Positions 1 through 64,000 of a DNA stretch of 64,000 nt are shown one piece after another. The DNA lies in the NCBI RefSeq assembly GCF_000742135.1, contig NZ_KN046818.1, positions 2,462,600 through 2,526,599 of the forward strand. The letters are read 5' to 3'. The notes under the pieces are model-generated. The model saw only the letters and a list, made by a program, of their open reading frames with translations, was not told the DNA's origin and searched no databases. Positions within the stretch are counted from its first letter, which is position 1. Every line of letters begins with the position of its first letter. This DNA is from Klebsiella pneumoniae. GTDB lineage: Bacteria > Pseudomonadota > Gammaproteobacteria > Enterobacterales > Enterobacteriaceae. The position numbers and the translations under genes are program-made.

Positions 1-1
1 C

Positions 2-763
2 ACCTTAACCAGCGCGGGCTGGAGCCTGCGGGGCATCGTCACCCTGGCGCAGCTGGTAGCCTTTGTCAGCTTCCAGAGCCGACTGCTGCTGGGCCTGCGG
101 GCGCTCAACCATAAGCCCATCGTCAGCGCAGATACGCCGCTGGTCGCCGGATACTGGCATACCACCCCGTACGCGCAGAGCGGCAAAGCGGCCCCGGTTC
201 GCTTCACCCGCGACGAGCTGCACTGGGAACCCTGGCTGGCCGATAAACCGCTGGCGGAATTCAACGCTGAAGAACAGGCGATTCTGGCCAAATATGGCCA
301 TAGCGACTCCCCCTACTTTCGCCTGCTGGCGCGCAACCAGCCGGTGCTGGAGCAGCGGACCCTGACCGATAAGGGCATTTTCTATACCGCGGGAGGATTG
401 CCGCGCGCCGAACGCGAGCTGGCCGCCACGGTCGCCAGTAAAATCAACGGCTGTATTTACTGCGCCTCGGTGCATGCCCGCAAAGCGGCGCAGCTGGCGA
501 AGGACGAGACCGCCGTCGACACGCTGCTGGCGGTGACGCCCGGAGAGGATCTGCGCGACGGGCAATCGCCGCGCTGGCAGGCGGAAATCGACGCCGCCGC
601 CGCGCTATCGGTGACGCCACCCGCGTTAAACGCCAATCATCTGGCGGCGCTTGATGAGCAGGGCTTAGATACTCTGGCCCAGCTGGATCTGCTGCAGTCC
701 GCGGCCTTTTTCGCCTGGGCCAACCGCCTGATGCTGACCCTGGGCGACCCCTGGCGTGAGTAG
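2..763 (+). CDS. CMD/AhpD-like domain protein, C-terminal part (5' end outside window)
   Basis: The reading frame is open from the first complete codon of the window (position 2) to a TAG at 763, so the start lies upstream and about 253 residues are visible. The C-terminal half carries the motif NGCIYCASVHARKA, the CxxC-plus-downstream-His signature of the carboxymuconolactone decarboxylase/AhpD alkylhydroperoxidase fold, in which the two cysteines are the redox pair. The N-terminal half is an extension of the kind found in longer two-part CMD proteins. The in-frame methionine codon nearest the domain (344) would cut into a continuous protein, so I do not use it as the start. Physiological substrate unknown. 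It ends 6 bp before the convergent araJ. Confidence 0.75.
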   Translation, partial: TLTSAGWSLRGIVTLAQLVAFVSFQSRLLLGLRALNHKPIVSADTPLVAGYWHTTPYAQSGKAAPVRFTRDELHWEPWLADKPLAEFNAEEQAILAKYGHSDSPYFRLLARNQPVLEQRTLTDKGIFYTAGGLPRAERELAATVASKINGCIYCASVHARKAAQLAKDETAVDTLLAVTPGEDLRDGQSPRWQAEIDAAAALSVTPPALNANHLAALDEQGLDTLAQLDLLQSAAFFAWANRLMLTLGDPWRE

Positions 764-769
764 GCGTCG

Positions 770-1924
770 TTAGTAAGCTTGTCGCCGCTGATGACAGCCA
801 TAGATGAGCAAGGCGCTCATCGCCAGAAACGACAGCGCGGCGGCGGGGAGCGCCACGCTGTTCCAGCCAAAGCCCTGAGCGATCATCATTCCGCCGCAGA
901 AGGCGCCGATGGCGCTGCCGAGGTTAAAGGCGATCTGTCCCCCGGCCGCCCCCAGCATCTCGCCGCCTTTGGCGTTCTGCAGCAGCAGGATCTGCAGCGG
1001 CGCTGACAGGGCGAATAGTCCCGCGCAGCAGAGAAACGCCAGCGCCAGCGAAGCGACTTTCTGTTCACCGAAGGCAAAGATCAGCAGCAGCGTCACGGCT
1101 ATGACCCCGTCGGTCATGGCCGCAATGCGCAGCGGGCTGTAGCGCCCGGAAATTTTGCCGCTGAACAGATTGCCGACCACCATTCCTAGCCCCGCCAGCA
1201 TCATAATCAGCATCATCTTGCTTTCAGCAAAGCCGGATACATTGAGCATAAAGGGCTTGATATAGCTGAACCAGGCAAACACGCCGGCGTTACCGAACAT
1301 GGTGGCGGCGAAAATCAGCCACGGCGCCGGGGAGGCCAGAAAACGGAACTGCTCGCGCAGCCGCGTGCTGGCCCGGTCATAAAGCGTGGGCACCCAGCAG
1401 AAGATTGCCAGAAATACCGCCACGTTAAATACCGCGATAAGCGCAAAGGTATAGCGCCAGCTGAAGTGATGCCCAAGCCAGGTGCCACCCGGGACGCCCA
1501 CCAGGTTAGCGATCGTCATGCCGCCAATCATCCCCGCCACCGCGGCGGTCACCTTCCCCGGCGGCGCGATTTTCGACAGGATAATCGCGCCGACGCCAAA
1601 AAACGCCCCGTGGGGAAACCCGGAAACCAGCCGGCCAAGCGCCAGCATGGCGTAGCTACTGGAGAAGGTAAACAGGGTATTGCCGAGAATACACAGGCCA
1701 GCCAGGAACAGCATCACCGATTTCAGGGAAAACCGGCTGGAGAGCAGCGCCATGATCGGCGCGCCGATCACCACGCCGAAGGCATACCAGGCAATCATAT
1801 TGCCGGCGGCGGGAATGGATATTCCGACATCGTGCGCCATATCCGGCAGCACGCCCATAATGCCAAACTCCGCCATGCCAAGTCCAAAGGTGCCCAGCGC
1901 CAGTGAAAAGATTGTTTTTTTCAT
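770..1924 (-). CDS. araJ: AraJ, MFS sugar efflux-type transporter
   Basis: This 384-residue, highly hydrophobic protein has the length and twelve-helix pattern of a major facilitator. It closely matches remembered E. coli AraJ: the N-terminus MKKTIFSLALGTFGLGMAEF, the segment GRLVSGFPHGAFFGVGAI, and LLLQNAKGGEMLGAAGGQIA near the end. AraJ belongs to the arabinose regulon in E. coli and is assigned to the DHA1 drug/sugar efflux group; its true substrate is not established. It sits in the inner membrane. The stop is 6 bp from the end of the convergent CMD gene. No ara genes lie next to it here, and I did not find a convincing AraC site upstream. Confidence 0.9.
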   Translation of the reverse strand: MKKTIFSLALGTFGLGMAEFGIMGVLPDMAHDVGISIPAAGNMIAWYAFGVVIGAPIMALLSSRFSLKSVMLFLAGLCILGNTLFTFSSSYAMLALGRLVSGFPHGAFFGVGAIILSKIAPPGKVTAAVAGMIGGMTIANLVGVPGGTWLGHHFSWRYTFALIAVFNVAVFLAIFCWVPTLYDRASTRLREQFRFLASPAPWLIFAATMFGNAGVFAWFSYIKPFMLNVSGFAESKMMLIMMLAGLGMVVGNLFSGKISGRYSPLRIAAMTDGVIAVTLLLIFAFGEQKVASLALAFLCCAGLFALSAPLQILLLQNAKGGEMLGAAGGQIAFNLGSAIGAFCGGMMIAQGFGWNSVALPAAALSFLAMSALLIYGCHQRRQAY

Positions 1925-2126
1925 ACATCTTATAGGGGTATTGAGAGCCGGCCGGCATTATTTACCATCCCGCCCCGACACACCAGCTAAAAACGCCCGA
2001 CGGCAGTTTCCTCCATACAACAGCCTGATTCGTTCATGTTCCCCAGCCGCGTGGCATACCGGCGGCGTGCTTTCGCAGTAACAATCCCCTATCAAAATCA
2101 GTGAGCTCAAAGAGATAAACACCTCA

Positions 2127-2157
2127 TTGATCTCAAGTTAACTTGAGGTTGTAAAGT
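2127..2157 (+). promoter_or_regulatory. MerR/SoxR-type promoter with 19-bp spacer
   Basis: A -35 hexamer TTGATC (2127-2132) and a -10 hexamer TAAAGT (2152-2157) are separated by 19 bp. The spacer region holds the perfect 16-bp palindrome CTCAAGTTAACTTGAG (2132-2147). An overlong 19-bp spacer with a centred dyad is the hallmark of promoters activated by MerR-family proteins through DNA distortion, and this dyad matches the SoxR box I recall from the soxS promoter. It lies 31 bp before the start of the VOC gene, so redox-responsive expression of that gene is the inference. SoxR as the actual protein is likely but not proven. Confidence 0.7.
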
Positions 2158-2188
2158 CAAAACATCGTTCACCTTGGGAGAATTATCC

Positions 2189-2629
2189 ATGCAAAGTGTT
2201 GATGTCGGTTTTACTCATGTCGCCTTTACCGTCCGCTGTCTGGCCAGCAGCATCGATTTTTATACCCGCTATACCGCGATGACCGTCATTCACCAGCGCG
2301 AGCCCGACCTCCCCTCGGCGCGGAAAGTGGCATGGCTCAGCGACCGCACCCGGCCTTTCGCCCTGGTGCTGGTGCAAAGTGACGATCCGGCCGATACGCC
2401 GCTGGGACCGTTCGGCCATCTCGGCGTCGCCTGCGCCACCCAGGCCGAGATCGATGAGAAAGTGGCCCTCGCACGGCGGGAAGGTGTTTTACGCCGGGAG
2501 CCGGAGCAGCTGGGCGATCCGGTGGGCTATTTCGCTTTCTTTGCCGACCCGGACGGTAACACCCTGGAGCTGTCGTGGGGGCAGCGGGTGGGACTGGAAG
2601 TCATCCTGGCGGGAAAACCCGGCGAATAG
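2189..2629 (+). CDS. VOC-family (glyoxalase/bleomycin resistance fold) protein
   Basis: A 146-residue protein with two beta-alpha-beta-beta-beta halves typical of the vicinal oxygen chelate fold. Candidate metal ligands are the early His in FTHVAFTV (about residue 10), a second His in FGHLGVAC, and the Glu in DGNTLELSW near the end. ATG 2189 is chosen because GGGAG stands just before it; an upstream TTG at 2174 overlaps that ribosome binding site. The family includes glyoxalases, dioxygenases and thiol transferases, and the substrate cannot be told from sequence. The MerR/SoxR-type promoter immediately upstream suggests a role in redox-cycling or electrophile stress. ppk2 follows 61 bp downstream in the same direction. 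Confidence 0.85.
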   Translation: MQSVDVGFTHVAFTVRCLASSIDFYTRYTAMTVIHQREPDLPSARKVAWLSDRTRPFALVLVQSDDPADTPLGPFGHLGVACATQAEIDEKVALARREGVLRREPEQLGDPVGYFAFFADPDGNTLELSWGQRVGLEVILAGKPGE

Positions 2630-2690
2630 TTTTCCACCGCCTCGCCGGGGGAGGATTACACTTCAAAGGGATACCTCGGCAACACGGAGC

Positions 2691-3515
2691 ATGGCGATGG
2701 GCAACAAGAAAAGCGGTAATCCGGTCGACACGGCGGTAAAAATCGCGCCGCTCGACAACAAAGCGTACGAGAAAGCGCTGCGCAAACTCCACGTTGAGCT
2801 GGTGAAACTGCAGCGCTGGGTAATGCACAAAGGACTGAAAGTGTGCATTGTCTTTGAAGGCCGGGACGGCGCCGGGAAAGGCGGCACCATTAAGGCCATC
2901 ACCGAGCGCGTCAGCCCGCGTATCTTTCGGGTCGTCGCCTTACCCTCGCCCACCGAGCGCGAAAAAAGCCAGCTCTACTTTCAGCGCTATATCAAGCATC
3001 TCCCGGCGGCCGGCGAAATCGTGATTTTCGATCGCAGCTGGTATAACCGCGCCGGCGTCGAACGAGTGATGGGCTTTTGTACGCCGGAGGAGGTGCAGAA
3101 GTTCCTCGACGGCGCGCCGATGGTGGAGCGCGGCATGGTCGAATCGGGCATTATTCTGCTCAAGTACTGGCTGGAGGTCTCTCCGCAGGAGCAGGAGCGC
3201 CGTCTGCGGGATCGCATCGACGACGGGCGTAAAATCTGGAAGCTCTCGCCGATGGACATTAAGTCTTTCAACCGCTGGGATGAATATACCGCTGCCCGCG
3301 ACGCCATGTTCGCCGCCACCGATACCGCCTGGGCGCCGTGGTTCGTCGCCCGCTCGGAGGATAAAAAGCGCGTGCGTCTGAATATCATCACCCATCTGCT
3401 GTCGCAGATCCCCTATGAAGCTTTACCGGTGGAGCCTGTGACGCTGCCGAAGCGCAAAATTGGCAAAATGAAACAGACTAATTTTCCTTTCCGCTTCATT
3501 CCAGAGAAGTTTTGA
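2691..3515 (+). CDS. ppk2: Polyphosphate kinase 2 (PPK2)
   Basis: A 274-residue cytoplasmic PPK2, which uses inorganic polyphosphate to phosphorylate nucleotides (family knowledge). The single domain carries the Walker A-like GRDGAGKGGTIKAI near residue 60 and the Walker B/lid segment FDRSWYNRAGVERV, both hallmarks of the family. It also shows the conserved YWLEVSPQEQ and MDIKSFNRWDEY blocks. One-domain length fits class I (nucleoside diphosphate-preferring) enzymes, but preference is not provable here. Start: ATG 2691 preceded by CGGAG; ATG 2697 is an alternative two codons in. The frame stays open far upstream but overlaps the VOC gene in another frame and lacks PPK2 similarity there. Confidence 0.9.
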   Translation: MAMGNKKSGNPVDTAVKIAPLDNKAYEKALRKLHVELVKLQRWVMHKGLKVCIVFEGRDGAGKGGTIKAITERVSPRIFRVVALPSPTEREKSQLYFQRYIKHLPAAGEIVIFDRSWYNRAGVERVMGFCTPEEVQKFLDGAPMVERGMVESGIILLKYWLEVSPQEQERRLRDRIDDGRKIWKLSPMDIKSFNRWDEYTAARDAMFAATDTAWAPWFVARSEDKKRVRLNIITHLLSQIPYEALPVEPVTLPKRKIGKMKQTNFPFRFIPEKF

Positions 3516-3527
3516 TTATTTCTCGTC

Positions 3528-3547
3528 GCGCTGGTTAATGCCAGCGC
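3528..3547 (+). terminator. Hairpin after ppk2
   Basis: GCGCTGG (3528-3534), loop TTAATG, CCAGCGC (3541-3547): a perfect 7-bp stem 12 bp after the ppk2 stop. It is followed by a weak T-rich stretch rather than a solid T-run, so it is a plausible but not strong terminator. Confidence 0.45.
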
Positions 3548-3690
3548 CAGGTTTATTACTATAACCATGAATATTTCAGGCTGTTACTTCCCTCTGGAAG
3601 CTGTCTCGCAAAATAAATATTAAACTTACTGCTGGTATTTATTTTTTAGTGGGTAAAGTAAATAATCACAGAACCAACCGCAAGGAGCCT

Positions 3691-3879
3691 ATGATGAAAA
3701 GTAATACGCTACGTAAAAGACCCACTGACGTACCCGTCCAGAAGGCGTCAGAACAGCCAGGTAAGGATTTACGAGAAGCAGATAAACAGCGACAGCACAA
3801 GGAATTCATTGCCGCAATGAATGAATTTATTGCAAAAGGAGGCACTCTTACTGATGATGAATTTTTCAGGGTGCTATGA
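3691..3879 (+). CDS. CcdA-like antitoxin, lacking a recognisable DNA-binding N-terminus
   Basis: Starting at ATG 3691, with AAGGAG in good position, this gives 62 residues. The C-terminal third (KEFIAAMNEFIAKGGTLTDDEFF) follows the pattern of the CcdA toxin-binding tail: an amphipathic helix, then an acidic stretch. The first 35 residues are polar and show no ribbon-helix-helix repeat, so normal autoregulation may be absent. A GTG at 3649 would extend it to 76 residues, near the usual CcdA length, but without adding an obvious DNA-binding motif. Its TGA overlaps the ATG of the downstream ccdB-like frame (ATGA), the usual antitoxin-toxin coupling. Assignment rests on the tail and the partner. 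Confidence 0.55.
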   Translation: MMKSNTLRKRPTDVPVQKASEQPGKDLREADKQRQHKEFIAAMNEFIAKGGTLTDDEFFRVL

Positions 3880-4202
3880 TGCTTGAATAATTCAATGTTT
3901 ATCGAAATTGTTCTGCTCAGACAAATAAAACCCTGCCATATTATATGATCGTGCAGAATGATTATTATGCAGACCTGGCCACGAGAGTCATTATTCCTTT
4001 AATGCGACCACAACAGTTACCACGCTGGCATCAGCATGCCGTACCAAGGATAAATATAGAATTTGACAGCTTTTTACTTTGTACGCCAATGAGCAGTAAC
4101 TTAAATAATAAACGGATCCCGCCACAGGATTTCGTCTGCAATCTGAGTCATGCGCGCCAGGGCGTTATCGATTCAATCGATACACTTATCACGAACTGCT
4201 GA
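3876..4202 (+). pseudogene. ccdB-like gyrase toxin gene with early nonsense codon
   Basis: The frame opens at ATG 3876 (or 3879), overlapping the antitoxin stop, but reads ATG ATG CTT GAA TAA, with a stop at 3888-3890. Directly after the stop the same frame continues as FNVYRNCSAQTNKTLPYYMI and reaches ATRVIIPLMRP, then LCTPMSS and VCNLSHARQGVIDSIDTL. These match in order the CcdB pattern (Q-F-x-V-Y-R-N, VQSDII, TRVVIPL, MTHEMAS, DLSHHRDEIKNAI). A CAA-to-TAA change would explain it. ATG 3945 could restart an 85-residue fragment, but it has no ribosome binding site. The C-terminus ends ITNC instead of the Trp/Asp-Gly-Ile tip needed by F CcdB to poison gyrase. Likely dead. Confidence 0.7.
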
Positions 4203-4210
4203 CTGCCGGG

Positions 4211-4239
4211 AACCCGCTCCGACATCTCCGGAGCGGGTT
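4211..4239. terminator. Bidirectional hairpin between ccdB remnant and fdnI
   Basis: AACCCGCTCC (4211-4220) pairs perfectly with GGAGCGGGTT (4230-4239) across a 9-nt loop. It lies between two converging genes. The downstream tracts are only TTT (+) and AAA-derived (-), so its strength is uncertain, but position and stability fit a shared terminator. Confidence 0.6.
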
Positions 4240-4254
4240 TCGCGCCGTGAAGGC

Positions 4255-4911
4255 TTACTTCATCCCTTCACGACTCTCTTTCATCGCTTCCAGGCGTTCG
4301 ACATCGCGATACCAGCGCGGGTGGTGTTTCTTCGCCCAGCGGCGGCTCACCTTGCCTTCAATCATTCCCTTAATCGACCCCTTCACCCAGAACGCCATAT
4401 ACATATGGATAAGGATGGCGTGGATCAGAATGATGGCCGACGTCGCATGAATCAGCAGGCTATAGCGAATCACCTGCATCGGGAAATATTCCGCAAAATA
4501 TGGGCGCCAGATAATCACCCCGGTCACCAGCAGCACAAATATCATGCTCATGATGGTCCCGAACATCATCTTCTGCCCGGCGTTATACTTACCGACGCGC
4601 GCCACCTTATGCTCGTTGCCTTTCAGCACCTCGACGATGCCTTTCAGCCACGGAATATCCTGTTTATCAGGGATGTTGTGGTGGACAAAGCGCACGAACA
4701 TAAACATCAGCGCGACAAAAATCAGCACCCCAAAGAACGGGTGCAGAATACGCCCCATCTGCGGCGTGCCGAAGGTTTCCGTTAGCCACTGTAGCGTCGG
4801 AAAGAAGAACGATATTCCCGACAGCGCCACGAGGAAGAAACAGATAACCACCGTCCAGTGACAGGCGCGATCGATAAACGTTGTGCGCACAATCATCTTC
4901 GATTTACTCAT
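4255..4911 (-). CDS. fdnI: Formate dehydrogenase-N cytochrome b556 subunit
   Basis: A 218-residue integral membrane subunit that takes electrons from FdnH through two b hemes and reduces menaquinone on the cytoplasmic side, closing the formate-nitrate proton-motive loop (established for E. coli). The sequence is nearly that of E. coli FdnI, including [19 protein letters not shown] and [14 protein letters not shown], with four membrane helices and His residues in the expected helices. ATG 4911 gives the MSKSKM start and overlaps the end of fdnH by 8 nt; an upstream ATG at 4935 would add eight residues inside fdnH. Last gene of fdnGHI. Confidence 0.96.
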
Positions 4912-5788
4912 CATGCTTCTCCTCGTCGTCGTCAACTTCCTTGTTCGGCCCGATACCGATGTAGTGGTAAATCAGCCCGGCGAAGGTGGCGATAAAGCCC
5001 GCCGCCGCCAGCGGTTTCAGCGCCCCCTTCCACAGACTGATACTGGTATCGATCTGCGGTTCCTTCGGCAGCTTGTGATACAGCTCCGGCTGGTCGGCAT
5101 GATGCAGGACGTACATCACGTGGGTGCCGCCGACGCCCGGCGGGTTGTAAATCCCGGCGTTGGCATAACCGCGTTTTTTAAGCTTAGCCACCCGCTCCTC
5201 GGCCACCTCCAGCATCTCTTTCTTCGTACCGAAGTGGATCGCGCCGGTAGGACAGGTTTTCACGCAGGCCGGTTCCTGGCCGACGCTGACCCGATCCACG
5301 CACAGGGTGCATTTATAGACCCGGTTATCCTCTTTATTGAGGCGCGGGACGTTAAACGGACACCCCGCAATGCAGTAGCCGCAGCCGATGCAGTTTTCCT
5401 GCTGGAAATCGACGATGCCGTTGGCGTACTGAATAATCGCCCCGGCGGATGGGCAGGCCTTCAGGCAGCCCGGCTCTGCGCAGTGCATACAGCCATCCTT
5501 GCGGATAAGCCACTCCAGTTTGCCGTTCTGTTCGGTCTCGCTAAAACGCATTACCGTCCAGGATTTGGCGCTGAGATCCGCCGGGTTGTCGTACACCCCG
5601 ACGCAGTGCCCCACGTCATCGCGGATGTCATTCCACTCGGAACAGGCCACCTGGCAGGCTTTACAGCCCACGCAGGAGGAGACATCGATAAGCTTGGCGA
5701 CTTCCGCTTTATAGTCCCGCGCGCGCGGCGCGGGGGTGATCGGGTTGGTCGCGGAGCGTTTAATAATGTCTTGGGTTTCCATCGCCAT
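4904..5788 (-). CDS. fdnH: Formate dehydrogenase-N iron-sulfur subunit
   Basis: A 294-residue ferredoxin-like beta subunit relaying electrons from the periplasmic FdnG to FdnI. Four [4Fe-4S] sites are visible as Cys clusters: [35 protein letters not shown] and CTLC followed by CVKTC. One C-terminal membrane anchor ([20 protein letters not shown]) is followed by an acidic tail, as in E. coli FdnH, with which it agrees almost throughout. The start is MAMETQD, 11 bp after the fdnG stop, with a Shine-Dalgarno-like GGAGCG before it. It is exported with FdnG by the Tat system because it has no signal peptide of its own. Confidence 0.96.
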
Positions 5789-5799
5789 TGAATCGCTCC

Positions 5800-8700
5800 T
5801 TACGCTTTCTCGATGTTGACCAGGAACGCCTTGTATTCCGGCGTTTGCGAGTTGGAATCGCCAACGTTAGGCGTCAGGGTGTTGGCGATGTAGCCTTTGC
5901 GGGCCACGCCTTCAAAACCCCAGTGCAGCGGGATCCCGACGGTCTCCACCTGCTGGCCGTTGACGTTCAGCGTGCGCAGTCGGCGAGTCACCACGGCAAC
6001 CGCGCGAATGAAGCCGCGCTTGCTGCTGACTTTCACCCAATCGCCGTTAGCGATACCTTTGCTTTTCGCCAGCCCTTCGCTGATTTCGACAAACTGTTCC
6101 GGCTGCGCGATGGAATTGAGCAACGCATGCTTGGTCCAGGTGTGGAAATGCTCGGTCAGACGATAGGTGGTCCCGACATACGGGAATTTATCCTTCTTAC
6201 CTAAGCGAATGGCGTCCTCTTCATACAACCGCACCACCGGGCTGGAGACCACCTTCGGGTGCAGCGGGTTAGTGCCAAGCGGGGTTTCCATCGGCTCGTA
6301 GTGCTCCGGGAACGGCCCTTCCGCCAGTTTATCGAGCGCAAACAGGCGACCCAGCCCCTCCTGCTGCATGATAAACGGCCCGGTTTTGCTCCCTGGCGGC
6401 GCGGTATTGAAGTCCGGAATATCATTCCCGACCCACTTGCTGCCGTTCCACTGGATCAGCATCCGCTTCGCATCCCAGGGCTTGCCGTTGATATCGGCCG
6501 AAGCGCGGTTGTACAGCACCCGACGATTGAGCGGCCACGCCCAGGCCCATCCCAGCGTATTGCCCAGGCCCGAAGGATCGGCGTTATCACGATTCGCCAT
6601 CTGGTTACCCTGCTCGGTCCAGCTGCCGGTATAGATCCAGCAAGACGACGCGGTGCTGCCGTCATCGCGCAGCAGCGCGAAGCTATTGAGCAGTTGGCCT
6701 TTTTTCGCCAGCAAAGTGCCATTTTGATCGTAGAGATCCGCCAGCGCGTAGCCGTTGTTCTCTTTTGCCACCTCTTCCGATTCCGGATGGTCCGGCTGCT
6801 TGTAGCGCCAGCTCATCTTCAGCAGGGGTTCCGCGCCCTTCCCGCCTTCGGTGCGGTACAGTTCGCGCAGGCGATGGTAAATCCCGGCAAGGATTTCGCC
6901 ATCATTGCGCGCTTCACCTGGGGCATCCTGACCTTTCCAGTGCCACTGCAGCCAGCGGCCGGAGTTGGCGATCGAACCGTCCTCTTCGGCAAAGCAGGTC
7001 GACGGCAGACGGAAGACTTCGGTCTGAATCGCCGACGGGTCGACATCATTAGACTCGCCGTGGTTCTGCCAGAAGGTCGAGGTTTCGGTCACCAGCGGAT
7101 CGATAACCACCATATATTTCAGCTTGCTGAGGCTGCGAACCACTTTGTTTTTATCCGGGAAGGAGGCAACCGGGTTAAAGCCCTGGCAGATATAGCCGGT
7201 GACGTTGCCGTTATCCATCATATTGAAGTATTTGATAACGTCGTAAGCCTGGTCCCACTTCGGTAACCACTCAAAGCCCCAGTCGTTCTCTTTTTGCGCC
7301 GCCTCGCCGTAGAAGGATTTCATCAGGCTAACGAAGAATTTCGGGTAGTTGCTCCAGTAGTTCACCTGCTCGGGCAAGGTCGCCTTCGGCGTGTTGGCGC
7401 TGAGGTAGCTTTGCAGATCGGTCTGTTTGTCCGATGGCAGCGTCAAATAGCCCGGCAGACTGGTCGACAGCAGGCCCAAATCGGTCAGCCCCTGAATATT
7501 AGAGTGGCCGCGCAGGGCGTTGACGCCGCCGCCGGCCATGCCCATGTTGCCGAGCAGCAGCTGGATCATCGCCATGGTGCGGATGTTCTGCGCGCCGACG
7601 GTGTGCTGCGTCCAGCCCAGGGCATACAGGAAGGTGGTGGTGCGGTCCGCGGCGCTGGTTGAGGCCAGCACGTCGCACACTTTAAGGAAGTCCGCTTTCG
7701 GCGTACCGCAGATGTTTTCGACCACCTCGGGCGTGTAACGGGAAACGTGCTGCTTCAGCAGGTTCCACACGCAGCGCGGATGGCTGAGCGTTTCATCGCG
7801 TTTGGCGTAGCCGTTTTCATCGAACTGGTAGTTCCAGGACGATTTATCGTACTGGCGTTTTTCCGCATCGTAGCCGCTGAACAGCCCCTCTTCGAAGGCA
7901 AAATCATCCCGCACCAGCAGGCTGGCATTGGTGTAATGCTTAACGTACTCAGCATTGATCTTGTTATTTTCGATCAGGTACAGCAGCACGCCCGACAGGA
8001 AGGTAATGTCGGTACCGGAACGAATCGGCGCATAGATATCGGCCACCGACGCGGTGCGCGTAAAGCGCGGGTCGACGACGATCAGCGTGGCGTCGTTATT
8101 GTTTTTCGCCTCCATCGCCCAGCGGAAACCCACCGGATGCGCTTCGGCGGCGTTACCGCCCATCACCACCACGACGTTGGCGTTTTTGATATCCACCCAG
8201 TGGTTGGTCATCGCACCGCGACCAAATGTTGGAGCAAGACTTGCTACCGTTGGTCCGTGTCAGACGCGCGCCTGGTTGTCTACCGCCAGCATACCCAGCG
8301 ATCGCACAAATTTTTGCGTTAGCATGCCGGTCTCATTGCTTGCCGCCGAGGCGCACAGCATGCCGGTGGAAAGCCAGCGGTTAACCGTCACGCCCTGTTC
8401 ATTCTTTTCAATAAAGTTGGCGTCGCGGTCGGCTTTCATCAGTCGGGCGATGCGGTTAAAGGCTTCATCCCAGGAGATGCGCTGCCATTTATCCGAGCCC
8501 GGGGCGCGGTATTGCGGATAACGCAGACGGTTTTCGCTGTGGACATAGTCTAGCAGGCCTGCCCCTTTCGGGCACAGCGCGCCGCGGCTCACCGGATGGT
8601 CCGGGTCCCCTTCGATATGGTAGATCGCTTCTTTGGCGTTTTTCGCACCGTCGCCGAGGCTATACATTAATAGCCCGCAGCCCACGGAGCAGTAAGTGCA

Positions 8701-8847
8701 GGTGTTGCGGATCTCTTTCGCACGCAGCAATTTGAAATTGCGTGCCTGAGCCAGCGCCATTTTAGGGGCAAAGCCCAGGGCGGCGGCGGTAGTTCCGGCC
8801 ATACCGCCTGCGCAGATCTTAAAGAACTTTCTGCGGCTGACGTCCAT
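5800..8847 (-). CDS. fdnG: Formate dehydrogenase-N catalytic subunit, selenoprotein
   Basis: A 1015-residue molybdenum (bis-MGD) selenoprotein that oxidises formate in the periplasm. The TGA at 8260-8262 is codon 196, read as selenocysteine (context QARV-Sec-HGPTVAS, same position as in E. coli), so this is one gene and not two broken halves. The N-terminus has a twin-arginine signal ([12 protein letters not shown], then AxA cleavage), followed by the [4Fe-4S] motif CTYCSVGC...[10 protein letters not shown] 8847 is chosen because it gives the canonical MDVSRR start; the frame extends 10 codons further without support. Total length equals the E. coli protein. First gene of fdnGHI. Confidence 0.96.
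8220..8262 (-). other. Selenocysteine UGA codon and bacterial SECIS hairpin
   Basis: Immediately 3' of the UGA (8262-8260) the mRNA can pair GACCAA (8255-8250) with UUGGUC (8225-8220), with an apical stem AGCA/UGCU (8245-8242 and 8236-8233) closed by the loop AGUCU. The GU in the apical loop is the feature bound by SelB in E. coli SECIS elements. This supports true selenocysteine insertion in fdnG. Confidence 0.85.
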
Positions 8848-8914
8848 TGCATTCCTCCATGCAGGATGTTGATTCATCGCGCGGAGGAAACTAACAGCAA
8901 AATCCCGGGAAAAT

Positions 8915-8991
8915 TTGCGTCAAATCAAGGAGGAAAACCTTCGCCCCCTTAATCGCCAGCCATGGCCATTTTCGCTAATCCCTAAGGGTTA
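8915..8991 (-). promoter_or_regulatory. Candidate FNR and NarL/NarP sites upstream of fdnG
   Basis: On the fdnG strand, TTGATTTGACGCAA (8928-8915) fits the FNR pattern TTGAT-N4-ATCAA with one weak arm. It lies about 70 bp before the start codon, compatible with a -41.5 site. Further upstream the near-palindrome TAACCCTTAGGGATTA (8991-8976) has the 7-2-7 layout of NarL/NarP sites, though its heptamers only partly fit TACYYMT. Anaerobic, nitrate-induced fdnG control is established in E. coli; these exact sites are my inference. Confidence 0.5.
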
Positions 8992-9072
8992 GCAACGGCG
9001 GAAAATTTCGCCCCTCACCGATAAAAAGATGATATATATGCCGGCTGCATTTGCGTAACCATCAGGAAAAGC

Positions 9073-9951
9073 ATGGAGAAAAAGAGAGCCACGACGATCG
9101 GCTTCGCCGCCATTATCTTATGGAGCACGATGGTCGGATTGATTCGCGGCGTCAGCGAAGGACTGGGAGCGGTCGGCGGCGCGGCGATGATTTACAGCCT
9201 TAGCGGCCTGCTGCTGATCTTTACCGTCGGCTTTCCCAACCTGCGCCAGATCCCGCGTCGCTATCTGCTGGCCGGCAGCGTGCTGTTTGTCAGCTATGAA
9301 ATCTGCCTCGCGCTGTCGCTGGGCTATGCCGCCAGCCGCCAGCAGGCCATTGAGGTGGGGATGGTCAATTACCTGTGGCCCAGCCTGACGATTTTATTCG
9401 CCATTCTCTTTAACGGCCAGAAAAGCAGCTGGCTGGTGATCCCCGGCCTGATTCTCGCCCTGCTGGGCGTTGGCTGGGTGTTGGGCGGTGAGCATGGGCT
9501 ACAGCCCGATGAGATTATCAGTAACGTCATTTCCAGCCCGCTTAGCTATCTGCTGGCCTTTGTCGGGGCATTTATCTGGGCCGCCTACTGCACGGTGACG
9601 GCCAAATATGCCCGCGGTAAAAACGCCATTACGCTGTTCGTCCTGTTAACCGCCCTGACGCTATGGCTGAAATTCCTCGCCAGCGACCAGCCGCCGATGC
9701 TGTTTAGCTGGCCGGTGGTCATTAAGCTGATGACGGTCTCCGTGGCGCTGGGGCTGGCCTACGCGGCGTGGAACGTTGGCATCCTGCACGGCAACGTCAG
9801 CCTGCTGGCGGCGGCCTCCTACTTCACGCCGGTGCTCTCCTCTGCGCTGGCGGCGATCCTGCTGAGTGCGACCCTGTCGTGGTCCTTCTGGCAGGGGGCC
9901 GGGATGGTATGTCTCGGCTCCCTGCTCTGCTGGTACGCCACCCGCCGTTAG
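9073..9951 (+). CDS. yddG: Aromatic amino acid exporter, DMT family
   Basis: A 292-residue, ten-helix EamA/DMT-family inner membrane exporter. Long identical stretches with E. coli YddG are visible, such as FAAIILWSTMVGLIRGVSEG and YEICLALSLGYAA, and YAAWNVGILHGNVSLLAA near the end. YddG exports aromatic amino acids and their analogues in E. coli and has been linked to paraquat efflux in Salmonella. ATG 9073 follows AGGAAAAGC. It is divergent from fdnG, as in E. coli. Its end overlaps the end of convergent benD by 4 bp, which is where the benzoate cluster joins the ancestral backbone. Confidence 0.94.
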   Translation: MEKKRATTIGFAAIILWSTMVGLIRGVSEGLGAVGGAAMIYSLSGLLLIFTVGFPNLRQIPRRYLLAGSVLFVSYEICLALSLGYAASRQQAIEVGMVNYLWPSLTILFAILFNGQKSSWLVIPGLILALLGVGWVLGGEHGLQPDEIISNVISSPLSYLLAFVGAFIWAAYCTVTAKYARGKNAITLFVLLTALTLWLKFLASDQPPMLFSWPVVIKLMTVSVALGLAYAAWNVGILHGNVSLLAAASYFTPVLSSALAAILLSATLSWSFWQGAGMVCLGSLLCWYATRR

Positions 9952-10721
9952 CCGAGATCGCCTCCGGCTACCGGCAGCGTCACGCCGGTGATATAGCTGG
10001 CCTCATCGCTGGCGAGAAACAGGATCGCATTCGCCTGTTCCGCCAGCGTGCCGTACCGGTGCAGCAGACTGCTCGCCACCGTCTGATCGACGACCTGCTG
10101 ATACCACGCCTTTTCCTGCTCGCTCGGCTGCTCTTCGTTACGCGGCGTCAGGCGCGGCGGCGCCTCGGTCCCGCCCGGGGCCACGGCGTTAATCCGAATA
10201 CCGCTGCCGCTGTACTCCATGGCAATCGAGCGGGTCAGCGCGTTAACGCCGCCTTTCGCCGCCGAGTACGGCACCCGATTCACTCCCGCCGTCGCCACCG
10301 ACGAAATGTTGACGATGCTGCCTTTGCCCTGCTTCAGCATCCATGGCAGCGCCGCGCGGCAGCCCCACAGCGTGGGGAACAGCGAGCGGCGGATCTCTTT
10401 CTCAATCTGCTCCGGCTGATATTCGGCAAAGGGGCGCGCCCAGATGGTGCCCCCAACGTTGTTGATCAGCACGTCGATACGGCCAAAATGAGCGCCCCCG
10501 GCGGCAAACGCCTGCTCGGTACTTTCCCACGCTTCCAGATCCGCCTCCAGCGCCAGCACCAGACAGCCGGATTGCGCCAGCGTCGCCGCCAGCTCATGGA
10601 CGTATGACGAGCGATCGATGAGCAGCAGGGCCGCGCCTTCTGCAGCCGCCTGCTCCGCCGTCTGGCGACCAATGCCCTGCGCCGCGCCGGTGATGACGAC
10701 GACTTTATCGGTAAAACGCAT
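9948..10721 (-). CDS. benD: Benzoate cis-diol dehydrogenase
   Basis: A 257-residue short-chain dehydrogenase that oxidises 1,6-dihydroxycyclohexa-2,4-diene-1-carboxylate to catechol with NAD+ and loss of CO2. Visible are the Rossmann motif VVITGAAQGIG (residues 8-18), the NNVGG segment, and the catalytic Ser and YSAAKGG (Tyr-x-x-x-Lys). Function is assigned by these motifs plus its place at the end of benABC, 9 bp after benC. Last gene of the seven-gene catBCA-benABCD operon. Start preceded by AAGGAGG. Confidence 0.92.
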   Translation of the reverse strand: MRFTDKVVVITGAAQGIGRQTAEQAAAEGAALLLIDRSSYVHELAATLAQSGCLVLALEADLEAWESTEQAFAAGGAHFGRIDVLINNVGGTIWARPFAEYQPEQIEKEIRRSLFPTLWGCRAALPWMLKQGKGSIVNISSVATAGVNRVPYSAAKGGVNALTRSIAMEYSGSGIRINAVAPGGTEAPPRLTPRNEEQPSEQEKAWYQQVVDQTVASSLLHRYGTLAEQANAILFLASDEASYITGVTLPVAGGDLG

Positions 10722-10730
10722 TTTGCCTCC

Positions 10731-11747
10731 TTATGCCGCCGCGCTCTGGCTGGCGATAAATTTCTCATACCAAAACCCCGCCGGGGTGATCCCGCGGTCG
10801 CGCAACGCCGTGGCAACCGCGTTAACCATCGGCGGCGGGCCGCAGAGATAGATGTCCACGTCGCCGTTGTTCAGCATCGCGTCGTCGAGATGGTCGGTGA
10901 CAAAGCCGCGCTGCGGGCAAGTGCTGTTTTCATCGGCCACCACCGGTAGCCAACGATACCCCGTCAGCTGTTGAGTAAAGGTATCCAGCGCGTCGGTTTT
11001 CACCAGATCGCAGTCACGAGTAACACCGTACAGCAGCATCACCGGACGCTGGCTGCCCTGTGTCTGCAGGGTATGGAGCATGGAGAGCAGCGGCGCCAGG
11101 CCGGTACCGCCCGCTAGCATCAGCAGCGGACGTTCGCCGTGGCGCAGATAGAAGCTGCCCATCGGGCCGCTGAGGGTAAGACGATCGCCGGGCCGCGCCC
11201 GCTGGGTTAACCACTGGCTCATCATCCCGCCAGGCACGTTACGGATCAGAAAACGCCCTTCGAGGGAACCCGGTTGCGAGCTAAATGAGTAGGCGCGGAC
11301 ATGAGGCGTACCCGGCACCTGAATGTTGACGTACTGCCCCGGCAGGAAGGCCAGCGGCTCATCGAGGGCGACCACCAGTTCGATGGCGGTATCGGACAGT
11401 AAATTCACCTGCCGCACCTGCGCCCCGAGCGTCGCCAGGGCCGTTTTGCACTGGGCAGCGGCCACCGGCACATCGATCACGCAGTCGCTGGTCGGGACCA
11501 TCTGACAGGTCAGCACCTGGCGGGCCTGCGCTTCGTCGTCGCTTAACGCCTCGTCGAGATAATCTTCACCCAGGTCGTACTCACCGCTGGCGCAGTGGCA
11601 TTTGCAGGTACCGCAAACGCCGTCCGAGCAGTCCATCGGCAGATTCACCTTCTGGCGATAGGCGGCATCCAGCACCTTCTCTCCGGCATTGCACTGAATA
11701 AAACGGGTTACGCCGTCCTCAAAATTAAGAGCAATATTGAAGGTCAT
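10731..11747 (-). CDS. benC: Benzoate 1,2-dioxygenase electron transfer component
   Basis: A 338-residue reductase that moves electrons from NADH to the BenAB oxygenase. It has an N-terminal plant-type [2Fe-2S] ferredoxin domain (CSDGVCGTCKCHC, residues about 40-52, then a distal Cys in the VLTCQM segment). An FAD-binding barrel (RAYSFSSQPG) and a C-terminal NAD domain (LAGGTGLAPLLSML; LCGPPPMV) follow. This order is that of class IB oxygenase reductases. It lies 9 bp downstream of benB and 9 bp upstream of benD. Confidence 0.94.
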   Translation of the reverse strand: MTFNIALNFEDGVTRFIQCNAGEKVLDAAYRQKVNLPMDCSDGVCGTCKCHCASGEYDLGEDYLDEALSDDEAQARQVLTCQMVPTSDCVIDVPVAAAQCKTALATLGAQVRQVNLLSDTAIELVVALDEPLAFLPGQYVNIQVPGTPHVRAYSFSSQPGSLEGRFLIRNVPGGMMSQWLTQRARPGDRLTLSGPMGSFYLRHGERPLLMLAGGTGLAPLLSMLHTLQTQGSQRPVMLLYGVTRDCDLVKTDALDTFTQQLTGYRWLPVVADENSTCPQRGFVTDHLDDAMLNNGDVDIYLCGPPPMVNAVATALRDRGITPAGFWYEKFIASQSAAA

Positions 11748-11756
11748 AAGCGCCTC

Positions 11757-12242
11757 TTAAATGTGGTAAACGTCAATCACCTGACGGATATAATCGTTAT
11801 TCAGGCGCACGGTTTTGCGGACGATCTGCGGTCTGCCGTCCTGTTCGATTAGCGTGCAGCAGGTAGAGCCAAAATAGGCATCAGTGTGCTGATAGCGATG
11901 GCTCCAGGTGACCCAGTTGTAGCGCAACTCCAGACCCTCGTCGCTTTCGCCCAGCAGCTCAACGTTGCTGATGATGTGGGTGGTGCGCGGCTCTGGCGTA
12001 CTGGCGCCGGAACGTTCGGTTTTAATGCGGTAGACGCGATCCTCCAGCCCTTCGCGGTTGGGGTAGTAGATAAGCGAAATTTCTTTTTGCGGGTCGCGGG
12101 TCAGTTGGTCATCGTCGCCCCATGCCGGCATCCAGTAGACCACCTGCGGGCTGTAGCAGCTGAGCCATTCGTCCCACTGACGATCGTCCAGCAGACGGGC
12201 TTCGTAGTAAAGAAACTGGCGAACCTGTTCGAGGTTAAGCAT
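11757..12242 (-). CDS. benB: Benzoate 1,2-dioxygenase small (beta) subunit
   Basis: A 161-residue beta subunit of a Rieske ring-hydroxylating dioxygenase, with a cone-shaped NTF2-like fold that structures the alpha3beta3 hexamer and has no catalytic metal. Family features are YYEARLLDDRQWDEWLSCY near the start and the GLELRYNWVTWSHRYQHTDAYF segment (split here by a turn) in the second half. Its ATG overlaps the benA stop as TGATG, so the two subunits are translationally coupled, which suits a fixed stoichiometry. Confidence 0.93.
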   Translation of the reverse strand: MLNLEQVRQFLYYEARLLDDRQWDEWLSCYSPQVVYWMPAWGDDDQLTRDPQKEISLIYYPNREGLEDRVYRIKTERSGASTPEPRTTHIISNVELLGESDEGLELRYNWVTWSHRYQHTDAYFGSTCCTLIEQDGRPQIVRKTVRLNNDYIRQVIDVYHI

Positions 12243-13624
12243 CAGGCCACCTCCACGCGCTGGGTAATGGACTGGTCGTAACGCTGTTGTTCCTGTTCAA
12301 TGGCCGCCAGCATCAGCGTCTGCCAGTGGTGGTGATGGGCGATGTACAGCGCTTCGTCCTCCGATTTCACCCCGCTTAACCGCGGTGAAAAGCCGGCATG
12401 TTGCGCATGCTCATCCGCGCCATCGACCCAGCGCAGCGCGCCGCGGCTGAGATCGCTCCATGGCAGATTTTCGCCGAGAAAGCCGCGCTGGCAGGCGCTG
12501 AACTCTTCGAGGTCGTCCGGCGTCCCCATTCCACTGACGTTAAAGAAATCCTCGTACTGGCGGATACGCAGCGCTCTGGCCTGGTCGGATTCCCCTTTCG
12601 GCGCAAAGCACCAGATGGTGACTTCGGTTTTATCCACCGCAATGGGGCGGATCACGCGGATTTGCGTCGAGAACTGATCCATCAGGTAGACATTGGGGTA
12701 CAGGCACAGGTTGCGGGTTTCGTTGACCATCTGGTCGGCACGGCGTTCGCCAAATTCCGCCTGCAGCCGTTCGCGGTGGGCATAGACCGGGCGCACTTCC
12801 GGGTTGAGCGCCCGGGTCCACAACAACATATGGCCGTTATCAAATCCATAGCCGCCGCCGAGGCTTTTTGACCAACCGTTGGCATCCACCGTGTGCGTCC
12901 CTTCCGCTTCATAGTTGCGGCGTGACATGGTTGAGGCGTAGTTCCAGTGGACCACGCTGACGTGATAGCCATCGGCGCCGTTTTCCGCGCCCAGTTTCCA
13001 GTTGCCCTCATATACATAGCTCGACGAACCCTTAAGTACCTCGAGCCCCTCCGGCGCCTGGTCGACGATCAGGTCAATAATCTTGCAGGTTTCTCCGAGA
13101 TAGGCCTCCAGCGGCTGCACGTCGGCCTTGAGGCTACCGAATAAGAAACCGCGGTAAGACTGAAAACGCGGCAATTTTTGCAGGTCGTGGGAGCCGTCTT
13201 GTTTAAAGCTCGGCGGATAGCCGCCGGTGCTCTCATCTTTGGCTTTTAATAATTTGCCGTTATTGCTGAAGGTCCAGCCGTGAAACGGACAGGTAAACGA
13301 ATTTTTATTCCCGGTTTTGCGTCGACATAACATGGCGCCGCGGTGGGCGCAGCTGTTAATTAGCGCGTGCAGCTCATTCTTTTTATCGCGGGTAATAATA
13401 ACCGGCTGCCGTCCCAGCGTCAGGGTATAATAATCACCCGGCTGGGGAATTTGACTTTCATGAGCGAGAAATACCCAGTTACCTTCGAAAATATGCTTCA
13501 TTTCAAATTCAAACAGCTGCGGGTCGGTAAATATAGAGCGATGGCAGCGGTAAATATGATTTTCACGGTCGACAACTAAGGCATTATTGATTTTGTCTTT
13601 GAGCGTCGAGAGCGTTTTTTGCAT
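12242..13624 (-). CDS. benA: Benzoate 1,2-dioxygenase large (alpha) subunit
   Basis: A 460-residue catalytic subunit that adds both atoms of O2 to benzoate. The Rieske [2Fe-2S] centre is seen as CAHRGAML...CPFHGWTF. The mononuclear iron site appears as ENGADGYHVSVVHWNY, i.e. the bridging Asp and two His ligands. Start: ATG 13624 is preceded by GGAGGG eight bases away; the frame runs 22 codons further upstream without homology. Specificity for benzoate rather than a related aromatic acid is inferred from benBCD and catABC in the same operon. Confidence 0.94.
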   Translation of the reverse strand: MQKTLSTLKDKINNALVVDRENHIYRCHRSIFTDPQLFEFEMKHIFEGNWVFLAHESQIPQPGDYYTLTLGRQPVIITRDKKNELHALINSCAHRGAMLCRRKTGNKNSFTCPFHGWTFSNNGKLLKAKDESTGGYPPSFKQDGSHDLQKLPRFQSYRGFLFGSLKADVQPLEAYLGETCKIIDLIVDQAPEGLEVLKGSSSYVYEGNWKLGAENGADGYHVSVVHWNYASTMSRRNYEAEGTHTVDANGWSKSLGGGYGFDNGHMLLWTRALNPEVRPVYAHRERLQAEFGERRADQMVNETRNLCLYPNVYLMDQFSTQIRVIRPIAVDKTEVTIWCFAPKGESDQARALRIRQYEDFFNVSGMGTPDDLEEFSACQRGFLGENLPWSDLSRGALRWVDGADEHAQHAGFSPRLSGVKSEDEALYIAHHHHWQTLMLAAIEQEQQRYDQSITQRVEVA

Positions 13625-13697
13625 GAGTCGGTCCCTCCTGCAGGATTCAGGATGAAAGAAACAGGGTGAATTCTTCGTTTTCGAGTGCAATATCTGG

Positions 13698-13719
13698 CCC
13701 GGGCAGTAGCGTGCCCGGG
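13698..13719 (-). terminator. Hairpin between catA and benA (possible attenuator or mRNA processing structure)
   Basis: CCCGGGCA and TGCCCGGG (8-bp perfect stem, 6-nt loop) just after the catA stop. No T-run follows on the transcribed strand, so a partial terminator or an RNA-stabilising structure that sets the cat/ben expression ratio is more likely than a complete stop. Confidence 0.5.
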
Positions 13720-13733
13720 GCCGATAATGCCGC

Positions 13734-14660
13734 TTACTCTTTGGCGCGCACGCGGATCCCGCGCTGCTCTTCGTCGGCGCTCAGCGCTTTACACAGGGTG
13801 AAATCAAAACAAACCTCGGTGTGCTCTCCCTCAAGATTGCGCTGCGCGATGATCTCGCGGTCGGTCACTTTTACCGGATCGGCAATCAGGCCGTCGCGGG
13901 TGGCAAAGGCAAAATCGTCCCACAGGTATTTATCGCCATTGAGGTTAATCTGGCTGGTCAGATGTTTATGACCCGGCGCGGAGACGAAAAAGTGAATGTG
14001 CGCCGGACGGTTGCCGTGGCGACCCAGTCTGTCCAGCAGTTTCTGGGTTGGGCCATCCGGCGGGCAGCCGTAGCCGGAGGGCATGATGCTGCGCACGCTG
14101 TAGCGGCCATCGGCGCCGGTGCGGATCCGCCGGCGCAGGTTGTACTCACTCTGGCCTGGGTCGAAGAAGGAATAATTTCCGAGGGTGTTGGCGTGCCAGA
14201 TATCAACAATAGCGTTGGCCACTGGCCGGCCTTCGGTGTCTTTGACTTCACCGTGCAGCCACATCACTTCTCCGGCGTCGGCGCCATCATCCATGCGGGC
14301 GTGACCCTCGGCCAGCGGCGCATTAGCCACGTACAGCGGCCCTTCGATGGTGCGCGGGGTGCCGGTTTCCCGATGCGCTGCCGCGTCGATGGCGTCCTGG
14401 CGCAGATCGAGGAAATGCTCCAGTCCCAGACCCGCCGCCAGCAGCGCCGCCTCCTGACGCCCGCCCAGCTCGTGCAAATAGTTTACCGCGTGCCAGAACT
14501 CTTCTTCCGTAACGTTATAGTCGTCGATGAGCGTGCAGATATTTTCCAGCAGACGATGAATAATCGCCTTAAAACGTTCATCGCCGCCGGCAACATCTAA
14601 TCCGGCACTGTCGCGTAATAATTTCTGAATAGCTGGCTGTTGTACGAATACATTACTCAT
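13734..14660 (-). CDS. catA: Catechol 1,2-dioxygenase
   Basis: A 308-residue intradiol dioxygenase that cleaves catechol to cis,cis-muconate. It has the N-terminal helical linker domain of the family, then the catalytic beta-sandwich. The Fe(III) ligands expected are Tyr in GNYSFFDPGQSEYNLRRR, Tyr in the adjacent GADGRYSVRSIMPSGYG block and the two His in RPAHIHFFVSAPGHKHL. Length is typical. It links the ben products to catB/catC. A 3-nt-loop hairpin separates it from catC upstream. Confidence 0.94.
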   Translation of the reverse strand: MSNVFVQQPAIQKLLRDSAGLDVAGGDERFKAIIHRLLENICTLIDDYNVTEEEFWHAVNYLHELGGRQEAALLAAGLGLEHFLDLRQDAIDAAAHRETGTPRTIEGPLYVANAPLAEGHARMDDGADAGEVMWLHGEVKDTEGRPVANAIVDIWHANTLGNYSFFDPGQSEYNLRRRIRTGADGRYSVRSIMPSGYGCPPDGPTQKLLDRLGRHGNRPAHIHFFVSAPGHKHLTSQINLNGDKYLWDDFAFATRDGLIADPVKVTDREIIAQRNLEGEHTEVCFDFTLCKALSADEEQRGIRVRAKE

Positions 14661-14690
14661 ACTGGCTCTCTCTTATATTTTGCAGGGTAT

Positions 14691-14709
14691 ACGCCGGTAA
14701 TACCGGCGT
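14691..14709 (-). other. Perfect intercistronic hairpin between catC and catA
   Basis: ACGCCGGT and ACCGGCGT form an 8-bp stem closed by only three bases. It stands in the 66-bp gap between catC and catA, without a following T-run. It may act as an RNA-processing or stability element inside the operon. Confidence 0.5.
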
Positions 14710-14726
14710 GAGGTCAGATATTATTA

Positions 14727-15017
14727 TTAGCGATCGTCATCGCGAATTGATGACGGATGACGACAGAGGGCTTCGACTTTTATCGCCATAAAGGGATATA
14801 GCGGCAATCCCATTAATATTTGATGCAATTCTTCGGCATCTTGAACATCGAAAATACTGACGTTGGCATAAAGGCCGGCAACGCGCCAGATATGCCGCCA
14901 TTTGCCTTCCCGCTGTAATTGTTGCGAATAGGCTTTTTCGCGTTGTTTTATTTCCTCCGCCTCGTTGGCGGGAAAGCCAGGCGGAATATTGAAGGTCATC
15001 TCCACTTTAAATAACAT
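14727..15017 (-). CDS. catC: Muconolactone delta-isomerase
   Basis: A 96-residue enzyme that isomerises muconolactone to 3-oxoadipate enol-lactone. It matches the small ferredoxin-like fold family: MLFKVEMTFNIPPGF start, the conserved Glu-rich helix with REKAYSQQLQREGKW, and the GLPLYPFM segment near the end. ATG 15017 is used because AGGAG lies just upstream and the encoded start is canonical; the frame extends further upstream into catB coding sequence. Sits between catB and catA. Confidence 0.93.
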   Translation of the reverse strand: MLFKVEMTFNIPPGFPANEAEEIKQREKAYSQQLQREGKWRHIWRVAGLYANVSIFDVQDAEELHQILMGLPLYPFMAIKVEALCRHPSSIRDDDR

Positions 15018-15036
15018 TTTTTTCTCCTGTTCCCCG

Positions 15037-16155
15037 CTACGGCTGGCGGGTATAAAAATGCAGTTTGTCTTCATCCAGCTCGACGCCAAGTCCCGGCGTT
15101 TGCGGCAGCGCCACCTGACCGTCGGCAAAGGTGAGCGGCACGCTGACAATATCGTCTTTCAGCAACAGCGGGCCGAACATCTCGGTACCCCACTGCAGCG
15201 GCAGCGTCGACCAGGCGTGCAGAGAAGCCACGGTCCCTACGGTGCCTTCCAGCATGGTGCCGCCGTACAGGCCAATCCCTGCCGCCTGCGCGACGCGGGC
15301 CAGCGCCAGCACGCTGTTCGGCCCCCCGGCTTTGGCGATTTTCAGCGCGTAAGCGCCGGTAAAGCCCTGCTGCGCCAGCTGATAACCATCGTAGGCGGTC
15401 GCGACCGCTTCATCCGCGAGGATCGCGGTTTCAATTTGCTGGCTTAACCGCACCAAGGCGGCATTATCGTGGGCGCTGACCGGCTGTTCGATAAGATCGA
15501 CGCCCATCGCCGCCAGTTCGCGGCAGCCTTTCGCGCCGGTGGCGGCGTCCCAGGCCTGGTTGACGTCGACACGGATGCTGGCGCGGTCGCCTAACGCTTC
15601 AACGATGGCGCGGGTATGACGCAGGTCGGTGGCGAGTTCACGCGCGCCGATCTTCAGTTTGAACGCCCGGTGGCGGCCTTCGGCCAACAGTTTCTCTCCT
15701 TCAGCGATATCTTTCGCGGTATCGCCGCTGGCTAAGGTCCACAGCACCGGCAACGCCGTTTGCAGCGCGCCGCCGAGCAGGGCTGATACCGGCAGACCTA
15801 AGGCTTTGCCCTGGGCGTCGAGCAGTGCGGTTTCGATGGCGGACTTCGCAAAGGTGTTGCCTTTAATGGCGCCGTTCATGCGGGCGGTCAGCGCATTCAG
15901 GTTATCGGCCGGCTGCCCTTTCAACAGCGGCGTCAGATAATGGGTGATCGCTGACAAGATGGCCTCGGGGCTCTCAACGCCATAGCTCAAGCCGCCGATG
16001 GTGGTGGCTTCGCCGATGCCGCAGATGCCGTCGGAACGGGTAAGGCGCACAATCACCAGCGACTGGCAGCCCATGGTGGTCATCGACAATTTATGCGGCC
16101 GGATGGTCGGGACATCCACAATCCAGCTCTCGATTTGCTCTACGGTGGCAGTCAT
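15037..16155 (-). CDS. catB: Muconate cycloisomerase
   Basis: A 372-residue enolase-superfamily enzyme converting cis,cis-muconate to muconolactone. The KLKIG motif (general base Lys), the metal ligands in RVDVNQAWD, DLIEQPV and LADEAVA, and the C-terminal GTMLEGTVGT block mark the MLE subgroup. ATG 16155 follows AGGAACAG and gives MTATVEQIESW; in-frame methionines up to 16224 would lengthen it into the regulatory region. First gene of the catBCA-benABCD operon. No ketoadipate-pathway genes (pcaD, pcaIJ, pcaF) and no benzoate permease lie in the cluster, so the product must be handled elsewhere. Confidence 0.94.
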   Translation of the reverse strand: MTATVEQIESWIVDVPTIRPHKLSMTTMGCQSLVIVRLTRSDGICGIGEATTIGGLSYGVESPEAILSAITHYLTPLLKGQPADNLNALTARMNGAIKGNTFAKSAIETALLDAQGKALGLPVSALLGGALQTALPVLWTLASGDTAKDIAEGEKLLAEGRHRAFKLKIGARELATDLRHTRAIVEALGDRASIRVDVNQAWDAATGAKGCRELAAMGVDLIEQPVSAHDNAALVRLSQQIETAILADEAVATAYDGYQLAQQGFTGAYALKIAKAGGPNSVLALARVAQAAGIGLYGGTMLEGTVGTVASLHAWSTLPLQWGTEMFGPLLLKDDIVSVPLTFADGQVALPQTPGLGVELDEDKLHFYTRQP

Positions 16156-16253
16156 CTTCTGTTCCTGATGAGATATATAACTTTTTGTACCCACATCCAT
16201 AACGGGGGTCTGTGCCATTGACAATAGGGTTCAGCCTGGCGGATGGTCAACGG

Positions 16254-16281
16254 CGATAATCGAAATGTTGTGCGATTATCG
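16254..16281. promoter_or_regulatory. Perfect inverted repeat between catB and the IclR gene (candidate operator)
   Basis: CGATAATCG (16254-16262) and CGATTATCG (16273-16281) are perfect 9-bp inverted repeats spaced by 10 bp, centred about 110 bp from catB and 140 bp from the regulator. IclR-family activators of aromatic catabolism bind such dyads in the divergent promoter. Direct evidence is only the symmetry and position. Confidence 0.65.
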
Positions 16282-16408
16282 ACGCGTTTGTTAAAAGACG
16301 GTTATTAATGTGATCGTGGTGGTAAAACCGGCACAATTCAGCGCGCCCCATTTTGCGCAAGGTATAGTGATCTGCCGTGAGCTTTACGCTGCAACGGAGA
16401 AGGATGCG

Positions 16409-17206
16409 ATGAGCGACAATATCCCCAATACGCTGAGCGCCAGGCAGGCCGAGCACGACCCTAACTTTATGCTATCTCTGGCCCGCGGGCTGGAGGTCCT
16501 TAACGCCTTCACCCCCCAGCGCCAGCGGCTGACCATTTCCCAGCTCAGCCAGAAAACGCAAATCTCGCGCGCGGCGGTACGCCGCTGTTTGTATACCCTC
16601 GCCGCGCTGGGCATGGTGCACAGTCCGGGTGGCCGTAGCTATGAACTGCTCCCCCGGGTGCTGGCCGTCGGCCACGCCTATCTGGCAGGCACGCCGCTGG
16701 CCAAGGTGGCGCAGGCGGCGCTGGATAATCTTGGCAAAGCGCTCGGCGAATCCTGTTCGGCGGCCACGCTCGACGGGGATAACGTGCTCTATATTGCCCG
16801 CGCGGCGGTCAATAATTTACTGAGCATCGATCTGGGGCGCGGCAGCCGCCTGCCGGCGTGGGCCACGTCGATGGGGCGGGTGTTGCTGAGCGCGCTGCCG
16901 GAGGAACAGCTGGAAGTGACGTTGTCACGGGCTACGCTTATTCGCTACACTCCGCATACCCTGTGCGATTTGTCCGGTTTACGTGCAGAGATCGCTCGGG
17001 TGCGCATGCAGGGCTATGCCCTCGCCGACCGGCAGATCGAGGTAGGCTTGTGCTCGCTGGCGGTACCCGTGCTGTCGCGTCACGGTCAGGTGGTGGCCGC
17101 CCTGAATGTCGGGGTACCTGCCGCGACGGTCTGCGCCGCGGCGTTAAAAGAGAAGGCCCTCGCTCCGCTACGGCGCGCGGCGATGGATCTGTCGCTGCAG
17201 CTATAG
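16409..17206 (+). CDS. IclR-family regulator of the cat-ben operon
   Basis: A 265-residue DNA-binding regulator of the PcaR/PcaU/PobR type: an N-terminal winged helix (LARGLEVLNAF...TISQLSQKTQISRAAVRRCLYTL) and a C-terminal effector domain with GRGSRLPAWATSMGRVLLSAL and CSLAVPVLSRHGQVVAALNV. ATG 16409 with GGAGAAGG upstream is chosen; the longer frame from 16310 has no support. It is divergent from catB across a shared dyad, so control of catBCA-benABCD, probably with muconate or benzoate as signal, is inferred. Most known cat/ben clusters use LysR (CatR/BenM) or AraC (BenR) proteins instead. Its stop overlaps the end of smvA by 6 bp. Confidence 0.85.
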   Translation: MSDNIPNTLSARQAEHDPNFMLSLARGLEVLNAFTPQRQRLTISQLSQKTQISRAAVRRCLYTLAALGMVHSPGGRSYELLPRVLAVGHAYLAGTPLAKVAQAALDNLGKALGESCSAATLDGDNVLYIARAAVNNLLSIDLGRGSRLPAWATSMGRVLLSALPEEQLEVTLSRATLIRYTPHTLCDLSGLRAEIARVRMQGYALADRQIEVGLCSLAVPVLSRHGQVVAALNVGVPAATVCAAALKEKALAPLRRAAMDLSLQL

Positions 17207-18700
17207 CGCCGACTGCGGTTTCGCCACGGTGGCGAGGCTGCGCCAGATCCCGGCGGCCAGCAGCAGAAGCAATACACCCGCCGTCGCCAGCACCAGGCTA
17301 TGAGCCTGAATAAAAGCCGTCTTCGCCGCCGCCATCAGCGCCTGCGCCACCCCGGCGGGCAGCGCCTGGGACAGACTCACCGCCTCGCCAATCGATGACG
17401 CCGCCTGCTGCGCCATGGCACCACTCAGGCCAGACGGCAGCGCAATAGAGGCGCTGTAGCTGCGGGTCAGGATCAGGCCGAACAGCGCTATGCCGAGACC
17501 GGCGCCCAGCTCATAGGCCATGGTTTCAATCGCCCCGGCGGCCGCCGCTTTCTCCTTCGGCGCTGCCGCCATAATCGCGGAACTGGAGGCCAGCAGCGCG
17601 CTGGCCACGCTAAAGCCCAGCAGCGTCATCAGCCCCCAGGCCAGCCACTGCTGGGTACTGAAATCGGTCAACGCCAGGCCGAGAAAGCTGAAGGCGCTGA
17701 GCAGCATCCCGCCGGTCGCCACCTCGCGCAGCCCAAGCCGCGACACCAGCAGGCCGGCAATCGGGCCGCTGAAGCCGCTGGCCACCATTACCGGCAGCAT
17801 AAATATCCCCGCCTCGAACGGCGTTTTCTGGTGCACAAACTGCAGCTCCTGGGCCATCAGTAGCTCAAAACCGACCAGGGTAATCAGGGCCGTCATCGCC
17901 ATCATCACCCCGCTTAAGATTATGCGATGGGTGAACAGGCGCATATCCACCATCGGGCGGGCCGCCGACAGCTGCTTGCGGAGAAACCAGGTTAACATCG
18001 CCGCCCCGCCGAGCGCCACCAGCGCGGTGAGCCACAGCGCCAGCTGGCCCTTCAGCGCCGATTTCGCGCTAAACACCAGCATCAGGATCGCGGCAATCAA
18101 AACGAGCGCCTGCAGTAGATTGAGCGGCTGTTCGCGGCGCGCGGGCTGGCGCGGCACCACTTTCGCGTTAATCGCGATAACCACCAGCACGATCGGCACA
18201 TTGATCAGGAACACCGACCCCCAGTAGAAATGCTCCAGCAGGATACCGCCCACCAGCGGGCCGAAGGCTGCGCCGCCGGAGCCGACCGCTGCCCACAGCC
18301 CCAGCGCCATATTGCGCTGGCTGGCCTCGGCAAAGGTGCTGCGGATCCCGGCCAGCGTCGCCGGGACGATCATCGCCGCCCCCACCGCCAGCAAAGCGCG
18401 TGAGGCAATCAGCGTCATGGCCGTCGGCGACAGCGCGGCGCACAGCGAGGCGATGCCAAAAATGGCGCTGCCGAGCAGCAGCAGGCGCTTAAAGCCGATC
18501 TTATCGCCAAGGGCGCCCATCGGCAGCACCATCCCGGCCATCACTAATGAGTAGATATCAATGATCCACAACAGCTCATTGCCGCTGCTACCCAGCGCCA
18601 CGCTGAGGGTCGGCGCGGCCACATGCAACACCGTAGCGTCAATCGCCACCGGAATATAAACCAGCAAAATCGCCATCAGCGTCATCCATTGCCGTGACAT
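17201..18700 (-). CDS. smvA: SmvA, 14-helix MFS efflux pump for cationic biocides
   Basis: A 499-residue DHA2-family proton antiporter of the inner membrane. Motifs include AIDATVLHVAAPTLS at the start, LPMGALGDKIGFKRLLLLG (motif A) and AAVGSGGAAFGPLVGG (motif C), and the sequence agrees with Salmonella SmvA (methyl viologen resistance). In Klebsiella, SmvA is known to export chlorhexidine, octenidine and quaternary ammonium compounds. ATG 18700 follows GAGGT; the upstream frame is not homologous. Divergent from its TetR repressor gene, with twin operators between them. No truncation seen. Confidence 0.93.
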   Translation of the reverse strand: MSRQWMTLMAILLVYIPVAIDATVLHVAAPTLSVALGSSGNELLWIIDIYSLVMAGMVLPMGALGDKIGFKRLLLLGSAIFGIASLCAALSPTAMTLIASRALLAVGAAMIVPATLAGIRSTFAEASQRNMALGLWAAVGSGGAAFGPLVGGILLEHFYWGSVFLINVPIVLVVIAINAKVVPRQPARREQPLNLLQALVLIAAILMLVFSAKSALKGQLALWLTALVALGGAAMLTWFLRKQLSAARPMVDMRLFTHRIILSGVMMAMTALITLVGFELLMAQELQFVHQKTPFEAGIFMLPVMVASGFSGPIAGLLVSRLGLREVATGGMLLSAFSFLGLALTDFSTQQWLAWGLMTLLGFSVASALLASSSAIMAAAPKEKAAAAGAIETMAYELGAGLGIALFGLILTRSYSASIALPSGLSGAMAQQAASSIGEAVSLSQALPAGVAQALMAAAKTAFIQAHSLVLATAGVLLLLLAAGIWRSLATVAKPQSAL

Positions 18701-18727
18701 AGCTTGTACCTCAATCAATATTGAATA

Positions 18728-18779
18728 TTGGACACACGTCCAGGATGGCGATCCTGCCGGATTGTTGAACACATGTCCA
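18728..18779. promoter_or_regulatory. Twin SmvR operators in the smvA-smvR divergent promoter
   Basis: Two direct copies of a 15-bp dyad-like motif: TTGGACACACGTCCA (18728-18742) and TTGAACACATGTCCA (18765-18779), 37 bp apart. The second covers the candidate smvR -35 (TTGAAC, 18765), which sits 17 bp before a -10-like TTACAC (18788). The first overlaps the probable smvA promoter. This layout predicts that SmvR represses both genes. Confidence 0.7.
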
Positions 18780-18823
18780 ACCTTTTGTTACACTCGGCCA
18801 AAGCCAGATGACAGCGGGGTTCT

Positions 18824-19399
18824 ATGCACTATTTACAACGTGATGCGCGAAGGGAAGGGATTATGCAGGCCGCCATGCGCCTGGCGCTGCGCGGCGGCTT
18901 TGCCGCCATGACCGTGCGGCAGATCGCCCGCGAAGCCCAGGTGGCCGCCGGGCAGCTGCACCACCACTTCACCTCCATCGGCGAGCTGAAAGCGCAGGTT
19001 TTCATCCGCCTGATCCGCGAGATGCTCGACATGCCGCTGGTGGCTGAGGACGCCAGCTGGCGCGAGCGCTTGTTCTCGATGATCGGCAGCGAGGATGGCC
19101 GACTGGAACCCTATATCCGCCTGTGGCGCGAAGGCCAGGTGCTGGCCGACAGCGATCCGGACATCAAAGCGGCCTACCTGCTGACCATGAATATGTGGCA
19201 TGCCGAGACCGTCGCCATCATCGAGCAGGGCCTCGCCAGCGGCGAATTTCGGTCGGCTGAGCCTGCGGCGGATATCGCCTGGCGCTTTATCGCCCTGGTG
19301 TGCGGCCTCGACGGGATTTATGCGCTGGACGCGCAGGCCCTGGATGAGGCGGCGTTTAGCCGCTATGTAAATAAGATGATTACGCTGGAGTTGTTTTAG
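18824..19399 (+). CDS. smvR: SmvR, TetR-family repressor of smvA
   Basis: A 191-residue TetR regulator. The N-terminal helix-turn-helix is TVRQIAREAQVAAGQLHHHF, where TetR proteins usually have a Tyr before the Phe; here the recognition helix reads GQLHHHFTS. The C-terminal part is a helical ligand-binding domain. Divergent placement next to smvA is the known Klebsiella arrangement, where loss of SmvR raises chlorhexidine and octenidine tolerance. The frame is intact here, so repression is expected. Followed by a strong rho-independent terminator. Confidence 0.9.
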   Translation: MHYLQRDARREGIMQAAMRLALRGGFAAMTVRQIAREAQVAAGQLHHHFTSIGELKAQVFIRLIREMLDMPLVAEDASWRERLFSMIGSEDGRLEPYIRLWREGQVLADSDPDIKAAYLLTMNMWHAETVAIIEQGLASGEFRSAEPAADIAWRFIALVCGLDGIYALDAQALDEAAFSRYVNKMITLELF

Positions 19400-19440
19400 G
19401 CATATTTACATTTAGTAACAATTAATTCCGCTACGCTTAC

Positions 19441-19470
19441 CACGTGCTCTCTGTCAGCACGTTTTTTTTA
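19441..19470 (+). terminator. Rho-independent terminator of smvR
   Basis: ACGTGCT (19442-19448) and AGCACGT (19456-19462) form a 7-bp stem with a 7-nt loop, followed at once by a run of eight T (19462-19469). It lies 42 bp after the smvR stop. Classic structure. Confidence 0.9.
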
Positions 19471-19484
19471 TCTACGCTTCATAG

Positions 19485-19505
19485 ATAACGCAAATTAAGC
19501 GTTAT
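19485..19505 (+). promoter_or_regulatory. Inverted repeat in the narU upstream region
   Basis: ATAACGC and GCGTTAT are perfect 7-bp inverted repeats with a 7-bp A/T spacer, about 70 bp before the narU start. It could be an operator or a 5'-UTR hairpin. The E. coli narU/narZ genes depend on RpoS rather than FNR; I see no clear FNR site here. Confidence 0.35.
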
Positions 19506-19573
19506 TCACTATCCCCTTGTATTCAGCTGTTGACCTTATTTATTTACTCCTTTCCGGGCAAGTAGAGGGCAAT

Positions 19574-20956
19574 ATGTCGGTGCAGAATGATAAAGATAAT
19601 CATTACCTTTTGAACAACTGGCGGCCTGAAAACAAGGCGTTCTGGGAAAATAAAGGCAAAACCATTGCGCGAAAAAATCTATGGATATCAGTGGCCTGTC
19701 TGCTACTTGCTTTCTGCGTATGGATGTTATTCAGCGCCGTAGCGGTCAATCTCAATAAGGTCGGTTTTCAATTCACCACCGACCAGCTTTTTTTATTAAC
19801 CGCCCTGCCTTCACTTTCCGGCGCGATATTACGGGTCCCCTACTCCTTTATGGTACCCCTTTTTGGCGGGCGCTACTGGACCGTATTAAGTACCGTTATC
19901 CTGATCGTGCCTTGTATTTGGTTAGGGGTGGCAATCCAGAATATTACTACTCCGTTATGGGTATTTATTATTATTGCGCTGTTGTGCGGTTTTGCCGGAG
20001 CGAATTATGCTTCCAGCATGGGAAATATCAGTTTCTTTTTCCCAAAAGCGAAACAGGGCAGCGCGCTGGGAGTCAACGGCGGCCTTGGCAATCTGGGCGT
20101 AAGCGTGATGCAGATGGTCGCCCCGGCGGTCATCTTCCTGCCGCTCTTCACCTTTCTCGGCGTCCATGGCGTCACCCAGCCCGATGGTTCGACAATCACC
20201 CTGAGTAATGCGGCGCTCGTCTGGGTACCGCTGCTGCTGCTCGCCACCGTCGCGGCATGGTTCGGCATGAACGATATCGCCGGTTCAAAGGCCTCGATTC
20301 GCGATCAGCTTCCCGTGCTCAAGCGACCGCATATGTGGCTGTTAAGCCTGCTCTATCTGGCGACGTTTGGCTCGTTCATCGGCTTTTCCGCCGGCTTTGC
20401 CATGCTGGCGAAAACCCAGTTTCCCGCGGTCGATATCCTCAAGCTCGCCTTCTTTGGACCGTTCATCGGCGCGCTGGCGCGCTCGTTCGGCGGGATCATC
20501 TCCGACCGTCTCGGCGGCGTGCGGGTGACGCTGGTTAACTTCGTCCTGATGGCGCTGTTTACCGGCCTGCTGTTTCTGACCCTGCCAGGCAGCGGCTCCG
20601 GCAGCTTTCTCGCTTTCTACGTGGTGTTTATGGGGCTCTTTTTAACCGCCGGTCTGGGAAGCGGCTCCACCTTCCAGATGATCGCCGTCATCTTCCGCCA
20701 GCTCACCATCGACAGCGTAAAACAGCGCGGCGGCAGCGATGAAGAAGCGCAGCACGAGGCGGTGACCGATACCGCTGCCGCGCTGGGCTTTATCTCGGCG
20801 ATCGGCGCCATCGGCGGCTTCTTTATTCCGAAAGCCTTCGGCACTTCGCTGGCGATGACCGGCTCACCGGTTGGCGCGATGAAAGTCTTTTTTGTCTTCT
20901 ATGTGGTTTGCGTGCTGGTGACCTGGCTGGTCTACGGCCGCCGTAAACCCGCTTAA
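19574..20956 (+). CDS. narU: Nitrate/nitrite antiporter NarU
   Basis: A 460-residue MFS nitrate/nitrite porter with twelve helices. It carries the nitrate-porter signatures GFAGANYASSMGNISFFFP and GLGSGSTFQMIAVIFRQLT and is closer to E. coli NarU than NarK along its length (for example NLWISVACLLLAFCVWMLFS). ATG 19574 with AGAGGG upstream gives a start like MALQNEKN of NarU; an in-frame ATG at 19517 lacks a ribosome binding site. It heads the narUZYWV cluster and supplies the second nitrate reductase. Confidence 0.95.
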   Translation: MSVQNDKDNHYLLNNWRPENKAFWENKGKTIARKNLWISVACLLLAFCVWMLFSAVAVNLNKVGFQFTTDQLFLLTALPSLSGAILRVPYSFMVPLFGGRYWTVLSTVILIVPCIWLGVAIQNITTPLWVFIIIALLCGFAGANYASSMGNISFFFPKAKQGSALGVNGGLGNLGVSVMQMVAPAVIFLPLFTFLGVHGVTQPDGSTITLSNAALVWVPLLLLATVAAWFGMNDIAGSKASIRDQLPVLKRPHMWLLSLLYLATFGSFIGFSAGFAMLAKTQFPAVDILKLAFFGPFIGALARSFGGIISDRLGGVRVTLVNFVLMALFTGLLFLTLPGSGSGSFLAFYVVFMGLFLTAGLGSGSTFQMIAVIFRQLTIDSVKQRGGSDEEAQHEAVTDTAAALGFISAIGAIGGFFIPKAFGTSLAMTGSPVGAMKVFFVFYVVCVLVTWLVYGRRKPA

Positions 20957-20972
20957 CCATAACGATTTATCT

Positions 20973-21006
20973 GCCGGATAGCGGCTTACGCCTTATCCGG
21001 CCTTAC
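20973..21006. repeat. REP element between narU and narZ
   Basis: The 110-bp narU-narZ gap contains GCCGGATAGCGGCTTACGCC followed by TTATCCGGCC, an imperfect palindrome of the classical enterobacterial REP type, with further CATCCGGCCGGG similarity at about 21020. REPs between cistrons often stabilise upstream mRNA. Confidence 0.75.
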
Positions 21007-21070
21007 GAGTTCGTTCGCTCATCCGGCCGGGTGGCACGATGCCGGACATCATCGGAGCAGGAGAAATGTC

Positions 21071-24000
21071 ATGAGTAAACTTCTGGATCGCTTTCGCTAC
21101 TTTAAGCAGAAGGGCGAGACCTTTGCCAACGGCCACGGCCAGGTCTACAACAACAACCGTGACTGGGAAGATAGCTACCGTCAACGCTGGCAGTTCGACA
21201 AAATTGTCCGCTCCACGCACGGTGTGAACTGCACCGGCTCCTGCAGCTGGAAAATTTACGTCAAAAACGGCCTCGTTACCTGGGAAACCCAGCAGACCGA
21301 TTATCCGCGCACCCGGCCGGATCTGCCAAATCACGAACCGCGCGGCTGCCCGCGCGGCGCCAGCTACTCCTGGTATCTCTACAGCGCCAACCGCCTGAAG
21401 TACCCGCTGGCGCGTAAACGACTGATTGAGCTGTGGCGCGAAGCCCTGGCGCAGCATCCCGACCCGGTCCTGGCATGGGATAGCATCATGCAGGATCCGG
21501 CAAAAACCCGCAGCTATAAAGCGGCGCGCGGCAAAGGCGGTTTTGTCCGCTCCAGCTGGAAAGAGCTGAACCAGCTCATCGCCGCCGCCAACGTCTGGAC
21601 CATCAAACATTATGGCCCGGACCGCGTCGCCGGCTTCTCGCCGATCCCGGCGATGTCGATGGTCTCCTACGCCGCGGGCACTCGCTATTTATCGTTGATT
21701 GGCGGCACCTGCCTGAGCTTTTATGACTGGTACTGCGATCTGCCCCCCGCCTCGCCGATGACCTGGGGCGAACAGACCGACGTGCCGGAATCCGCCGACT
21801 GGTACAACTCCAGCTACATTATTGCCTGGGGCTCCAACGTGCCGCAGACCCGAACCCCGGACGCCCACTTCTTTACCGAAGTGCGCTACAAGGGCACCAA
21901 AACTATCGCCATCACGCCGGACTATTCGGAAGTCGCTAAGCTCTGCGACCAGTGGCTGGCGCCGAAGCAAGGCACCGACAGCGCGCTGGCGATGGCCATG
22001 GGCCATGTGATCCTCAAAGCCTTCCACCTCGATAACCCGAGCGATTACTTTCTCAACTACTGCCGGACCTACACCGACATGCCGATGCTGGTGATACTCG
22101 AGCCGCGCGACGACGGCAGCTATACGCCGGGCCGTATGCTGCGTGCTTCCGACCTGCTTGACGGTCTCGGGGAAAGTAATAACCCGGAATGGAAAACCGT
22201 GGCCTATAACAGCGACGGCGAACTGGTGGCGCCGAACGGCTCCATCGGCTTTCGCTGGGGCGAAAAAGGCAAATGGAATCTCGAACAACGGGCAGACGGC
22301 AAAGATGTCGAGCTTAAGCTGTCGCTGCTGGATATTCGCGACAGCGTGGTGTCGGTGGGCTTCCCCTACTTTGGCGGCAACGAAAACCCGCATTTTCGCA
22401 GCGTATCGCAGTCACCGGTGACCCTTCACCCGCTACCGGCTAAACAGCTGACGCTGGCCAGTGGCGAAAGCGGCCTGGTGGTCAGCGTCTATGACCTGAT
22501 TCTGGCCAACTACGGTCTGGATCGCGGGCTTGACGATGTCAATGCGGCGAAGGATTTCGCCGAGGTCAAAGCCTATACCCCGGCATGGGCGGAGCAGATC
22601 ACCGGCGTACCGCGTCAACATATCGAACAAATCGCCCGCGAGTTTGCCGATACGGCGCATAAGACCCACGGCCGCTCAATGATTATCCTCGGCGCCGGGG
22701 TGAACCACTGGTACCACATGGATATGAACTACCGCGGGATGATTAATCTGCTGGTATTTTGCGGCTGCGTCGGCCAGAGCGGCGGCGGCTGGTCGCACTA
22801 TGTCGGTCAGGAGAAACTGCGCCCGCAGACCGGCTGGCTGCCGCTGGCGTTCGCCCTGGACTGGAGTCGTCCGCCGCGGCAGATGAACAGTACCTCTTAT
22901 TTCTACAACCACGCCAGCCAGTGGCGCTACGAAAAACTGACCGCGCAGGAGCTGCTGTCGCCGCTGGCCGACGCCAGCAAATTTAGCGGCAGCCTTATCG
23001 ACTTCAACGTCCGTGCGGAACGGATGGGCTGGTTACCTTCTGCGCCCCAGCTCAACGTCAACCCGCTGACCATTAAGCAGCAGGCCGAGGCCGCCGGGCT
23101 CTCCCCCGCGGAGTTCACCGTCCAGTCGTTAAAATCAGGCGATATTCGCTTTGCCGCCGAGCAGCCGGATAGCGGCAAAAACCATCCGCGCAACCTGTTT
23201 ATCTGGCGCTCAAACCTGCTGGGATCGTCCGGTAAGGGGCATGAGTACATGTTGAAATACCTGCTCGGGACCGACAGCGGTATTCAGGGTGATGAACTGG
23301 GCGCCAGCGATGAGGTAAAACCTGAGGAAGTCGAGTGGCAGACCGCGGCGATTGAGGGCAAACTCGACCTGCTGGTGACGCTGGATTTCCGCATGTCCAG
23401 TACCTGTCTCTTCTCCGATATTGTCCTGCCGACCGCCACCTGGTATGAAAAAGACGATATGAACACCTCGGACATGCACCCGTTTATCCACCCGCTCTCC
23501 GCCGCCGTCGACCCGGCCTGGGAGGCAAAGAGCGACTGGGTGATCTACAAGGATATCGCTAAATCCTTCTCGCAGGTCTGTGTTGGCCATCTCGGCAAAG
23601 AGACCGATGTGGTGCTGGTCCCACTGCAGCATGATTCCCCCGGCGAACTGTCGCAGCCGTTCGAGGTGCTTGACTGGCGCAAGGGCGAATGCGATCTGAT
23701 CCCCGGGAAAACCGCACCGTCGATTGCCCTGGTGGAACGCGACTATCCTGCCACCTGGGAACGCTTCACCTCACTCGGCCCGCTGCTCGATAAGCTTGGC
23801 AACGGCGGGAAAGGCATTTCGTGGAATACGCAAAGCGAAGTCGATTTCCTCGGCAAGCTTAACTACGTCAAGCCCGACGGTCCGGCCAAAGGCCGGCCGC
23901 GGATCGACAGCGCCATTGACGCCTCCGAAGTTATTCTTAGCCTCGCCCCGGAAACCAACGGCCAGGTGGCGGTGAAAGCCTGGCAGGCGCTGGGAGAGTT

Positions 24001-24811
24001 TACCGGGCGCGATCATACCCATCTGGCGCTCAATAAAGAGGATGAGAAGATCCGCTTTCGCGATATTCAGGCGCAGCCGCGCAAAATTATCTCCAGCCCG
24101 ACGTGGTCGGGACTGGAAAGCGAGCACGTCTCCTACAATGCCGGTTATACCAACGTGCATGAGCTGATCCCATGGCGCACCCTCTCCGGCCGCCAGCAGT
24201 TGTATCAGGACCATCCGTGGATGCGCGCCTTCGGCGAAAGCCTGGTAGCCTATCGCCCGCCCATTGATACCCGCAGCGTCAGCCAGATGAAGGCCGTGCC
24301 GCCAAACGGCTTTCCGGAAAAAGCGCTGAATTTCCTGACGCCGCACCAGAAGTGGGGGATCCACTCCACCTATAGCGAAAACCTGCTGATGCTGACGCTG
24401 TCGCGCGGCGGGCCGATCGTCTGGCTTAGCGAAACCGACGCGAAAGAGCTGGGCATTGAAGATAACGACTGGATTGAAGCGTTCAACGCCAACGGGGCTC
24501 TCACCGCGCGGGCGGTGGTGAGCCAGCGGGTGCCGCCGGGGATGACCATGATGTACCACGCTCAGGAACGGATTATGAATATCCCGGGTTCGGAAGTGAC
24601 TGGTCGTCGCGGCGGCATTCATAACTCGGTAACCCGCGTCTGTCCGAAGCCAACGCACATGATTGGCGGCTACGCCCAGCTGGCCTATGGCTTTAACTAT
24701 TACGGCACCGTCGGATCGAACCGCGACGAGTTCATCATGATCCGCAAAATGAAGAATATTGCCTGGCTGGATGACGAAGGTCGCGATCAGGTACAGGAGG
24801 CGAAAAAATGA
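21071..24811 (+). CDS. narZ: Nitrate reductase Z, alpha (catalytic) subunit
   Basis: A 1246-residue molybdenum enzyme of the DMSO reductase superfamily that reduces nitrate to nitrite on the cytoplasmic face. The N-terminal FS0 cluster site is visible as HGVNCTGSCSWKIYV with the distal Cys in RGCPRGASYSW (one His and three Cys). The Asp ligand region of the Mo-bisMGD site (NSSYIIAWGSNVPQTRTPDAHF) is preserved but split over a longer block. Length equals E. coli NarZ/NarG. AGGAG precedes ATG 21071. Its stop overlaps narY by 4 bp. NarZ rather than NarG is inferred from narU upstream and the fdn-yddG neighbourhood. Confidence 0.95.
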   Translation: MSKLLDRFRYFKQKGETFANGHGQVYNNNRDWEDSYRQRWQFDKIVRSTHGVNCTGSCSWKIYVKNGLVTWETQQTDYPRTRPDLPNHEPRGCPRGASYSWYLYSANRLKYPLARKRLIELWREALAQHPDPVLAWDSIMQDPAKTRSYKAARGKGGFVRSSWKELNQLIAAANVWTIKHYGPDRVAGFSPIPAMSMVSYAAGTRYLSLIGGTCLSFYDWYCDLPPASPMTWGEQTDVPESADWYNSSYIIAWGSNVPQTRTPDAHFFTEVRYKGTKTIAITPDYSEVAKLCDQWLAPKQGTDSALAMAMGHVILKAFHLDNPSDYFLNYCRTYTDMPMLVILEPRDDGSYTPGRMLRASDLLDGLGESNNPEWKTVAYNSDGELVAPNGSIGFRWGEKGKWNLEQRADGKDVELKLSLLDIRDSVVSVGFPYFGGNENPHFRSVSQSPVTLHPLPAKQLTLASGESGLVVSVYDLILANYGLDRGLDDVNAAKDFAEVKAYTPAWAEQITGVPRQHIEQIAREFADTAHKTHGRSMIILGAGVNHWYHMDMNYRGMINLLVFCGCVGQSGGGWSHYVGQEKLRPQTGWLPLAFALDWSRPPRQMNSTSYFYNHASQWRYEKLTAQELLSPLADASKFSGSLIDFNVRAERMGWLPSAPQLNVNPLTIKQQAEAAGLSPAEFTVQSLKSGDIRFAAEQPDSGKNHPRNLFIWRSNLLGSSGKGHEYMLKYLLGTDSGIQGDELGASDEVKPEEVEWQTAAIEGKLDLLVTLDFRMSSTCLFSDIVLPTATWYEKDDMNTSDMHPFIHPLSAAVDPAWEAKSDWVIYKDIAKSFSQVCVGHLGKETDVVLVPLQHDSPGELSQPFEVLDWRKGECDLIPGKTAPSIALVERDYPATWERFTSLGPLLDKLGNGGKGISWNTQSEVDFLGKLNYVKPDGPAKGRPRIDSAIDASEVILSLAPETNGQVAVKAWQALGEFTGRDHTHLALNKEDEKIRFRDIQAQPRKIISSPTWSGLESEHVSYNAGYTNVHELIPWRTLSGRQQLYQDHPWMRAFGESLVAYRPPIDTRSVSQMKAVPPNGFPEKALNFLTPHQKWGIHSTYSENLLMLTLSRGGPIVWLSETDAKELGIEDNDWIEAFNANGALTARAVVSQRVPPGMTMMYHAQERIMNIPGSEVTGRRGGIHNSVTRVCPKPTHMIGGYAQLAYGFNYYGTVGSNRDEFIMIRKMKNIAWLDDEGRDQVQEAKK

Positions 24812-26352
24812 AAATCCGTTCTCAGGTTGGAATGGTGCTGAATCTGGACAAATGCATCGGCTGTCACACCTGCTCGGTCACCTGTAAAAACGTCTGGAGC
24901 AGCCGCGAAGGCATGGAGTACGCGTGGTTCAATAACGTGGAGACCAAACCGGGCATTGGCTACCCCAAAAACTGGGAGGACCAGGATCAGTGGCAAGGCG
25001 GCTGGATCCGCGGCATTAGCGGTAAGCTGACGCCCCGCCTCGGCAATCGGGTCAGCGTGTTATCGAAGATTTTCGCCAACCCGGTGCTGCCGGCGATCGA
25101 CGATTACTACGAACCCTTTACCTACGACTACCAGCACCTGCACAACGCGCCGGAGGGCAAATATCTGCCGACCGCCCGCCCGCGCTCGCTGATCAGCGGC
25201 GAGCGTATGGATAAGATTAACTGGGGCCCGAACTGGGAGGAGCTGCTCGGCGGCGAATTCGAGAAACGCGCCCGCGACCGTAACTTCGAAGCCATGCAAA
25301 AAGAGATGTACGGCCAGTTCGAAAATACCTTCATGATGTATCTCCCGCGCCTGTGCGAGCACTGCCTCAACCCGAGCTGCGTGGCCACCTGCCCGAGCGG
25401 CGCCATCTACAAGCGTGAGGAAGATGGCATCGTACTGATCGATCAGGATAAATGCCGCGGCTGGCGGATGTGCATCAGCGGCTGCCCGTACAAAAAAATC
25501 TACTTTAACTGGAAGAGCGGTAAGTCGGAAAAATGTATCTTCTGCTATCCGCGCATTGAGTCCGGGCAGCCAACGGTCTGCTCAGAAACCTGCGTCGGGC
25601 GCATCCGCTATCTTGGCGTACTGCTGTATGACGCCGACCGTATTGAAGAGGCGGCTAGTACCGAACATGAAACCGACCTCTATGAGCGCCAGTGCGAGGT
25701 GTTCCTTAATCCAAACGATCCGGCGGTCATCGAGGAAGCGCTAAAGCAAGGGATCCCGCACAACGTCATTGAGGCGGCGCAGAAGTCGCCGGTCTATAAG
25801 CTGGCGATGGACTGGAAGCTGGCCCTGCCGCTGCATCCGGAGTATCGCACCCTGCCGATGGTCTGGTACGTGCCGCCCCTGTCGCCGATCCAGTCGGTTG
25901 CCGACGCCGGCGGCTTACCGAGCAACGGCAACATCCTGCCGGCGGTTGAGAGTCTGCGCATCCCGGTGCAATACCTGGCGAATCTGCTGAGCGCCGGCGA
26001 TACCGGACCGGTCTTGCGCGCGCTGAAACGGATGATGGCGATGCGCCACTACAAGCGCTCGCAAACCGTCGAGGGCGTCACCGATACCCGGGCCATTGAA
26101 GAGGTGGGCCTCAGCGTTGAGCAGGTCGAAGAGATGTATCGCTATCTGGCGATCGCCAACTACGAAGACCGCTTCGTGATCCCCACCAGCCATCGCGAAC
26201 TGGCGGAGGATGCCTTTCCGGAACGTAACGGCTGCGGCTTTACCTTCGGCGATGGCTGCCACGGGTCAGATACGAAATTCAACCTGTTTAACAGCCGGCG
26301 GATCGACGCCATCGACGTCAGCGGCGTGCGTAAGCATGGGGAGGGCGAGTGA
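24808..26352 (+). CDS. narY: Nitrate reductase Z, beta (iron-sulfur) subunit
   Basis: A 514-residue electron-transfer subunit with four clusters. Visible sites are CIGCHTCSVTCKNVW, CEHCLNPSCVATC, CRGWRMCISGC and CIFC with CSETC. In the third group Trp replaces one Cys, the known signature of the [3Fe-4S] centre. The sequence follows NarH/NarY to the end. Translationally coupled at both ends by ATGA overlaps with narZ and narW. Confidence 0.95.
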   Translation: MKIRSQVGMVLNLDKCIGCHTCSVTCKNVWSSREGMEYAWFNNVETKPGIGYPKNWEDQDQWQGGWIRGISGKLTPRLGNRVSVLSKIFANPVLPAIDDYYEPFTYDYQHLHNAPEGKYLPTARPRSLISGERMDKINWGPNWEELLGGEFEKRARDRNFEAMQKEMYGQFENTFMMYLPRLCEHCLNPSCVATCPSGAIYKREEDGIVLIDQDKCRGWRMCISGCPYKKIYFNWKSGKSEKCIFCYPRIESGQPTVCSETCVGRIRYLGVLLYDADRIEEAASTEHETDLYERQCEVFLNPNDPAVIEEALKQGIPHNVIEAAQKSPVYKLAMDWKLALPLHPEYRTLPMVWYVPPLSPIQSVADAGGLPSNGNILPAVESLRIPVQYLANLLSAGDTGPVLRALKRMMAMRHYKRSQTVEGVTDTRAIEEVGLSVEQVEEMYRYLAIANYEDRFVIPTSHRELAEDAFPERNGCGFTFGDGCHGSDTKFNLFNSRRIDAIDVSGVRKHGEGE

Positions 26353-27047
26353 TGCGGATCCTGAAAGTGATCGGTCTGCTGCTGGAGTACCCCGACGAGT
26401 TACTGTGGGAGAACCGCGACGACGCCCTGGCGCTGATCAGGGCCGATGTCCCTTCCCTGACGCCGTTTGTCGGTGAGCTGTTGACGGCTCCGCTGTTGGA
26501 TCGCCAGGCCGAATGGTGCGAGGTGTTCGAGCGCGGGCGCGCCACCTCGCTGCTGCTGTTTGAACATGTGCATGCCGAATCCCGCGACCGCGGCCAGGCG
26601 ATGGTCGACCTGATGAATCAGTATCAGCAGGCGGGTCTGCAGATCGATTGTCGCGAGCTGCCCGACCATCTGCCGCTGTATCTGGAGTATCTCAGTATTC
26701 TACCTCCCGCGGAGGCTCGGGAGGGGCTGCAGAATATCGCGCCGATTCTGGCGCTGATCGGCGGCCGTCTTAAGCAGCGAGCCTGCCCGTACTACCAGCT
26801 GTTTGACGCCCTGCTGGCGCTGGCTAAAAGCCCGCTCACCAGTGACGGTGTCACAAAACAGGTGGCGGGAGAAAAGCGCGACGATACCCGTCAGGCGCTG
26901 GACGCCGTGTGGGAAGAAGAGCAGGTGAAGTTTATCGAAGATAATGCGACCGCTTGCGATAGCTCGTCGATGCAAGCTTATCAACGACGCTTTAGTCAGG
27001 ATGTGGCGCCGCAGTACGTTGACATCCGCGCCGGAGGCCCGAAATGA
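26349..27047 (+). CDS. narW: Nitrate reductase Z assembly chaperone
   Basis: A 232-residue NarJ/NarW-family chaperone (TorD-like helical fold) that holds the apo-alpha-beta complex until molybdenum cofactor insertion and membrane docking. The conserved segment [14 protein letters not shown] is visible around residues 98-111, and the N-terminus [16 protein letters not shown] is typical. No cofactor site is expected. Overlaps narY and narV by 4 bp each. Confidence 0.92.
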
Positions 27048-27724
27048 TCCAGTATCTGAACCTCTTCTTTTACGATATCTACCCTTACCTGTGCGGCACC
27101 GTCTTTCTGGTGGGCAGCTGGCTGCGCTACGATTACGGGCAGTATACCTGGCGCGCCTCATCCAGCCAGATGCTGGATAAGCGCGGGATGGTGCTATGGT
27201 CGAACTTATTTCATATCGGCATTCTCGGCATCTTCTTTGGCCATCTCTTTGGCATGCTGACCCCACGCTGGGTCTACTCGTGGTTCCTGCCGATGTCCCA
27301 GAAGCAGCTGATGGCCATGATCCTTGGCGGCATCTGCGGCGTGCTGACCCTGGTAGGCGGTATCGGCCTGCTGATGCGCCGCCTGACCAACCCGCGAATT
27401 CGCGCCACCTCCACGACCACGGATATTTTGATCCTGTGCATTCTGCTGATTCAGTGCGCGCTGGGGCTGACGACCATCCCCTTCTCCGCCCAGCATCCGG
27501 ACGGCAGCGAAATGCTCAAGCTGGTGGACTGGGCGCAGGCGGTGGTCACCTTCCACGGCGGCGCCTCGGCGCATCTGGACGGTGTCGCATGGATTTACCG
27601 CGTCCACCTGGTGCTCGGAATGACCATCTTTCTGATCTTCCCCTTCACCCGCCTGGTTCACGTCTGGAGCGCGCCGGTGGAATATTTCACCCGGCGTTAC
27701 CAGGTGGTACGCTCCCGGCGCTGA
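27044..27724 (+). CDS. narV: Nitrate reductase Z, gamma (cytochrome b) subunit
   Basis: A 226-residue membrane subunit with five helices that binds two b hemes and oxidises quinol on the periplasmic side. His ligands are expected in [16 protein letters not shown] and in the late segments [13 protein letters not shown] and [10 protein letters not shown], all present. It closes the formate dehydrogenase-N/nitrate reductase redox loop with fdnGHI in the same window. The stop is followed by REP-like sequence and then the BIME array, which could stabilise the 3' end of the long nar message. Confidence 0.94.
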
Positions 27725-27760
27725 GCGCTGGCGGCGTTTACCATTCATCCTTACCGGTAG

Positions 27761-27790
27761 CCCGGACGAGGCCTTCGCGCCAAGTCCGGG
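27761..27790. repeat. Isolated REP-like palindrome after narV
   Basis: CCCGGAC (27761-27767) and GTCCGGG (27784-27790) form an imperfect palindrome 36 bp after the narV stop, with the CGAGGCCTTCGCGCC interior common in enterobacterial REPs. It precedes the tandem array and differs from its units. Confidence 0.6.
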
Positions 27791-27819
27791 TATTTATCGT
27801 ACCTGGCTCCAGGCTTTAT

Positions 27820-28618
27820 GCCGGATGGCGGCTACGCCTTATCCGGCCTACAGGGGCCTCTCACAGGCTCATACCCCGTAGGCCCGCGCAGGCGCAGCGC
27901 CGCCGGGCAAGATATCAAACACGGTACCTGTAATTTCGCCGGGTGGCGGCTGTCGCCTTGCCCGGCCTACAGGGTCCTCTTACAGGCTCATACCCCGTAG
28001 ACTCGCACAAGCGCAGCGCCCGCCGGGCAAGATATCAGGCACGGTTCCTGTAATTTCGCCGGGTGGCGGCTACGCCTTGCCCGGCCTACAGGGTCCTCTC
28101 ACAGGCTCATACCTCGCAGGCCCGCGCAGGCGCAGCGCCGCCGGGCAAGATATCAGGCACGGTACCTGTAATTTCGCCGGGTGGCGGCTGTCGCCTTACC
28201 CGGCCTACAGAGTCCTCTTACAGGCTCAAACCTCGCAGGCCCGCGCAAGCGCAGTGCCGCCGGGCAAGATATCAGGCACGGTACCTGTATCGCCGGGTGG
28301 CGGCTACGCCTTATCCGGCCTACAGGGTCCTCTCACAGGCTCATACCCCGTAGGCCCGCCCAAGCGCAGCGCCGCCGGGCAAGATATCAGGCACGGTACC
28401 TGTAATTTCGCCGGGTGGCGGCTGTCGCCTTACCCGGCCTACAGGGTCCTCTCACAGGCTCATACCCCGTAGGCCCGCGCAAGCGCAGCGCCGCCGGGCA
28501 AGATATCAGGCACGGTTCCTGTAATTTCGCCGGGTGGCGGCTACGCCTTGCCCGGCCTACAGGGGCCTCTCACAGGCTCATACCTCGCAGGCCCGCGCAG
28601 GCGCAGCGCCGCCGGGCA
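27820..28618. repeat. Seven-unit tandem BIME (REP pair) array with alternating unit types
   Basis: The narV-nhoA gap is filled by seven head-to-tail copies of a 116-120 bp unit, starting at 27820, 27938, 28058, 28176, 28292, 28410 and 28529. Each unit holds a forward REP (GCCGGGTGGCGGCT...CCGGCCTAC) and an inverted one (GTAGGCCCGCGC...GCCGCCGGGC) joined by CTCACAGGCTCATAC and separated by AAGATATCAGGCACGGTACC. Units 1, 3, 5 and 7 read GGCTACGCC while 2, 4 and 6 read GGCTGTCGCC, so the array grew as two-unit blocks of about 238 bp. It is a BIME-2-like array, a known binding target type for gyrase or IHF. There is no gene in this stretch. Confidence 0.9.
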
Positions 28619-28627
28619 TGAGGAGAT

Positions 28628-29473
28628 TTACTTCCCGGCTTCCGGATGGGTATCGAACGCCGCCATCACCGCCGCCAGCGCCGCTTCGCTGAAGCCATGT
28701 TTAGGATCGTCCACCCCCAGGCCGAAACGGGTCTGCAGCGCTTCATACAGCGCGGAGACATCGGCAAAATCGACCTTCTCCACCACATGGTTATTCTCCC
28801 AGTGGGTAAAGTGGAAGTTGGTGAGGGTCATTTTGCCGCCGTCCGGCAGATGACGACACATCAGCAGATGGTGACGGAAGTGGGACTGCGGCCAGTGCGC
28901 CGACCAGAAGTTGCCCATCACATAATCAGACGCATACTGGCGGCCTAAATCGAAATGGTACATCGACTGCCAGTGTTCGTGATGGTTGAACTGCAGCGTC
29001 CACTCATCCCCTTCATGCACCAGACGATAGCTGCCGTGCGGCGTTTGCTGTGGGATATCGGCCAGCAGTTTGATCGGCGCGGTCAGCGTCTGGCCGCCGA
29101 AGCCGACGCCGGCGATCCAGCGCTCCCCCGCCACCTCCACCAGCAACAGACGGTGAGTACGCGGCGGCATCTGCGGCGGGTTGGCCAGCACCACGCGGCC
29201 CAGCAGGCTGCGGACGTTAAAGCCTATCTCGCGCAGCGCGCGCTCCAGCAGGCCATTCTGTTCAAAACAATACCCCCCGCGGCGGGCGGCGATCAGCTTC
29301 TCTTCCAGCGCCCCATCGTCAAGGTGGATTTCACGCGGAAGCAGGACGTCGAGGTTTTCAAAGGGGATGGCGCTGTTATGCTGCAGATGCAGTTCCCGCA
29401 GGGTATCAATGGAAACATCAGGCTCACCCGTCCAGCTCAGACGGGAAAAATAGGCGCGTAAAAAGGGACTCAT
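28628..29473 (-). CDS. nhoA: Arylamine N-acetyltransferase
   Basis: A 281-residue cytosolic enzyme that transfers acetyl from acetyl-CoA to arylamines, arylhydroxylamines and hydrazines through a catalytic Cys-His-Asp triad. The Cys is in RRGGYCFEQN (about residue 69), the His in PRTHRLLLVEV (about 107). The N-terminal LHLQHNSAIPFENLDVLL block is conserved in the family. Same length as E. coli NhoA and in the same place beside narV. Only 10 bp separate its stop from the BIME array. Confidence 0.93.
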   Translation of the reverse strand: MSPFLRAYFSRLSWTGEPDVSIDTLRELHLQHNSAIPFENLDVLLPREIHLDDGALEEKLIAARRGGYCFEQNGLLERALREIGFNVRSLLGRVVLANPPQMPPRTHRLLLVEVAGERWIAGVGFGGQTLTAPIKLLADIPQQTPHGSYRLVHEGDEWTLQFNHHEHWQSMYHFDLGRQYASDYVMGNFWSAHWPQSHFRHHLLMCRHLPDGGKMTLTNFHFTHWENNHVVEKVDFADVSALYEALQTRFGLGVDDPKHGFSEAALAAVMAAFDTHPEAGK

Positions 29474-29549
29474 CAGGGCCTCCAGCTGTAGGTGTGCGAC
29501 ATTTATAGCCTATTTTTCCGCGCCGACCGTCTTTTTTGTGCGCTTAGCG

Positions 29550-31205
29550 TTAACCGCACGTGCGGCGCTGCATCAGCGCCAGCGCCGTCAGCATCAGGAC
29601 CAGACCGGTCAACAACGTCAGGCTGGCCATCGCCATGCCCTGACCGACGGAACCCTGTTCGAACTGGCGCCAGATAAACACCGCCACGGTTTGCGTACCG
29701 GCCGGAGAGAGCAGCAGCGAGGTCACCAGCTCCCGGGAGGCCACCGCGAACACCATCAGCATCGCCGCCAGCAGCGCCGGAAAGACCAGCGGCAGGACAA
29801 TCAACCGCAGCGCCTGCAGTGGCGACGCCCCGTGTACCCTGGCGGCGGGCTCAAGGTTCGGGCCCAGCTGGCGCAGCGCGCTGCCGACATAGCGCACCGG
29901 CCAGGGCAACAGCAGGCAGCAATAGGAGAGCAGCAGCATCCACAGCGTGTTATAGGGCGAGCGCGGCCAGAAGGGCTGATTCCACAGCAGGATCAAACCG
30001 ACCCCCACCACCACGCCCGGCAGCGCCGCCGGCATCAGCGACAGCGCGTCCACCATCCCGCGCCCTTTAATCTTCTGCACCATCACCAGCCAGGCGGCCA
30101 GCAGGCCCAGCGCGCCGACGATTAGCGCCGAACCCAGGGCCAGCGACAGGCTGGTGCCGAGGGCCGAAAGGGCATCTCCCTGCTGGTCAAACAGCGCCGC
30201 GAAATGACGCAGCGTGACATTCTCAACACTCACGCCACCGGAGAGCGTGCCCATCACGCTGGTGAGCATCATCGAGACGGCGGGGACGCCGACCGCCAGG
30301 CCGCCGACGGCCGCCATCGCCAGCACGGCGGGCAGCATCATCCAGCCCAGCGATGCCCCGTGGTTCTCCCCCGGCTTACCGGTGACGCTGGTGACCTCTT
30401 TCTCCCCCACCAGCCGCCTTTGCAGCCACCAGGCGAACAACGCCACCGCCATCAGCAGCAGCGACAATAGCGCGGCGCCAGGGAGATCCACCGGCCAGTC
30501 GGCCAGCTTTTTCTCAATACCGACCGTCAGCATCACCACTCCCGCCCGGCTGCCCAGCGCCGCCGGTACGCCAAACTCCTCGATGGCGAGGGTAAACGCC
30601 AGCAGCATCCCCGCCGCCAGCGCCGGAGAGAGCATCGGTAGCGTCACGTGCCAGAAGGCGCGCCAGGCGCTGGCGCCATGGACGCGGGCGACCACCGCCA
30701 GCCGGGTCCCGCTCGCCAGCAGGCTGCGGGAGACGGCAAAGTAGACCACCGGAAATATATTAAAGGTCATCACCAGCACGATCCCGCTGCGGCTGAACAG
30801 CAGATCGTTCAGCTGCCAGCCGGTCAGCTGCTGCAGATAGCCCTAGCTTTGCAGGGCCAGCATCCAGGAGAGCGCCGAGATATAGGGCGGCGTCAGAAAG
30901 GGGATCAAAAACAGGAGATCCCACAGCCGGGGCAGCGGCAGCGAAAACATACCGCGCAGGATGCCGAGCGGCAGGCCAATCATTACGCTGACCAGCGCCA
31001 CGCCGGCGGCGATCCACAGCGTACCGCCGAGCATCGCCGGCAGCTGAGGATCGGCCAGCAGCGCCGGGATGCCGCCAAAGGCGTCCCCGAGCGAACCGGC
31101 GCTAAAATGGGGAAAAATCGCCTGCAGCAGAATAAACACTAACGGTAACGCGACCAGCATCACCAGGGCGGCAAGGGTCGCGCCGGAAAGGAATGTTTGT
31201 TTCAC
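29550..31205 (-). pseudogene. Ferric-iron-type ABC permease (FbpB/AfuB-like) with in-frame amber codon
   Basis: Two halves in one frame encode a double-length permease of about 550 residues with two sets of membrane helices and two EAA-type loops (RVHGASAWRAFWHVTLPML and RVHGASPLQALRLIVLPLV), the layout of iron(III) ABC permeases. Codon reading is broken by TAG at 30845-30843: ...MLALQS-stop-GYLQQLTGWQ. No frameshift is needed, and CAG to TAG would explain it. GTG 31205, after AGGAACCGG, is my preferred start; a TTG at 31262 directly after the upstream stop is possible. Unless the amber codon is suppressed the transporter is inactive. Third gene of the ATPase-binding protein-permease operon. 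Confidence 0.75.
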
Positions 31206-31262
31206 AACCGGTTCCTGAAGCTGAGGGTCCTCCGGCGGCCAGCGCCGGAGAAACGGGATCAA

Positions 31263-32231
31263 TTACTGCGCGTACAGCTGACTGAAGCGGGCGAGCACGG
31301 CGCCCCGCTCGCTGCTGCCCTCGCTGGTGGTGGGTAGCACCTTCAGCGCGTCCAGTAGCGGACGTTTAGCCGCCACGTCGCGGCGGGCGGGCATCAGCCA
31401 GGCATCGGCAACCCTCGCCTGACCTTCCGGCGACAGCACGTAATCGATAAAGGCTTTGGCCTCGCCGGGATGCTGGCTGGTTTTGAGGATCATCATCGGG
31501 CGCGGGGCAATCACCGTTCCGCTGGCCGGGAAGATCACCTTCAGCGACTCGCCCTGCTGAATATTGCCGTAGGAGACATAATCCACCGCGCCAAACACCG
31601 CCGCTTTCGCTCCCTGCATCACCGGCGTCACCGCCTGGGCGTTGGGTCCGCTGACTACCATGCCGTTCTTTTTCAGATCGTCAAACAGTTGCCAGGCCTG
31701 GTCGCCCATGCTGTTTTGCAGCCCGATCAGCAAATCCAGCGACGCACCGGAGAGCGCCGGGTCGGGGGTTGTCACCTTGTCTTTAAACGCCGGCTGGGTG
31801 AGATCCCGCCACTCTTTCGGTTCCGGGGTGCCGCTTTTACTGTTCCAGACAATACCCAGGGCGGAGACGCCCTGGGCGATATAGTCCGCCGATTTCAGGT
31901 TCGCCGGTACCTGGTCGGCGTTGGCGCTCGCAAAAGGCAACAACCAGCCCCGCTGGTGCAGATCTTCGGCGGTATCCCACGAGGCGGAGATCAGCACATC
32001 CGCCTGCGGGTTGGCCTGCTCGGCCTCCAGTCGGGCCATCACTTTGCCGGTGGTGGCCTGAAAAACGGTCACCTTCACCCCGGTCTGTTGTTCAAAACCG
32101 CTGGCCAGGCTTTTCGCCAGCGAGCCGGGTCCGGCGGTGTAAACGGTCAGCGCATGGGCGCTGGAGAGCATCATGGCGGAGAGAGCCATCGCGAGTACCA
32201 CTCCTTTCTTAACGGTCATAACGGTGTTCAT
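31263..32231 (-). CDS. Periplasmic ABC substrate-binding protein, ferric-iron type
   Basis: A 322-residue protein with a cleavable signal peptide (KKGVVLAMALSAMMLSSAHA) and then LTVYTAGPGSLAKSLASGFE, the usual first strand of class-II iron-binding proteins (FbpA/AfuA/FutA group, binding protein-dependent transport family 1). It also has AVFGAVDYVSYGNIQQGES and MILKTSQHPGEAKAFIDYVL. Some relatives bind 2-aminoethylphosphonate, thiamine or putrescine, so iron is likely but not certain. It overlaps the ATPase gene by 4 bp and precedes the broken permease. Confidence 0.8.
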   Translation of the reverse strand: MNTVMTVKKGVVLAMALSAMMLSSAHALTVYTAGPGSLAKSLASGFEQQTGVKVTVFQATTGKVMARLEAEQANPQADVLISASWDTAEDLHQRGWLLPFASANADQVPANLKSADYIAQGVSALGIVWNSKSGTPEPKEWRDLTQPAFKDKVTTPDPALSGASLDLLIGLQNSMGDQAWQLFDDLKKNGMVVSGPNAQAVTPVMQGAKAAVFGAVDYVSYGNIQQGESLKVIFPASGTVIAPRPMMILKTSQHPGEAKAFIDYVLSPEGQARVADAWLMPARRDVAAKRPLLDALKVLPTTSEGSSERGAVLARFSQLYAQ

Positions 32232-32932
32232 GCAACTTCCCCTGAGGTTGGCGTAACGGCGCGGACAGCGGCCACGCGGCCCGCGGATAAATAAACAATC
32301 TGGTCGGCTAACAGCTCGGCTTCACGTCGGTCATGGGTGACATACAGGGCGGTGATGCCGAGCTGTCGCAGCAGGCGGCTCATTTCGCCACACAGCGATT
32401 CGCGTAGTTCGCTGTCCAGGTTGGAGAGCGGTTCATCAAACAGCAGCACCCGCGGCGCGGCGACGATCGCCCGCGCCAGCGCCACCCGCTGCTGCTGACC
32501 GCCGGAGAGGCCTGAAGGCTTACGTTCGGCAAAGCCATTGAGGCCTACCCGCGCCAGCGCCTCGCTGACCCGGCGCTCGCGTTCGCTGCGGGAGACGCCG
32601 CGCATGCGCAGCGGAAAGGCGACGTTCTGCGCCACGCTCATATGCGGCCAGAGGGCATAATCCTGAAAAACCATGCCGATATCGCGCTGCTCCGGGGGCA
32701 ATCCCCATCCTGCGCGGGCGACCAGCCTGTCGCCAAAGCGGATTTCGCCGCTGGCCGGCACGCTCAGCCCGGCCAGCAGACGCAGCAGCGTGCTTTTGCC
32801 GCAGCCGGAAGGGCCCAGTAGCGCCACGATGCGGCCGGGTTCGATATGCAACGTGAAGCGGTCAAGAATGGGGGTCTCTGCGAAGGCGAAAGAGACCTCC
32901 TGCAGGGTGATAGGGGTCAGCGTGCGCATCAT
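32228..32932 (-). CDS. ABC transporter ATPase, ferric-iron/polyamine type
   Basis: A 234-residue nucleotide-binding subunit: Walker A GPSGCGKST, Q-loop VFQDYALWPHM, signature [15 protein letters not shown], Walker B RVLLFDEPLSNLD and the H-loop in YVTHDRREAE. It lacks the long C-terminal regulatory domain of FbpC/PotA proteins. ATG 32932 follows GGGAGG; the frame remains open 65 codons upstream without homology. First gene of the operon, divergent from the flavin reductase pseudogene. Intact, although its permease partner is not. Confidence 0.85.
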   Translation of the reverse strand: MMRTLTPITLQEVSFAFAETPILDRFTLHIEPGRIVALLGPSGCGKSTLLRLLAGLSVPASGEIRFGDRLVARAGWGLPPEQRDIGMVFQDYALWPHMSVAQNVAFPLRMRGVSRSERERRVSEALARVGLNGFAERKPSGLSGGQQQRVALARAIVAAPRVLLFDEPLSNLDSELRESLCGEMSRLLRQLGITALYVTHDRREAELLADQIVYLSAGRVAAVRAVTPTSGEVA

Positions 32933-33143
32933 CGCCCTCCCTTTCGGGACAGCGAGACCAGCCCGGCGGTCGACATCCGACGGGGCACGCTCACCTGAGA
33001 TAGCATCAGGGGAGCCAACATATTGTGATCCTCTTTGGGACTTAGTGCTGGCGACTATAGTCAGACGAGATGACGTATTGATTACATTTTCATTGCGGCT
33101 TAACGTGTTACCTGCCAACCGACCCATTATTCAAGGAACGCCT

Positions 33144-33727
33144 ATGAGCCGCTTTCGCCACGTTGAACTGCAGTACGCCAGCCGCCTGCTCAACCACGGC
33201 CCAACCATTTTGATCACCAGCTACGATGCCCCGTCCGACCGGCGCAACGTAATGGCCGCCGCCTGGTCAATGCCGGTGGAATTCGCCCCGCCGCGGGTGG
33301 CTATCGTGGTGGATAAAAGCACCTGGACGCGGGAGATCATCGAGCGCAATGGCACCTTCGGCATTGTGGTTCCCGGCGTCGCAGCCGCCAGCTGGACCTA
33401 CGCCGTCGGCAGCGTCAGCGGCCGCGATGAGGACAAATTCAATGCCTGGGGGATCCCGGTAGTGACCGGCCCGGAGCTGGGGCTGCCGCTGATCGAGGAG
33501 AAATGTCTGGCATGGATGGAGTGCCGGTTGCTGCCGGCGACGGCGGCCCAGACCCCCAGTACGACACCCTGTTCGGGGAGGTGGTCTCTGCCGCCGCCGA
33601 TGAGCGCGCGTTCGTCACCGGACGCTGGCAATTCGACGACGATAAGCTCAATACCCTGCATCATCTTGGCACCGGCAATTTTGTCGCCAGCGGCCGTCAT
33701 GTGCGGGCAAACTCCCTCGACGAATAA
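33144..33727 (+). pseudogene. Flavin reductase-like (FMN split-barrel) gene with frameshift
   Basis: From ATG 33144 (after AAGGAA) the frame reads MSRFRHVELQYASRLLNHGP, then PTILITSYDA, NVMAAAWSMPV and NGTFGIVVPG, typical of the flavin reductase/DIM6-NTAB family. Near 33550 (GGCCCAGACCCCCAGTAC) the frame is lost. The family sequence continues one frame back as PQYDTLFGEVVSAAADERAF to HHLGTGNFVASGRH and a TAA at 33727. Restoring one base, for example G before ACCCCC, gives an intact 194-residue protein. Either a genuine deletion or a sequencing error. It is divergent from the iron-type ABC operon. Confidence 0.75.
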
Positions 33728-33781
33728 GCGTGACTTGCCGCGGGCGGCCGGTTTTTCCCCTGCCCGGCCTGCGGCCCCCTT

Positions 33782-34606
33782 TTAACCCGGTGGGCGGCGG
33801 CGATCGGCGCTGGGGGTCAGGCCAAACACTTTTTTATACAGGGTGGTAAAGTGGTTGCTGTTGGCGAAGCCGCACAGATAAGCCACTTCGGTAATGGTCA
33901 TCTCCGTTTCGCGTAATTTGACCCGCGCGGAGACCAGCCGCAGACGTTTCAGATAATTATCCGGGGTTAATCCGGTGGCCTCTTTAATATGGCGAAACGC
34001 GGTGCGGGTGGTGAGATGAAATTGCTCCGCCAGCTGCTGCCAGTTATGTTCTTCGAAACAGTGCTCCTGAAGCCAGGTGAGTAATTTATGCAGTTTATAG
34101 CGAGTGCTGCTATATTCGGCTTCCGACTCGGCTGTGAGAATGGTGGTCACCAGCTGGAAAAAGAGAGACTCCCGTAGCGGGGTATTATCCGCCGCCCTCA
34201 GCGCCGGGGAAAATATCTTTTCCACCAGTTCCCGGCAATAGCTGCGAGTCTCCGGCGCCAGCCAGCCATAGCAGGCGGCGCGCTGCGCGGATAATTGCTG
34301 CAGCAATCCCTCCATCTGCTGTAAATAGCCAAAGGCCACCGCCGGATTAATTAAGACATTAATCAGCTTCAGCGTCCCCAGCTCATCATAATAATGCACA
34401 TCGCCAGGCTGGACGTAAAATACGTCTCCCTGTTGGATATACAGCGGGCGACCATTAATAACGTGTAACCCATGCCCCTCCTCGACGATCACCAGTTCGG
34501 CAAATTCATGGCCATGCTCCTGGCTATTATCCTCAGGGTCACTGGCGTACATGCCGAGCTTATCCTGGGGATGGGTGAAATAATACTCAACGGTCAGTGT
34601 CATCAT
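33782..34606 (-). CDS. AraC-family regulator of the adjacent rhamnosidase locus
   Basis: A 274-residue RhaS/RhaR-like regulator. The N-terminal cupin-type sugar-binding part has HGHEFAELVIVEEGHGLHVI and GDVFYVQPGDVHYY. The C-terminal part has two helix-turn-helix motifs, with WQQLAEQFHLTTRTAFRHIKE first and the family signature ITEVAYLCGFANSNHFTTLY second. It is divergent from the rhamnosidase-symporter-porin genes across a 204-bp gap, so activation of those genes by a rhamnose-type sugar is inferred. The start has only a weak ribosome binding site; ATG 34603 is an alternative. Confidence 0.85.
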   Translation of the reverse strand: MMTLTVEYYFTHPQDKLGMYASDPEDNSQEHGHEFAELVIVEEGHGLHVINGRPLYIQQGDVFYVQPGDVHYYDELGTLKLINVLINPAVAFGYLQQMEGLLQQLSAQRAACYGWLAPETRSYCRELVEKIFSPALRAADNTPLRESLFFQLVTTILTAESEAEYSSTRYKLHKLLTWLQEHCFEEHNWQQLAEQFHLTTRTAFRHIKEATGLTPDNYLKRLRLVSARVKLRETEMTITEVAYLCGFANSNHFTTLYKKVFGLTPSADRRRPPG

Positions 34607-34810
34607 TACAGCAAATCCTGAACAACCTATGGCGCAGGGGCACGATAATCTATTCCGGCCCTCGGCACGCGCCCGATGTGCGGATTTGTGATCGCCAGCG
34701 CCCCCACCTCATTATTCCTGCCATTTTCACTGACGGTTTGGCATTGCCAGAGTGGTAGCCGCGCCGGACGACGGCCTATGCTGCGCCTAACCTAACGGAG
34801 AGGACGCAGT
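34607..34810. promoter_or_regulatory. Divergent control region of the rhamnosidase locus
   Basis: This 204-bp gap must hold the promoters for the AraC regulator and the rhamnosidase operon. A CRP half-site-like TGTGAT lies at 34687-34692, but its second arm is poor. I did not find a clear pair of AraC-type direct repeats by eye. GGAGAGGA ahead of ATG 34811 is a strong ribosome binding site. Confidence 0.4.
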
Positions 34811-36379
34811 ATGTCACAAGCAATTCAATACAATTCCAGCGTGGCGATGATCCGTCATCCGCGCTTTTTACAGCGTGCGGCCGACCTGACGCCCGCGCTG
34901 CAACGCCTGCGCCAGACGCCGCAGGCCATCGTCGAGGCCGTCGCTGAACCAGGAGCGCTGAACGGCTGGCGGGGGAATACCGTCTGCACGCCGGAGCAGT
35001 TTTATCAGCAACCGCTCAACGTCGGCGACAGCATCATTATTGATTTTGGCAGCCATTTTGTTGGCTACCTGCAGTTCAGCTGCCGCAGCGTCGGCAGCCC
35101 GCCCGATGCCCCGGCCCATCTGCACTTCACCTTCGGCGAGACGCTGAGCGAAGTCTGTGAGCCGTTCAGCGAATACCAGGGATGGCTGAGCAGCAGCTGG
35201 TTGCAGCAGCAGGATCTGTGGCTTGACGTCCTGCCCGCCCGGGTCGCTCTGCCACGTCGCTATTGCCTGCGCTACCTGAAGGTGGAGGTCAAAGCGCTGT
35301 CGCGCAAGTTTCGTCTGCAGTTCGATGAGATCGCTCTGGAAACCGTCACCTCTGCCGGCAGCCCGCACCCGGCGGTCATCGCCGATCCGCAGTTGAAAGC
35401 CATTGATGACGTTGCCGTTCGTACCCTGAAAAACTGCATGCAGGAGGTGTTTGAAGATGGGCCGAAACGCGACCGTCGGCTGTGGCTGGGCGACCTGCGC
35501 CTGCAGGCGCAGGTGAATGACGTGACCTTCGGCCACCACGATCTGGTCCGCCGCTGCCTGTATCTCTTTGCCGCCCATACCCGGGAAGATGGCATGGTTT
35601 CCGCCAATGTCTTTGTTCAGCCAGAGGTACGCGCCGATGACACCTTTCTGTTTGATTACTCATTGTTTTTTGTCGACGTGCTTTATAACTACCTGCAAAG
35701 CACCGGCGACACGGAAACCGTCGGTGAGCTGTGGCCCACGGCGCGGCGGCAAATCGAGCTGGCGCTGACCCGCTGCGATTCTCAGGGGCTGGTGCGCGAC
35801 AGCGATGACTGGTGGGTATTTATCGACTGGCAGGCGGAGCTGAATAAACAGGCGTCGGCGCAGGGGGTGCTCATCTACTGTCTGCAGCGCGCCCTCTGGC
35901 TGGCGCAGCGTTTTGAACCGCAGCGGGTACCCGACTACACTGCCACGCTCTGGCAGCTGAAGGAGGCCGCCCTCCACCATCTGTGGGACAACGAGCGGCA
36001 GGTGTTTATCAGCGGCGCCGTGCGTCAGGTCTCATGGGCGTCGCAGATCTGGCTGGTGCTGGCGGAAGTTGGCACCGCCGGGCAGCGTCAGGGGCTGATG
36101 CGCCGCCTGCAGCAGCAGCCGCCCGCCATTGCCATGAACACCCCGTACCTGCGTCATCATCACATTGTTGCCCTGCTACAGTCCGGCCTGCGCGAGGAGG
36201 CGGTGGCGGAGATCAAAGCCTACTGGGGGGCGATGGTCGCCTACGGCGCCGACACCTTCTGGGAAATTTTCGACCCCCAACATCCTGACTTTTCCCCGTA
36301 TGGCAGTAAGCTTATCAACAGTTACTGCCATGCGTGGAGCTGTACCCCGGCCTGGTTTATTCGCCAGTACGGACTTTAA
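34811..36379 (+). CDS. GH78-like alpha-L-rhamnosidase, cytoplasmic
   Basis: A 522-residue protein without signal peptide. An N-terminal beta-sandwich (DSIIIDFGSHFVGYLQFSCR) is followed by an (alpha/alpha)6 barrel with EDGPKRDRRLWLGDLRLQAQ, the GH78 motif containing the general acid region (x-G-P-K-R-D-R/E-x-x-W-x-G-D), and later DDWWVFIDWQAELNK and DTFWEIFDPQ. Compact compared with many GH78 enzymes (700-1000 residues). Cytoplasmic location with a dedicated symporter and porin suggests that it hydrolyses imported rhamnosides. Exact linkage unknown; unusual sugar specificities occur in this superfamily. Confidence 0.8.
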   Translation: MSQAIQYNSSVAMIRHPRFLQRAADLTPALQRLRQTPQAIVEAVAEPGALNGWRGNTVCTPEQFYQQPLNVGDSIIIDFGSHFVGYLQFSCRSVGSPPDAPAHLHFTFGETLSEVCEPFSEYQGWLSSSWLQQQDLWLDVLPARVALPRRYCLRYLKVEVKALSRKFRLQFDEIALETVTSAGSPHPAVIADPQLKAIDDVAVRTLKNCMQEVFEDGPKRDRRLWLGDLRLQAQVNDVTFGHHDLVRRCLYLFAAHTREDGMVSANVFVQPEVRADDTFLFDYSLFFVDVLYNYLQSTGDTETVGELWPTARRQIELALTRCDSQGLVRDSDDWWVFIDWQAELNKQASAQGVLIYCLQRALWLAQRFEPQRVPDYTATLWQLKEAALHHLWDNERQVFISGAVRQVSWASQIWLVLAEVGTAGQRQGLMRRLQQQPPAIAMNTPYLRHHHIVALLQSGLREEAVAEIKAYWGAMVAYGADTFWEIFDPQHPDFSPYGSKLINSYCHAWSCTPAWFIRQYGL

Positions 36380-36402
36380 CAACAACGATAAGCGAGTGAT
36401 TT

Positions 36403-37785
36403 ATGGCAGAAACAACGTTTACCCTGTGGCGGCAGCGCCTTGGCTATGGCATTGCCGATCTCTCCTGCAACCTTGTGTGGCAGATGATCTCTCTGTATCT
36501 GATGTTCTTTTACACCGACGTCATGGGTCTCCCGGCCTATTATGTCGGCCTGATGTTCCTGGTCACCCGGCTGGTAGACGGCGTGGCCGACGTGCTGATG
36601 GGGCTGGTGATCGACAATACCACCACCCGCTGGGGGCGCTGCCGCCCCTGGCTGCTGATCGGCGCCCTGCCTTTTGGCCTGCTGTGTATTCTGGCCTTTT
36701 ATGTGCCGGATTTCGGCACCACCGGCAAACTGCTGTACGCCTTTGTCACCTATCTGTGTCTGTCGCTCCTCTACACCCTGGTGAATATTCCGTTCTGCGC
36801 CATGCTGCCGTTTTTAACCAGTGATTCCGCAGAACGCACCACGCTGTCGGCGGTGCGCATTTTGCTGGGCTCCCTTGGCGCCACCATCGTCGCCGTGGCT
36901 ACGCTGCCGCTGGTCGGCATGCTAGGCAAAGGCAACCAGCAGCAGGGATTCCTCTATACCGCGGTGATTTTTGGCGTACTGGCGGCCTTTTTCCTGCTGG
37001 TGAGCTTTCGCAACGTCGAAGAAAAGATCACCCTTACCGGGGAGCGCATGACCCTGAAACGCGCCTGGATTAGTCTGCGCGCCAATCGTCCGTGGTGGGT
37101 CTTCGCCAGCAATATCTTTCTGATGTGGGGTGCCTTTTACTTTCAGACCGGGGCCCTGGTGTACTTCTTCCATTATTACGTCGGGAATACCGAGCTGACG
37201 GCGGTTATCGCCGGGATCTCCACCTTCGTTCCCCTGCTCGGCACCCTCACCGTCCCGCTGCTGGCCCGACGAATGAAAAAACGTCATGTCTATCTGGTGG
37301 CCAGCGCGGTCAATCTGCTCGGGATGGGGATTATGATGGTGTCTGGCGCCCACGTTCTGGGACTGATCGTCGGGGCCGTGATCCTCTCCCTCGGCGCCGG
37401 CCAACGCACGGCTATCTATTTCTCGATGCAGGCCGACCCGGTGGATTACGGCGTGTGGAAAACCGGGATTAATACCGCAGGGATCCTGACCTCGATAAAC
37501 GGTTTTCTCGGCAAGGTGGCGATGGCTGGTGCCGGGGCTATCACCGGCGTGCTGCTCTCCTCCAGCGGCTATATCGCCAACCACACGCAGAGCGACAGCG
37601 CCCTGTTGGCCATCAAGGCCTGCTATCTATACATTCCGGCGCTATTGATCCTCGCCTCGATGCTGTGGATGGGCCGCTTCTACCGCCTCGACGATCAGTA
37701 TGAGCAGATTCGTGCCGACCTTGATGCCGGACGCGGCGCCTCGCCAGCCCCGGCCCCGACCGCCGGAGAATCCCCCGCCATGTAA
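36403..37785 (+). CDS. GPH-family sugar:cation symporter
   Basis: A 460-residue inner membrane transporter with twelve helices, of the glycoside-pentoside-hexuronide family (MelB/RhiT group). Typical are RLGYGIADLSCNLVWQM at the start, LVTRLVDGVADVLMGLVID and TRWGRCRPWLLIGALPFG in the first half, and DYGVWKTGINTAGILTS later. It lies 23 bp after the rhamnosidase and 43 bp before the porin. Import of an intact rhamnose-containing glycoside is inferred from the context. The short Pro/Ala-rich tail is not part of the conserved domain. Confidence 0.87.
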   Translation: MAETTFTLWRQRLGYGIADLSCNLVWQMISLYLMFFYTDVMGLPAYYVGLMFLVTRLVDGVADVLMGLVIDNTTTRWGRCRPWLLIGALPFGLLCILAFYVPDFGTTGKLLYAFVTYLCLSLLYTLVNIPFCAMLPFLTSDSAERTTLSAVRILLGSLGATIVAVATLPLVGMLGKGNQQQGFLYTAVIFGVLAAFFLLVSFRNVEEKITLTGERMTLKRAWISLRANRPWWVFASNIFLMWGAFYFQTGALVYFFHYYVGNTELTAVIAGISTFVPLLGTLTVPLLARRMKKRHVYLVASAVNLLGMGIMMVSGAHVLGLIVGAVILSLGAGQRTAIYFSMQADPVDYGVWKTGINTAGILTSINGFLGKVAMAGAGAITGVLLSSSGYIANHTQSDSALLAIKACYLYIPALLILASMLWMGRFYRLDDQYEQIRADLDAGRGASPAPAPTAGESPAM

Positions 37786-37804
37786 GGCGCCCCCGCTGAT
37801 TTAA

Positions 37805-39445
<1,641 letters not shown>

Positions 39446-39453
39446 TCAAACGG

Positions 39454-39480
39454 CCCGTCCGGCTCAAATGCCAGGACGGG
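39454..39480 (+). terminator. Hairpin after the porin gene
   Basis: CCCGTCC (39454-39460) pairs with GGACGGG (39474-39480), 8 bp after the porin stop, followed by TTGATTTAAAT. The loop is 13 nt and the T-tract is weak, so it is a moderate terminator candidate, and possibly shared with the convergent pseudogene. Confidence 0.55.
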
Positions 39481-39485
39481 TTGAT

Positions 39486-39932
39486 TTAAATACACGCTGT
39501 TACTTTGTCACTATGCCAGTGCTGTATGAAGTAATATAAACTCATAAAATAAAAACCATAACAGGCTAAAAAGATAAAGGTTGTTTTTATAATTCCAACA
39601 AGTGACTTTCGTTTTTTCTCAACGATGAGAAGATCGTGAAACCTTTCTTGCTGTTGTTCTGGTGTTAAATTATCAACTATTTTATTTTTATATCATCGTG
39701 AATCTTTTTAAACGTTCGCTTTTCACCTGGAAAGCTACCGTGTAGAAGAAACAAAAAAAATAAAGAAAAGCATAACGAATGCTAATATCCGAATACTGGG
39801 CTCAGTTACCCCCCAGCATCCAAGGGTAGCAATAAACAACCAGATACCATGAGTGTTTGCTCGCGCTCTAAACCTATCAATATGAGCGCTGTATTTCTTG
39901 ATTTCTTTCAAAATAGAATCGTTGGTTTCCAT
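39486..39932 (-). pseudogene. Decayed small membrane-protein gene with two homopolymer frameshifts
   Basis: ATG 39932 opens METNDSILKEIKKYSAHIDR and a membrane helix ending MLFFIFFV, then stops at 39735. Skipping one base in the T8 run (39753-39760) continues as LLHGSFPGEKRTFKKIHDD. Adding one base in the A5 run near 39690 then continues as KIVDNLTPEQQQERFHDLL, VEKKRKSLVGIIKTTFIFLA and FMSLYYFIQHWHSD to TAA 39486. One +1 and one -1 slip thus restore about 148 residues with a second transmembrane segment near the end. The conserved protein-like quality of all three parts argues for a real gene now broken, or homopolymer sequencing errors. Family unknown. Confidence 0.55.
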
Positions 39933-40010
39933 ACGTAATGCACTCCTTTTTAAAGACCCCGGTTACGAAAGGGGGCAAACTCTGCCATTTTCCTTGCGAA
40001 GAATAACCTT

Positions 40011-40307
40011 TCAAACAACCTTCAACAAGTTGATAATCAATGGATTACCCTGAAGCAATAAAAGCAGTTTTCTGGCTGCACCGGTTGGGTGACGTCGTTT
40101 CGTTTCCCAGCTTTTAACCAACTCGTAGCTAACGCCAACGGCCGCTGCAAAGTCCTGCTGTTTTAAACCTGTGGCTTCACGTATCGCTTTCACGTCAATT
40201 TCGCTGAAGGTATGAACGTGCTGCTCCATCGGCATTTGTTCACCTTTCTCGATCCTGACCATTTCTTCTGCACTCGCCAGCAGATCGGCAAACAATTCGT
40301 CTTTCAT
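40011..40307 (-). CDS. XRE-family antitoxin (HigA/NadS-like)
   Basis: A 98-residue protein whose C-terminal half is a helix-turn-helix: IREATGLKQQDFAAAVGVSYELVKSW. The N-terminal half (ADLLASAEEMVRIEKGEQ) is probably the toxin-contacting part. It follows the toxin gene by 75 bp on the same strand, so the order is toxin first, as in higBA-type modules. ATG 40307 is preceded by GAGGT; GTG 40313 is in frame. It probably binds the two TGTAC-N3-GTACA dyads at the toxin promoter. Confidence 0.85.
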   Translation of the reverse strand: MKDELFADLLASAEEMVRIEKGEQMPMEQHVHTFSEIDVKAIREATGLKQQDFAAAVGVSYELVKSWETKRRHPTGAARKLLLLLQGNPLIINLLKVV

Positions 40308-40382
40308 ATACACCTCAGTTGGCTCTCTGGCGCTATCGACTTTTCCATCATTAATAGCTCAGCCTTACTTTATGTTTATATG

Positions 40383-40700
40383 CTAGTTTATTAAATCAGC
40401 CACTTGTCTCAACATCTTTTTTTGCTCCTGATTTAACTCATCCTGTTCATTTTTAGGATAGATGAGCGCCAGGTAAATTCTTCCCTTTTTCGTTACATTA
40501 TAGTAAATCACTCGTACACCGCCGCGCTTCCCCATCCCGGGACGACTCCAGCGAATTTTACGAAAACCACCGGTTCCCGAAATTGTGTCCCCAGCCTCGG
40601 GATCGTTTATAAGGATTTCCTGAAAGGCCCGAAATTCATCATCCTGCAACAGCACCTGGCGTCGCTTACTGAAACCTTGTAGTTCAATAAAAGTCAACAT
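40383..40700 (-). CDS. RelE/HigB-type toxin
   Basis: A 105-residue, basic protein of the RelE/ParE superfamily: FSKRRQVLLQDDEFRAFQEI, then a central GGFRKIRWSRPGMGKRGGVR and VIYYNVTKKGRIYLALIYPK, with a C-terminal helix NQEQKKMLRQVADLI. Such toxins are usually ribosome-dependent mRNA endonucleases; candidate catalytic residues are the basic Arg/Lys in the central strands and the Tyr pair. The frame is intact, unlike the ccdB-like toxin at 3.9 kb. The paired antitoxin follows at once. Confidence 0.85.
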   Translation of the reverse strand: MLTFIELQGFSKRRQVLLQDDEFRAFQEILINDPEAGDTISGTGGFRKIRWSRPGMGKRGGVRVIYYNVTKKGRIYLALIYPKNEQDELNQEQKKMLRQVADLIN

Positions 40701-40733
40701 CTCATTCCCTGATGTCCTGACGACTTACCAAAT

Positions 40734-40783
40734 AACATACATGTACAGGGTACACTAATCAAGGAGTTTATGTACCCGGTACA
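40734..40783 (-). promoter_or_regulatory. Toxin-antitoxin promoter with two perfect operators
   Basis: On the minus strand a -35 TTGATT (40762-40757) and a -10 TATGTT (40739-40734) are spaced by 17 bp. One dyad, TGTACAGGGTACA (40742-40754), fills the spacer and a second, TGTACCCGGTACA (40771-40783), lies just upstream of the -35; both have perfect TGTAC/GTACA arms and are 29 bp apart. This is the expected layout for autorepression by the antitoxin or complex. Confidence 0.75.
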
Positions 40784-40843
40784 TTTTAAAAAATTCACCC
40801 ATGACAAAATTCATCAATCAGCACTTCGCCAGAGAAACACCTG

Positions 40844-40898
40844 CCGGAGGCGGCGCAAAGCCGCTTGCCGTTGGACAAATGCGCAGCATCGCCTCCGG
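40844..40898. other. Compound hairpin downstream of pptA
   Basis: CCGGAGGCG (40844-40852) and CGCCTCCGG (40890-40898) are perfect 9-bp inverted repeats around an inner stem GCGGC-GCAAA-GCCGC (40850-40864). It lies just after the pptA stop on the minus strand. Terminator or 3'-end stabiliser is plausible; no T-run is present. Confidence 0.4.
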
Positions 40899-40906
40899 GT
40901 GTCGGG

Positions 40907-41134
40907 TTACATGCTATAACCCGGCTTCTTAATCAACTGCGCCATCTGCGGGGCGATCTCACTGTCCCACACGGCCTGCCACGCGTCCGGCTCAACCTGA
41001 GTGAGTGCGACGCTGACGGCGCTCTCTTTGCTGTTCAGATGGCGGATCAGCACCTCAGTGATGTCGGCGGCCAGCGCGGTTTTTTGTTCATCAGTCAGTT
41101 CACGGGGAAAACATTTAATATCAACATGCGGCAT
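40907..41134 (-). CDS. pptA: 4-oxalocrotonate tautomerase-family protein PptA
   Basis: A 75-residue small tautomerase. The mature N-terminal Pro ([13 protein letters not shown]), which serves as catalytic base in this superfamily, is present. The rest follows E. coli PptA (YdcE): [17 protein letters not shown] and the end [18 protein letters not shown] 41134 follows AAGGAG with good spacing; the longer frame has no support. Native substrate unknown; E. coli PptA shows phenylpyruvate tautomerase activity. A conserved backbone gene beside yncG. Confidence 0.92.
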
Positions 41135-41204
41135 AGCAAAGACTCCTTGTGATGAGAGCCATAACGCTACCACAGAATGGCCGTTCTGGTTGGCATCGCG
41201 TGCG

Positions 41205-41822
41205 TTAAATCAGCTTGTTACGGCGTAGCGCCGCGGCCAGCTCCGGTCGCTGACAGACCGCCCGGGCGATGGCGGCGAACTTAGGCGCGTGGTCGTCAAA
41301 CCACGCCTGGCGGGGTCCCCAGCGGTACATCGCCGCGATATAGCAATCCAGCAACGTTACCGACGCGCCCAGCGCCCACGGCCCGGCGGCCAGCTGCTGT
41401 TCGAACCAGAGATAGAGATTTTTCCGGTACTGGCGACAATTCTCCACCAGCTGCTCCGCGGCGGCGGGCGCCCAGCGTTCCGGGTAATCGGCATAGGTAA
41501 AGGTAGGATAGACATTGGCCACCAGCCAGACCAGCAGGCGCTGAAACTGCGGACGCTGTGGCGTCCCCGGCGCGGGGGCCAGATCGGGACGCTGGTCGAG
41601 GATCATCAGCGCGATGGCGGCGGTTTCGGTCATGATGCTCCCGTCGGCCAGCCTCAGGGTGGGCACCTGGCACAGCGGATTAATCTGCCGCAGACGCTCG
41701 CGCGCCGGACCGGGCTGGTCAAAGCCCTCCACGTCAACCACCTCGTAGGGAATATCGGCCAGGGAGAGCATCAGTTCGCTAATCGTCGAGCCCCATCCCG
41801 GCACGCCATAAACGGTTATCAT
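41205..41822 (-). CDS. yncG: Glutathione S-transferase-like protein YncG
   Basis: A 205-residue protein with an N-terminal thioredoxin-like half ([20 protein letters not shown], then [20 protein letters not shown] with the cis-Pro and the SMTETAA-type glutathione contact) and a helical C-terminal half ([18 protein letters not shown]). It matches E. coli YncG throughout. The function in cells is not known. It is adjacent to pptA as part of the E. coli-like backbone (ansP-yncG region), but here the sulfur-type operon lies between yncG and ansP. Confidence 0.9.
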
Positions 41823-41899
41823 GGTCTGCCTCCAGGGTAAAGCCTAAGTGTAGGCAGAAATTTGCCGCTCCCCCACTCGGCACACCATGCCACTGGGGG

Positions 41900-42793
41900 T
41901 TAGTAGGTTATCCCCGGCGGGTTGACCACCGACTGCGCCACCGCTTCGCCCTGCTCCCCCCAACGCGCCAGCACCTGCTGATATTCACCGCGGGCAATCG
42001 CCCCGTCGAGAGCCGCCTGCAGGGCATAGACCAGACCGTTGCCTTTTTTGGTGGTTGTCGCCACCCACGCTTTTTTCGGCCCCAGGCCCACCACCCGGGT
42101 CTGACCGTTAAGCGCCGCTTTATAGGCTGCCACCGACTGCGGGCCGAAAAAGATATCCGCCCGCCCGGACTGGATATAGAGGTTGCCGGAGGCATCATCG
42201 GTCAGGTAGACCGGCTGGGCCTGCGGCCGTCCGGCGGCGCGGTTGTCCTCGTTCCAGCCCAGCAGGATCCGCTCCTGATTGGTGCCGGACCCGACGATCA
42301 CTTTGCGCCCGGCAAGGTCGGCGGGTCCGTTTACCGCGGCGATATCGCTGGTGGATTTCACCGAGAAGGCCAGGGAGTCCACCCGGTAAGTCGCAAAATC
42401 GAACTTCTCTTTGCGCTTCTCGGTTACCGCGATATTGATCAGCGCCACATCGTAGCGGCCGGAGGCGATGCCCAGCGGCCAGTCCTCCCACGCGGTGGGC
42501 ACCAGCCTGAGCTTCAGGCCAAGGCTTCCGGCCAGCAGGCGGGCTATATCCGGGTCGCTACCGATCCGCGTGCGGTTGTCGCTGGCCAGCAGGGCCAGCG
42601 GCGGCGAATTGAGCGCCGAGATCGCCACCGTTAGCGTCCCCGGCTCGACGAAGCGATAGCCCGGCGGAATTTTCGCTATCGCCTGCGGGTCGCGGGTGAC
42701 CGGCAATGGCTGCTCATTGGCGCGCAGATCCAGCGCCGCGTAAGCGCTCATGGCAAAAGCGCTGAGAACAAGGGTCATTAGCGCTCTGTTCAT
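41900..42793 (-). CDS. Amino acid ABC substrate-binding protein (second paralogue)
   Basis: A 297-residue periplasmic binding protein of the polar amino acid family (SBP_bac_3), with signal peptide [19 protein letters not shown]. It is clearly paralogous to the product of 45010-45942: both share the pattern [47 protein letters not shown] and a terminal NPPG. Two binding proteins serving one permease/ATPase pair would widen the substrate range. Last gene of the operon, overlapping the ATPase gene by 4 bp. Confidence 0.87.
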
Positions 42794-43569
42794 GACGGCA
42801 GCACCCTGGATAAAAACTGCCGGGTACGCGGATGCTGCGGATGGTTGAGCACCTCGTCGCTGCTGCCCTGCTCGACGATCCTGCCGTCGACCATAAACAC
42901 CACCTGGTCGGCCACCTCGCGGGCAAAGCCAATCTCATGGGTGACCACCACCAGGGTGGTGCCCGATCGCGCCAGCTTTTTGATCACATCCAGCACCTCG
43001 CCCACCAGCTCCGGATCCAGCGCCGAAGTGGGCTCATCAAACAGGATCACCCGCGGGTTCAGCGCCAGCGCCCGGGCAATGGCGATACGCTGCTGCTGGC
43101 CGCCGGAGAGATGCCGCGACCAGGCGTCGGCTTTATTGCGCAGTCCGACGACGTCCAGCAGTTCATAGGCACGGGCAATGGCCTCTTTGCGCGTGACCTG
43201 CTGGTGGGCGATCGGCGCCTCTATCAGGTTCTCCAGCACCGTCAGGTGCGGAAACAGGTTAAAGTTCTGGAACACGTAGCCGACGTTGATCCGCTGGCGG
43301 AGGATCTCCTTTTCTTTCATCTCATACAGCTTGTCGCCTTTGCGGCGATAACCGATATAGTCGCCATCAATCTGAATAAATCCCTCATCGACCCGTTCGA
43401 GGTGATTTATGGTGCGCAGCAGCGTGGACTTGCCCGAACCGGAAGGGCCGAGGATCACCGTCACCGTGCCCGGGGGGATCTCCAGCGACACATCGTCCAG
43501 CGCCTTGTGGCGGCCATAGTATTTGCTGACCCCGGTGATAGAGATATGGCCATTATGAGAGCTGGGCAT
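42790..43569 (-). CDS. Polar amino acid ABC transporter ATPase
   Basis: A 259-residue nucleotide-binding subunit of the GlnQ/TcyC type: Walker [11 protein letters not shown]-loop [12 protein letters not shown], signature [15 protein letters not shown], Walker [17 protein letters not shown]-loop [12 protein letters not shown] small insertion around [17 protein letters not shown] is seen in the S-substituted cysteine transporter relatives. It overlaps the permease gene by 17 bp and the second binding protein by 4 bp. Confidence 0.9.
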
Positions 43570-44479
43570 GAACGGCCTCCTGCGGCTGTGGTTGACGTGC
43601 GGATTGAGTGGTTCGGCTGCTGCGGGCGCTGTTTACCGCCGAGCGGCGTTCGCTGCGCGCCAGGCCCCGTTCCACCTGATACTGAATGGCGGAGAGGACG
43701 CTGGTGATCGCCAGATACCAGGCGGCGCCGACCATCAACAGCGGGATCACCTCCTGGGTACGGTTGTAGATCATCTGGATGGTGTAGAACAGTTCCGGCA
43801 TCGCCAGGACATACACCATCGCCGTTCCCTTGGCCAGACTGATGATCTCGTTGAAGCCGGATGGCAGGATGGTACGCAGCGCCTGCGGCAGAATAATGCG
43901 CAGCGTGCGCCGCCAGGCGGGTAGCCCCAGCGCGGCGGCGGCTTCATACTGCCCGTGGTCAACGCCGAGAAAGCCGCCGCGAATAATCTCCGCGGTATAG
44001 GCGCTCTGCACCAGGGTCAGGCCCACCACCGCCGTGGAGAATTGCCCCAGCACGTTAATGGTCTGATAGCTGGCCCAGGTGACGCCGGTAAACGGGATCC
44101 CCAGCGACAGGGTGTCGTAGAGATAGGAAAAGTTATAGAGAATGATCAGCACCACAATCAGCGGCAGCGAGCGAAACAGCCAGATATAGCCCCAGGCGAG
44201 ACTGCTGAGCAGCCACGATGAGGACAAACGGGCCAGCGCCAGCAGGCCGCCGAAGATCACGCTTAGCACCGTGCCGAGCAGGGTCAGGAGCAGGGTTTGA
44301 CCCAGCCCCTCGAGGATCACCGGGTCGAAGAACCAGCGGGCGAAGACGCCCCACTCCCAGCGCGGGTTAAAGGCCACCGACTGGATCACCACCGCCAGCA
44401 CCAGCAGGGCGACCAGAGCCCCGACCACTCGCAGCGGATAGCGCGCCGGCACCACTTTGATCGTTTCAGATGAATGCAT
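43553..44479 (-). CDS. Polar amino acid ABC transporter permease
   Basis: A 308-residue inner membrane permease of the HisM/GlnP type. The conserved EAA loop is [26 protein letters not shown], about two-thirds in, and [20 protein letters not shown] precedes it. Five to six helices. The C-terminal 40 residues (rich in Ser, Arg and Gln) are an unusual hydrophilic tail. Only one permease gene is present, so a homodimer is expected. Located between the GNAT and ATPase genes. Confidence 0.88.
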
Positions 44480-44488
44480 AATGCCTCC

Positions 44489-44998
44489 TCAGGCGCTGTG
44501 GCTGTAGGCGCTCACCGCCAGCGCTTTAGTGAACCGCAGCCGGCCATCGTACGGCGGCTGACTGTACTCTTCCGGGTCTCTCGTGAGGTCAAACTGCGCC
44601 TCATACCCCTGGCTGAGATAGAGCTTTACCGCCTCCGGCTGACGGAAACCGGTGGTCAGGTAGATATGGCTGTACCCGGCCAGCACCGCCCGTCGCTCCA
44701 GCTCCTGGACCACCTTCGCCGCCAGCCCCTGCTGGCGCAGACGGCGGTGCGTCCAGATACGTTTGATCTCTGCGGTGTGGCGATCCTTCGGCTTATACGC
44801 GCCGGTGGCGATAATTTCGCCCTCACGCTCAAGGACAATAAACAGCCCCTGCGGCGGCACATACCACTCACTTAACTCCACTTCCGCATCGCGGGAAAAA
44901 TAGTCGCCGTAGCGGGCGGCATATTCGGCAAACAGCCCGCTAATAATCGGCTGCAGCTCCGGAGCCTCCGGAGAAATATCGCGGAATGCTTCGCTCAT
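44489..44998 (-). CDS. GNAT-family N-acetyltransferase in the sulfur-type operon
   Basis: A 169-residue GNAT enzyme with the acetyl-CoA pyrophosphate-binding region RLRQQGLAAKVVQELERRA (motif A, Q/RxxGxG/A pattern) and motif B following (YSHIYLTTGFRQPEAVKLY). By analogy with Bacillus YxeL/SnaB-type enzymes in operons of the same composition, it may N-acetylate S-substituted cysteines before oxidation by the monooxygenase. That role is inferred from context only. It lies between the first binding protein (11 bp) and the permease (9 bp). Confidence 0.8.
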   Translation of the reverse strand: MSEAFRDISPEAPELQPIISGLFAEYAARYGDYFSRDAEVELSEWYVPPQGLFIVLEREGEIIATGAYKPKDRHTAEIKRIWTHRRLRQQGLAAKVVQELERRAVLAGYSHIYLTTGFRQPEAVKLYLSQGYEAQFDLTRDPEEYSQPPYDGRLRFTKALAVSAYSHSA

Positions 44999-45009
44999 CG
45001 CGCCTCCTG

Positions 45010-45942
45010 TCAGTCGCCCAGTCCGGGCGGATTGATTTCCGATTGCGGAATGCTTTCCACCCCTTCGCCCCAGCGGTTAAGCACTTTGGCGTAGTCCCCG
45101 CTGGCGATAGCCCCGTTCAGCGCCGCCTGGACGGCATTCACCAGCCCGCTGTCTTTTTTCAGCGTTACCGCGATGTGCGCCGCTTTTGGCCAGCCGCCAT
45201 CGACGCTGCCCACCAGTTTGGTTTTGCCGGTCAGCGCCGCCTTCCACGCGCCAATCACGTTGGGGCCGAAGAAGGCGTCGGCTCGTCCGGTCTGCAGGGC
45301 CAGCGTCTGGGCGGCATCATCCTTGGTGTAGACCGGGATAAACGGCTTCAGCCCCTTCTTGACGTTCTCCGCGTTCCACGCCAGCAGGATCGCCTCCTGG
45401 TTGGTGCCGGAGCCGACAATAATCTTTAGCCCGGCGATATCTTCCGCTTTGTCAATCTTGCTCAGCGGGCTGGTGCTTTTGACGTAGAAGCCCAGCGAGT
45501 CTTTGCGGTAGGTGGCGAAATCGAACTTCTCTTTCCGCTCTTTGGTGACGGTAATATTGCTGATCGCGGCATCATATTTGCCGGAGGTGACCCCCAGCGG
45601 CCAGTCTTCCCATGAAGTGGGAACCACGTTTACTTCCAGCCCGAGGCTCTCCGCCACCAGCCGGGCGATATCCGCCTCGCTGCCGAGCAGGGTTTTGTTG
45701 TCATCGGCAAAGACCGTCAGCGGCGGAGAGTTCAGGGCCGCCACCGCGACGGTGAATTTCCCCGGCACCGCCAGATGCAGATCTTGCGGCAACAGGGCAA
45801 TGGCCTGCGGATTTTTCGCTGTGTGAATCGGCGTTTTGTTGGCCTCCAGGCTCACTCCGGTGCCATTGATCTTGACGTCCTGACCCCACGATGAGGCGCT
45901 AAATGCCAACGCGACGGCCAGCAAGAGTGTTGTTTTCTGCAT
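45010..45942 (-). CDS. Amino acid ABC substrate-binding protein (first paralogue)
   Basis: A 310-residue periplasmic binding protein (SBP_bac_3 family) with signal peptide MQKTTLLLAVALAFSASSWGQ. The ligand-binding lobes show FTVAVAALNSPPLTVFADD, EADIARLVAESLGLE, YDAAISNITVTKERKEKFDF and [13 protein letters not shown] paralogue is encoded at the operon's end. It lies 17 bp after the monooxygenase gene. Substrate inferred to be an S-substituted cysteine or other sulfur amino acid from the neighbouring enzymes. Confidence 0.88.
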   Translation of the reverse strand: MQKTTLLLAVALAFSASSWGQDVKINGTGVSLEANKTPIHTAKNPQAIALLPQDLHLAVPGKFTVAVAALNSPPLTVFADDNKTLLGSEADIARLVAESLGLEVNVVPTSWEDWPLGVTSGKYDAAISNITVTKERKEKFDFATYRKDSLGFYVKSTSPLSKIDKAEDIAGLKIIVGSGTNQEAILLAWNAENVKKGLKPFIPVYTKDDAAQTLALQTGRADAFFGPNVIGAWKAALTGKTKLVGSVDGGWPKAAHIAVTLKKDSGLVNAVQAALNGAIASGDYAKVLNRWGEGVESIPQSEINPPGLGD

Positions 45943-45959
45943 AGCGTGATTCGCTTTTA

Positions 45960-47273
45960 TTATTTTTGGAATTGATTAGCGGGTAGCGCCAGACCCAGAC
46001 TTTCCCGCAGGGTGGTGCCCGGATAGTCGCGACGGAACAGTCCGCGCGCCTGTAACAGCGGAACCACCTCGTCCACAAAGCGCGGGAAGGTTTCCGGCGT
46101 GCCGCCCTGAATAATGAAGCCGTCCGCCGCGTGCTGCTCGAACCACAGTTGCAGGCCATCAGCGACATCGCTGGCGGTGCCGGTAAAGCGCGGACGCGGG
46201 CTGGCTGCCTCCAGAGCCACCTGGCGCAGGGTTAAGCCCCGCTCGCGGGCGTGACGTTTAATCTCGTCGGTGGTGCTGCGGAAGCTGTTTTGTCCGAGGT
46301 CGCCAATATCCGGGAAAGGTTCGTCGAGCGGGTACTGCGAGAAATCGTGGTGTTCGAAATAGCGCCCGAGATAATTCAGCGCATCCTCGATGGAGACCAA
46401 CGCCGCGGTGGTCTGGTACTGCCGCTCCGCATCCTCGGCGTCATCCCCGACGATGACGCTGACGCCCTGGAAAATATGCAGTTGGTCCGGACTGCGATGA
46501 TATGCGGCGAGTTGGCTTTTGACATCCCGATAAAATGCCTGCGCCTCGGCCAGCGAGTCCTGATGAGTAAAAATGGCATCGGCGTGGCGCGCGGCTAATT
46601 TCTTGCCGTCGTCCGACGCGCCGGCCTGGAAAATAATCGGTCGGCCCTGCGGCGTGCGGGCAATATTCAGCGGCCCGGCGACTTTAAAGAAATCGCCGTG
46701 GTGATCGAGCGTATGCAGTTTATTTTTATCAAAGAACTGGCCAGTCTCCTTATTGCGCACAAAGGCATCTTCTTCCCATGAATCCCATAAGCCTTTCACC
46801 ACCTGCAGGTATTCATCGGCAATGCGATAGCGCAGCGCATGATCCGGATGTTGGGCCCGGGAGAAGTTTTTCGCCGACCCCTCCAGCGGGGAAGTGACCA
46901 CGTTCCACCCCGCCCGTCCCTGGCTTAAATGGTCAAGGCTGGCGAACTGGCGGGCGGTGGTAAACGGCTCGCTGTACGAAGTCGATAAGGTCCCCACCAG
47001 CCCCAGTCGCCGGGTGATCGCGGCCAGCGCGGAAAGTACCGTTAAGGGTTCGAAGCGATTTAAAAAATGGGGAATCGATTTTTCGTTAATATATAAACCG
47101 TCGGCGACAAAAATAAAATCCAGCTTCCCCGCTTCTGCTTTTAGCGCCGTCTGGGTGACGAAATCAAAATTAATACTGGCGTCCGCCTGGGCCGCCGGAT
47201 GACGCCAGGCGGACATATTTCCCGATGCGCCATGCAATATGGTTCCCAGACGCAATTGTCGATTATCAGACAT
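45960..47273 (-). CDS. LLM-class flavin monooxygenase, NtaA/SnaA/DszA type
   Basis: A 437-residue FMNH2-dependent monooxygenase with bacterial luciferase-like TIM barrel. Characteristic of the NtaA/SnaA/DszA group are the N-terminal [10 protein letters not shown], the segment [34 protein letters not shown] and [19 protein letters not shown]. Such enzymes hydroxylate C-S or C-N bonded substrates; close operon relatives act on N-acetylated S-substituted cysteines (Bacillus YxeK, CmoO). ATG 47273 is preferred over an in-frame 47294 start because it gives the canonical start after a purine-rich GGGGAAGGGG stretch. A flavin reductase partner is not encoded in the operon. Confidence 0.88.
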
Positions 47274-47297
47274 AGCTACCCCTTCCCCTGTCATTCG

Positions 47298-48419
47298 TTA
47301 AATGTGTTGTAACGCTTCTTCCGCGAGACGGGCGAAATAGTGCGCCGCGGGCGCAATCAGCCGTTCATCCGGATTAAATGCCGGATGGTGCAAACCATAT
47401 TCGCTGGCGCTGCCGATGCTGACGAACGCCCCGGGAATATGCTGAAGATAGACCGCAAAATCTTCGCCGCCGAGATGCAGATCGGCATGGTGGGTGCGGT
47501 ACCCGGCCTGGGCTGCCACCTCGCTGGCGAAGTCGGCCCAGCGGGCGTCGTTGACCAGCGCCGTCGGGCCGGCGTACCAGAAGACGTCAATCTGCGCGCC
47601 AAAGGCGCTGGCGAAACCGGCGGCAATCTCGCTGACCCGGGCCTTGACCCGCTGCTGCACTTCACTGCTGTGGGTGCGCAGCGTCCCCTCCAGCTCGACG
47701 CTCTCCGGCAGCACGTTCCAGGTATTGCCTCCCTGGATCCGCGTCACGCTGAGCACCACCGAGTCAAGGGTGTTCACCTCCCGGCTGGCCACGCTCTGCA
47801 GCACCGTCACCAGCTGGCTGGCCAGCAGGATCGCATCCCTTCCTTCATGTGGGCGGGCAGCATGCGCCCCCTTCCCGGTCACTTTGAAGACGAAGCGGTC
47901 GACGTTGGCGTAGAACGCGCCGCCGCGGGTGGCAAATTCGCCCACCGGCAGGCCGGGCTCATTGTGCATGCCGAAGATCGCCGACACCTCCTCCAGCGCC
48001 CCGGCGCGGATCAGGGTTTTCGCCCCGCCAAAATTTTCCTCCGCCGGCTGAAACAGGATCCGCACCCGCCCCGGGAGTTCCGCTTCCCGCTCCTTCAGCA
48101 GCAGCGCCGCCCCCAGCATCACGCTGGTGTGAATATCGTGGCCGCAGGCATGCATTACCCCTTGATTCTGCGAGCGGTAAGGCAGACCGGTCGCCTCCTC
48201 GATGGGCAACGCGTCGATGTCCGCCCGCAGGGCAATCACCTTGTCGCCGCTGCCGACTTCGGCGACCAGCCCGGTTTTCAGATCGTAGGGCAGCAGGGTC
48301 AGCCCGCCACTCTGCAGCCAGTCGCGGATCCGCGCGGTGGTGGCCACCTCCTGCAGTGAGAGCTCCGGGTTCTGGTGCAGCTCGCGCCGCCAGCTAATCA
48401 GTTGTTGTTCAAAGGACAT
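47298..48419 (-). CDS. M20-family amidohydrolase (deacylase)
   Basis: A 373-residue zinc-dependent hydrolase of the M20D (hippuricase/N-acyl amino acid) group. Metal-binding and catalytic blocks are ALRADIDALPI, MHACGHDIHTS (conserved CGHD), QPAEENFGGAKT with the Glu pair, and HLGGEDFAVYL near the end. Length fits N-acetylcysteine-type deacetylases (Bacillus YtnL/SndB, YxeP). Proposed role is removing the acetyl group after the monooxygenase step. It overlaps the upstream monooxygenase gene by 11 bp. Confidence 0.88.
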   Translation of the reverse strand: MSFEQQLISWRRELHQNPELSLQEVATTARIRDWLQSGGLTLLPYDLKTGLVAEVGSGDKVIALRADIDALPIEEATGLPYRSQNQGVMHACGHDIHTSVMLGAALLLKEREAELPGRVRILFQPAEENFGGAKTLIRAGALEEVSAIFGMHNEPGLPVGEFATRGGAFYANVDRFVFKVTGKGAHAARPHEGRDAILLASQLVTVLQSVASREVNTLDSVVLSVTRIQGGNTWNVLPESVELEGTLRTHSSEVQQRVKARVSEIAAGFASAFGAQIDVFWYAGPTALVNDARWADFASEVAAQAGYRTHHADLHLGGEDFAVYLQHIPGAFVSIGSASEYGLHHPAFNPDERLIAPAAHYFARLAEEALQHI

Positions 48420-49416
48420 TCAGCACCTCCTTGCCGTAGTGAGCCTGCGCCAGCAGGCGCAGGGAGTGCAGGCGCGCTGGCCCGTCGCTAATGGGGGTAT
48501 CAATGATGAGTTCATCCAACTGTTCTTCCGCCTGCAGCGCGTCAAGCCGGGCTTTAACCTGTTCGGGAGTACCGGAGATCAGCGAAGATTCACGGCGGGC
48601 AATGCGCGTCGGTCGGCTGCCGGCCTGGCGGGCAAAAGCGACGGCCTGCGCCTCACTGCCGACGGTCACCCGCTGGCCGTTCTCCAGCTCGACGCCCCAC
48701 ACCTCGACCTGCTGCGCCAGCGCGGCGGCGGTGGCCGGATCGTCAGCAACCACCACCTGGACGGCGGCCATCGCCTCACGCGGGCTGAGCTCGCGCCAGC
48801 GGTTGAACACGGCACGGCGCAGCGCGCTGTCGCCATTGAGATGGGCGGCAAAGACAAAGTTCCAGTCAAGGCGGGCGGCCAGTTCAGCACTCTCCAGGCT
48901 GGCGCCGAGCAGAAAACCATCTACCCGGCGCGGCGGGATCGGCGTGGCGCGTAGGCTCTCCTCTCCCCCGGGCTCAGTCAGCGACAGCCAGTTATCCAGC
49001 TGCGCCAGCTGATCGGCAAAGGTCCCTTTCTCCTCTTGATGCAGGCCCTGCTGCAGGGCGCGGGTGGAGAGCGGCAGGCCGCCAGGCGCCTTGCCGACCC
49101 CGAGATCGATGCGGCCCGGCGCGAGGGCGGCCAGCAGGTTAAAGTTTTCCGCGACCTTATAGGGGCTATAGTGCTGGAGCATGACGCCGCCGGACCCAAG
49201 ACGGATCCGCCGGGTGTGGCCCAGCAGCCAGGCGATAACCAGCTCCGGCGAGGGGCTCGCCAGCTGATCGGTATTGTGGTGTTCAGCGACCCAGAAGCGG
49301 TGGTAGCCCCAGGCTTCGGCGTGTTGCGCCAGCGTTAATGTACGCGCCAGCGCCTGCGCGGCGGTTTCCCCGGCGGCAAGCGGAATTTTATCCAGAATAC
49401 TGATTCGATAAGACAT
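48409..49416 (-). CDS. LLM-class flavin monooxygenase, MsnO8/LuxAB-like type
   Basis: A 335-residue luciferase-like protein of the shorter MsnO8 group: start MSYRISILDKIPLAAGE, then HRFWVAEHHNTDQLASPSPE, IRLGSGGVMLQHYSPYKVAE and LAPGRIDLGVGKAPGG. It differs from the other operon monooxygenase in length and subgroup, so the two likely act on different steps or substrates. It is the first gene of the operon. The 91 bp upstream to the next gene must hold the promoter; an A/T-rich TTGTTT...TTTAAT stretch is seen but I cannot fix it, and no regulator gene is adjacent. Confidence 0.87.
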   Translation of the reverse strand: MSYRISILDKIPLAAGETAAQALARTLTLAQHAEAWGYHRFWVAEHHNTDQLASPSPELVIAWLLGHTRRIRLGSGGVMLQHYSPYKVAENFNLLAALAPGRIDLGVGKAPGGLPLSTRALQQGLHQEEKGTFADQLAQLDNWLSLTEPGGEESLRATPIPPRRVDGFLLGASLESAELAARLDWNFVFAAHLNGDSALRRAVFNRWRELSPREAMAAVQVVVADDPATAAALAQQVEVWGVELENGQRVTVGSEAQAVAFARQAGSRPTRIARRESSLISGTPEQVKARLDALQAEEQLDELIIDTPISDGPARLHSLRLLAQAHYGKEVLNVL

Positions 49417-49507
49417 TTCGCAGGCTCATATGAAAGTACGTGCCTGCATTATTAAAATCTCTGCTAACTATTGAGAAACAATTAATTCACATGTGTACTG
49501 CTGAAAA

Positions 49508-51220
<1,713 letters not shown>

Positions 51221-51300
51221 TCTCATTGATAAATCTGTCAAATGCTCTCGGTAAATGTTTTAGGTGCGTAACTATTAGGTTACGTGTAGGATTCAGCGCC

Positions 51301-51348
51301 ATGTCTGAGCTTATCTCCTACGTCAGAATGATGAGAAAGCCAGCATAA
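51301..51348 (+). CDS. Possible 15-codon small ORF upstream of ansP
   Basis: ATG 51301 with AGGA nine bases upstream opens MSELISYVRMMRKPA and a TAA, in the 189-bp gap between the LysR gene and ansP. It lies within an imperfect inverted repeat (GTAGGA at about 51285 and TCCTAC at about 51316). It could be a leader peptide or a small protein, or chance. I do not recognise it. Confidence 0.25.
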   Translation: MSELISYVRMMRKPA

Positions 51349-51409
51349 TGTGCCAGCCGTCCTCCATTCCGGCTGCAAACATGGGCATTGACAGGAAACT
51401 GATACATCA

Positions 51410-52864
51410 ATGAATACGAAACACGAAAATGCAGCGGAGCATCATGCTGCAAAACGCCACTGGCTTAACTCACATGAAGCGGGTTATCACAAAGCGATGG
51501 GCAACCGTCAGGTACAGATGATCGCCATCGGCGGCGCCATCGGTACCGGTTTGTTCCTCGGCGCCGGGGCACGTTTACAAATGGCAGGGCCAGCGCTCGC
51601 CCTGGTCTATCTGGTCTGCGGCATCTTCTCCTTCTTTATTCTTCGCGCCCTCGGCGAACTGGTCCTCCACCGCCCCTCGAGCGGCAGCTTCGTCTCTTAT
51701 GCAAGGGAGTTCCTCGGTGAAAAAGCCGCTTACGTGGCCGGCTGGATGTACTTCGTTAACTGGGCGATGACCGGGATTGTCGATATCACCGCCGTGGCGC
51801 TGTATATGCACTACTGGGGCGCGTTTGGCGATGTGCCGCAGTGGGTCTTCGCCCTCGGCGCGCTGGCTATCGTCGGCACCATGAATATGATCGGCGTGAA
51901 GTGGTTCGCCGAAATGGAGTTCTGGTTCGCGCTGGTTAAGGTGCTGGCGATCGTCGCCTTTCTCGTGGTCGGCACCATTTTCCTCGGCTCCGGTAAGCCG
52001 CTGGACGGCAATGCCACCGGCTTCCATCTGATCACCGATAACGGCGGCTTCTTCCCGCACGGCCTCCTGCCGGCGCTGGTGCTGGTGCAGGGGGTGGTCT
52101 TCGCCTTCGCCTCCATCGAGCTGGTGGGGACCGCGGCCGGAGAGTGTAAGGATCCGGAGACAATGGTGCCGAAGGCCATCAACAGCGTGATCTGGCGTAT
52201 CGGTCTGTTCTATGTCGGTTCGGTGGTGTTGCTGGTGCTGCTTCTGCCGTGGAACGCCTACCAGGCCGGACAGAGCCCGTTCGTTACCTTCTTCTCAAAG
52301 CTGGGCGTGCCATATATCGGCAGCGTGATGAACATCGTGGTGTTAACCGCGGCCCTCTCCAGCCTTAACTCGGGTCTCTACAGTACCGGGCGTATTCTGC
52401 GCTCGATGTCGATGGGAGGCTCCGCGCCGAAGTTTATGTCGAAGATGAGCCGTCACCACGTCCCTTACGCCGGGATCCTGGCGACGCTGGGGGTATATGT
52501 AGTCGGGGTTTTCCTCAACTATCTGGTGCCATCTCAGGTATTTGAGATCGTACTCAACGTCGCCTCGCTGGGGATCATTGCCTCCTGGGGCTTTATCGTG
52601 GTGTGTCAGATGCGTCTGCGCAAAGCGATCAAGGAAGGGAAAGCGGCAAAGGTCAGCTTCAGAATGCCGGGGGCGCCGTTCACCTCCTGGCTGACGCTGC
52701 TGTTCCTGTTCAGCGTGCTGGTGCTGATGGCCTTCGATTATCCGAACGGTACCTACACCATAGGATCAATTCCGCTGCTGGCGGTATTGCTGGTGGCTGG
52801 CTGGTTTGGTGTGCGTAAACGCGTGCATGAGATTCACAGCACGGCGCCGACGCTGAGGAAGTAA
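51410..52864 (+). CDS. ansP: L-asparagine permease AnsP
   Basis: A 484-residue APC-superfamily (amino acid permease) transporter with twelve helices. It matches E. coli AnsP closely: HKAMGNRQVQMIAIGGAIGT, GLFLGAGARLQMAGPALALV and FAFASIELVGTAAGECKDPE. It takes up L-asparagine across the inner membrane. The C-terminal tail ends HSTAPTLRK, shorter than the acidic tail of the E. coli protein. ATG 51410 has AGGAAA upstream. A long hairpin follows the stop. Backbone gene between yncG and yncE in E. coli. Confidence 0.94.
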   Translation: MNTKHENAAEHHAAKRHWLNSHEAGYHKAMGNRQVQMIAIGGAIGTGLFLGAGARLQMAGPALALVYLVCGIFSFFILRALGELVLHRPSSGSFVSYAREFLGEKAAYVAGWMYFVNWAMTGIVDITAVALYMHYWGAFGDVPQWVFALGALAIVGTMNMIGVKWFAEMEFWFALVKVLAIVAFLVVGTIFLGSGKPLDGNATGFHLITDNGGFFPHGLLPALVLVQGVVFAFASIELVGTAAGECKDPETMVPKAINSVIWRIGLFYVGSVVLLVLLLPWNAYQAGQSPFVTFFSKLGVPYIGSVMNIVVLTAALSSLNSGLYSTGRILRSMSMGGSAPKFMSKMSRHHVPYAGILATLGVYVVGVFLNYLVPSQVFEIVLNVASLGIIASWGFIVVCQMRLRKAIKEGKAAKVSFRMPGAPFTSWLTLLFLFSVLVLMAFDYPNGTYTIGSIPLLAVLLVAGWFGVRKRVHEIHSTAPTLRK

Positions 52865-52873
52865 CTGGCAGGA

Positions 52874-52906
52874 CTCCCGGTTTGTCCATAGCGGGCAAAC
52901 CGGGAG
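52874..52906. terminator. Shared hairpin between ansP and the lipoprotein gene
   Basis: CTCCCGGTTTG (52874-52884) and CAAACCGGGAG (52896-52906) form an 11-bp perfect stem with an 11-nt loop, 9 bp after the ansP stop and 8 bp before the end of the convergent lipoprotein gene. Position fits a bidirectional terminator, although T-runs are absent. Confidence 0.65.
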
Positions 52907-52914
52907 GTCAGAAC

Positions 52915-53136
52915 TTAATTATCTTCAACCAGCTGCGACACATCGCTGCTGTTAATTTCCCGCTTATTACCTGACTCATCGATATAGCTGGTCATCCCCG
53001 TTTCTTTATCCAGCTGCGGCTTGCCGTGGGTAACGATAGTTTGACCGCTCTTCGTGGTCATAACGTAGTTTGACGAACAACCTGCCAGCAGCGCCAGCAT
53101 CGCGCCGGCGCAAATCACCATGAATGGCTTTTTCAT
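52915..53136 (-). CDS. Small YgdI/YgdR-family lipoprotein
   Basis: A 73-residue lipoprotein. The signal MKKPFMVICAGAMLALLAGC ends in a lipobox (LLAGC), with Cys as the lipidated residue followed by Ser-Ser, which favours outer membrane sorting. The mature part (NYVMTTKSGQTIVTHGKPQL, DKETGMTSYIDESGNKREI) is the DUF903 fold of YgdI, YgdR and similar proteins. ATG 53136 is chosen since it gives the proper signal peptide. Function unknown. Confidence 0.9.
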   Translation of the reverse strand: MKKPFMVICAGAMLALLAGCSSNYVMTTKSGQTIVTHGKPQLDKETGMTSYIDESGNKREINSSDVSQLVEDN

Positions 53137-53304
53137 TTTATCTCCACTGATTACCACTGCCCGCACGTGGCGGGAAAGAGTTAAGTGTATAACCATCTGG
53201 TTTGTCAGGCCAATAGGCGTTTGTAACAGAGGGGGAGTCGCCAGGCCTGGCCCGGCGGCATGCGGAGCGCGACCACCGTTTTCCGGTTTCGTCGCGCTGA
53301 GGTC

Positions 53305-54366
53305 TTACAGGGCGATGCGGATCACATCGTCCGGCGCGGTGGCTTCTTTCTCACGGCTGGAAGCCTGTTTCACGCTAACGTACAGCGTTTTTCCGTCCTC
53401 GGAGAGCGCCAGGCTGTTGGGGTGAGTCGGCGTTTTAAAGGTCTTCACTACCTTGTAGCTCTTACCGTCGATAACGCTGACTTCCCCGGCCTTACGATGC
53501 GTCACATAGGCTTCGTTGCGCGCCGGGTTAAACAGCACCGCCAGCGACTCCGGCGCGGCGATTTTCTCCAGCACCTTGCCGTCGCGGGTATCGACCACCA
53601 GCACTTCCGGCTGCTTGCTGTCGGTAATAAAGGCACGATGGCCGGCGGTATCGAGACTCAGGTTAAGATAGAAATGCGCTTTGCCGTCATCCTGCAATTT
53701 TTTGCGCGACGCAATCGTGTTGCTCTCGCTGTCGATGGTCAGCAGTTCGCCATCGGCGTTGGTGGTATACAGACGCTTAGCCTGCGGATCGATCGCCAGA
53801 CCCGTCGCCATTGCCCCGGTGCCGGTAATGGTCGTTTTCAGCTTCAGGGTTGCGCCATCTACCACCCAAATCACGCTCTCTTTGCCCAGACCGGTAATGT
53901 AGACCGTGTTGGTCTGCTCATTGACCGCCAGCTCGCGCGGCTGCAGCGGACGCACGGTTTCGCTGCGCTGACGCTCGTCCAGCACCAGGCGCCCCTTCAC
54001 GGCGCCGGTTTTGGCGTCAATAGCGGTGACAGTGCTGTCGACGGTATTGCCAAACCACAGCGTGCCGGTGGCATGGTTGATAGTGGCGCCGAACGGCTTC
54101 AGATCGTTGTGAATAATCTGCGTCACGTCGAGGGTGGCGGGGTCAAGACGGTAAACCACCCCGCCTTTGTCCAGCGAACGACTCTGTGATGTGGCGACCC
54201 ACAGCGCATTCTCCTGCTGGCTGTAGGCCATTTCGTAGGCCCCTTTTCCGACGGCCTTGCGCAGCATCTCTTCCGCGGCGTGGGCGCTAAAGCTGCCTGC
54301 CAGCAGCAGAGAAGTGACGAGCAGTGAATGGCGCAGACGCGGCGCGGCAAAATGACGTAATGACAT
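53305..54366 (-). CDS. yncE: YncE, periplasmic seven-bladed beta-propeller protein
   Basis: A 353-residue secreted protein, the same length as E. coli YncE and nearly collinear with it (AEEMLRKAVGKGAYEMAYSQ, then QQENALWVATSQSR). It has a signal peptide ending SFSAHA and repeated propeller strands of the NHL/YVTN type (GTLWFGNT, NTVYITGLG, KRLYTTNADGE, EAYVTHRKAGEVSVIDGKSY). E. coli YncE binds DNA in vitro and its gene is under Fur control; its cellular role remains unclear. ATG 54366 follows AAGGGAG. Divergent from the TonB receptor gene yncD, sharing a Fur-box-like site. Confidence 0.93.
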   Translation of the reverse strand: MSLRHFAAPRLRHSLLVTSLLLAGSFSAHAAEEMLRKAVGKGAYEMAYSQQENALWVATSQSRSLDKGGVVYRLDPATLDVTQIIHNDLKPFGATINHATGTLWFGNTVDSTVTAIDAKTGAVKGRLVLDERQRSETVRPLQPRELAVNEQTNTVYITGLGKESVIWVVDGATLKLKTTITGTGAMATGLAIDPQAKRLYTTNADGELLTIDSESNTIASRKKLQDDGKAHFYLNLSLDTAGHRAFITDSKQPEVLVVDTRDGKVLEKIAAPESLAVLFNPARNEAYVTHRKAGEVSVIDGKSYKVVKTFKTPTHPNSLALSEDGKTLYVSVKQASSREKEATAPDDVIRIAL

Positions 54367-54450
54367 GACGACTCCCTTTGATAAACCAGTATGTGCTGAC
54401 ACGACATCGCTTCCGGCGGTAAAGTCCTGGCTTTACCCTTATTTTTGAAT

Positions 54451-54469
54451 GCGAATAGTAATCATTATT
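54451..54469. promoter_or_regulatory. Candidate Fur box between yncE and yncD
   Basis: GCGAATAGTAATCATTATT agrees at 14 of 19 positions with the Fur consensus GATAATGATAATCATTATC, including the complete ATCATTAT half. It lies 85 bp from yncE and 155 bp from yncD. Iron repression of the divergent pair fits the TonB-dependent receptor. Confidence 0.65.
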
Positions 54470-54623
54470 TATATCAAAGTGGAGCGTTAATTGTTGTTGT
54501 GCGGTAAATTCATGCCTGGCGAGCACTATCCGTTAACCAGTAGCAGTTAATAATTTTCAAATATTTTACAAACGAGGTAACATATATACACATGTTCCAT
54601 TTGGTTCGTTTTGAGTATTATCG

Positions 54624-56729
54624 ATGAAAATCCTGTCCGTGCGTCACGCCGCCCTCCCGGCCCTGCTCGTGCCGCTCATTGCGGCAGCCCAGGCCGCTGA
54701 TGAACAAACCATGGTGGTGACCGCCGCGCCAACCACGGTTTCTGAACTGGATACCCCCGCCGCCGTCAGCGTGGTGAATGGAGATGAGATGCGCCAGGCC
54801 GCGCCGCGCGTTAATCTCTCTGAATCGCTGGGCGCCGTGCCGGGCCTGCAGGTGCAGAACCGGCAAAACTATGCCCAGGATCTGCAGCTGTCGATTCGCG
54901 GCTTTGGCTCGCGCTCAACCTATGGCGTGCGCGGACTGCGCATCTATGTGGATGGCATTCCGGCCACCATGCCCGACGGCCAGGGGCAGACCTCAAATAT
55001 TGATATCGGCAGCGTTGACACCATTGAGGTGCTGCGCGGCCCCTTCTCTGCCCTGTACGGTAACTCGTCCGGCGGGGTGATCAACGTCACCAGCCAGACC
55101 GGCACCCAGCCGCCCACCGTGGAAGCCAGCAGCTACTATGGCAGCTTCGGCACCTGGCACTACGGGATGAAAGCCACTGGCGCCGTTGGCGACGGCAGCC
55201 ACGCAGGCGATGTGGATTACACGGTCTCAACCAATCGCTTCACCACCCATGGCTATCGCGATCACAGCGGCGCGCGCAAAAATCTGGCGAACGCCCGGCT
55301 GGGGGTGCGCATCAACGACGTCAGTAAGCTGACTCTGCTGCTGAATAGCGTGGATATCAAAGCCAATGACGCCGGTGGCCTGACCGCCGATGAATGGCGC
55401 GATAACCCGCGCCAGTCGCCGCGCGGCGACCAGTATAATACCCGCAAGAATACCCGACAGACCCAGGCCGGCCTGCGCTATGAGCGCCAGCTCAGTGCCC
55501 AGGACGATCTCAGCGTTATGATGTACGCTGGAGAACGTGAAACCACTCAGTTCCAGTCGATCCCGCGCGCGCCGCAGCTGAAGCCGAGCCATGCCGGCGG
55601 GGTGATCGACCTTACCCGTCACTACCAGGGGATCGATACCCGGCTGACCCATCGCGGAGAGCTGCTGGTGCCCGTCACGCTCACCGCCGGTCTCGACTAC
55701 GAAAACATGAGCGAGCGGCGCAAAGGGTATGAAAACTTTGTGATGGTCAACGGCGCGCCGCAGTATGGCGAACAGGGCGCGCTGCGCCGTAACGAACGCA
55801 ACCTGATGTGGAACGTCGACCCCTACCTGCAGACCCAGTGGCAGCTCACTGACAAACTCTCGCTCGATGCCGGGGTTCGCTACAGCTCGGTATGGTTCGA
55901 CTCGAACGACTACTACATCACCCCAGGCAATGGCGATGACAGCGGTGATGCCAGCTATCACAAATGGCTGCCCGCGGGCTCGCTGAAATATGCCCTGACC
56001 GACGCGTGGAACGTCTATCTTTCCGCCGGCCGCGGCTTCGAGACGCCAACCATTAACGAACTCTCCTACCGCTCCGATAACCAGAGCGGCCTCAACTTCG
56101 GCCTGAAACCCTCCACCAACGACACGGTGGAGATCGGCAGCAAGACGCGGATCGGCAACGGGCTGTTCACCGCCGCCCTGTTCCAGACCAATACCGATAA
56201 TGAGATTGTGGTCGACAGCAGCAGCGGCGGGCGCACCAGTTATAAAAACGCCGGCAAGACCCGCCGTCAGGGGATGGAGCTGGGGCTGGATCAGCAGTTT
56301 GGCGAGAGCTGGCGTCTGAAGGCGGCCTGGACCTGGCTGGACGCGACCTATCGCACTAACGTCTGCGACGACGCTAGCTGCAATGGCAATCGCATTCCGG
56401 GGATCGCGCGCAATATGGGCTACGCCTCCTTTGGCTATCAGCCGGAGCAAGGTTGGTACGCCGGGAGCGATATTCGCTATATGAGCGATATCATGGCCAA
56501 TGACGAAAACACCGCCAAAGCGCCCTCCTGGACGGTGGTTGGCCTGACGACTGGCTATAAATGGAGCTACGGCAGGATGGATATGGATCTGTTCGGTCGC
56601 ATCGACAACCTGTTCGACCGGGAGTACGTCGGGTCTGTCATCGTTAACGAGTCTAACGGACGTTACTACGAGCCTGCCCCGGGACGTAACTACGGCATCG
56701 GCCTGAACCTCGCCTGGCGCTTCGAATAA
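54624..56729 (+). CDS. yncD: YncD, TonB-dependent outer membrane receptor
   Basis: A 701-residue outer membrane receptor. Signal peptide (to about AQAADE), TonB-box-like QTMVVTAAPTT, plug domain with LQLSIRGFGSRSTYGVRGLR and IEVLRGPFSALYGNSSGGVI, then a 22-strand barrel ending in a C-terminal Phe within GIGLNLAWRF-E. Length and sequence agree with E. coli YncD, whose ligand is uncertain (a ferric siderophore or another iron/metal chelate); it also serves as a phage receptor in some enterics. Preceded by an A/T-rich Fur-type control region; a hairpin follows. Confidence 0.92.
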   Translation: MKILSVRHAALPALLVPLIAAAQAADEQTMVVTAAPTTVSELDTPAAVSVVNGDEMRQAAPRVNLSESLGAVPGLQVQNRQNYAQDLQLSIRGFGSRSTYGVRGLRIYVDGIPATMPDGQGQTSNIDIGSVDTIEVLRGPFSALYGNSSGGVINVTSQTGTQPPTVEASSYYGSFGTWHYGMKATGAVGDGSHAGDVDYTVSTNRFTTHGYRDHSGARKNLANARLGVRINDVSKLTLLLNSVDIKANDAGGLTADEWRDNPRQSPRGDQYNTRKNTRQTQAGLRYERQLSAQDDLSVMMYAGERETTQFQSIPRAPQLKPSHAGGVIDLTRHYQGIDTRLTHRGELLVPVTLTAGLDYENMSERRKGYENFVMVNGAPQYGEQGALRRNERNLMWNVDPYLQTQWQLTDKLSLDAGVRYSSVWFDSNDYYITPGNGDDSGDASYHKWLPAGSLKYALTDAWNVYLSAGRGFETPTINELSYRSDNQSGLNFGLKPSTNDTVEIGSKTRIGNGLFTAALFQTNTDNEIVVDSSSGGRTSYKNAGKTRRQGMELGLDQQFGESWRLKAAWTWLDATYRTNVCDDASCNGNRIPGIARNMGYASFGYQPEQGWYAGSDIRYMSDIMANDENTAKAPSWTVVGLTTGYKWSYGRMDMDLFGRIDNLFDREYVGSVIVNESNGRYYEPAPGRNYGIGLNLAWRFE

Positions 56730-56740
56730 CACGCCCCTTC

Positions 56741-56768
56741 CCCGCCGATGCCTCTCGCGATCGGCGGG
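56741..56768 (+). terminator. Hairpin after yncD
   Basis: CCCGCCGAT (56741-56749) and ATCGGCGGG (56760-56768) form a 9-bp perfect stem with a 10-nt loop, 11 bp after the yncD stop. A short CTTTTCC stretch follows after eight more bases. Likely terminator. Confidence 0.7.
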
Positions 56769-56829
56769 CGAAGCGCTTTTCCTTACCGTCTATTCCACCG
56801 CCAGGCGGACACCCGCCAACCACCCGCGC

Positions 56830-56859
56830 TTGACACTCCACCCCCTTCGTAGTCATATA
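56830..56859 (+). promoter_or_regulatory. Sigma70-like promoter of the amidohydrolase gene
   Basis: A consensus -35 TTGACA (56830-56835) stands 18 bp before CATATA (56854-56859); TATAGT, overlapping it, is an alternative -10 with 20-bp spacing. About 70 bp upstream of ATG 56927, in the only non-coding gap available. Confidence 0.45.
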
Positions 56860-56926
56860 GTCACCACATAATCACCATGGTTACTATTTATATTGATCGG
56901 CACTTTTATCAGCCAGGGAGGGATAA

Positions 56927-58633
56927 ATGGATAATGTCGTTTATGCGGACTGCGTATTGATTAACGGCAAGGTCGCCACGGTGGACGCACATTTTAGTTT
57001 TAAGCGCGCCATCGCCGTGAAGCAGGGATGGATTATTAACGTTGGTGAAGACCAGGAGATTCAGCAGCATATTGGTCCCCAGACGCAGGTCATTGACCTT
57101 GGCGGCAAACTCATTTTACCCGCCGCGCATGACTCACATATCCATATCGGCTGGCTCGCTGACAGCTGGCATTGCCTGAACTGCCAGGACGTGCGTTCCC
57201 TGGCAGTACTGCGGGAAAGACTGCGCGACCAGGCAGCCCGCACTCCCGCCGGGGCATGGATTCGTGTCTGCGGTCTGGATCCAAACGCAATCAAGGAGTG
57301 CGCGGCCGAGCAGCGCTCTCTGACGCGCTGGGATATTGACGACGTCACGGCCGATCATCCCACCCTGCTCGCCCTGTGGGACGGTCACTCCTGCATCGTC
57401 AACAGCCGGGCGCTGGCCCTCTCCGGTCTTGACGCCAGCACCCCTGATCCCCTCGGCGGACATCTGGGGCGAACGGCCAGTGGCGAACTGGACGGCAATT
57501 TCATCGACCTGCCCGCCCTGCATCTCGCATCCGGCACGATGCCCCGTCTGACCGTAGCGGCCCTCAAAGAGAACCTTCTGGCAGCCCAGCGCCTGATGAA
57601 CAGCGAAGGGTATGCCAGCTACACGGAAGGCGCCATGGGTCCGGGGGAAAACACGCGCGAGGTGGGCGCTGCGGGGGATCGCGCCATCGCCGCCTACCAT
57701 GAACTGCAGGATGAAGGAAAACTCACCGCCCGGGTATCCATCGCCTTTTACTCCGCCGAGCGGGGCGTTCAGTCCTGCGCCACCCTGAAGCGCGATCTGG
57801 ATAGCTTTGATTTCTCCCAGTTCACCGACCGGGACTGGCTGGACTGTCGGACCATAAAACTGTTCTGCGATGGCGTTCCCACATCGCACACAGCGTGGAT
57901 GAATCAGGATTACGCCGACCGGCCGGGATATCGCGGACGCTCGGTGTTTGGTGGCCCCGAGGCGACCGAGGAAGCACAAGTTGAGGCGCTAAAGCAGATG
58001 ATTCTGCTGGCTCACCAGCGCGGTTTTCAGGTGGCAGTCCATGCGGTCGGCGATAAGGCGGTAAAAGTCACGATTAACAGCTTCGTGCAGGCGATTCAGC
58101 GCTATCCGGGGGAGAGCCGACGGCATTATGTGCTGCACGGCTCAATGGGCGATCGGCAAGATTTCGTGATGGCGGCAAAATACGGCATTCTGCTTTCCGA
58201 ACAATCTTCACTCGGCGGCCCGGCATATGACTATGAACAGCGCGCCCGCTACTGTGGCATCAAGGGGGAAATCTGCAAAGGGCTACGGGATATCATCGAC
58301 CTTGGGGTCATCGTCGCCGGCGGGTCAGATGGCATTATGGCGCTGGTGAACTGGCGCAAAATGGTTCAGGCAGCGGTCACCCGCAAATCATCTTCCAGCG
58401 GCAACGTTATTCGCCCGGAACTGGCAATTAGCGTGGCGGACGGCGTGCGGATGTACACCATCAATGCGGCCTATCAGGAAGGGAAAGAAGCGGTACGCGG
58501 ATCGATAGAGGTCGGCAAAGTCGCTGATTTTCAGGTGCTGGACCGCGATATCTTCGCCGTAGCCCATGAGGAGATTGGCGCCAGCCGCGTGGTGATGACC
58601 ATGGTTGGCGGAAACGTCGTCTTTCAAGACTAA
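56927..58633 (+). CDS. YtcJ-like metal-dependent amidohydrolase
   Basis: A 568-residue amidohydrolase_3 protein (N-substituted formamide deformylase/YtcJ group). N-terminal small beta domain (ADCVLINGKVATVDAHFSFK) and the first metal site ILPAAHDSHIHIGW follow; AVHAVGDKA is the conserved His region of the barrel, and VAGGSDGIMALVNW the late Asp site. It ends with VGKVADFQVLDRDIF, the returning beta domain typical of the superfamily. No signal peptide. The substrate cannot be read from sequence. It stands alone between yncD and the DUF406 gene, with its own promoter; E. coli K-12 has no such gene here. Confidence 0.85.
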   Translation: MDNVVYADCVLINGKVATVDAHFSFKRAIAVKQGWIINVGEDQEIQQHIGPQTQVIDLGGKLILPAAHDSHIHIGWLADSWHCLNCQDVRSLAVLRERLRDQAARTPAGAWIRVCGLDPNAIKECAAEQRSLTRWDIDDVTADHPTLLALWDGHSCIVNSRALALSGLDASTPDPLGGHLGRTASGELDGNFIDLPALHLASGTMPRLTVAALKENLLAAQRLMNSEGYASYTEGAMGPGENTREVGAAGDRAIAAYHELQDEGKLTARVSIAFYSAERGVQSCATLKRDLDSFDFSQFTDRDWLDCRTIKLFCDGVPTSHTAWMNQDYADRPGYRGRSVFGGPEATEEAQVEALKQMILLAHQRGFQVAVHAVGDKAVKVTINSFVQAIQRYPGESRRHYVLHGSMGDRQDFVMAAKYGILLSEQSSLGGPAYDYEQRARYCGIKGEICKGLRDIIDLGVIVAGGSDGIMALVNWRKMVQAAVTRKSSSSGNVIRPELAISVADGVRMYTINAAYQEGKEAVRGSIEVGKVADFQVLDRDIFAVAHEEIGASRVVMTMVGGNVVFQD

Positions 58634-58730
58634 CCGCGCTCACCCGGCTCAGGTCGCCGGGCGGGCAGCGTGCTGCATCAGCGGAAGGCGTCTGCCCGCC
58701 AGAGCATCGCGCTTCCGCTACAGGAGCGAA

Positions 58731-59030
58731 TTAAAGCAGATTTCGCAGGGATAACTCGAAAATGATCTTTTCTGCCTGGCAGGAGAAGGCGATGGAGAGG
58801 TCGAGTTTCACCGCGTCGCCAGCGGCGACGATGGTGTAATCGACCTGCGGCGGTTCACTGGCCGGCGCTGCGGCGGCAGCACGTTCGCGCACGGCGGCTA
58901 CGGTGGATTCCGCTTCTTCGCGGCTTGGGAACACCTTCTCGGCCCGGTAGACGCAGTCCTCGTTATCAATGATCGTCCCGACATCAATGGCGCAGCCTTT
59001 GGTGCTGCATTTATCTACTACATCTTTCAT
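58731..59030 (-). CDS. YfcZ/YiiS-family (DUF406) small protein
   Basis: A 99-residue protein with VDVGTI-like start (CAIDVGTIIDNEDCVYRAEK) and a strong acidic, Ala-rich middle (EEAESTVAAVRERAAAAAPA). The C-terminal LDLSIAFSCQAEKIIFELSL resembles the LDIDFTFACEAEMLIFQLGL of E. coli YfcZ. Function of the family is unknown. ATG 59030 follows GAGG; the frame is open further upstream but without similarity. Convergent with the amidohydrolase. Confidence 0.8.
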   Translation of the reverse strand: MKDVVDKCSTKGCAIDVGTIIDNEDCVYRAEKVFPSREEAESTVAAVRERAAAAAPASEPPQVDYTIVAAGDAVKLDLSIAFSCQAEKIIFELSLRNLL

Positions 59031-59310
59031 CGTAATAACCTCTTGAGTTTTCTTAAGGATAAGAACCCGCCCGCCGAAAAGCAAACCATTAATATCCGTA
59101 AGGATTAGCAATTTTTCTATTATATCGCGCCGCGCCGGTCGCCATCTTGCGCCACCGCAAAACGAGGCGCCATGTTTACGGACGGTCGCGTAACGATACG
59201 CGTTGCCTCGCAGCAATCGTGGTCTCCATCACACTATTCTGCACACCATCTCGTCTGCCTCGACTCGCAGCGTTAGTCTGGTCACAGAACATCGCCAACA
59301 AGGAGCTGCT

Positions 59311-60246
59311 ATGGCACTGCCGATTATGATTGATTGCGATCCGGGACATGATGACGCGATCGCCCTGGTCCTCGCCCTCGCCTCGCCGGAGCTGGAGGTG
59401 AAAGCCGTCACCGCTTCCGCGGGCAACCAGACCCCGGAGAAGACCCTGCGCAACGTGCTGCGTATGTTGACGCTGCTGAACCGGCCGGACATTCCGGTTG
59501 CCGGCGGCGCGTGGAAGCCGTTGATGCGCGATCTGATCATCGCCGATAACGTGCACGGCGAGAGCGGACTGGATGGCCCGAGCCTGCCTGAGCCGGCCTT
59601 TGCGCCGCAGAACTGCACCGCCGTCGAGCTGATGGCTAGCGTGCTGCGGGAAAGCCAGGAGCCGGTGACTCTGGTGGCCACCGGACCGCAGACTAACGTG
59701 GCGTTGCTGCTCGCCAGCCATCCGGAGCTGCACGCGAAGATCGCCCGCATCGTGATCATGGGGGGCGCCATGGGGCTGGGCAACTGGCAGCCGGCGGCGG
59801 AGTTTAATATCTACGTTGATCCGCAGGCCGCGGAAATGGTCTTTCAGTCGGGGATCCCAGTGGTCATGGCGGGGCTGGATGTTACGCATCGGGCGCAAAT
59901 CCTTCCCGCCGATATCGAGCGATTCCGCCAGATTGGCAACCCGGTGTCGACCATCGTCGCCGAGCTGCTCGACTTCTTTATGGCCTACCACAAAGATGAA
60001 AAGTGGGGCTTCGACGGCGCGCCGCTGCACGATCCCTGCACCATCGCCTGGCTCCTCAAGCCGGAGATCTTTACCACGATCGAACGCTGGGTTGGCGTAG
60101 AAACGGAAGGCAAATATACCCAGGGGATGACGGTGGTCGATTACTACCATCTGACCGGCAATCGGCCCAATACCACCCTGATGCTGGATGTGGACCGCGA
60201 AGCCTTTGTCGATCTGCTCGCCCAGCGGTTAGCCTTCTACGCCTGA
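59311..60246 (+). CDS. rihA: Pyrimidine-specific ribonucleoside hydrolase RihA
   Basis: A 311-residue cytosolic hydrolase that splits cytidine and uridine to base and ribose. The Ca2+-binding Asp cluster DCDPGHDDA is at residues 8-16, and the conserved [23 protein letters not shown] and [12 protein letters not shown] blocks are present. Length and sequence match E. coli RihA. AAGGAG precedes ATG 59311; the longer frame lacks homology. In E. coli K-12 rihA lies elsewhere (near gltIJKL), so its place between yncD and curA is a rearrangement relative to that genome. Confidence 0.94.
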
Positions 60247-60255
60247 CCTCTATGC

Positions 60256-60289
60256 CAGGCCCCTTTTCCCTGGCGGAAAAAGGGGCCTG
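60256..60289. terminator. Bidirectional terminator between rihA and curA
   Basis: CAGGCCCCTTTT (60256-60267) and AAAAGGGGCCTG (60278-60289) form a 12-bp perfect stem with a 10-nt loop. The A/T ends give U-rich tails in both directions, and converging genes end on each side. Confidence 0.85.
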
Positions 60290-60309
60290 TTAAGTCGAAG
60301 CCCGCCAGG

Positions 60310-61347
60310 TTAGTCGTCCGCCGCGACGCGGATCACTACCTTACCGAAGTTCTCACCTTTTAACAGGCCGATCAGCGCCTGCGGCGCCTGGTCCAGACCG
60401 TCGATAAGCTGTTCGCGATATTTAATTTTCCCCTCCTGCACCCAGCGCCCCATCTGCTGCTGGAACTCGGCGATCCGATGCCCGTAATCCTGGCCGATAA
60501 TAAAGCCCTGCATCCGGATGCGCTTTTTGAGGATGGTCGCCATCAGCAGCGGCAGACGATCTGGCCCGTCCGGCAGCCCGGTGGCGTTATAGCCGCTCAC
60601 CAGCCCGCAGACGGGTACCCGCGCTGCGGTATTCAACAGCGGCAGCACCGCGTCAAAAACCTTGCCGCCGACGTTTTCATAATAAACGTCAATACCCTGC
60701 GGGCAGGCCTGGGCCAGCTGTTCGGCAAAATCATCCGCACGATGGTCAAGGCAGAGATCAAAGCCTAACTTCTCAACCGCATAGCGGCATTTTTCCGCGC
60801 CGCCAGCGATGCCGACGGTGCGGCAGCCCTTAATTTTGCCGATCTGTCCAACCGTGGCGCCAACCGGCCCGGTCGCCGCGGCGACCACCAGCGTTTCGCC
60901 CGCCTTTGGCTGGCCGATGTCCAGCAAACCCATGTAGGCGTTGAAGCCGGGCATCCCCAGAACTCCCAGCGACCAGGACGGGTGTTGCGGATTGTCACCC
61001 AGCTTCACCAGTCCGCTGCCGTCGGAGAGTTCATAATCCTGCCAGCCGCTGTAGCCCAGCACCCAGTCGCCGGGTTGATAATCGGCATGATTTGAGCTGA
61101 CCACGCGACTCACGGTCCCTCCCACCATCACCGCGCCAATGGCCACCGGCGGCGAATAGGACGGCGCGTCGCTCATGCGCCCGCGCATATACGGGTCGAG
61201 TGATAAATAAACGGTACGCAGCAGCACTTGACCCGGGCCTGGCGTCGGCACTTCGCTCTCTTCCAGACGGAAATTCTCTGCCGTCGGTTCACCATGGGGG
61301 CGGGAAGCCAGTACCCAGCGGCGATGGCGTTGCGGTTGATCTGTCAT
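60310..61347 (-). CDS. curA: NADPH-dependent curcumin/2-alkenal reductase
   Basis: A 345-residue zinc-independent medium-chain dehydrogenase/reductase that reduces alpha,beta-unsaturated carbonyls with NADPH. Seen are RWVLASRPHGEPTAENFRLE, LSLDPYMRGRMSDAPSYSPP, the nucleotide-binding VVAAATGPVGATVGQIGKIK and YYENVGGKVFDAVLPLL. It matches E. coli CurA (YncB), reported to reduce curcumin. It is convergent with rihA; the XRE-cupin regulator lies upstream on the same strand, separated by 65 bp, so it may or may not be cotranscribed. Confidence 0.93.
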   Translation of the reverse strand: MTDQPQRHRRWVLASRPHGEPTAENFRLEESEVPTPGPGQVLLRTVYLSLDPYMRGRMSDAPSYSPPVAIGAVMVGGTVSRVVSSNHADYQPGDWVLGYSGWQDYELSDGSGLVKLGDNPQHPSWSLGVLGMPGFNAYMGLLDIGQPKAGETLVVAAATGPVGATVGQIGKIKGCRTVGIAGGAEKCRYAVEKLGFDLCLDHRADDFAEQLAQACPQGIDVYYENVGGKVFDAVLPLLNTAARVPVCGLVSGYNATGLPDGPDRLPLLMATILKKRIRMQGFIIGQDYGHRIAEFQQQMGRWVQEGKIKYREQLIDGLDQAPQALIGLLKGENFGKVVIRVAADD

Positions 61348-61412
61348 AGCAAACTCCTCTTGTTAGCAGACTGTACTGAGGCTAGCTGCTTTATGCGCAA
61401 CGTGCTTTACCA

Positions 61413-61994
61413 TTAAGAGCCGGATGGCGATTGATTAAGGCGAACCACCAGATAGACGCAGGTCTCTGCGGATTCATTAATAAAGCGACAATCGTTGGGC
61501 GGGCCAAGCTCCAGACAATCCCCCGCCTGCATCTCATGGCGGGTATTGCCTTCGACAAACACCAGCTCGCCCTGTTGCAGCCAGATTAGCTGGCGGGCAA
61601 GCGCATAGGACGCGGCGGGCATCGGCACATCGCTACCGGGCGGCAGCTCAATCTGCACCAGATCGATCGGCAAATCGCTGCGCGGCGAAACGTGGCGGCG
61701 GAGATAGTGGCTTTGCGGGTCGCGCCATACCGGCTGGCTGGCAAAGCGCAGCAGCTTGCCCTCCTGCATTTCCGCGCGGGCGATCAGGGTCGACATACTG
61801 ATGCCGAAGGCGCCGGAAAGGCGGCCCAGCATCGAGGCGGTCGGGCTGCTTTCGCCGCGCTCGATTTTATGGATCATCGCCCGCGAGGCGCCGGCCCGTT
61901 CGGCGAGGTCGTTCAGCGACCAGCCGCGGGACTCGCGCTCGATGCGGATGCGCGCGCTGATGCGCTGATTGAGGTTGTCTTCTATAGTATTCAT
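61413..61994 (-). CDS. XRE-cupin transcriptional regulator
   Basis: A 193-residue regulator: N-terminal helix-turn-helix (ESRGWSLNDLAERAGASRAM, then IHKIERGESSPTASMLGRL) and a C-terminal cupin (LARQLIWLQQGELVFVEGNT; MQAGDCLELGPPNDCRFIN). This architecture is common in regulators of small-molecule and amine metabolism. It is divergent from mnaT-ydcZ, with copies of an ACTATAGTGT motif before both genes, so it probably represses itself and them. In E. coli this place is occupied by the GntR regulator mcbR near curA, so the regulator has been replaced or is lineage-specific. Confidence 0.87.
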   Translation of the reverse strand: MNTIEDNLNQRISARIRIERESRGWSLNDLAERAGASRAMIHKIERGESSPTASMLGRLSGAFGISMSTLIARAEMQEGKLLRFASQPVWRDPQSHYLRRHVSPRSDLPIDLVQIELPPGSDVPMPAASYALARQLIWLQQGELVFVEGNTRHEMQAGDCLELGPPNDCRFINESAETCVYLVVRLNQSPSGS

Positions 61995-62138
61995 AACGTA
62001 ACACTATAGTGTGCGCCCCCCCATTACACAACCATCCACCGAGACGCGTTATTCCCGGGTTAGCCGTTAAAATTATGCTGAAAACGGATGACAGCGTGAC
62101 GTTCATTATTGTAATAATATTGTACTACTATAGTGTAC
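61982..62138. promoter_or_regulatory. Shared ACTATAGTGT operators of XRE-cupin gene and mnaT
   Basis: A perfect 12-bp palindrome ACACTATAGTGT (62001-62012) lies 7 bp upstream of the XRE-cupin start. A second copy of its core, ACTATAGTGT (62127-62136), lies 20 bp upstream of mnaT, inside GTACTACTATAGTGTAC. A third partial match (CTATAGTAT, 61982-61990) is in the first codons of the regulator gene. The repetition at both divergent genes makes these good candidates for its binding sites. Confidence 0.65.
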
Positions 62139-62156
62139 GAAAAATTGAGGTTTGCT

Positions 62157-62675
62157 ATGTCTATTCGCCCTGCCATTAAAGACGACTGCGCGGCGATCGC
62201 CGAGATCTATAACCATGCCGTCGTCCATACCGCCGCCATCTGGAATGATAAAACTGTGGATACCGACAACCGCATCGCCTGGTTTGAAGCCCGCCAGCTG
62301 GCTGGATTTCCGGTACTGGTGAGCGAGGAAGACGGCGTCATTACCGGTTATTCCTCGTTTGGCGACTGGCGGGCGTTTGACGGCTTTCGCCATACCGTGG
62401 AGCATTCGGTGTACGTTCATCCCGAACATCAGGGGAAAGGGCTGGGCCGCAAGCTGCTGGTCGCCTTGATCGCCGAAGCGCGACGGCTGAATAAACATGT
62501 GATGGTCGCCGGCATCGAGTCGCAGAATCACGCTTCGCTGCATCTGCATGAAACGCTGGGCTTTATCACCACCGGGCAGATGCCGCAGGTGGGCACCAAA
62601 TTTGGCCGCTGGCTGGATCTGACCTTTATGCAGCTGCAGCTGGATGCGCGCCAGGACCCGGACGGCAAAGCATGA
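62157..62675 (+). CDS. mnaT: GNAT N-acetyltransferase MnaT (methionine analogue/phosphinothricin type)
   Basis: A 172-residue GNAT enzyme; E. coli MnaT (YncA) acetylates methionine sulfoximine and sulfone and related compounds. Conserved blocks seen are IAEIYNHAVVHTAAIWNDK, SVYVHPEHQGKGLGRKLL (acetyl-CoA motif A) and AGIESQNHASLHLHETLGF. ATG 62157 after TGAGG gives the canonical MSIRPA start. Its stop overlaps the ATG of ydcZ by 4 bp, suggesting cotranslation of an enzyme that modifies a toxic amino acid analogue and a small exporter. Confidence 0.93.
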   Translation: MSIRPAIKDDCAAIAEIYNHAVVHTAAIWNDKTVDTDNRIAWFEARQLAGFPVLVSEEDGVITGYSSFGDWRAFDGFRHTVEHSVYVHPEHQGKGLGRKLLVALIAEARRLNKHVMVAGIESQNHASLHLHETLGFITTGQMPQVGTKFGRWLDLTFMQLQLDARQDPDGKA

Positions 62676-63121
62676 ACGCGTCGCTCACTCTCGCCTGCCT
62701 GATCGCCGCCGGCGTTGGCCTGGTAGTGCAGAACACTCTGATGGTGCGCATCACCCAGTCGGCGTCGACGATCCTTATCGCTATGCTGCTCAATTCGCTG
62801 GTCGGGATCGTTATCTTCGTGACGATGTTACTGCTGCGCCAGGGCGTCGCCGGCTTTCAGGAGCTGGCCCTGAGCGTGAAGTGGTGGACGCTGATCCCCG
62901 GCCTGCTGGGGTCCTTTTTCGTCTTCGCCAGCATCAGCGGTTATCAAAACGTTGGCGCGGCGACGACCATTGCGGTACTGGTGGCCAGCCAGCTGGTGGG
63001 CGGGTTGATCATGGATTTAGTTCGCGCCCACGGCGTGCCGCTGCGGGCGCTGATCGGACCGTTATGCGGGGCGGTGATGCTGGTGGTGGGCGCCTGGCTG
63101 GTGGCCAGACGCCAGTTCTGA
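62672..63121 (+). CDS. ydcZ: Small DMT-type membrane protein YdcZ
   Basis: A 149-residue inner membrane protein with five predicted helices, DUF606/DMT-like, nearly identical in layout to E. coli YdcZ: LIAAGVGLVVQNTLMVRITQ, WWTLIPGLLGSFFVFASISG and YQNVGAATTIAVLVASQLVG. It overlaps mnaT by 4 bp and should share its promoter and XRE-cupin control. Substrate unknown; proteins of this group are thought to form dimeric transporters. Confidence 0.9.
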   Translation: MNASLTLACLIAAGVGLVVQNTLMVRITQSASTILIAMLLNSLVGIVIFVTMLLLRQGVAGFQELALSVKWWTLIPGLLGSFFVFASISGYQNVGAATTIAVLVASQLVGGLIMDLVRAHGVPLRALIGPLCGAVMLVVGAWLVARRQF

Positions 63122-63129
63122 GCGCATCT

Positions 63130-63363
63130 TCAGAGGATCGCGCCGCCTTTGGTCAACTGCTCGCGGCGCGCGTCCTGCTCTTCCTGATGCTGTCGCCCAT
63201 GATGGGCGATGGCGGTGCGCAGACGCTGCTGTTGGATATAGCGTTCCTCACGACTGAGTTGCGCATCATCACTCAGGGCGATTAGCAGCTCATTCATATG
63301 CGCGATAACGCCCTCGGCCAGGGCGTCATCGACTTTGACGATAACCTCATCCAGATGTGCCAT
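63130..63363 (-). CDS. ydcY: Conserved small protein YdcY (DUF2526)
   Basis: A 77-residue soluble protein, mostly helical, close to E. coli YdcY (SREERYIQQQRLRTAIAHHG and EQLTKGGAIL near the end). Function unknown. It is convergent with ydcZ (9-bp gap), the same relation as in E. coli. An AGGAGA-type site stands before its ATG at 63363. Confidence 0.92.
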   Translation of the reverse strand: MAHLDEVIVKVDDALAEGVIAHMNELLIALSDDAQLSREERYIQQQRLRTAIAHHGRQHQEEQDARREQLTKGGAIL

Positions 63364-63379
63364 CCTGTTCTCCTTTCGC

Positions 63380-64000
63380 TTAATTCAGCTTCGCTTTGGA
63401 AAAATCGCTCCCCATCATGCTGACGGTGTAGCCGCTGACGTTGCTGCGCGTCGCATAGAAGGTTTTACCGGTCGCCAGGGTGATCCATGGCGCCTGCTGA
63501 TAAAAAATCTCCTGCGCCTGTTCGTAGAGTTTGGCCCGCGCCTGCGGATCGCTCACCAACAGCGCTTTCTTTACCAGCGCGTCATAGGATTTATCACACC
63601 AGCGGGCGGCGTTGGAGCCGGTCTGGATATTATCACAGCTGAGCAATGTGCCAGCAAAGTTGTCCGGATCGCCGTTGTCCGACATCCAGCCATACAGGGC
63701 GCTGTCGTGCTCCCCTTTACGCATACCGGCAAGGTATTCGCCCCATTCATAGCTGACAATTTTGGCTTTCACCCCCACTTTCGCCCAGTCGTTTTGGATC
63801 ATTTCGGCAATGCGTTTTGAGTTTGGGTTGTAGGGGCGCTGGACCGGCATTGACCACAGGGTCACTTCCGCGCCTTGCTCCAGACCCGTCTGCTTGAGCA
63901 GCGCTTTGGCTTTCTGCGGATCGTAGTCATAGTCCGGGAGATCTTTCTTATACCCGAGCATCGTCGACGGGATCGGTGATTTCGCCACGCTGCCGGAATC
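63380..64000 (-). CDS. DppA-like periplasmic dipeptide-binding protein, C-terminal part (5' end outside window)
   Basis: About 206 residues of an SBP_bac_5 family protein, open to the edge of the window, so the true start lies beyond 64000. It follows the DppA pattern: MPVQRPYNPNSKRIAEMIQ, then DWAKVGVKAKIVSYEWGEYL and GDPDNFAGTLLSCDN. It ends VSGYTVSMMGSDFSKAKLN. Full members have about 530 residues with a signal peptide and bind di- or oligopeptides. An in-frame GTG at 63988 should not be taken as a start, because homology continues before it (GSVAKSPIPSTM). Which peptide system it serves is not visible here. Confidence 0.85.
   Translation of the reverse strand, partial: DSGSVAKSPIPSTMLGYKKDLPDYDYDPQKAKALLKQTGLEQGAEVTLWSMPVQRPYNPNSKRIAEMIQNDWAKVGVKAKIVSYEWGEYLAGMRKGEHDSALYGWMSDNGDPDNFAGTLLSCDNIQTGSNAARWCDKSYDALVKKALLVSDPQARAKLYEQAQEIFYQQAPWITLATGKTFYATRSNVSGYTVSMMGSDFSKAKLN

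Follow-up and report, generated by a model that had tools for sequence, protein, structure and literature searches.

A putative SoxR-type promoter precedes a VOC-family gene in Klebsiella pneumoniae and related Enterobacteriaceae

The VOC gene, its promoter and its neighbours

The stretch of DNA analysed here, 64,000 nucleotides from Klebsiella pneumoniae (hereafter the window), carries on its forward strand a gene for a 146-aa VOC-fold protein (glyoxalase/bleomycin resistance/dioxygenase superfamily; 2189..2629; Pfam PF00903, E 2e-12), followed on the same strand by a gene for a PPK2-family polyphosphate kinase (2697..3515). The start of the latter is given as annotated in K. pneumoniae 176, and an alternative in-frame ATG lies at 2691; the PPK2 profile scans began at 2694, one codon ahead of the annotated start, and gave an E value of 3.3e-94 with PF03976 and 351.9 bits with TIGR03707 (cut-off 301.8). 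K. pneumoniae 176 encodes an identical VOC protein, annotated 'VOC family protein', in the gene order araJ, VOC, ppk2, two small genes, fdnI.

The VOC gene is adjoined by genes for an alkylhydroperoxidase-domain protein (2-763) and an AraJ-type MFS transporter (770-1924); these two are preceded by a luciferase-like monooxygenase gene in K. pneumoniae 176. Between ppk2 and fdnI (3649-4202) the annotation of K. pneumoniae 176 shows a small gene together with one of the CcdB family, and the pair is perhaps a CcdAB-type toxin-antitoxin system. The open reading frame list of the window gives only an 85-aa frame there (3945-4202).

A 31-bp element (2127-2157, forward strand) lies ahead of the VOC ATG at 2189. 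Its -35 element, TTGATC (2127..2132), overlaps the first two bases of an 18-bp segment, TCTCAAGTTAACTTGAGG (2131..2148), as it does in soxS. This segment is a candidate SoxR box, being equal at 17 of 18 positions to the E. coli SoxR box CCTCAAGTTAACTTGAGG as given in PMC4411124, and inside it lies the perfect 16-bp dyad CTCAAGTTAACTTGAG (2132-2147). Between the -35 element and a -10 element, TAAAGT (2152..2157), lie exactly 19 bp of spacer (2133-2151). GGGAG (2176..2180), read directly from the letters, is a likely Shine-Dalgarno sequence. The sequence-only reading had described a perfect 16-bp dyad between -35 and -10 elements spaced by 19 bp, and the coordinates were confirmed in the window. 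A sigma-70 scan, which permits spacers of 16-18 nt only, did not list the VOC promoter.

PPK2 had also been put forward as a co-regulated partner of the VOC gene, in which case the target would be a VOC-PPK2 operon and the polyphosphate kinase part of a redox response. In the window the two genes share a strand, with 67 bp between the VOC stop and the PPK2 start and no terminator-like site listed in the gap, and PPK2 is downstream of VOC in 6 of the 11 VOC-bearing genomes of the genus Klebsiella. The two genes adjoin each other in all 11, but in the other 5 the box has PPK2 on its upstream side, and no PPK2 Walker motif was seen within about 1.5 kb of VOC in any of 16 genomes of other genera. 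The neighbours elsewhere are unrelated (LysR-, AraC- and GNAT-like frames and others, by eye; EAL, DUF4440 and DUF2254, by annotation). This gene order rules out a conserved VOC-PPK2 unit and leaves little of the proposed partnership, so that an operon-wide redox response is unlikely. The predicted SoxR target is the VOC gene, with read-through into ppk2 possible in K. pneumoniae.

Occurrence of the element in this genome and in related genomes

With up to 3 mismatches allowed, the dyad was found once in the window, and 100 dinucleotide shuffles of the window contained a mean of 0.09 dyads, with at least one dyad in 8 of the 100. The whole genome (5,545,784 bases) has four such places. Two are exact, one in the soxR/soxS intergenic region and the other in the VOC promoter; none has 1-2 mismatches, and the two with 3 mismatches are both on contig C4. 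The soxS promoter of this genome (C1:296206) reads TTTACC-19 bp-TATACT, as against TTGATC and TAAAGT at the VOC gene. In this soxS promoter and in that of E. coli, the identical 16-bp dyad, the 19-bp spacer and the -35/-10 register are those of the VOC promoter. The proposal that the dyad is the SoxR box of soxS, which should then recur at soxS of the same genome, was borne out by this exact copy in the same register.

Among 392 genomes of the family, the exact dyad is present in 148. Only 3 carry it twice (the window's genome, G144 and G266), and in all 3 the second exact copy precedes the VOC orthologue. We also ran on the 392 genomes a pattern, TTGAYCTNAAGNNNNCTTNAG, designed to skip the soxS-type -35 element. 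It matched in 18 genomes, once in each, and the reversed control matched 1. Twelve of the 18 matches precede VOC orthologues (positions compared), and 5 of the remaining 6 adjoin a SoxR- or MerR-type gene. As a background, 12 chosen genomes were searched for the box with up to 3 mismatches of 18, which gave 28 places: 12 exact, 12 at VOC genes and 4 others, these last having 2-3 mismatches and being neither exact (soxS-type) nor VOC sites.

The searches for VOC homologues matched 11 of the 20 genus genomes, 35 of the 392 family genomes and 13 of the 394 order genomes. Their cut-offs differ and their sets overlap, and the matches come from 48 distinct genomes. Upstream DNA was examined in 44 of the 48 (G253, G380, G379 and G173 are outside this set), unreliably so for L078, whose locus has a shorter left part, so that its row was mispositioned; L078 was excluded from the alignment and from both trees. 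The SoxR-type element is present upstream of all 27 orthologues with at least 70% identity from the genome searches, which represent 8 GTDB genera. Kept in 27 of 27 are the TT at the start of the -35 element (TTGA or TTTA), the A before the box, the 19-bp spacing, and TA at the first two positions and T at the sixth of the -10 element. The box ends 40-46 bp ahead of the ATG. Mean column identity in the promoter was 0.87, versus 0.48 and 0.43 in the flanks. As a control, we shuffled the half-site letters to make 300 palindromes and allowed up to 5 mismatches; the shuffled palindromes matched a mean of 0.18 of the 27 upstream regions and the true dyad matched all 27. The largest score among the 300 was 15 of 27, presumably from near-copies of the true half-site.

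That the promoter arose by chance or is a functionless relic is barely credible. Two members of the clade described below do lack an intact box, but the register is conserved in 27 genomes despite diverged flanks. A chance origin was rejected on the dyad count in this genome, the window shuffles, the footprint and the shuffled-palindrome control.

The box varies among its carriers. In G402 (L052:1970-1987) both arms are altered symmetrically, CCTCAGGTTAACCTGAGG, and perfect dyad symmetry is kept. The boxes of G146 and G390 have 4-5 deviating positions and that of K. spallanzanii (L012) has three. The order-wide search added one further carrier, G760. No box was seen at the 17 remaining examined homologues, which have at most 69% identity. 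The distant homologues L102-L105 (35-38% identity, other families of the order) have no box, and blastn of window positions 1900-2700 against the E. coli collection found nothing.

An intact box is also missing at two closer homologues, one with 74% identity in an E. cancerogenus record (L013) and one with 73% in P. dispersa (L132). The plasmid collection has 74 records with a homologue, 12 of which were inspected. Four of the 12 have the box (two of K. pneumoniae and two of Kosakonia); the other eight are Pantoea records without it, among them P. agglomerans and P. dispersa (each at 73% identity). Since the P. agglomerans plasmid homologues have no box, the box is not universal even at 73% identity. 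A 50-protein tree groups the 30 box carriers, without exception, in one clade of 32 rows with support of 97/100. L013 and P. dispersa are the two members without an intact box, and the tree places its other Pantoea homologues outside the clade. L141, whose frame read gave 10 residues, was left out of the second tree. One gain and two losses of the box would fit this tree, and other histories are possible. The promoter accompanies the VOC gene, and in the two Kosakonia records, L133 and L134, the gene and its SoxR-type promoter are on plasmids typed as conjugative.

The regulator and direct control by SoxR

Searches of the window's genome with PF00376 and PF13411 gave seven MerR-type proteins. 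The four-cysteine [2Fe-2S] cluster motif, CIGCGCLSRRDC, is present in one of the seven, the protein at C1:296047 beside soxS, and the other six are without the SoxR recognition helix (by eye). We take these six to resemble CueR, ZntR, two MlrA-like proteins, one MerR with a long effector domain and one plasmid partition protein. The sequence features of a SoxR promoter were found together here: a dyad close to CCTCAAGTTAACTTGAGG, a 19-bp spacer in the soxS register, and a SoxR with the cysteine motif.

A regulator of the MerR family other than SoxR, with a SoxR-like recognition helix, might use the site. Two genomes of genus g103 (L111:1501-1521 and L112:1501-1521), both among the matches of the TTGAYCTNAAGNNNNCTTNAG scan, have a SoxR-box-like promoter, TTGACCTCAAGTGAACTTCAGG, near-identical to the VOC site, and there it adjoins a divergent MerR-type gene without the four-cysteine Fe-S motif. 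The regulator acting on this operator perhaps has a different sensor, so an operator of this kind is not necessarily one for an Fe-S SoxR. In the window's genome, however, only SoxR among the seven MerR-type proteins has the SoxR recognition helix, and the chance that another regulator acts at the VOC promoter appears slim.

The VOC gene is thus very probably activated directly by oxidised SoxR. We infer from the sequences that SoxR would bind and activate the VOC promoter, and what its inducers would be. The 31-bp element would be a MerR-type promoter whose -35 and -10 elements are spaced too widely and whose dyad, lying between them, would hold a SoxR dimer; redox-cycling compounds would oxidise the SoxR [2Fe-2S] cluster, and the spacer would be untwisted to allow VOC transcription. 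In Klebsiella and its relatives the VOC gene would then be a second direct SoxR output beside soxS. The sequence-only reading had suggested that a SoxR-type promoter at the VOC gene extends the regulon, a suggestion now strongly supported by the soxS promoter of this genome, which serves as a control, and by the footprint in 27 genomes of 8 genera.

The VOC protein and a possible effector arm of SoxR

The VOC protein belongs to the VOC superfamily by its PF00903 profile and by its paired beta-alpha-beta-beta-beta fold. The AlphaFold model has a mean pLDDT of 87 and matches VOC chains with Z scores that reach 14.9. Its fold relatives include GloA-type, Fos, TnmS, ChaP and EhpR proteins, with TnmS1 as the top Foldseek match. 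Since Z is about 12-15 for all of them, the fold does not single out any one relative, and with scores this close together it does not decide the role of the protein.

His10, His77 and Glu127 do not vary among 32 aligned sequences and correspond to His5, His74 and Glu122 of GloA; the residue aligned to GloA Glu56 is Val60, which is likewise invariant in the 32. We take the metal ligands of GloA to be His5, Glu56, His74 and Glu122 (E. coli GloA numbering). The invariance of His10, His77 and Glu127 suggests a metal site and, together with Val60, indicates that the VOC protein is probably a two-His-one-Glu metal protein and not a glyoxalase I. Glyoxalase I and FosA/FosB share the VOC fold and align at the His, His and Glu positions. 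A glyoxalase I, with a link to methylglyoxal, would agree with the nearest solved sequences, which are lactoylglutathione lyases, and with the GloA-like structures among the top fold matches (Z about 14). The equivalog scores, however, are far under the glyoxalase cut-offs (27 vs 120 and 24.2 vs 165 bits) and Val60 takes the place of one presumed ligand; we rejected this assignment as very unlikely. A FosA/FosB thiol transferase was also rejected, the scores of 16-23 bits being far under equivalog cut-offs of 180-280.

The protein could instead bind drugs without catalysis, in the manner of EhpR or TnmS, which share the VOC fold. TnmS1 leads the Foldseek matches and EhpR is listed as well (Z 12.7, 14% identity); in structural alignments EhpR and TnmS proteins have 14-23% identity to the VOC protein. 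According to PMC3175449, EhpR binds a phenazine; TnmS proteins bind an antibiotic. PMC3175449 also describes EhpR as without the catalytic residues of its relatives, whereas the VOC protein keeps its invariant His10, His77 and Glu127, and we consider a purely binding role rather unlikely. The prospect is close to even, if slightly below it, that the VOC protein binds or modifies redox-active aromatics such as phenazines and quinones, probably via a metal held by His10, His77 and Glu127. We arrive at phenazines and quinones by combining the metal site with the fact that the presumed regulator senses redox-cycling compounds; the substrate is a guess from fold and regulation.

PMC4146615 describes soxS as what seems to be the only gene that SoxR targets directly in enterics, and PMC4411124 likewise gives a single-target statement for soxS. 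Among the matches listed from open-licence PMC texts there was no report of a VOC gene as a SoxR target, and the main text of PMC8262902 (K. pneumoniae paraquat RNA-seq) makes no mention of VOC, glyoxalase, dioxygenase or ppk. Outside the enterics, SoxR targets are transporters or small-molecule-modifying enzymes (PMC4146615). The mfsA promoter of S. maltophilia has TTGACC, 19 bp and a SoxR box (PMC4411124), and the S. coelicolor SoxR regulon, like mfsA and the VOC gene, has the box between -35 and -10. The VOC element differs from the soxS promoter in that it drives an effector-like gene, not a regulator, and does not adjoin soxR. With its mfsA-like layout and effector-like target, the VOC element has the logic of non-enteric effector promoters inside a soxS-bearing genome. 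S. maltophilia and S. coelicolor, according to PMC4411124 and PMC4146615, are without soxS, whereas Klebsiella would have a direct effector beside it.

We tentatively propose that in Klebsiella, Kosakonia and several other genera SoxR has a SoxS-independent direct effector arm, in which the VOC protein destroys or sequesters the compounds that oxidise SoxR, such as phenazines and quinones. If so, a single step would link toxin sensing to toxin removal, which is also the case in SoxR regulons outside the enterics, and a VOC family so far uncharacterised would join the first-line response to redox-cycling compounds. A conserved second direct SoxR target in K. pneumoniae and its relatives would alter the soxS-only picture. 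Such an arm may be relevant where Klebsiella meets phenazine-producing Pseudomonas.

The TTGAYCTNAAGNNNNCTTNAG scan also matched at sites other than VOC genes in genera g82 and g12 (L118, L121, L122 and L123), with SoxR-like genes beside 3 of the 4. In L118 and L123 the match is divergent from a SoxR-like gene. In L121 and L122 it precedes a methyltransferase gene, followed in L122 by a SoxR-like gene; no SoxR-like gene was seen in L121 within the stretch examined. By eye, the SoxR-box promoters of g82 and g12 precede genes for an RND membrane-fusion-like protein, a methyltransferase or a DoxX-like protein, and these sites appear to be non-soxS targets of SoxR type within the GTDB family.
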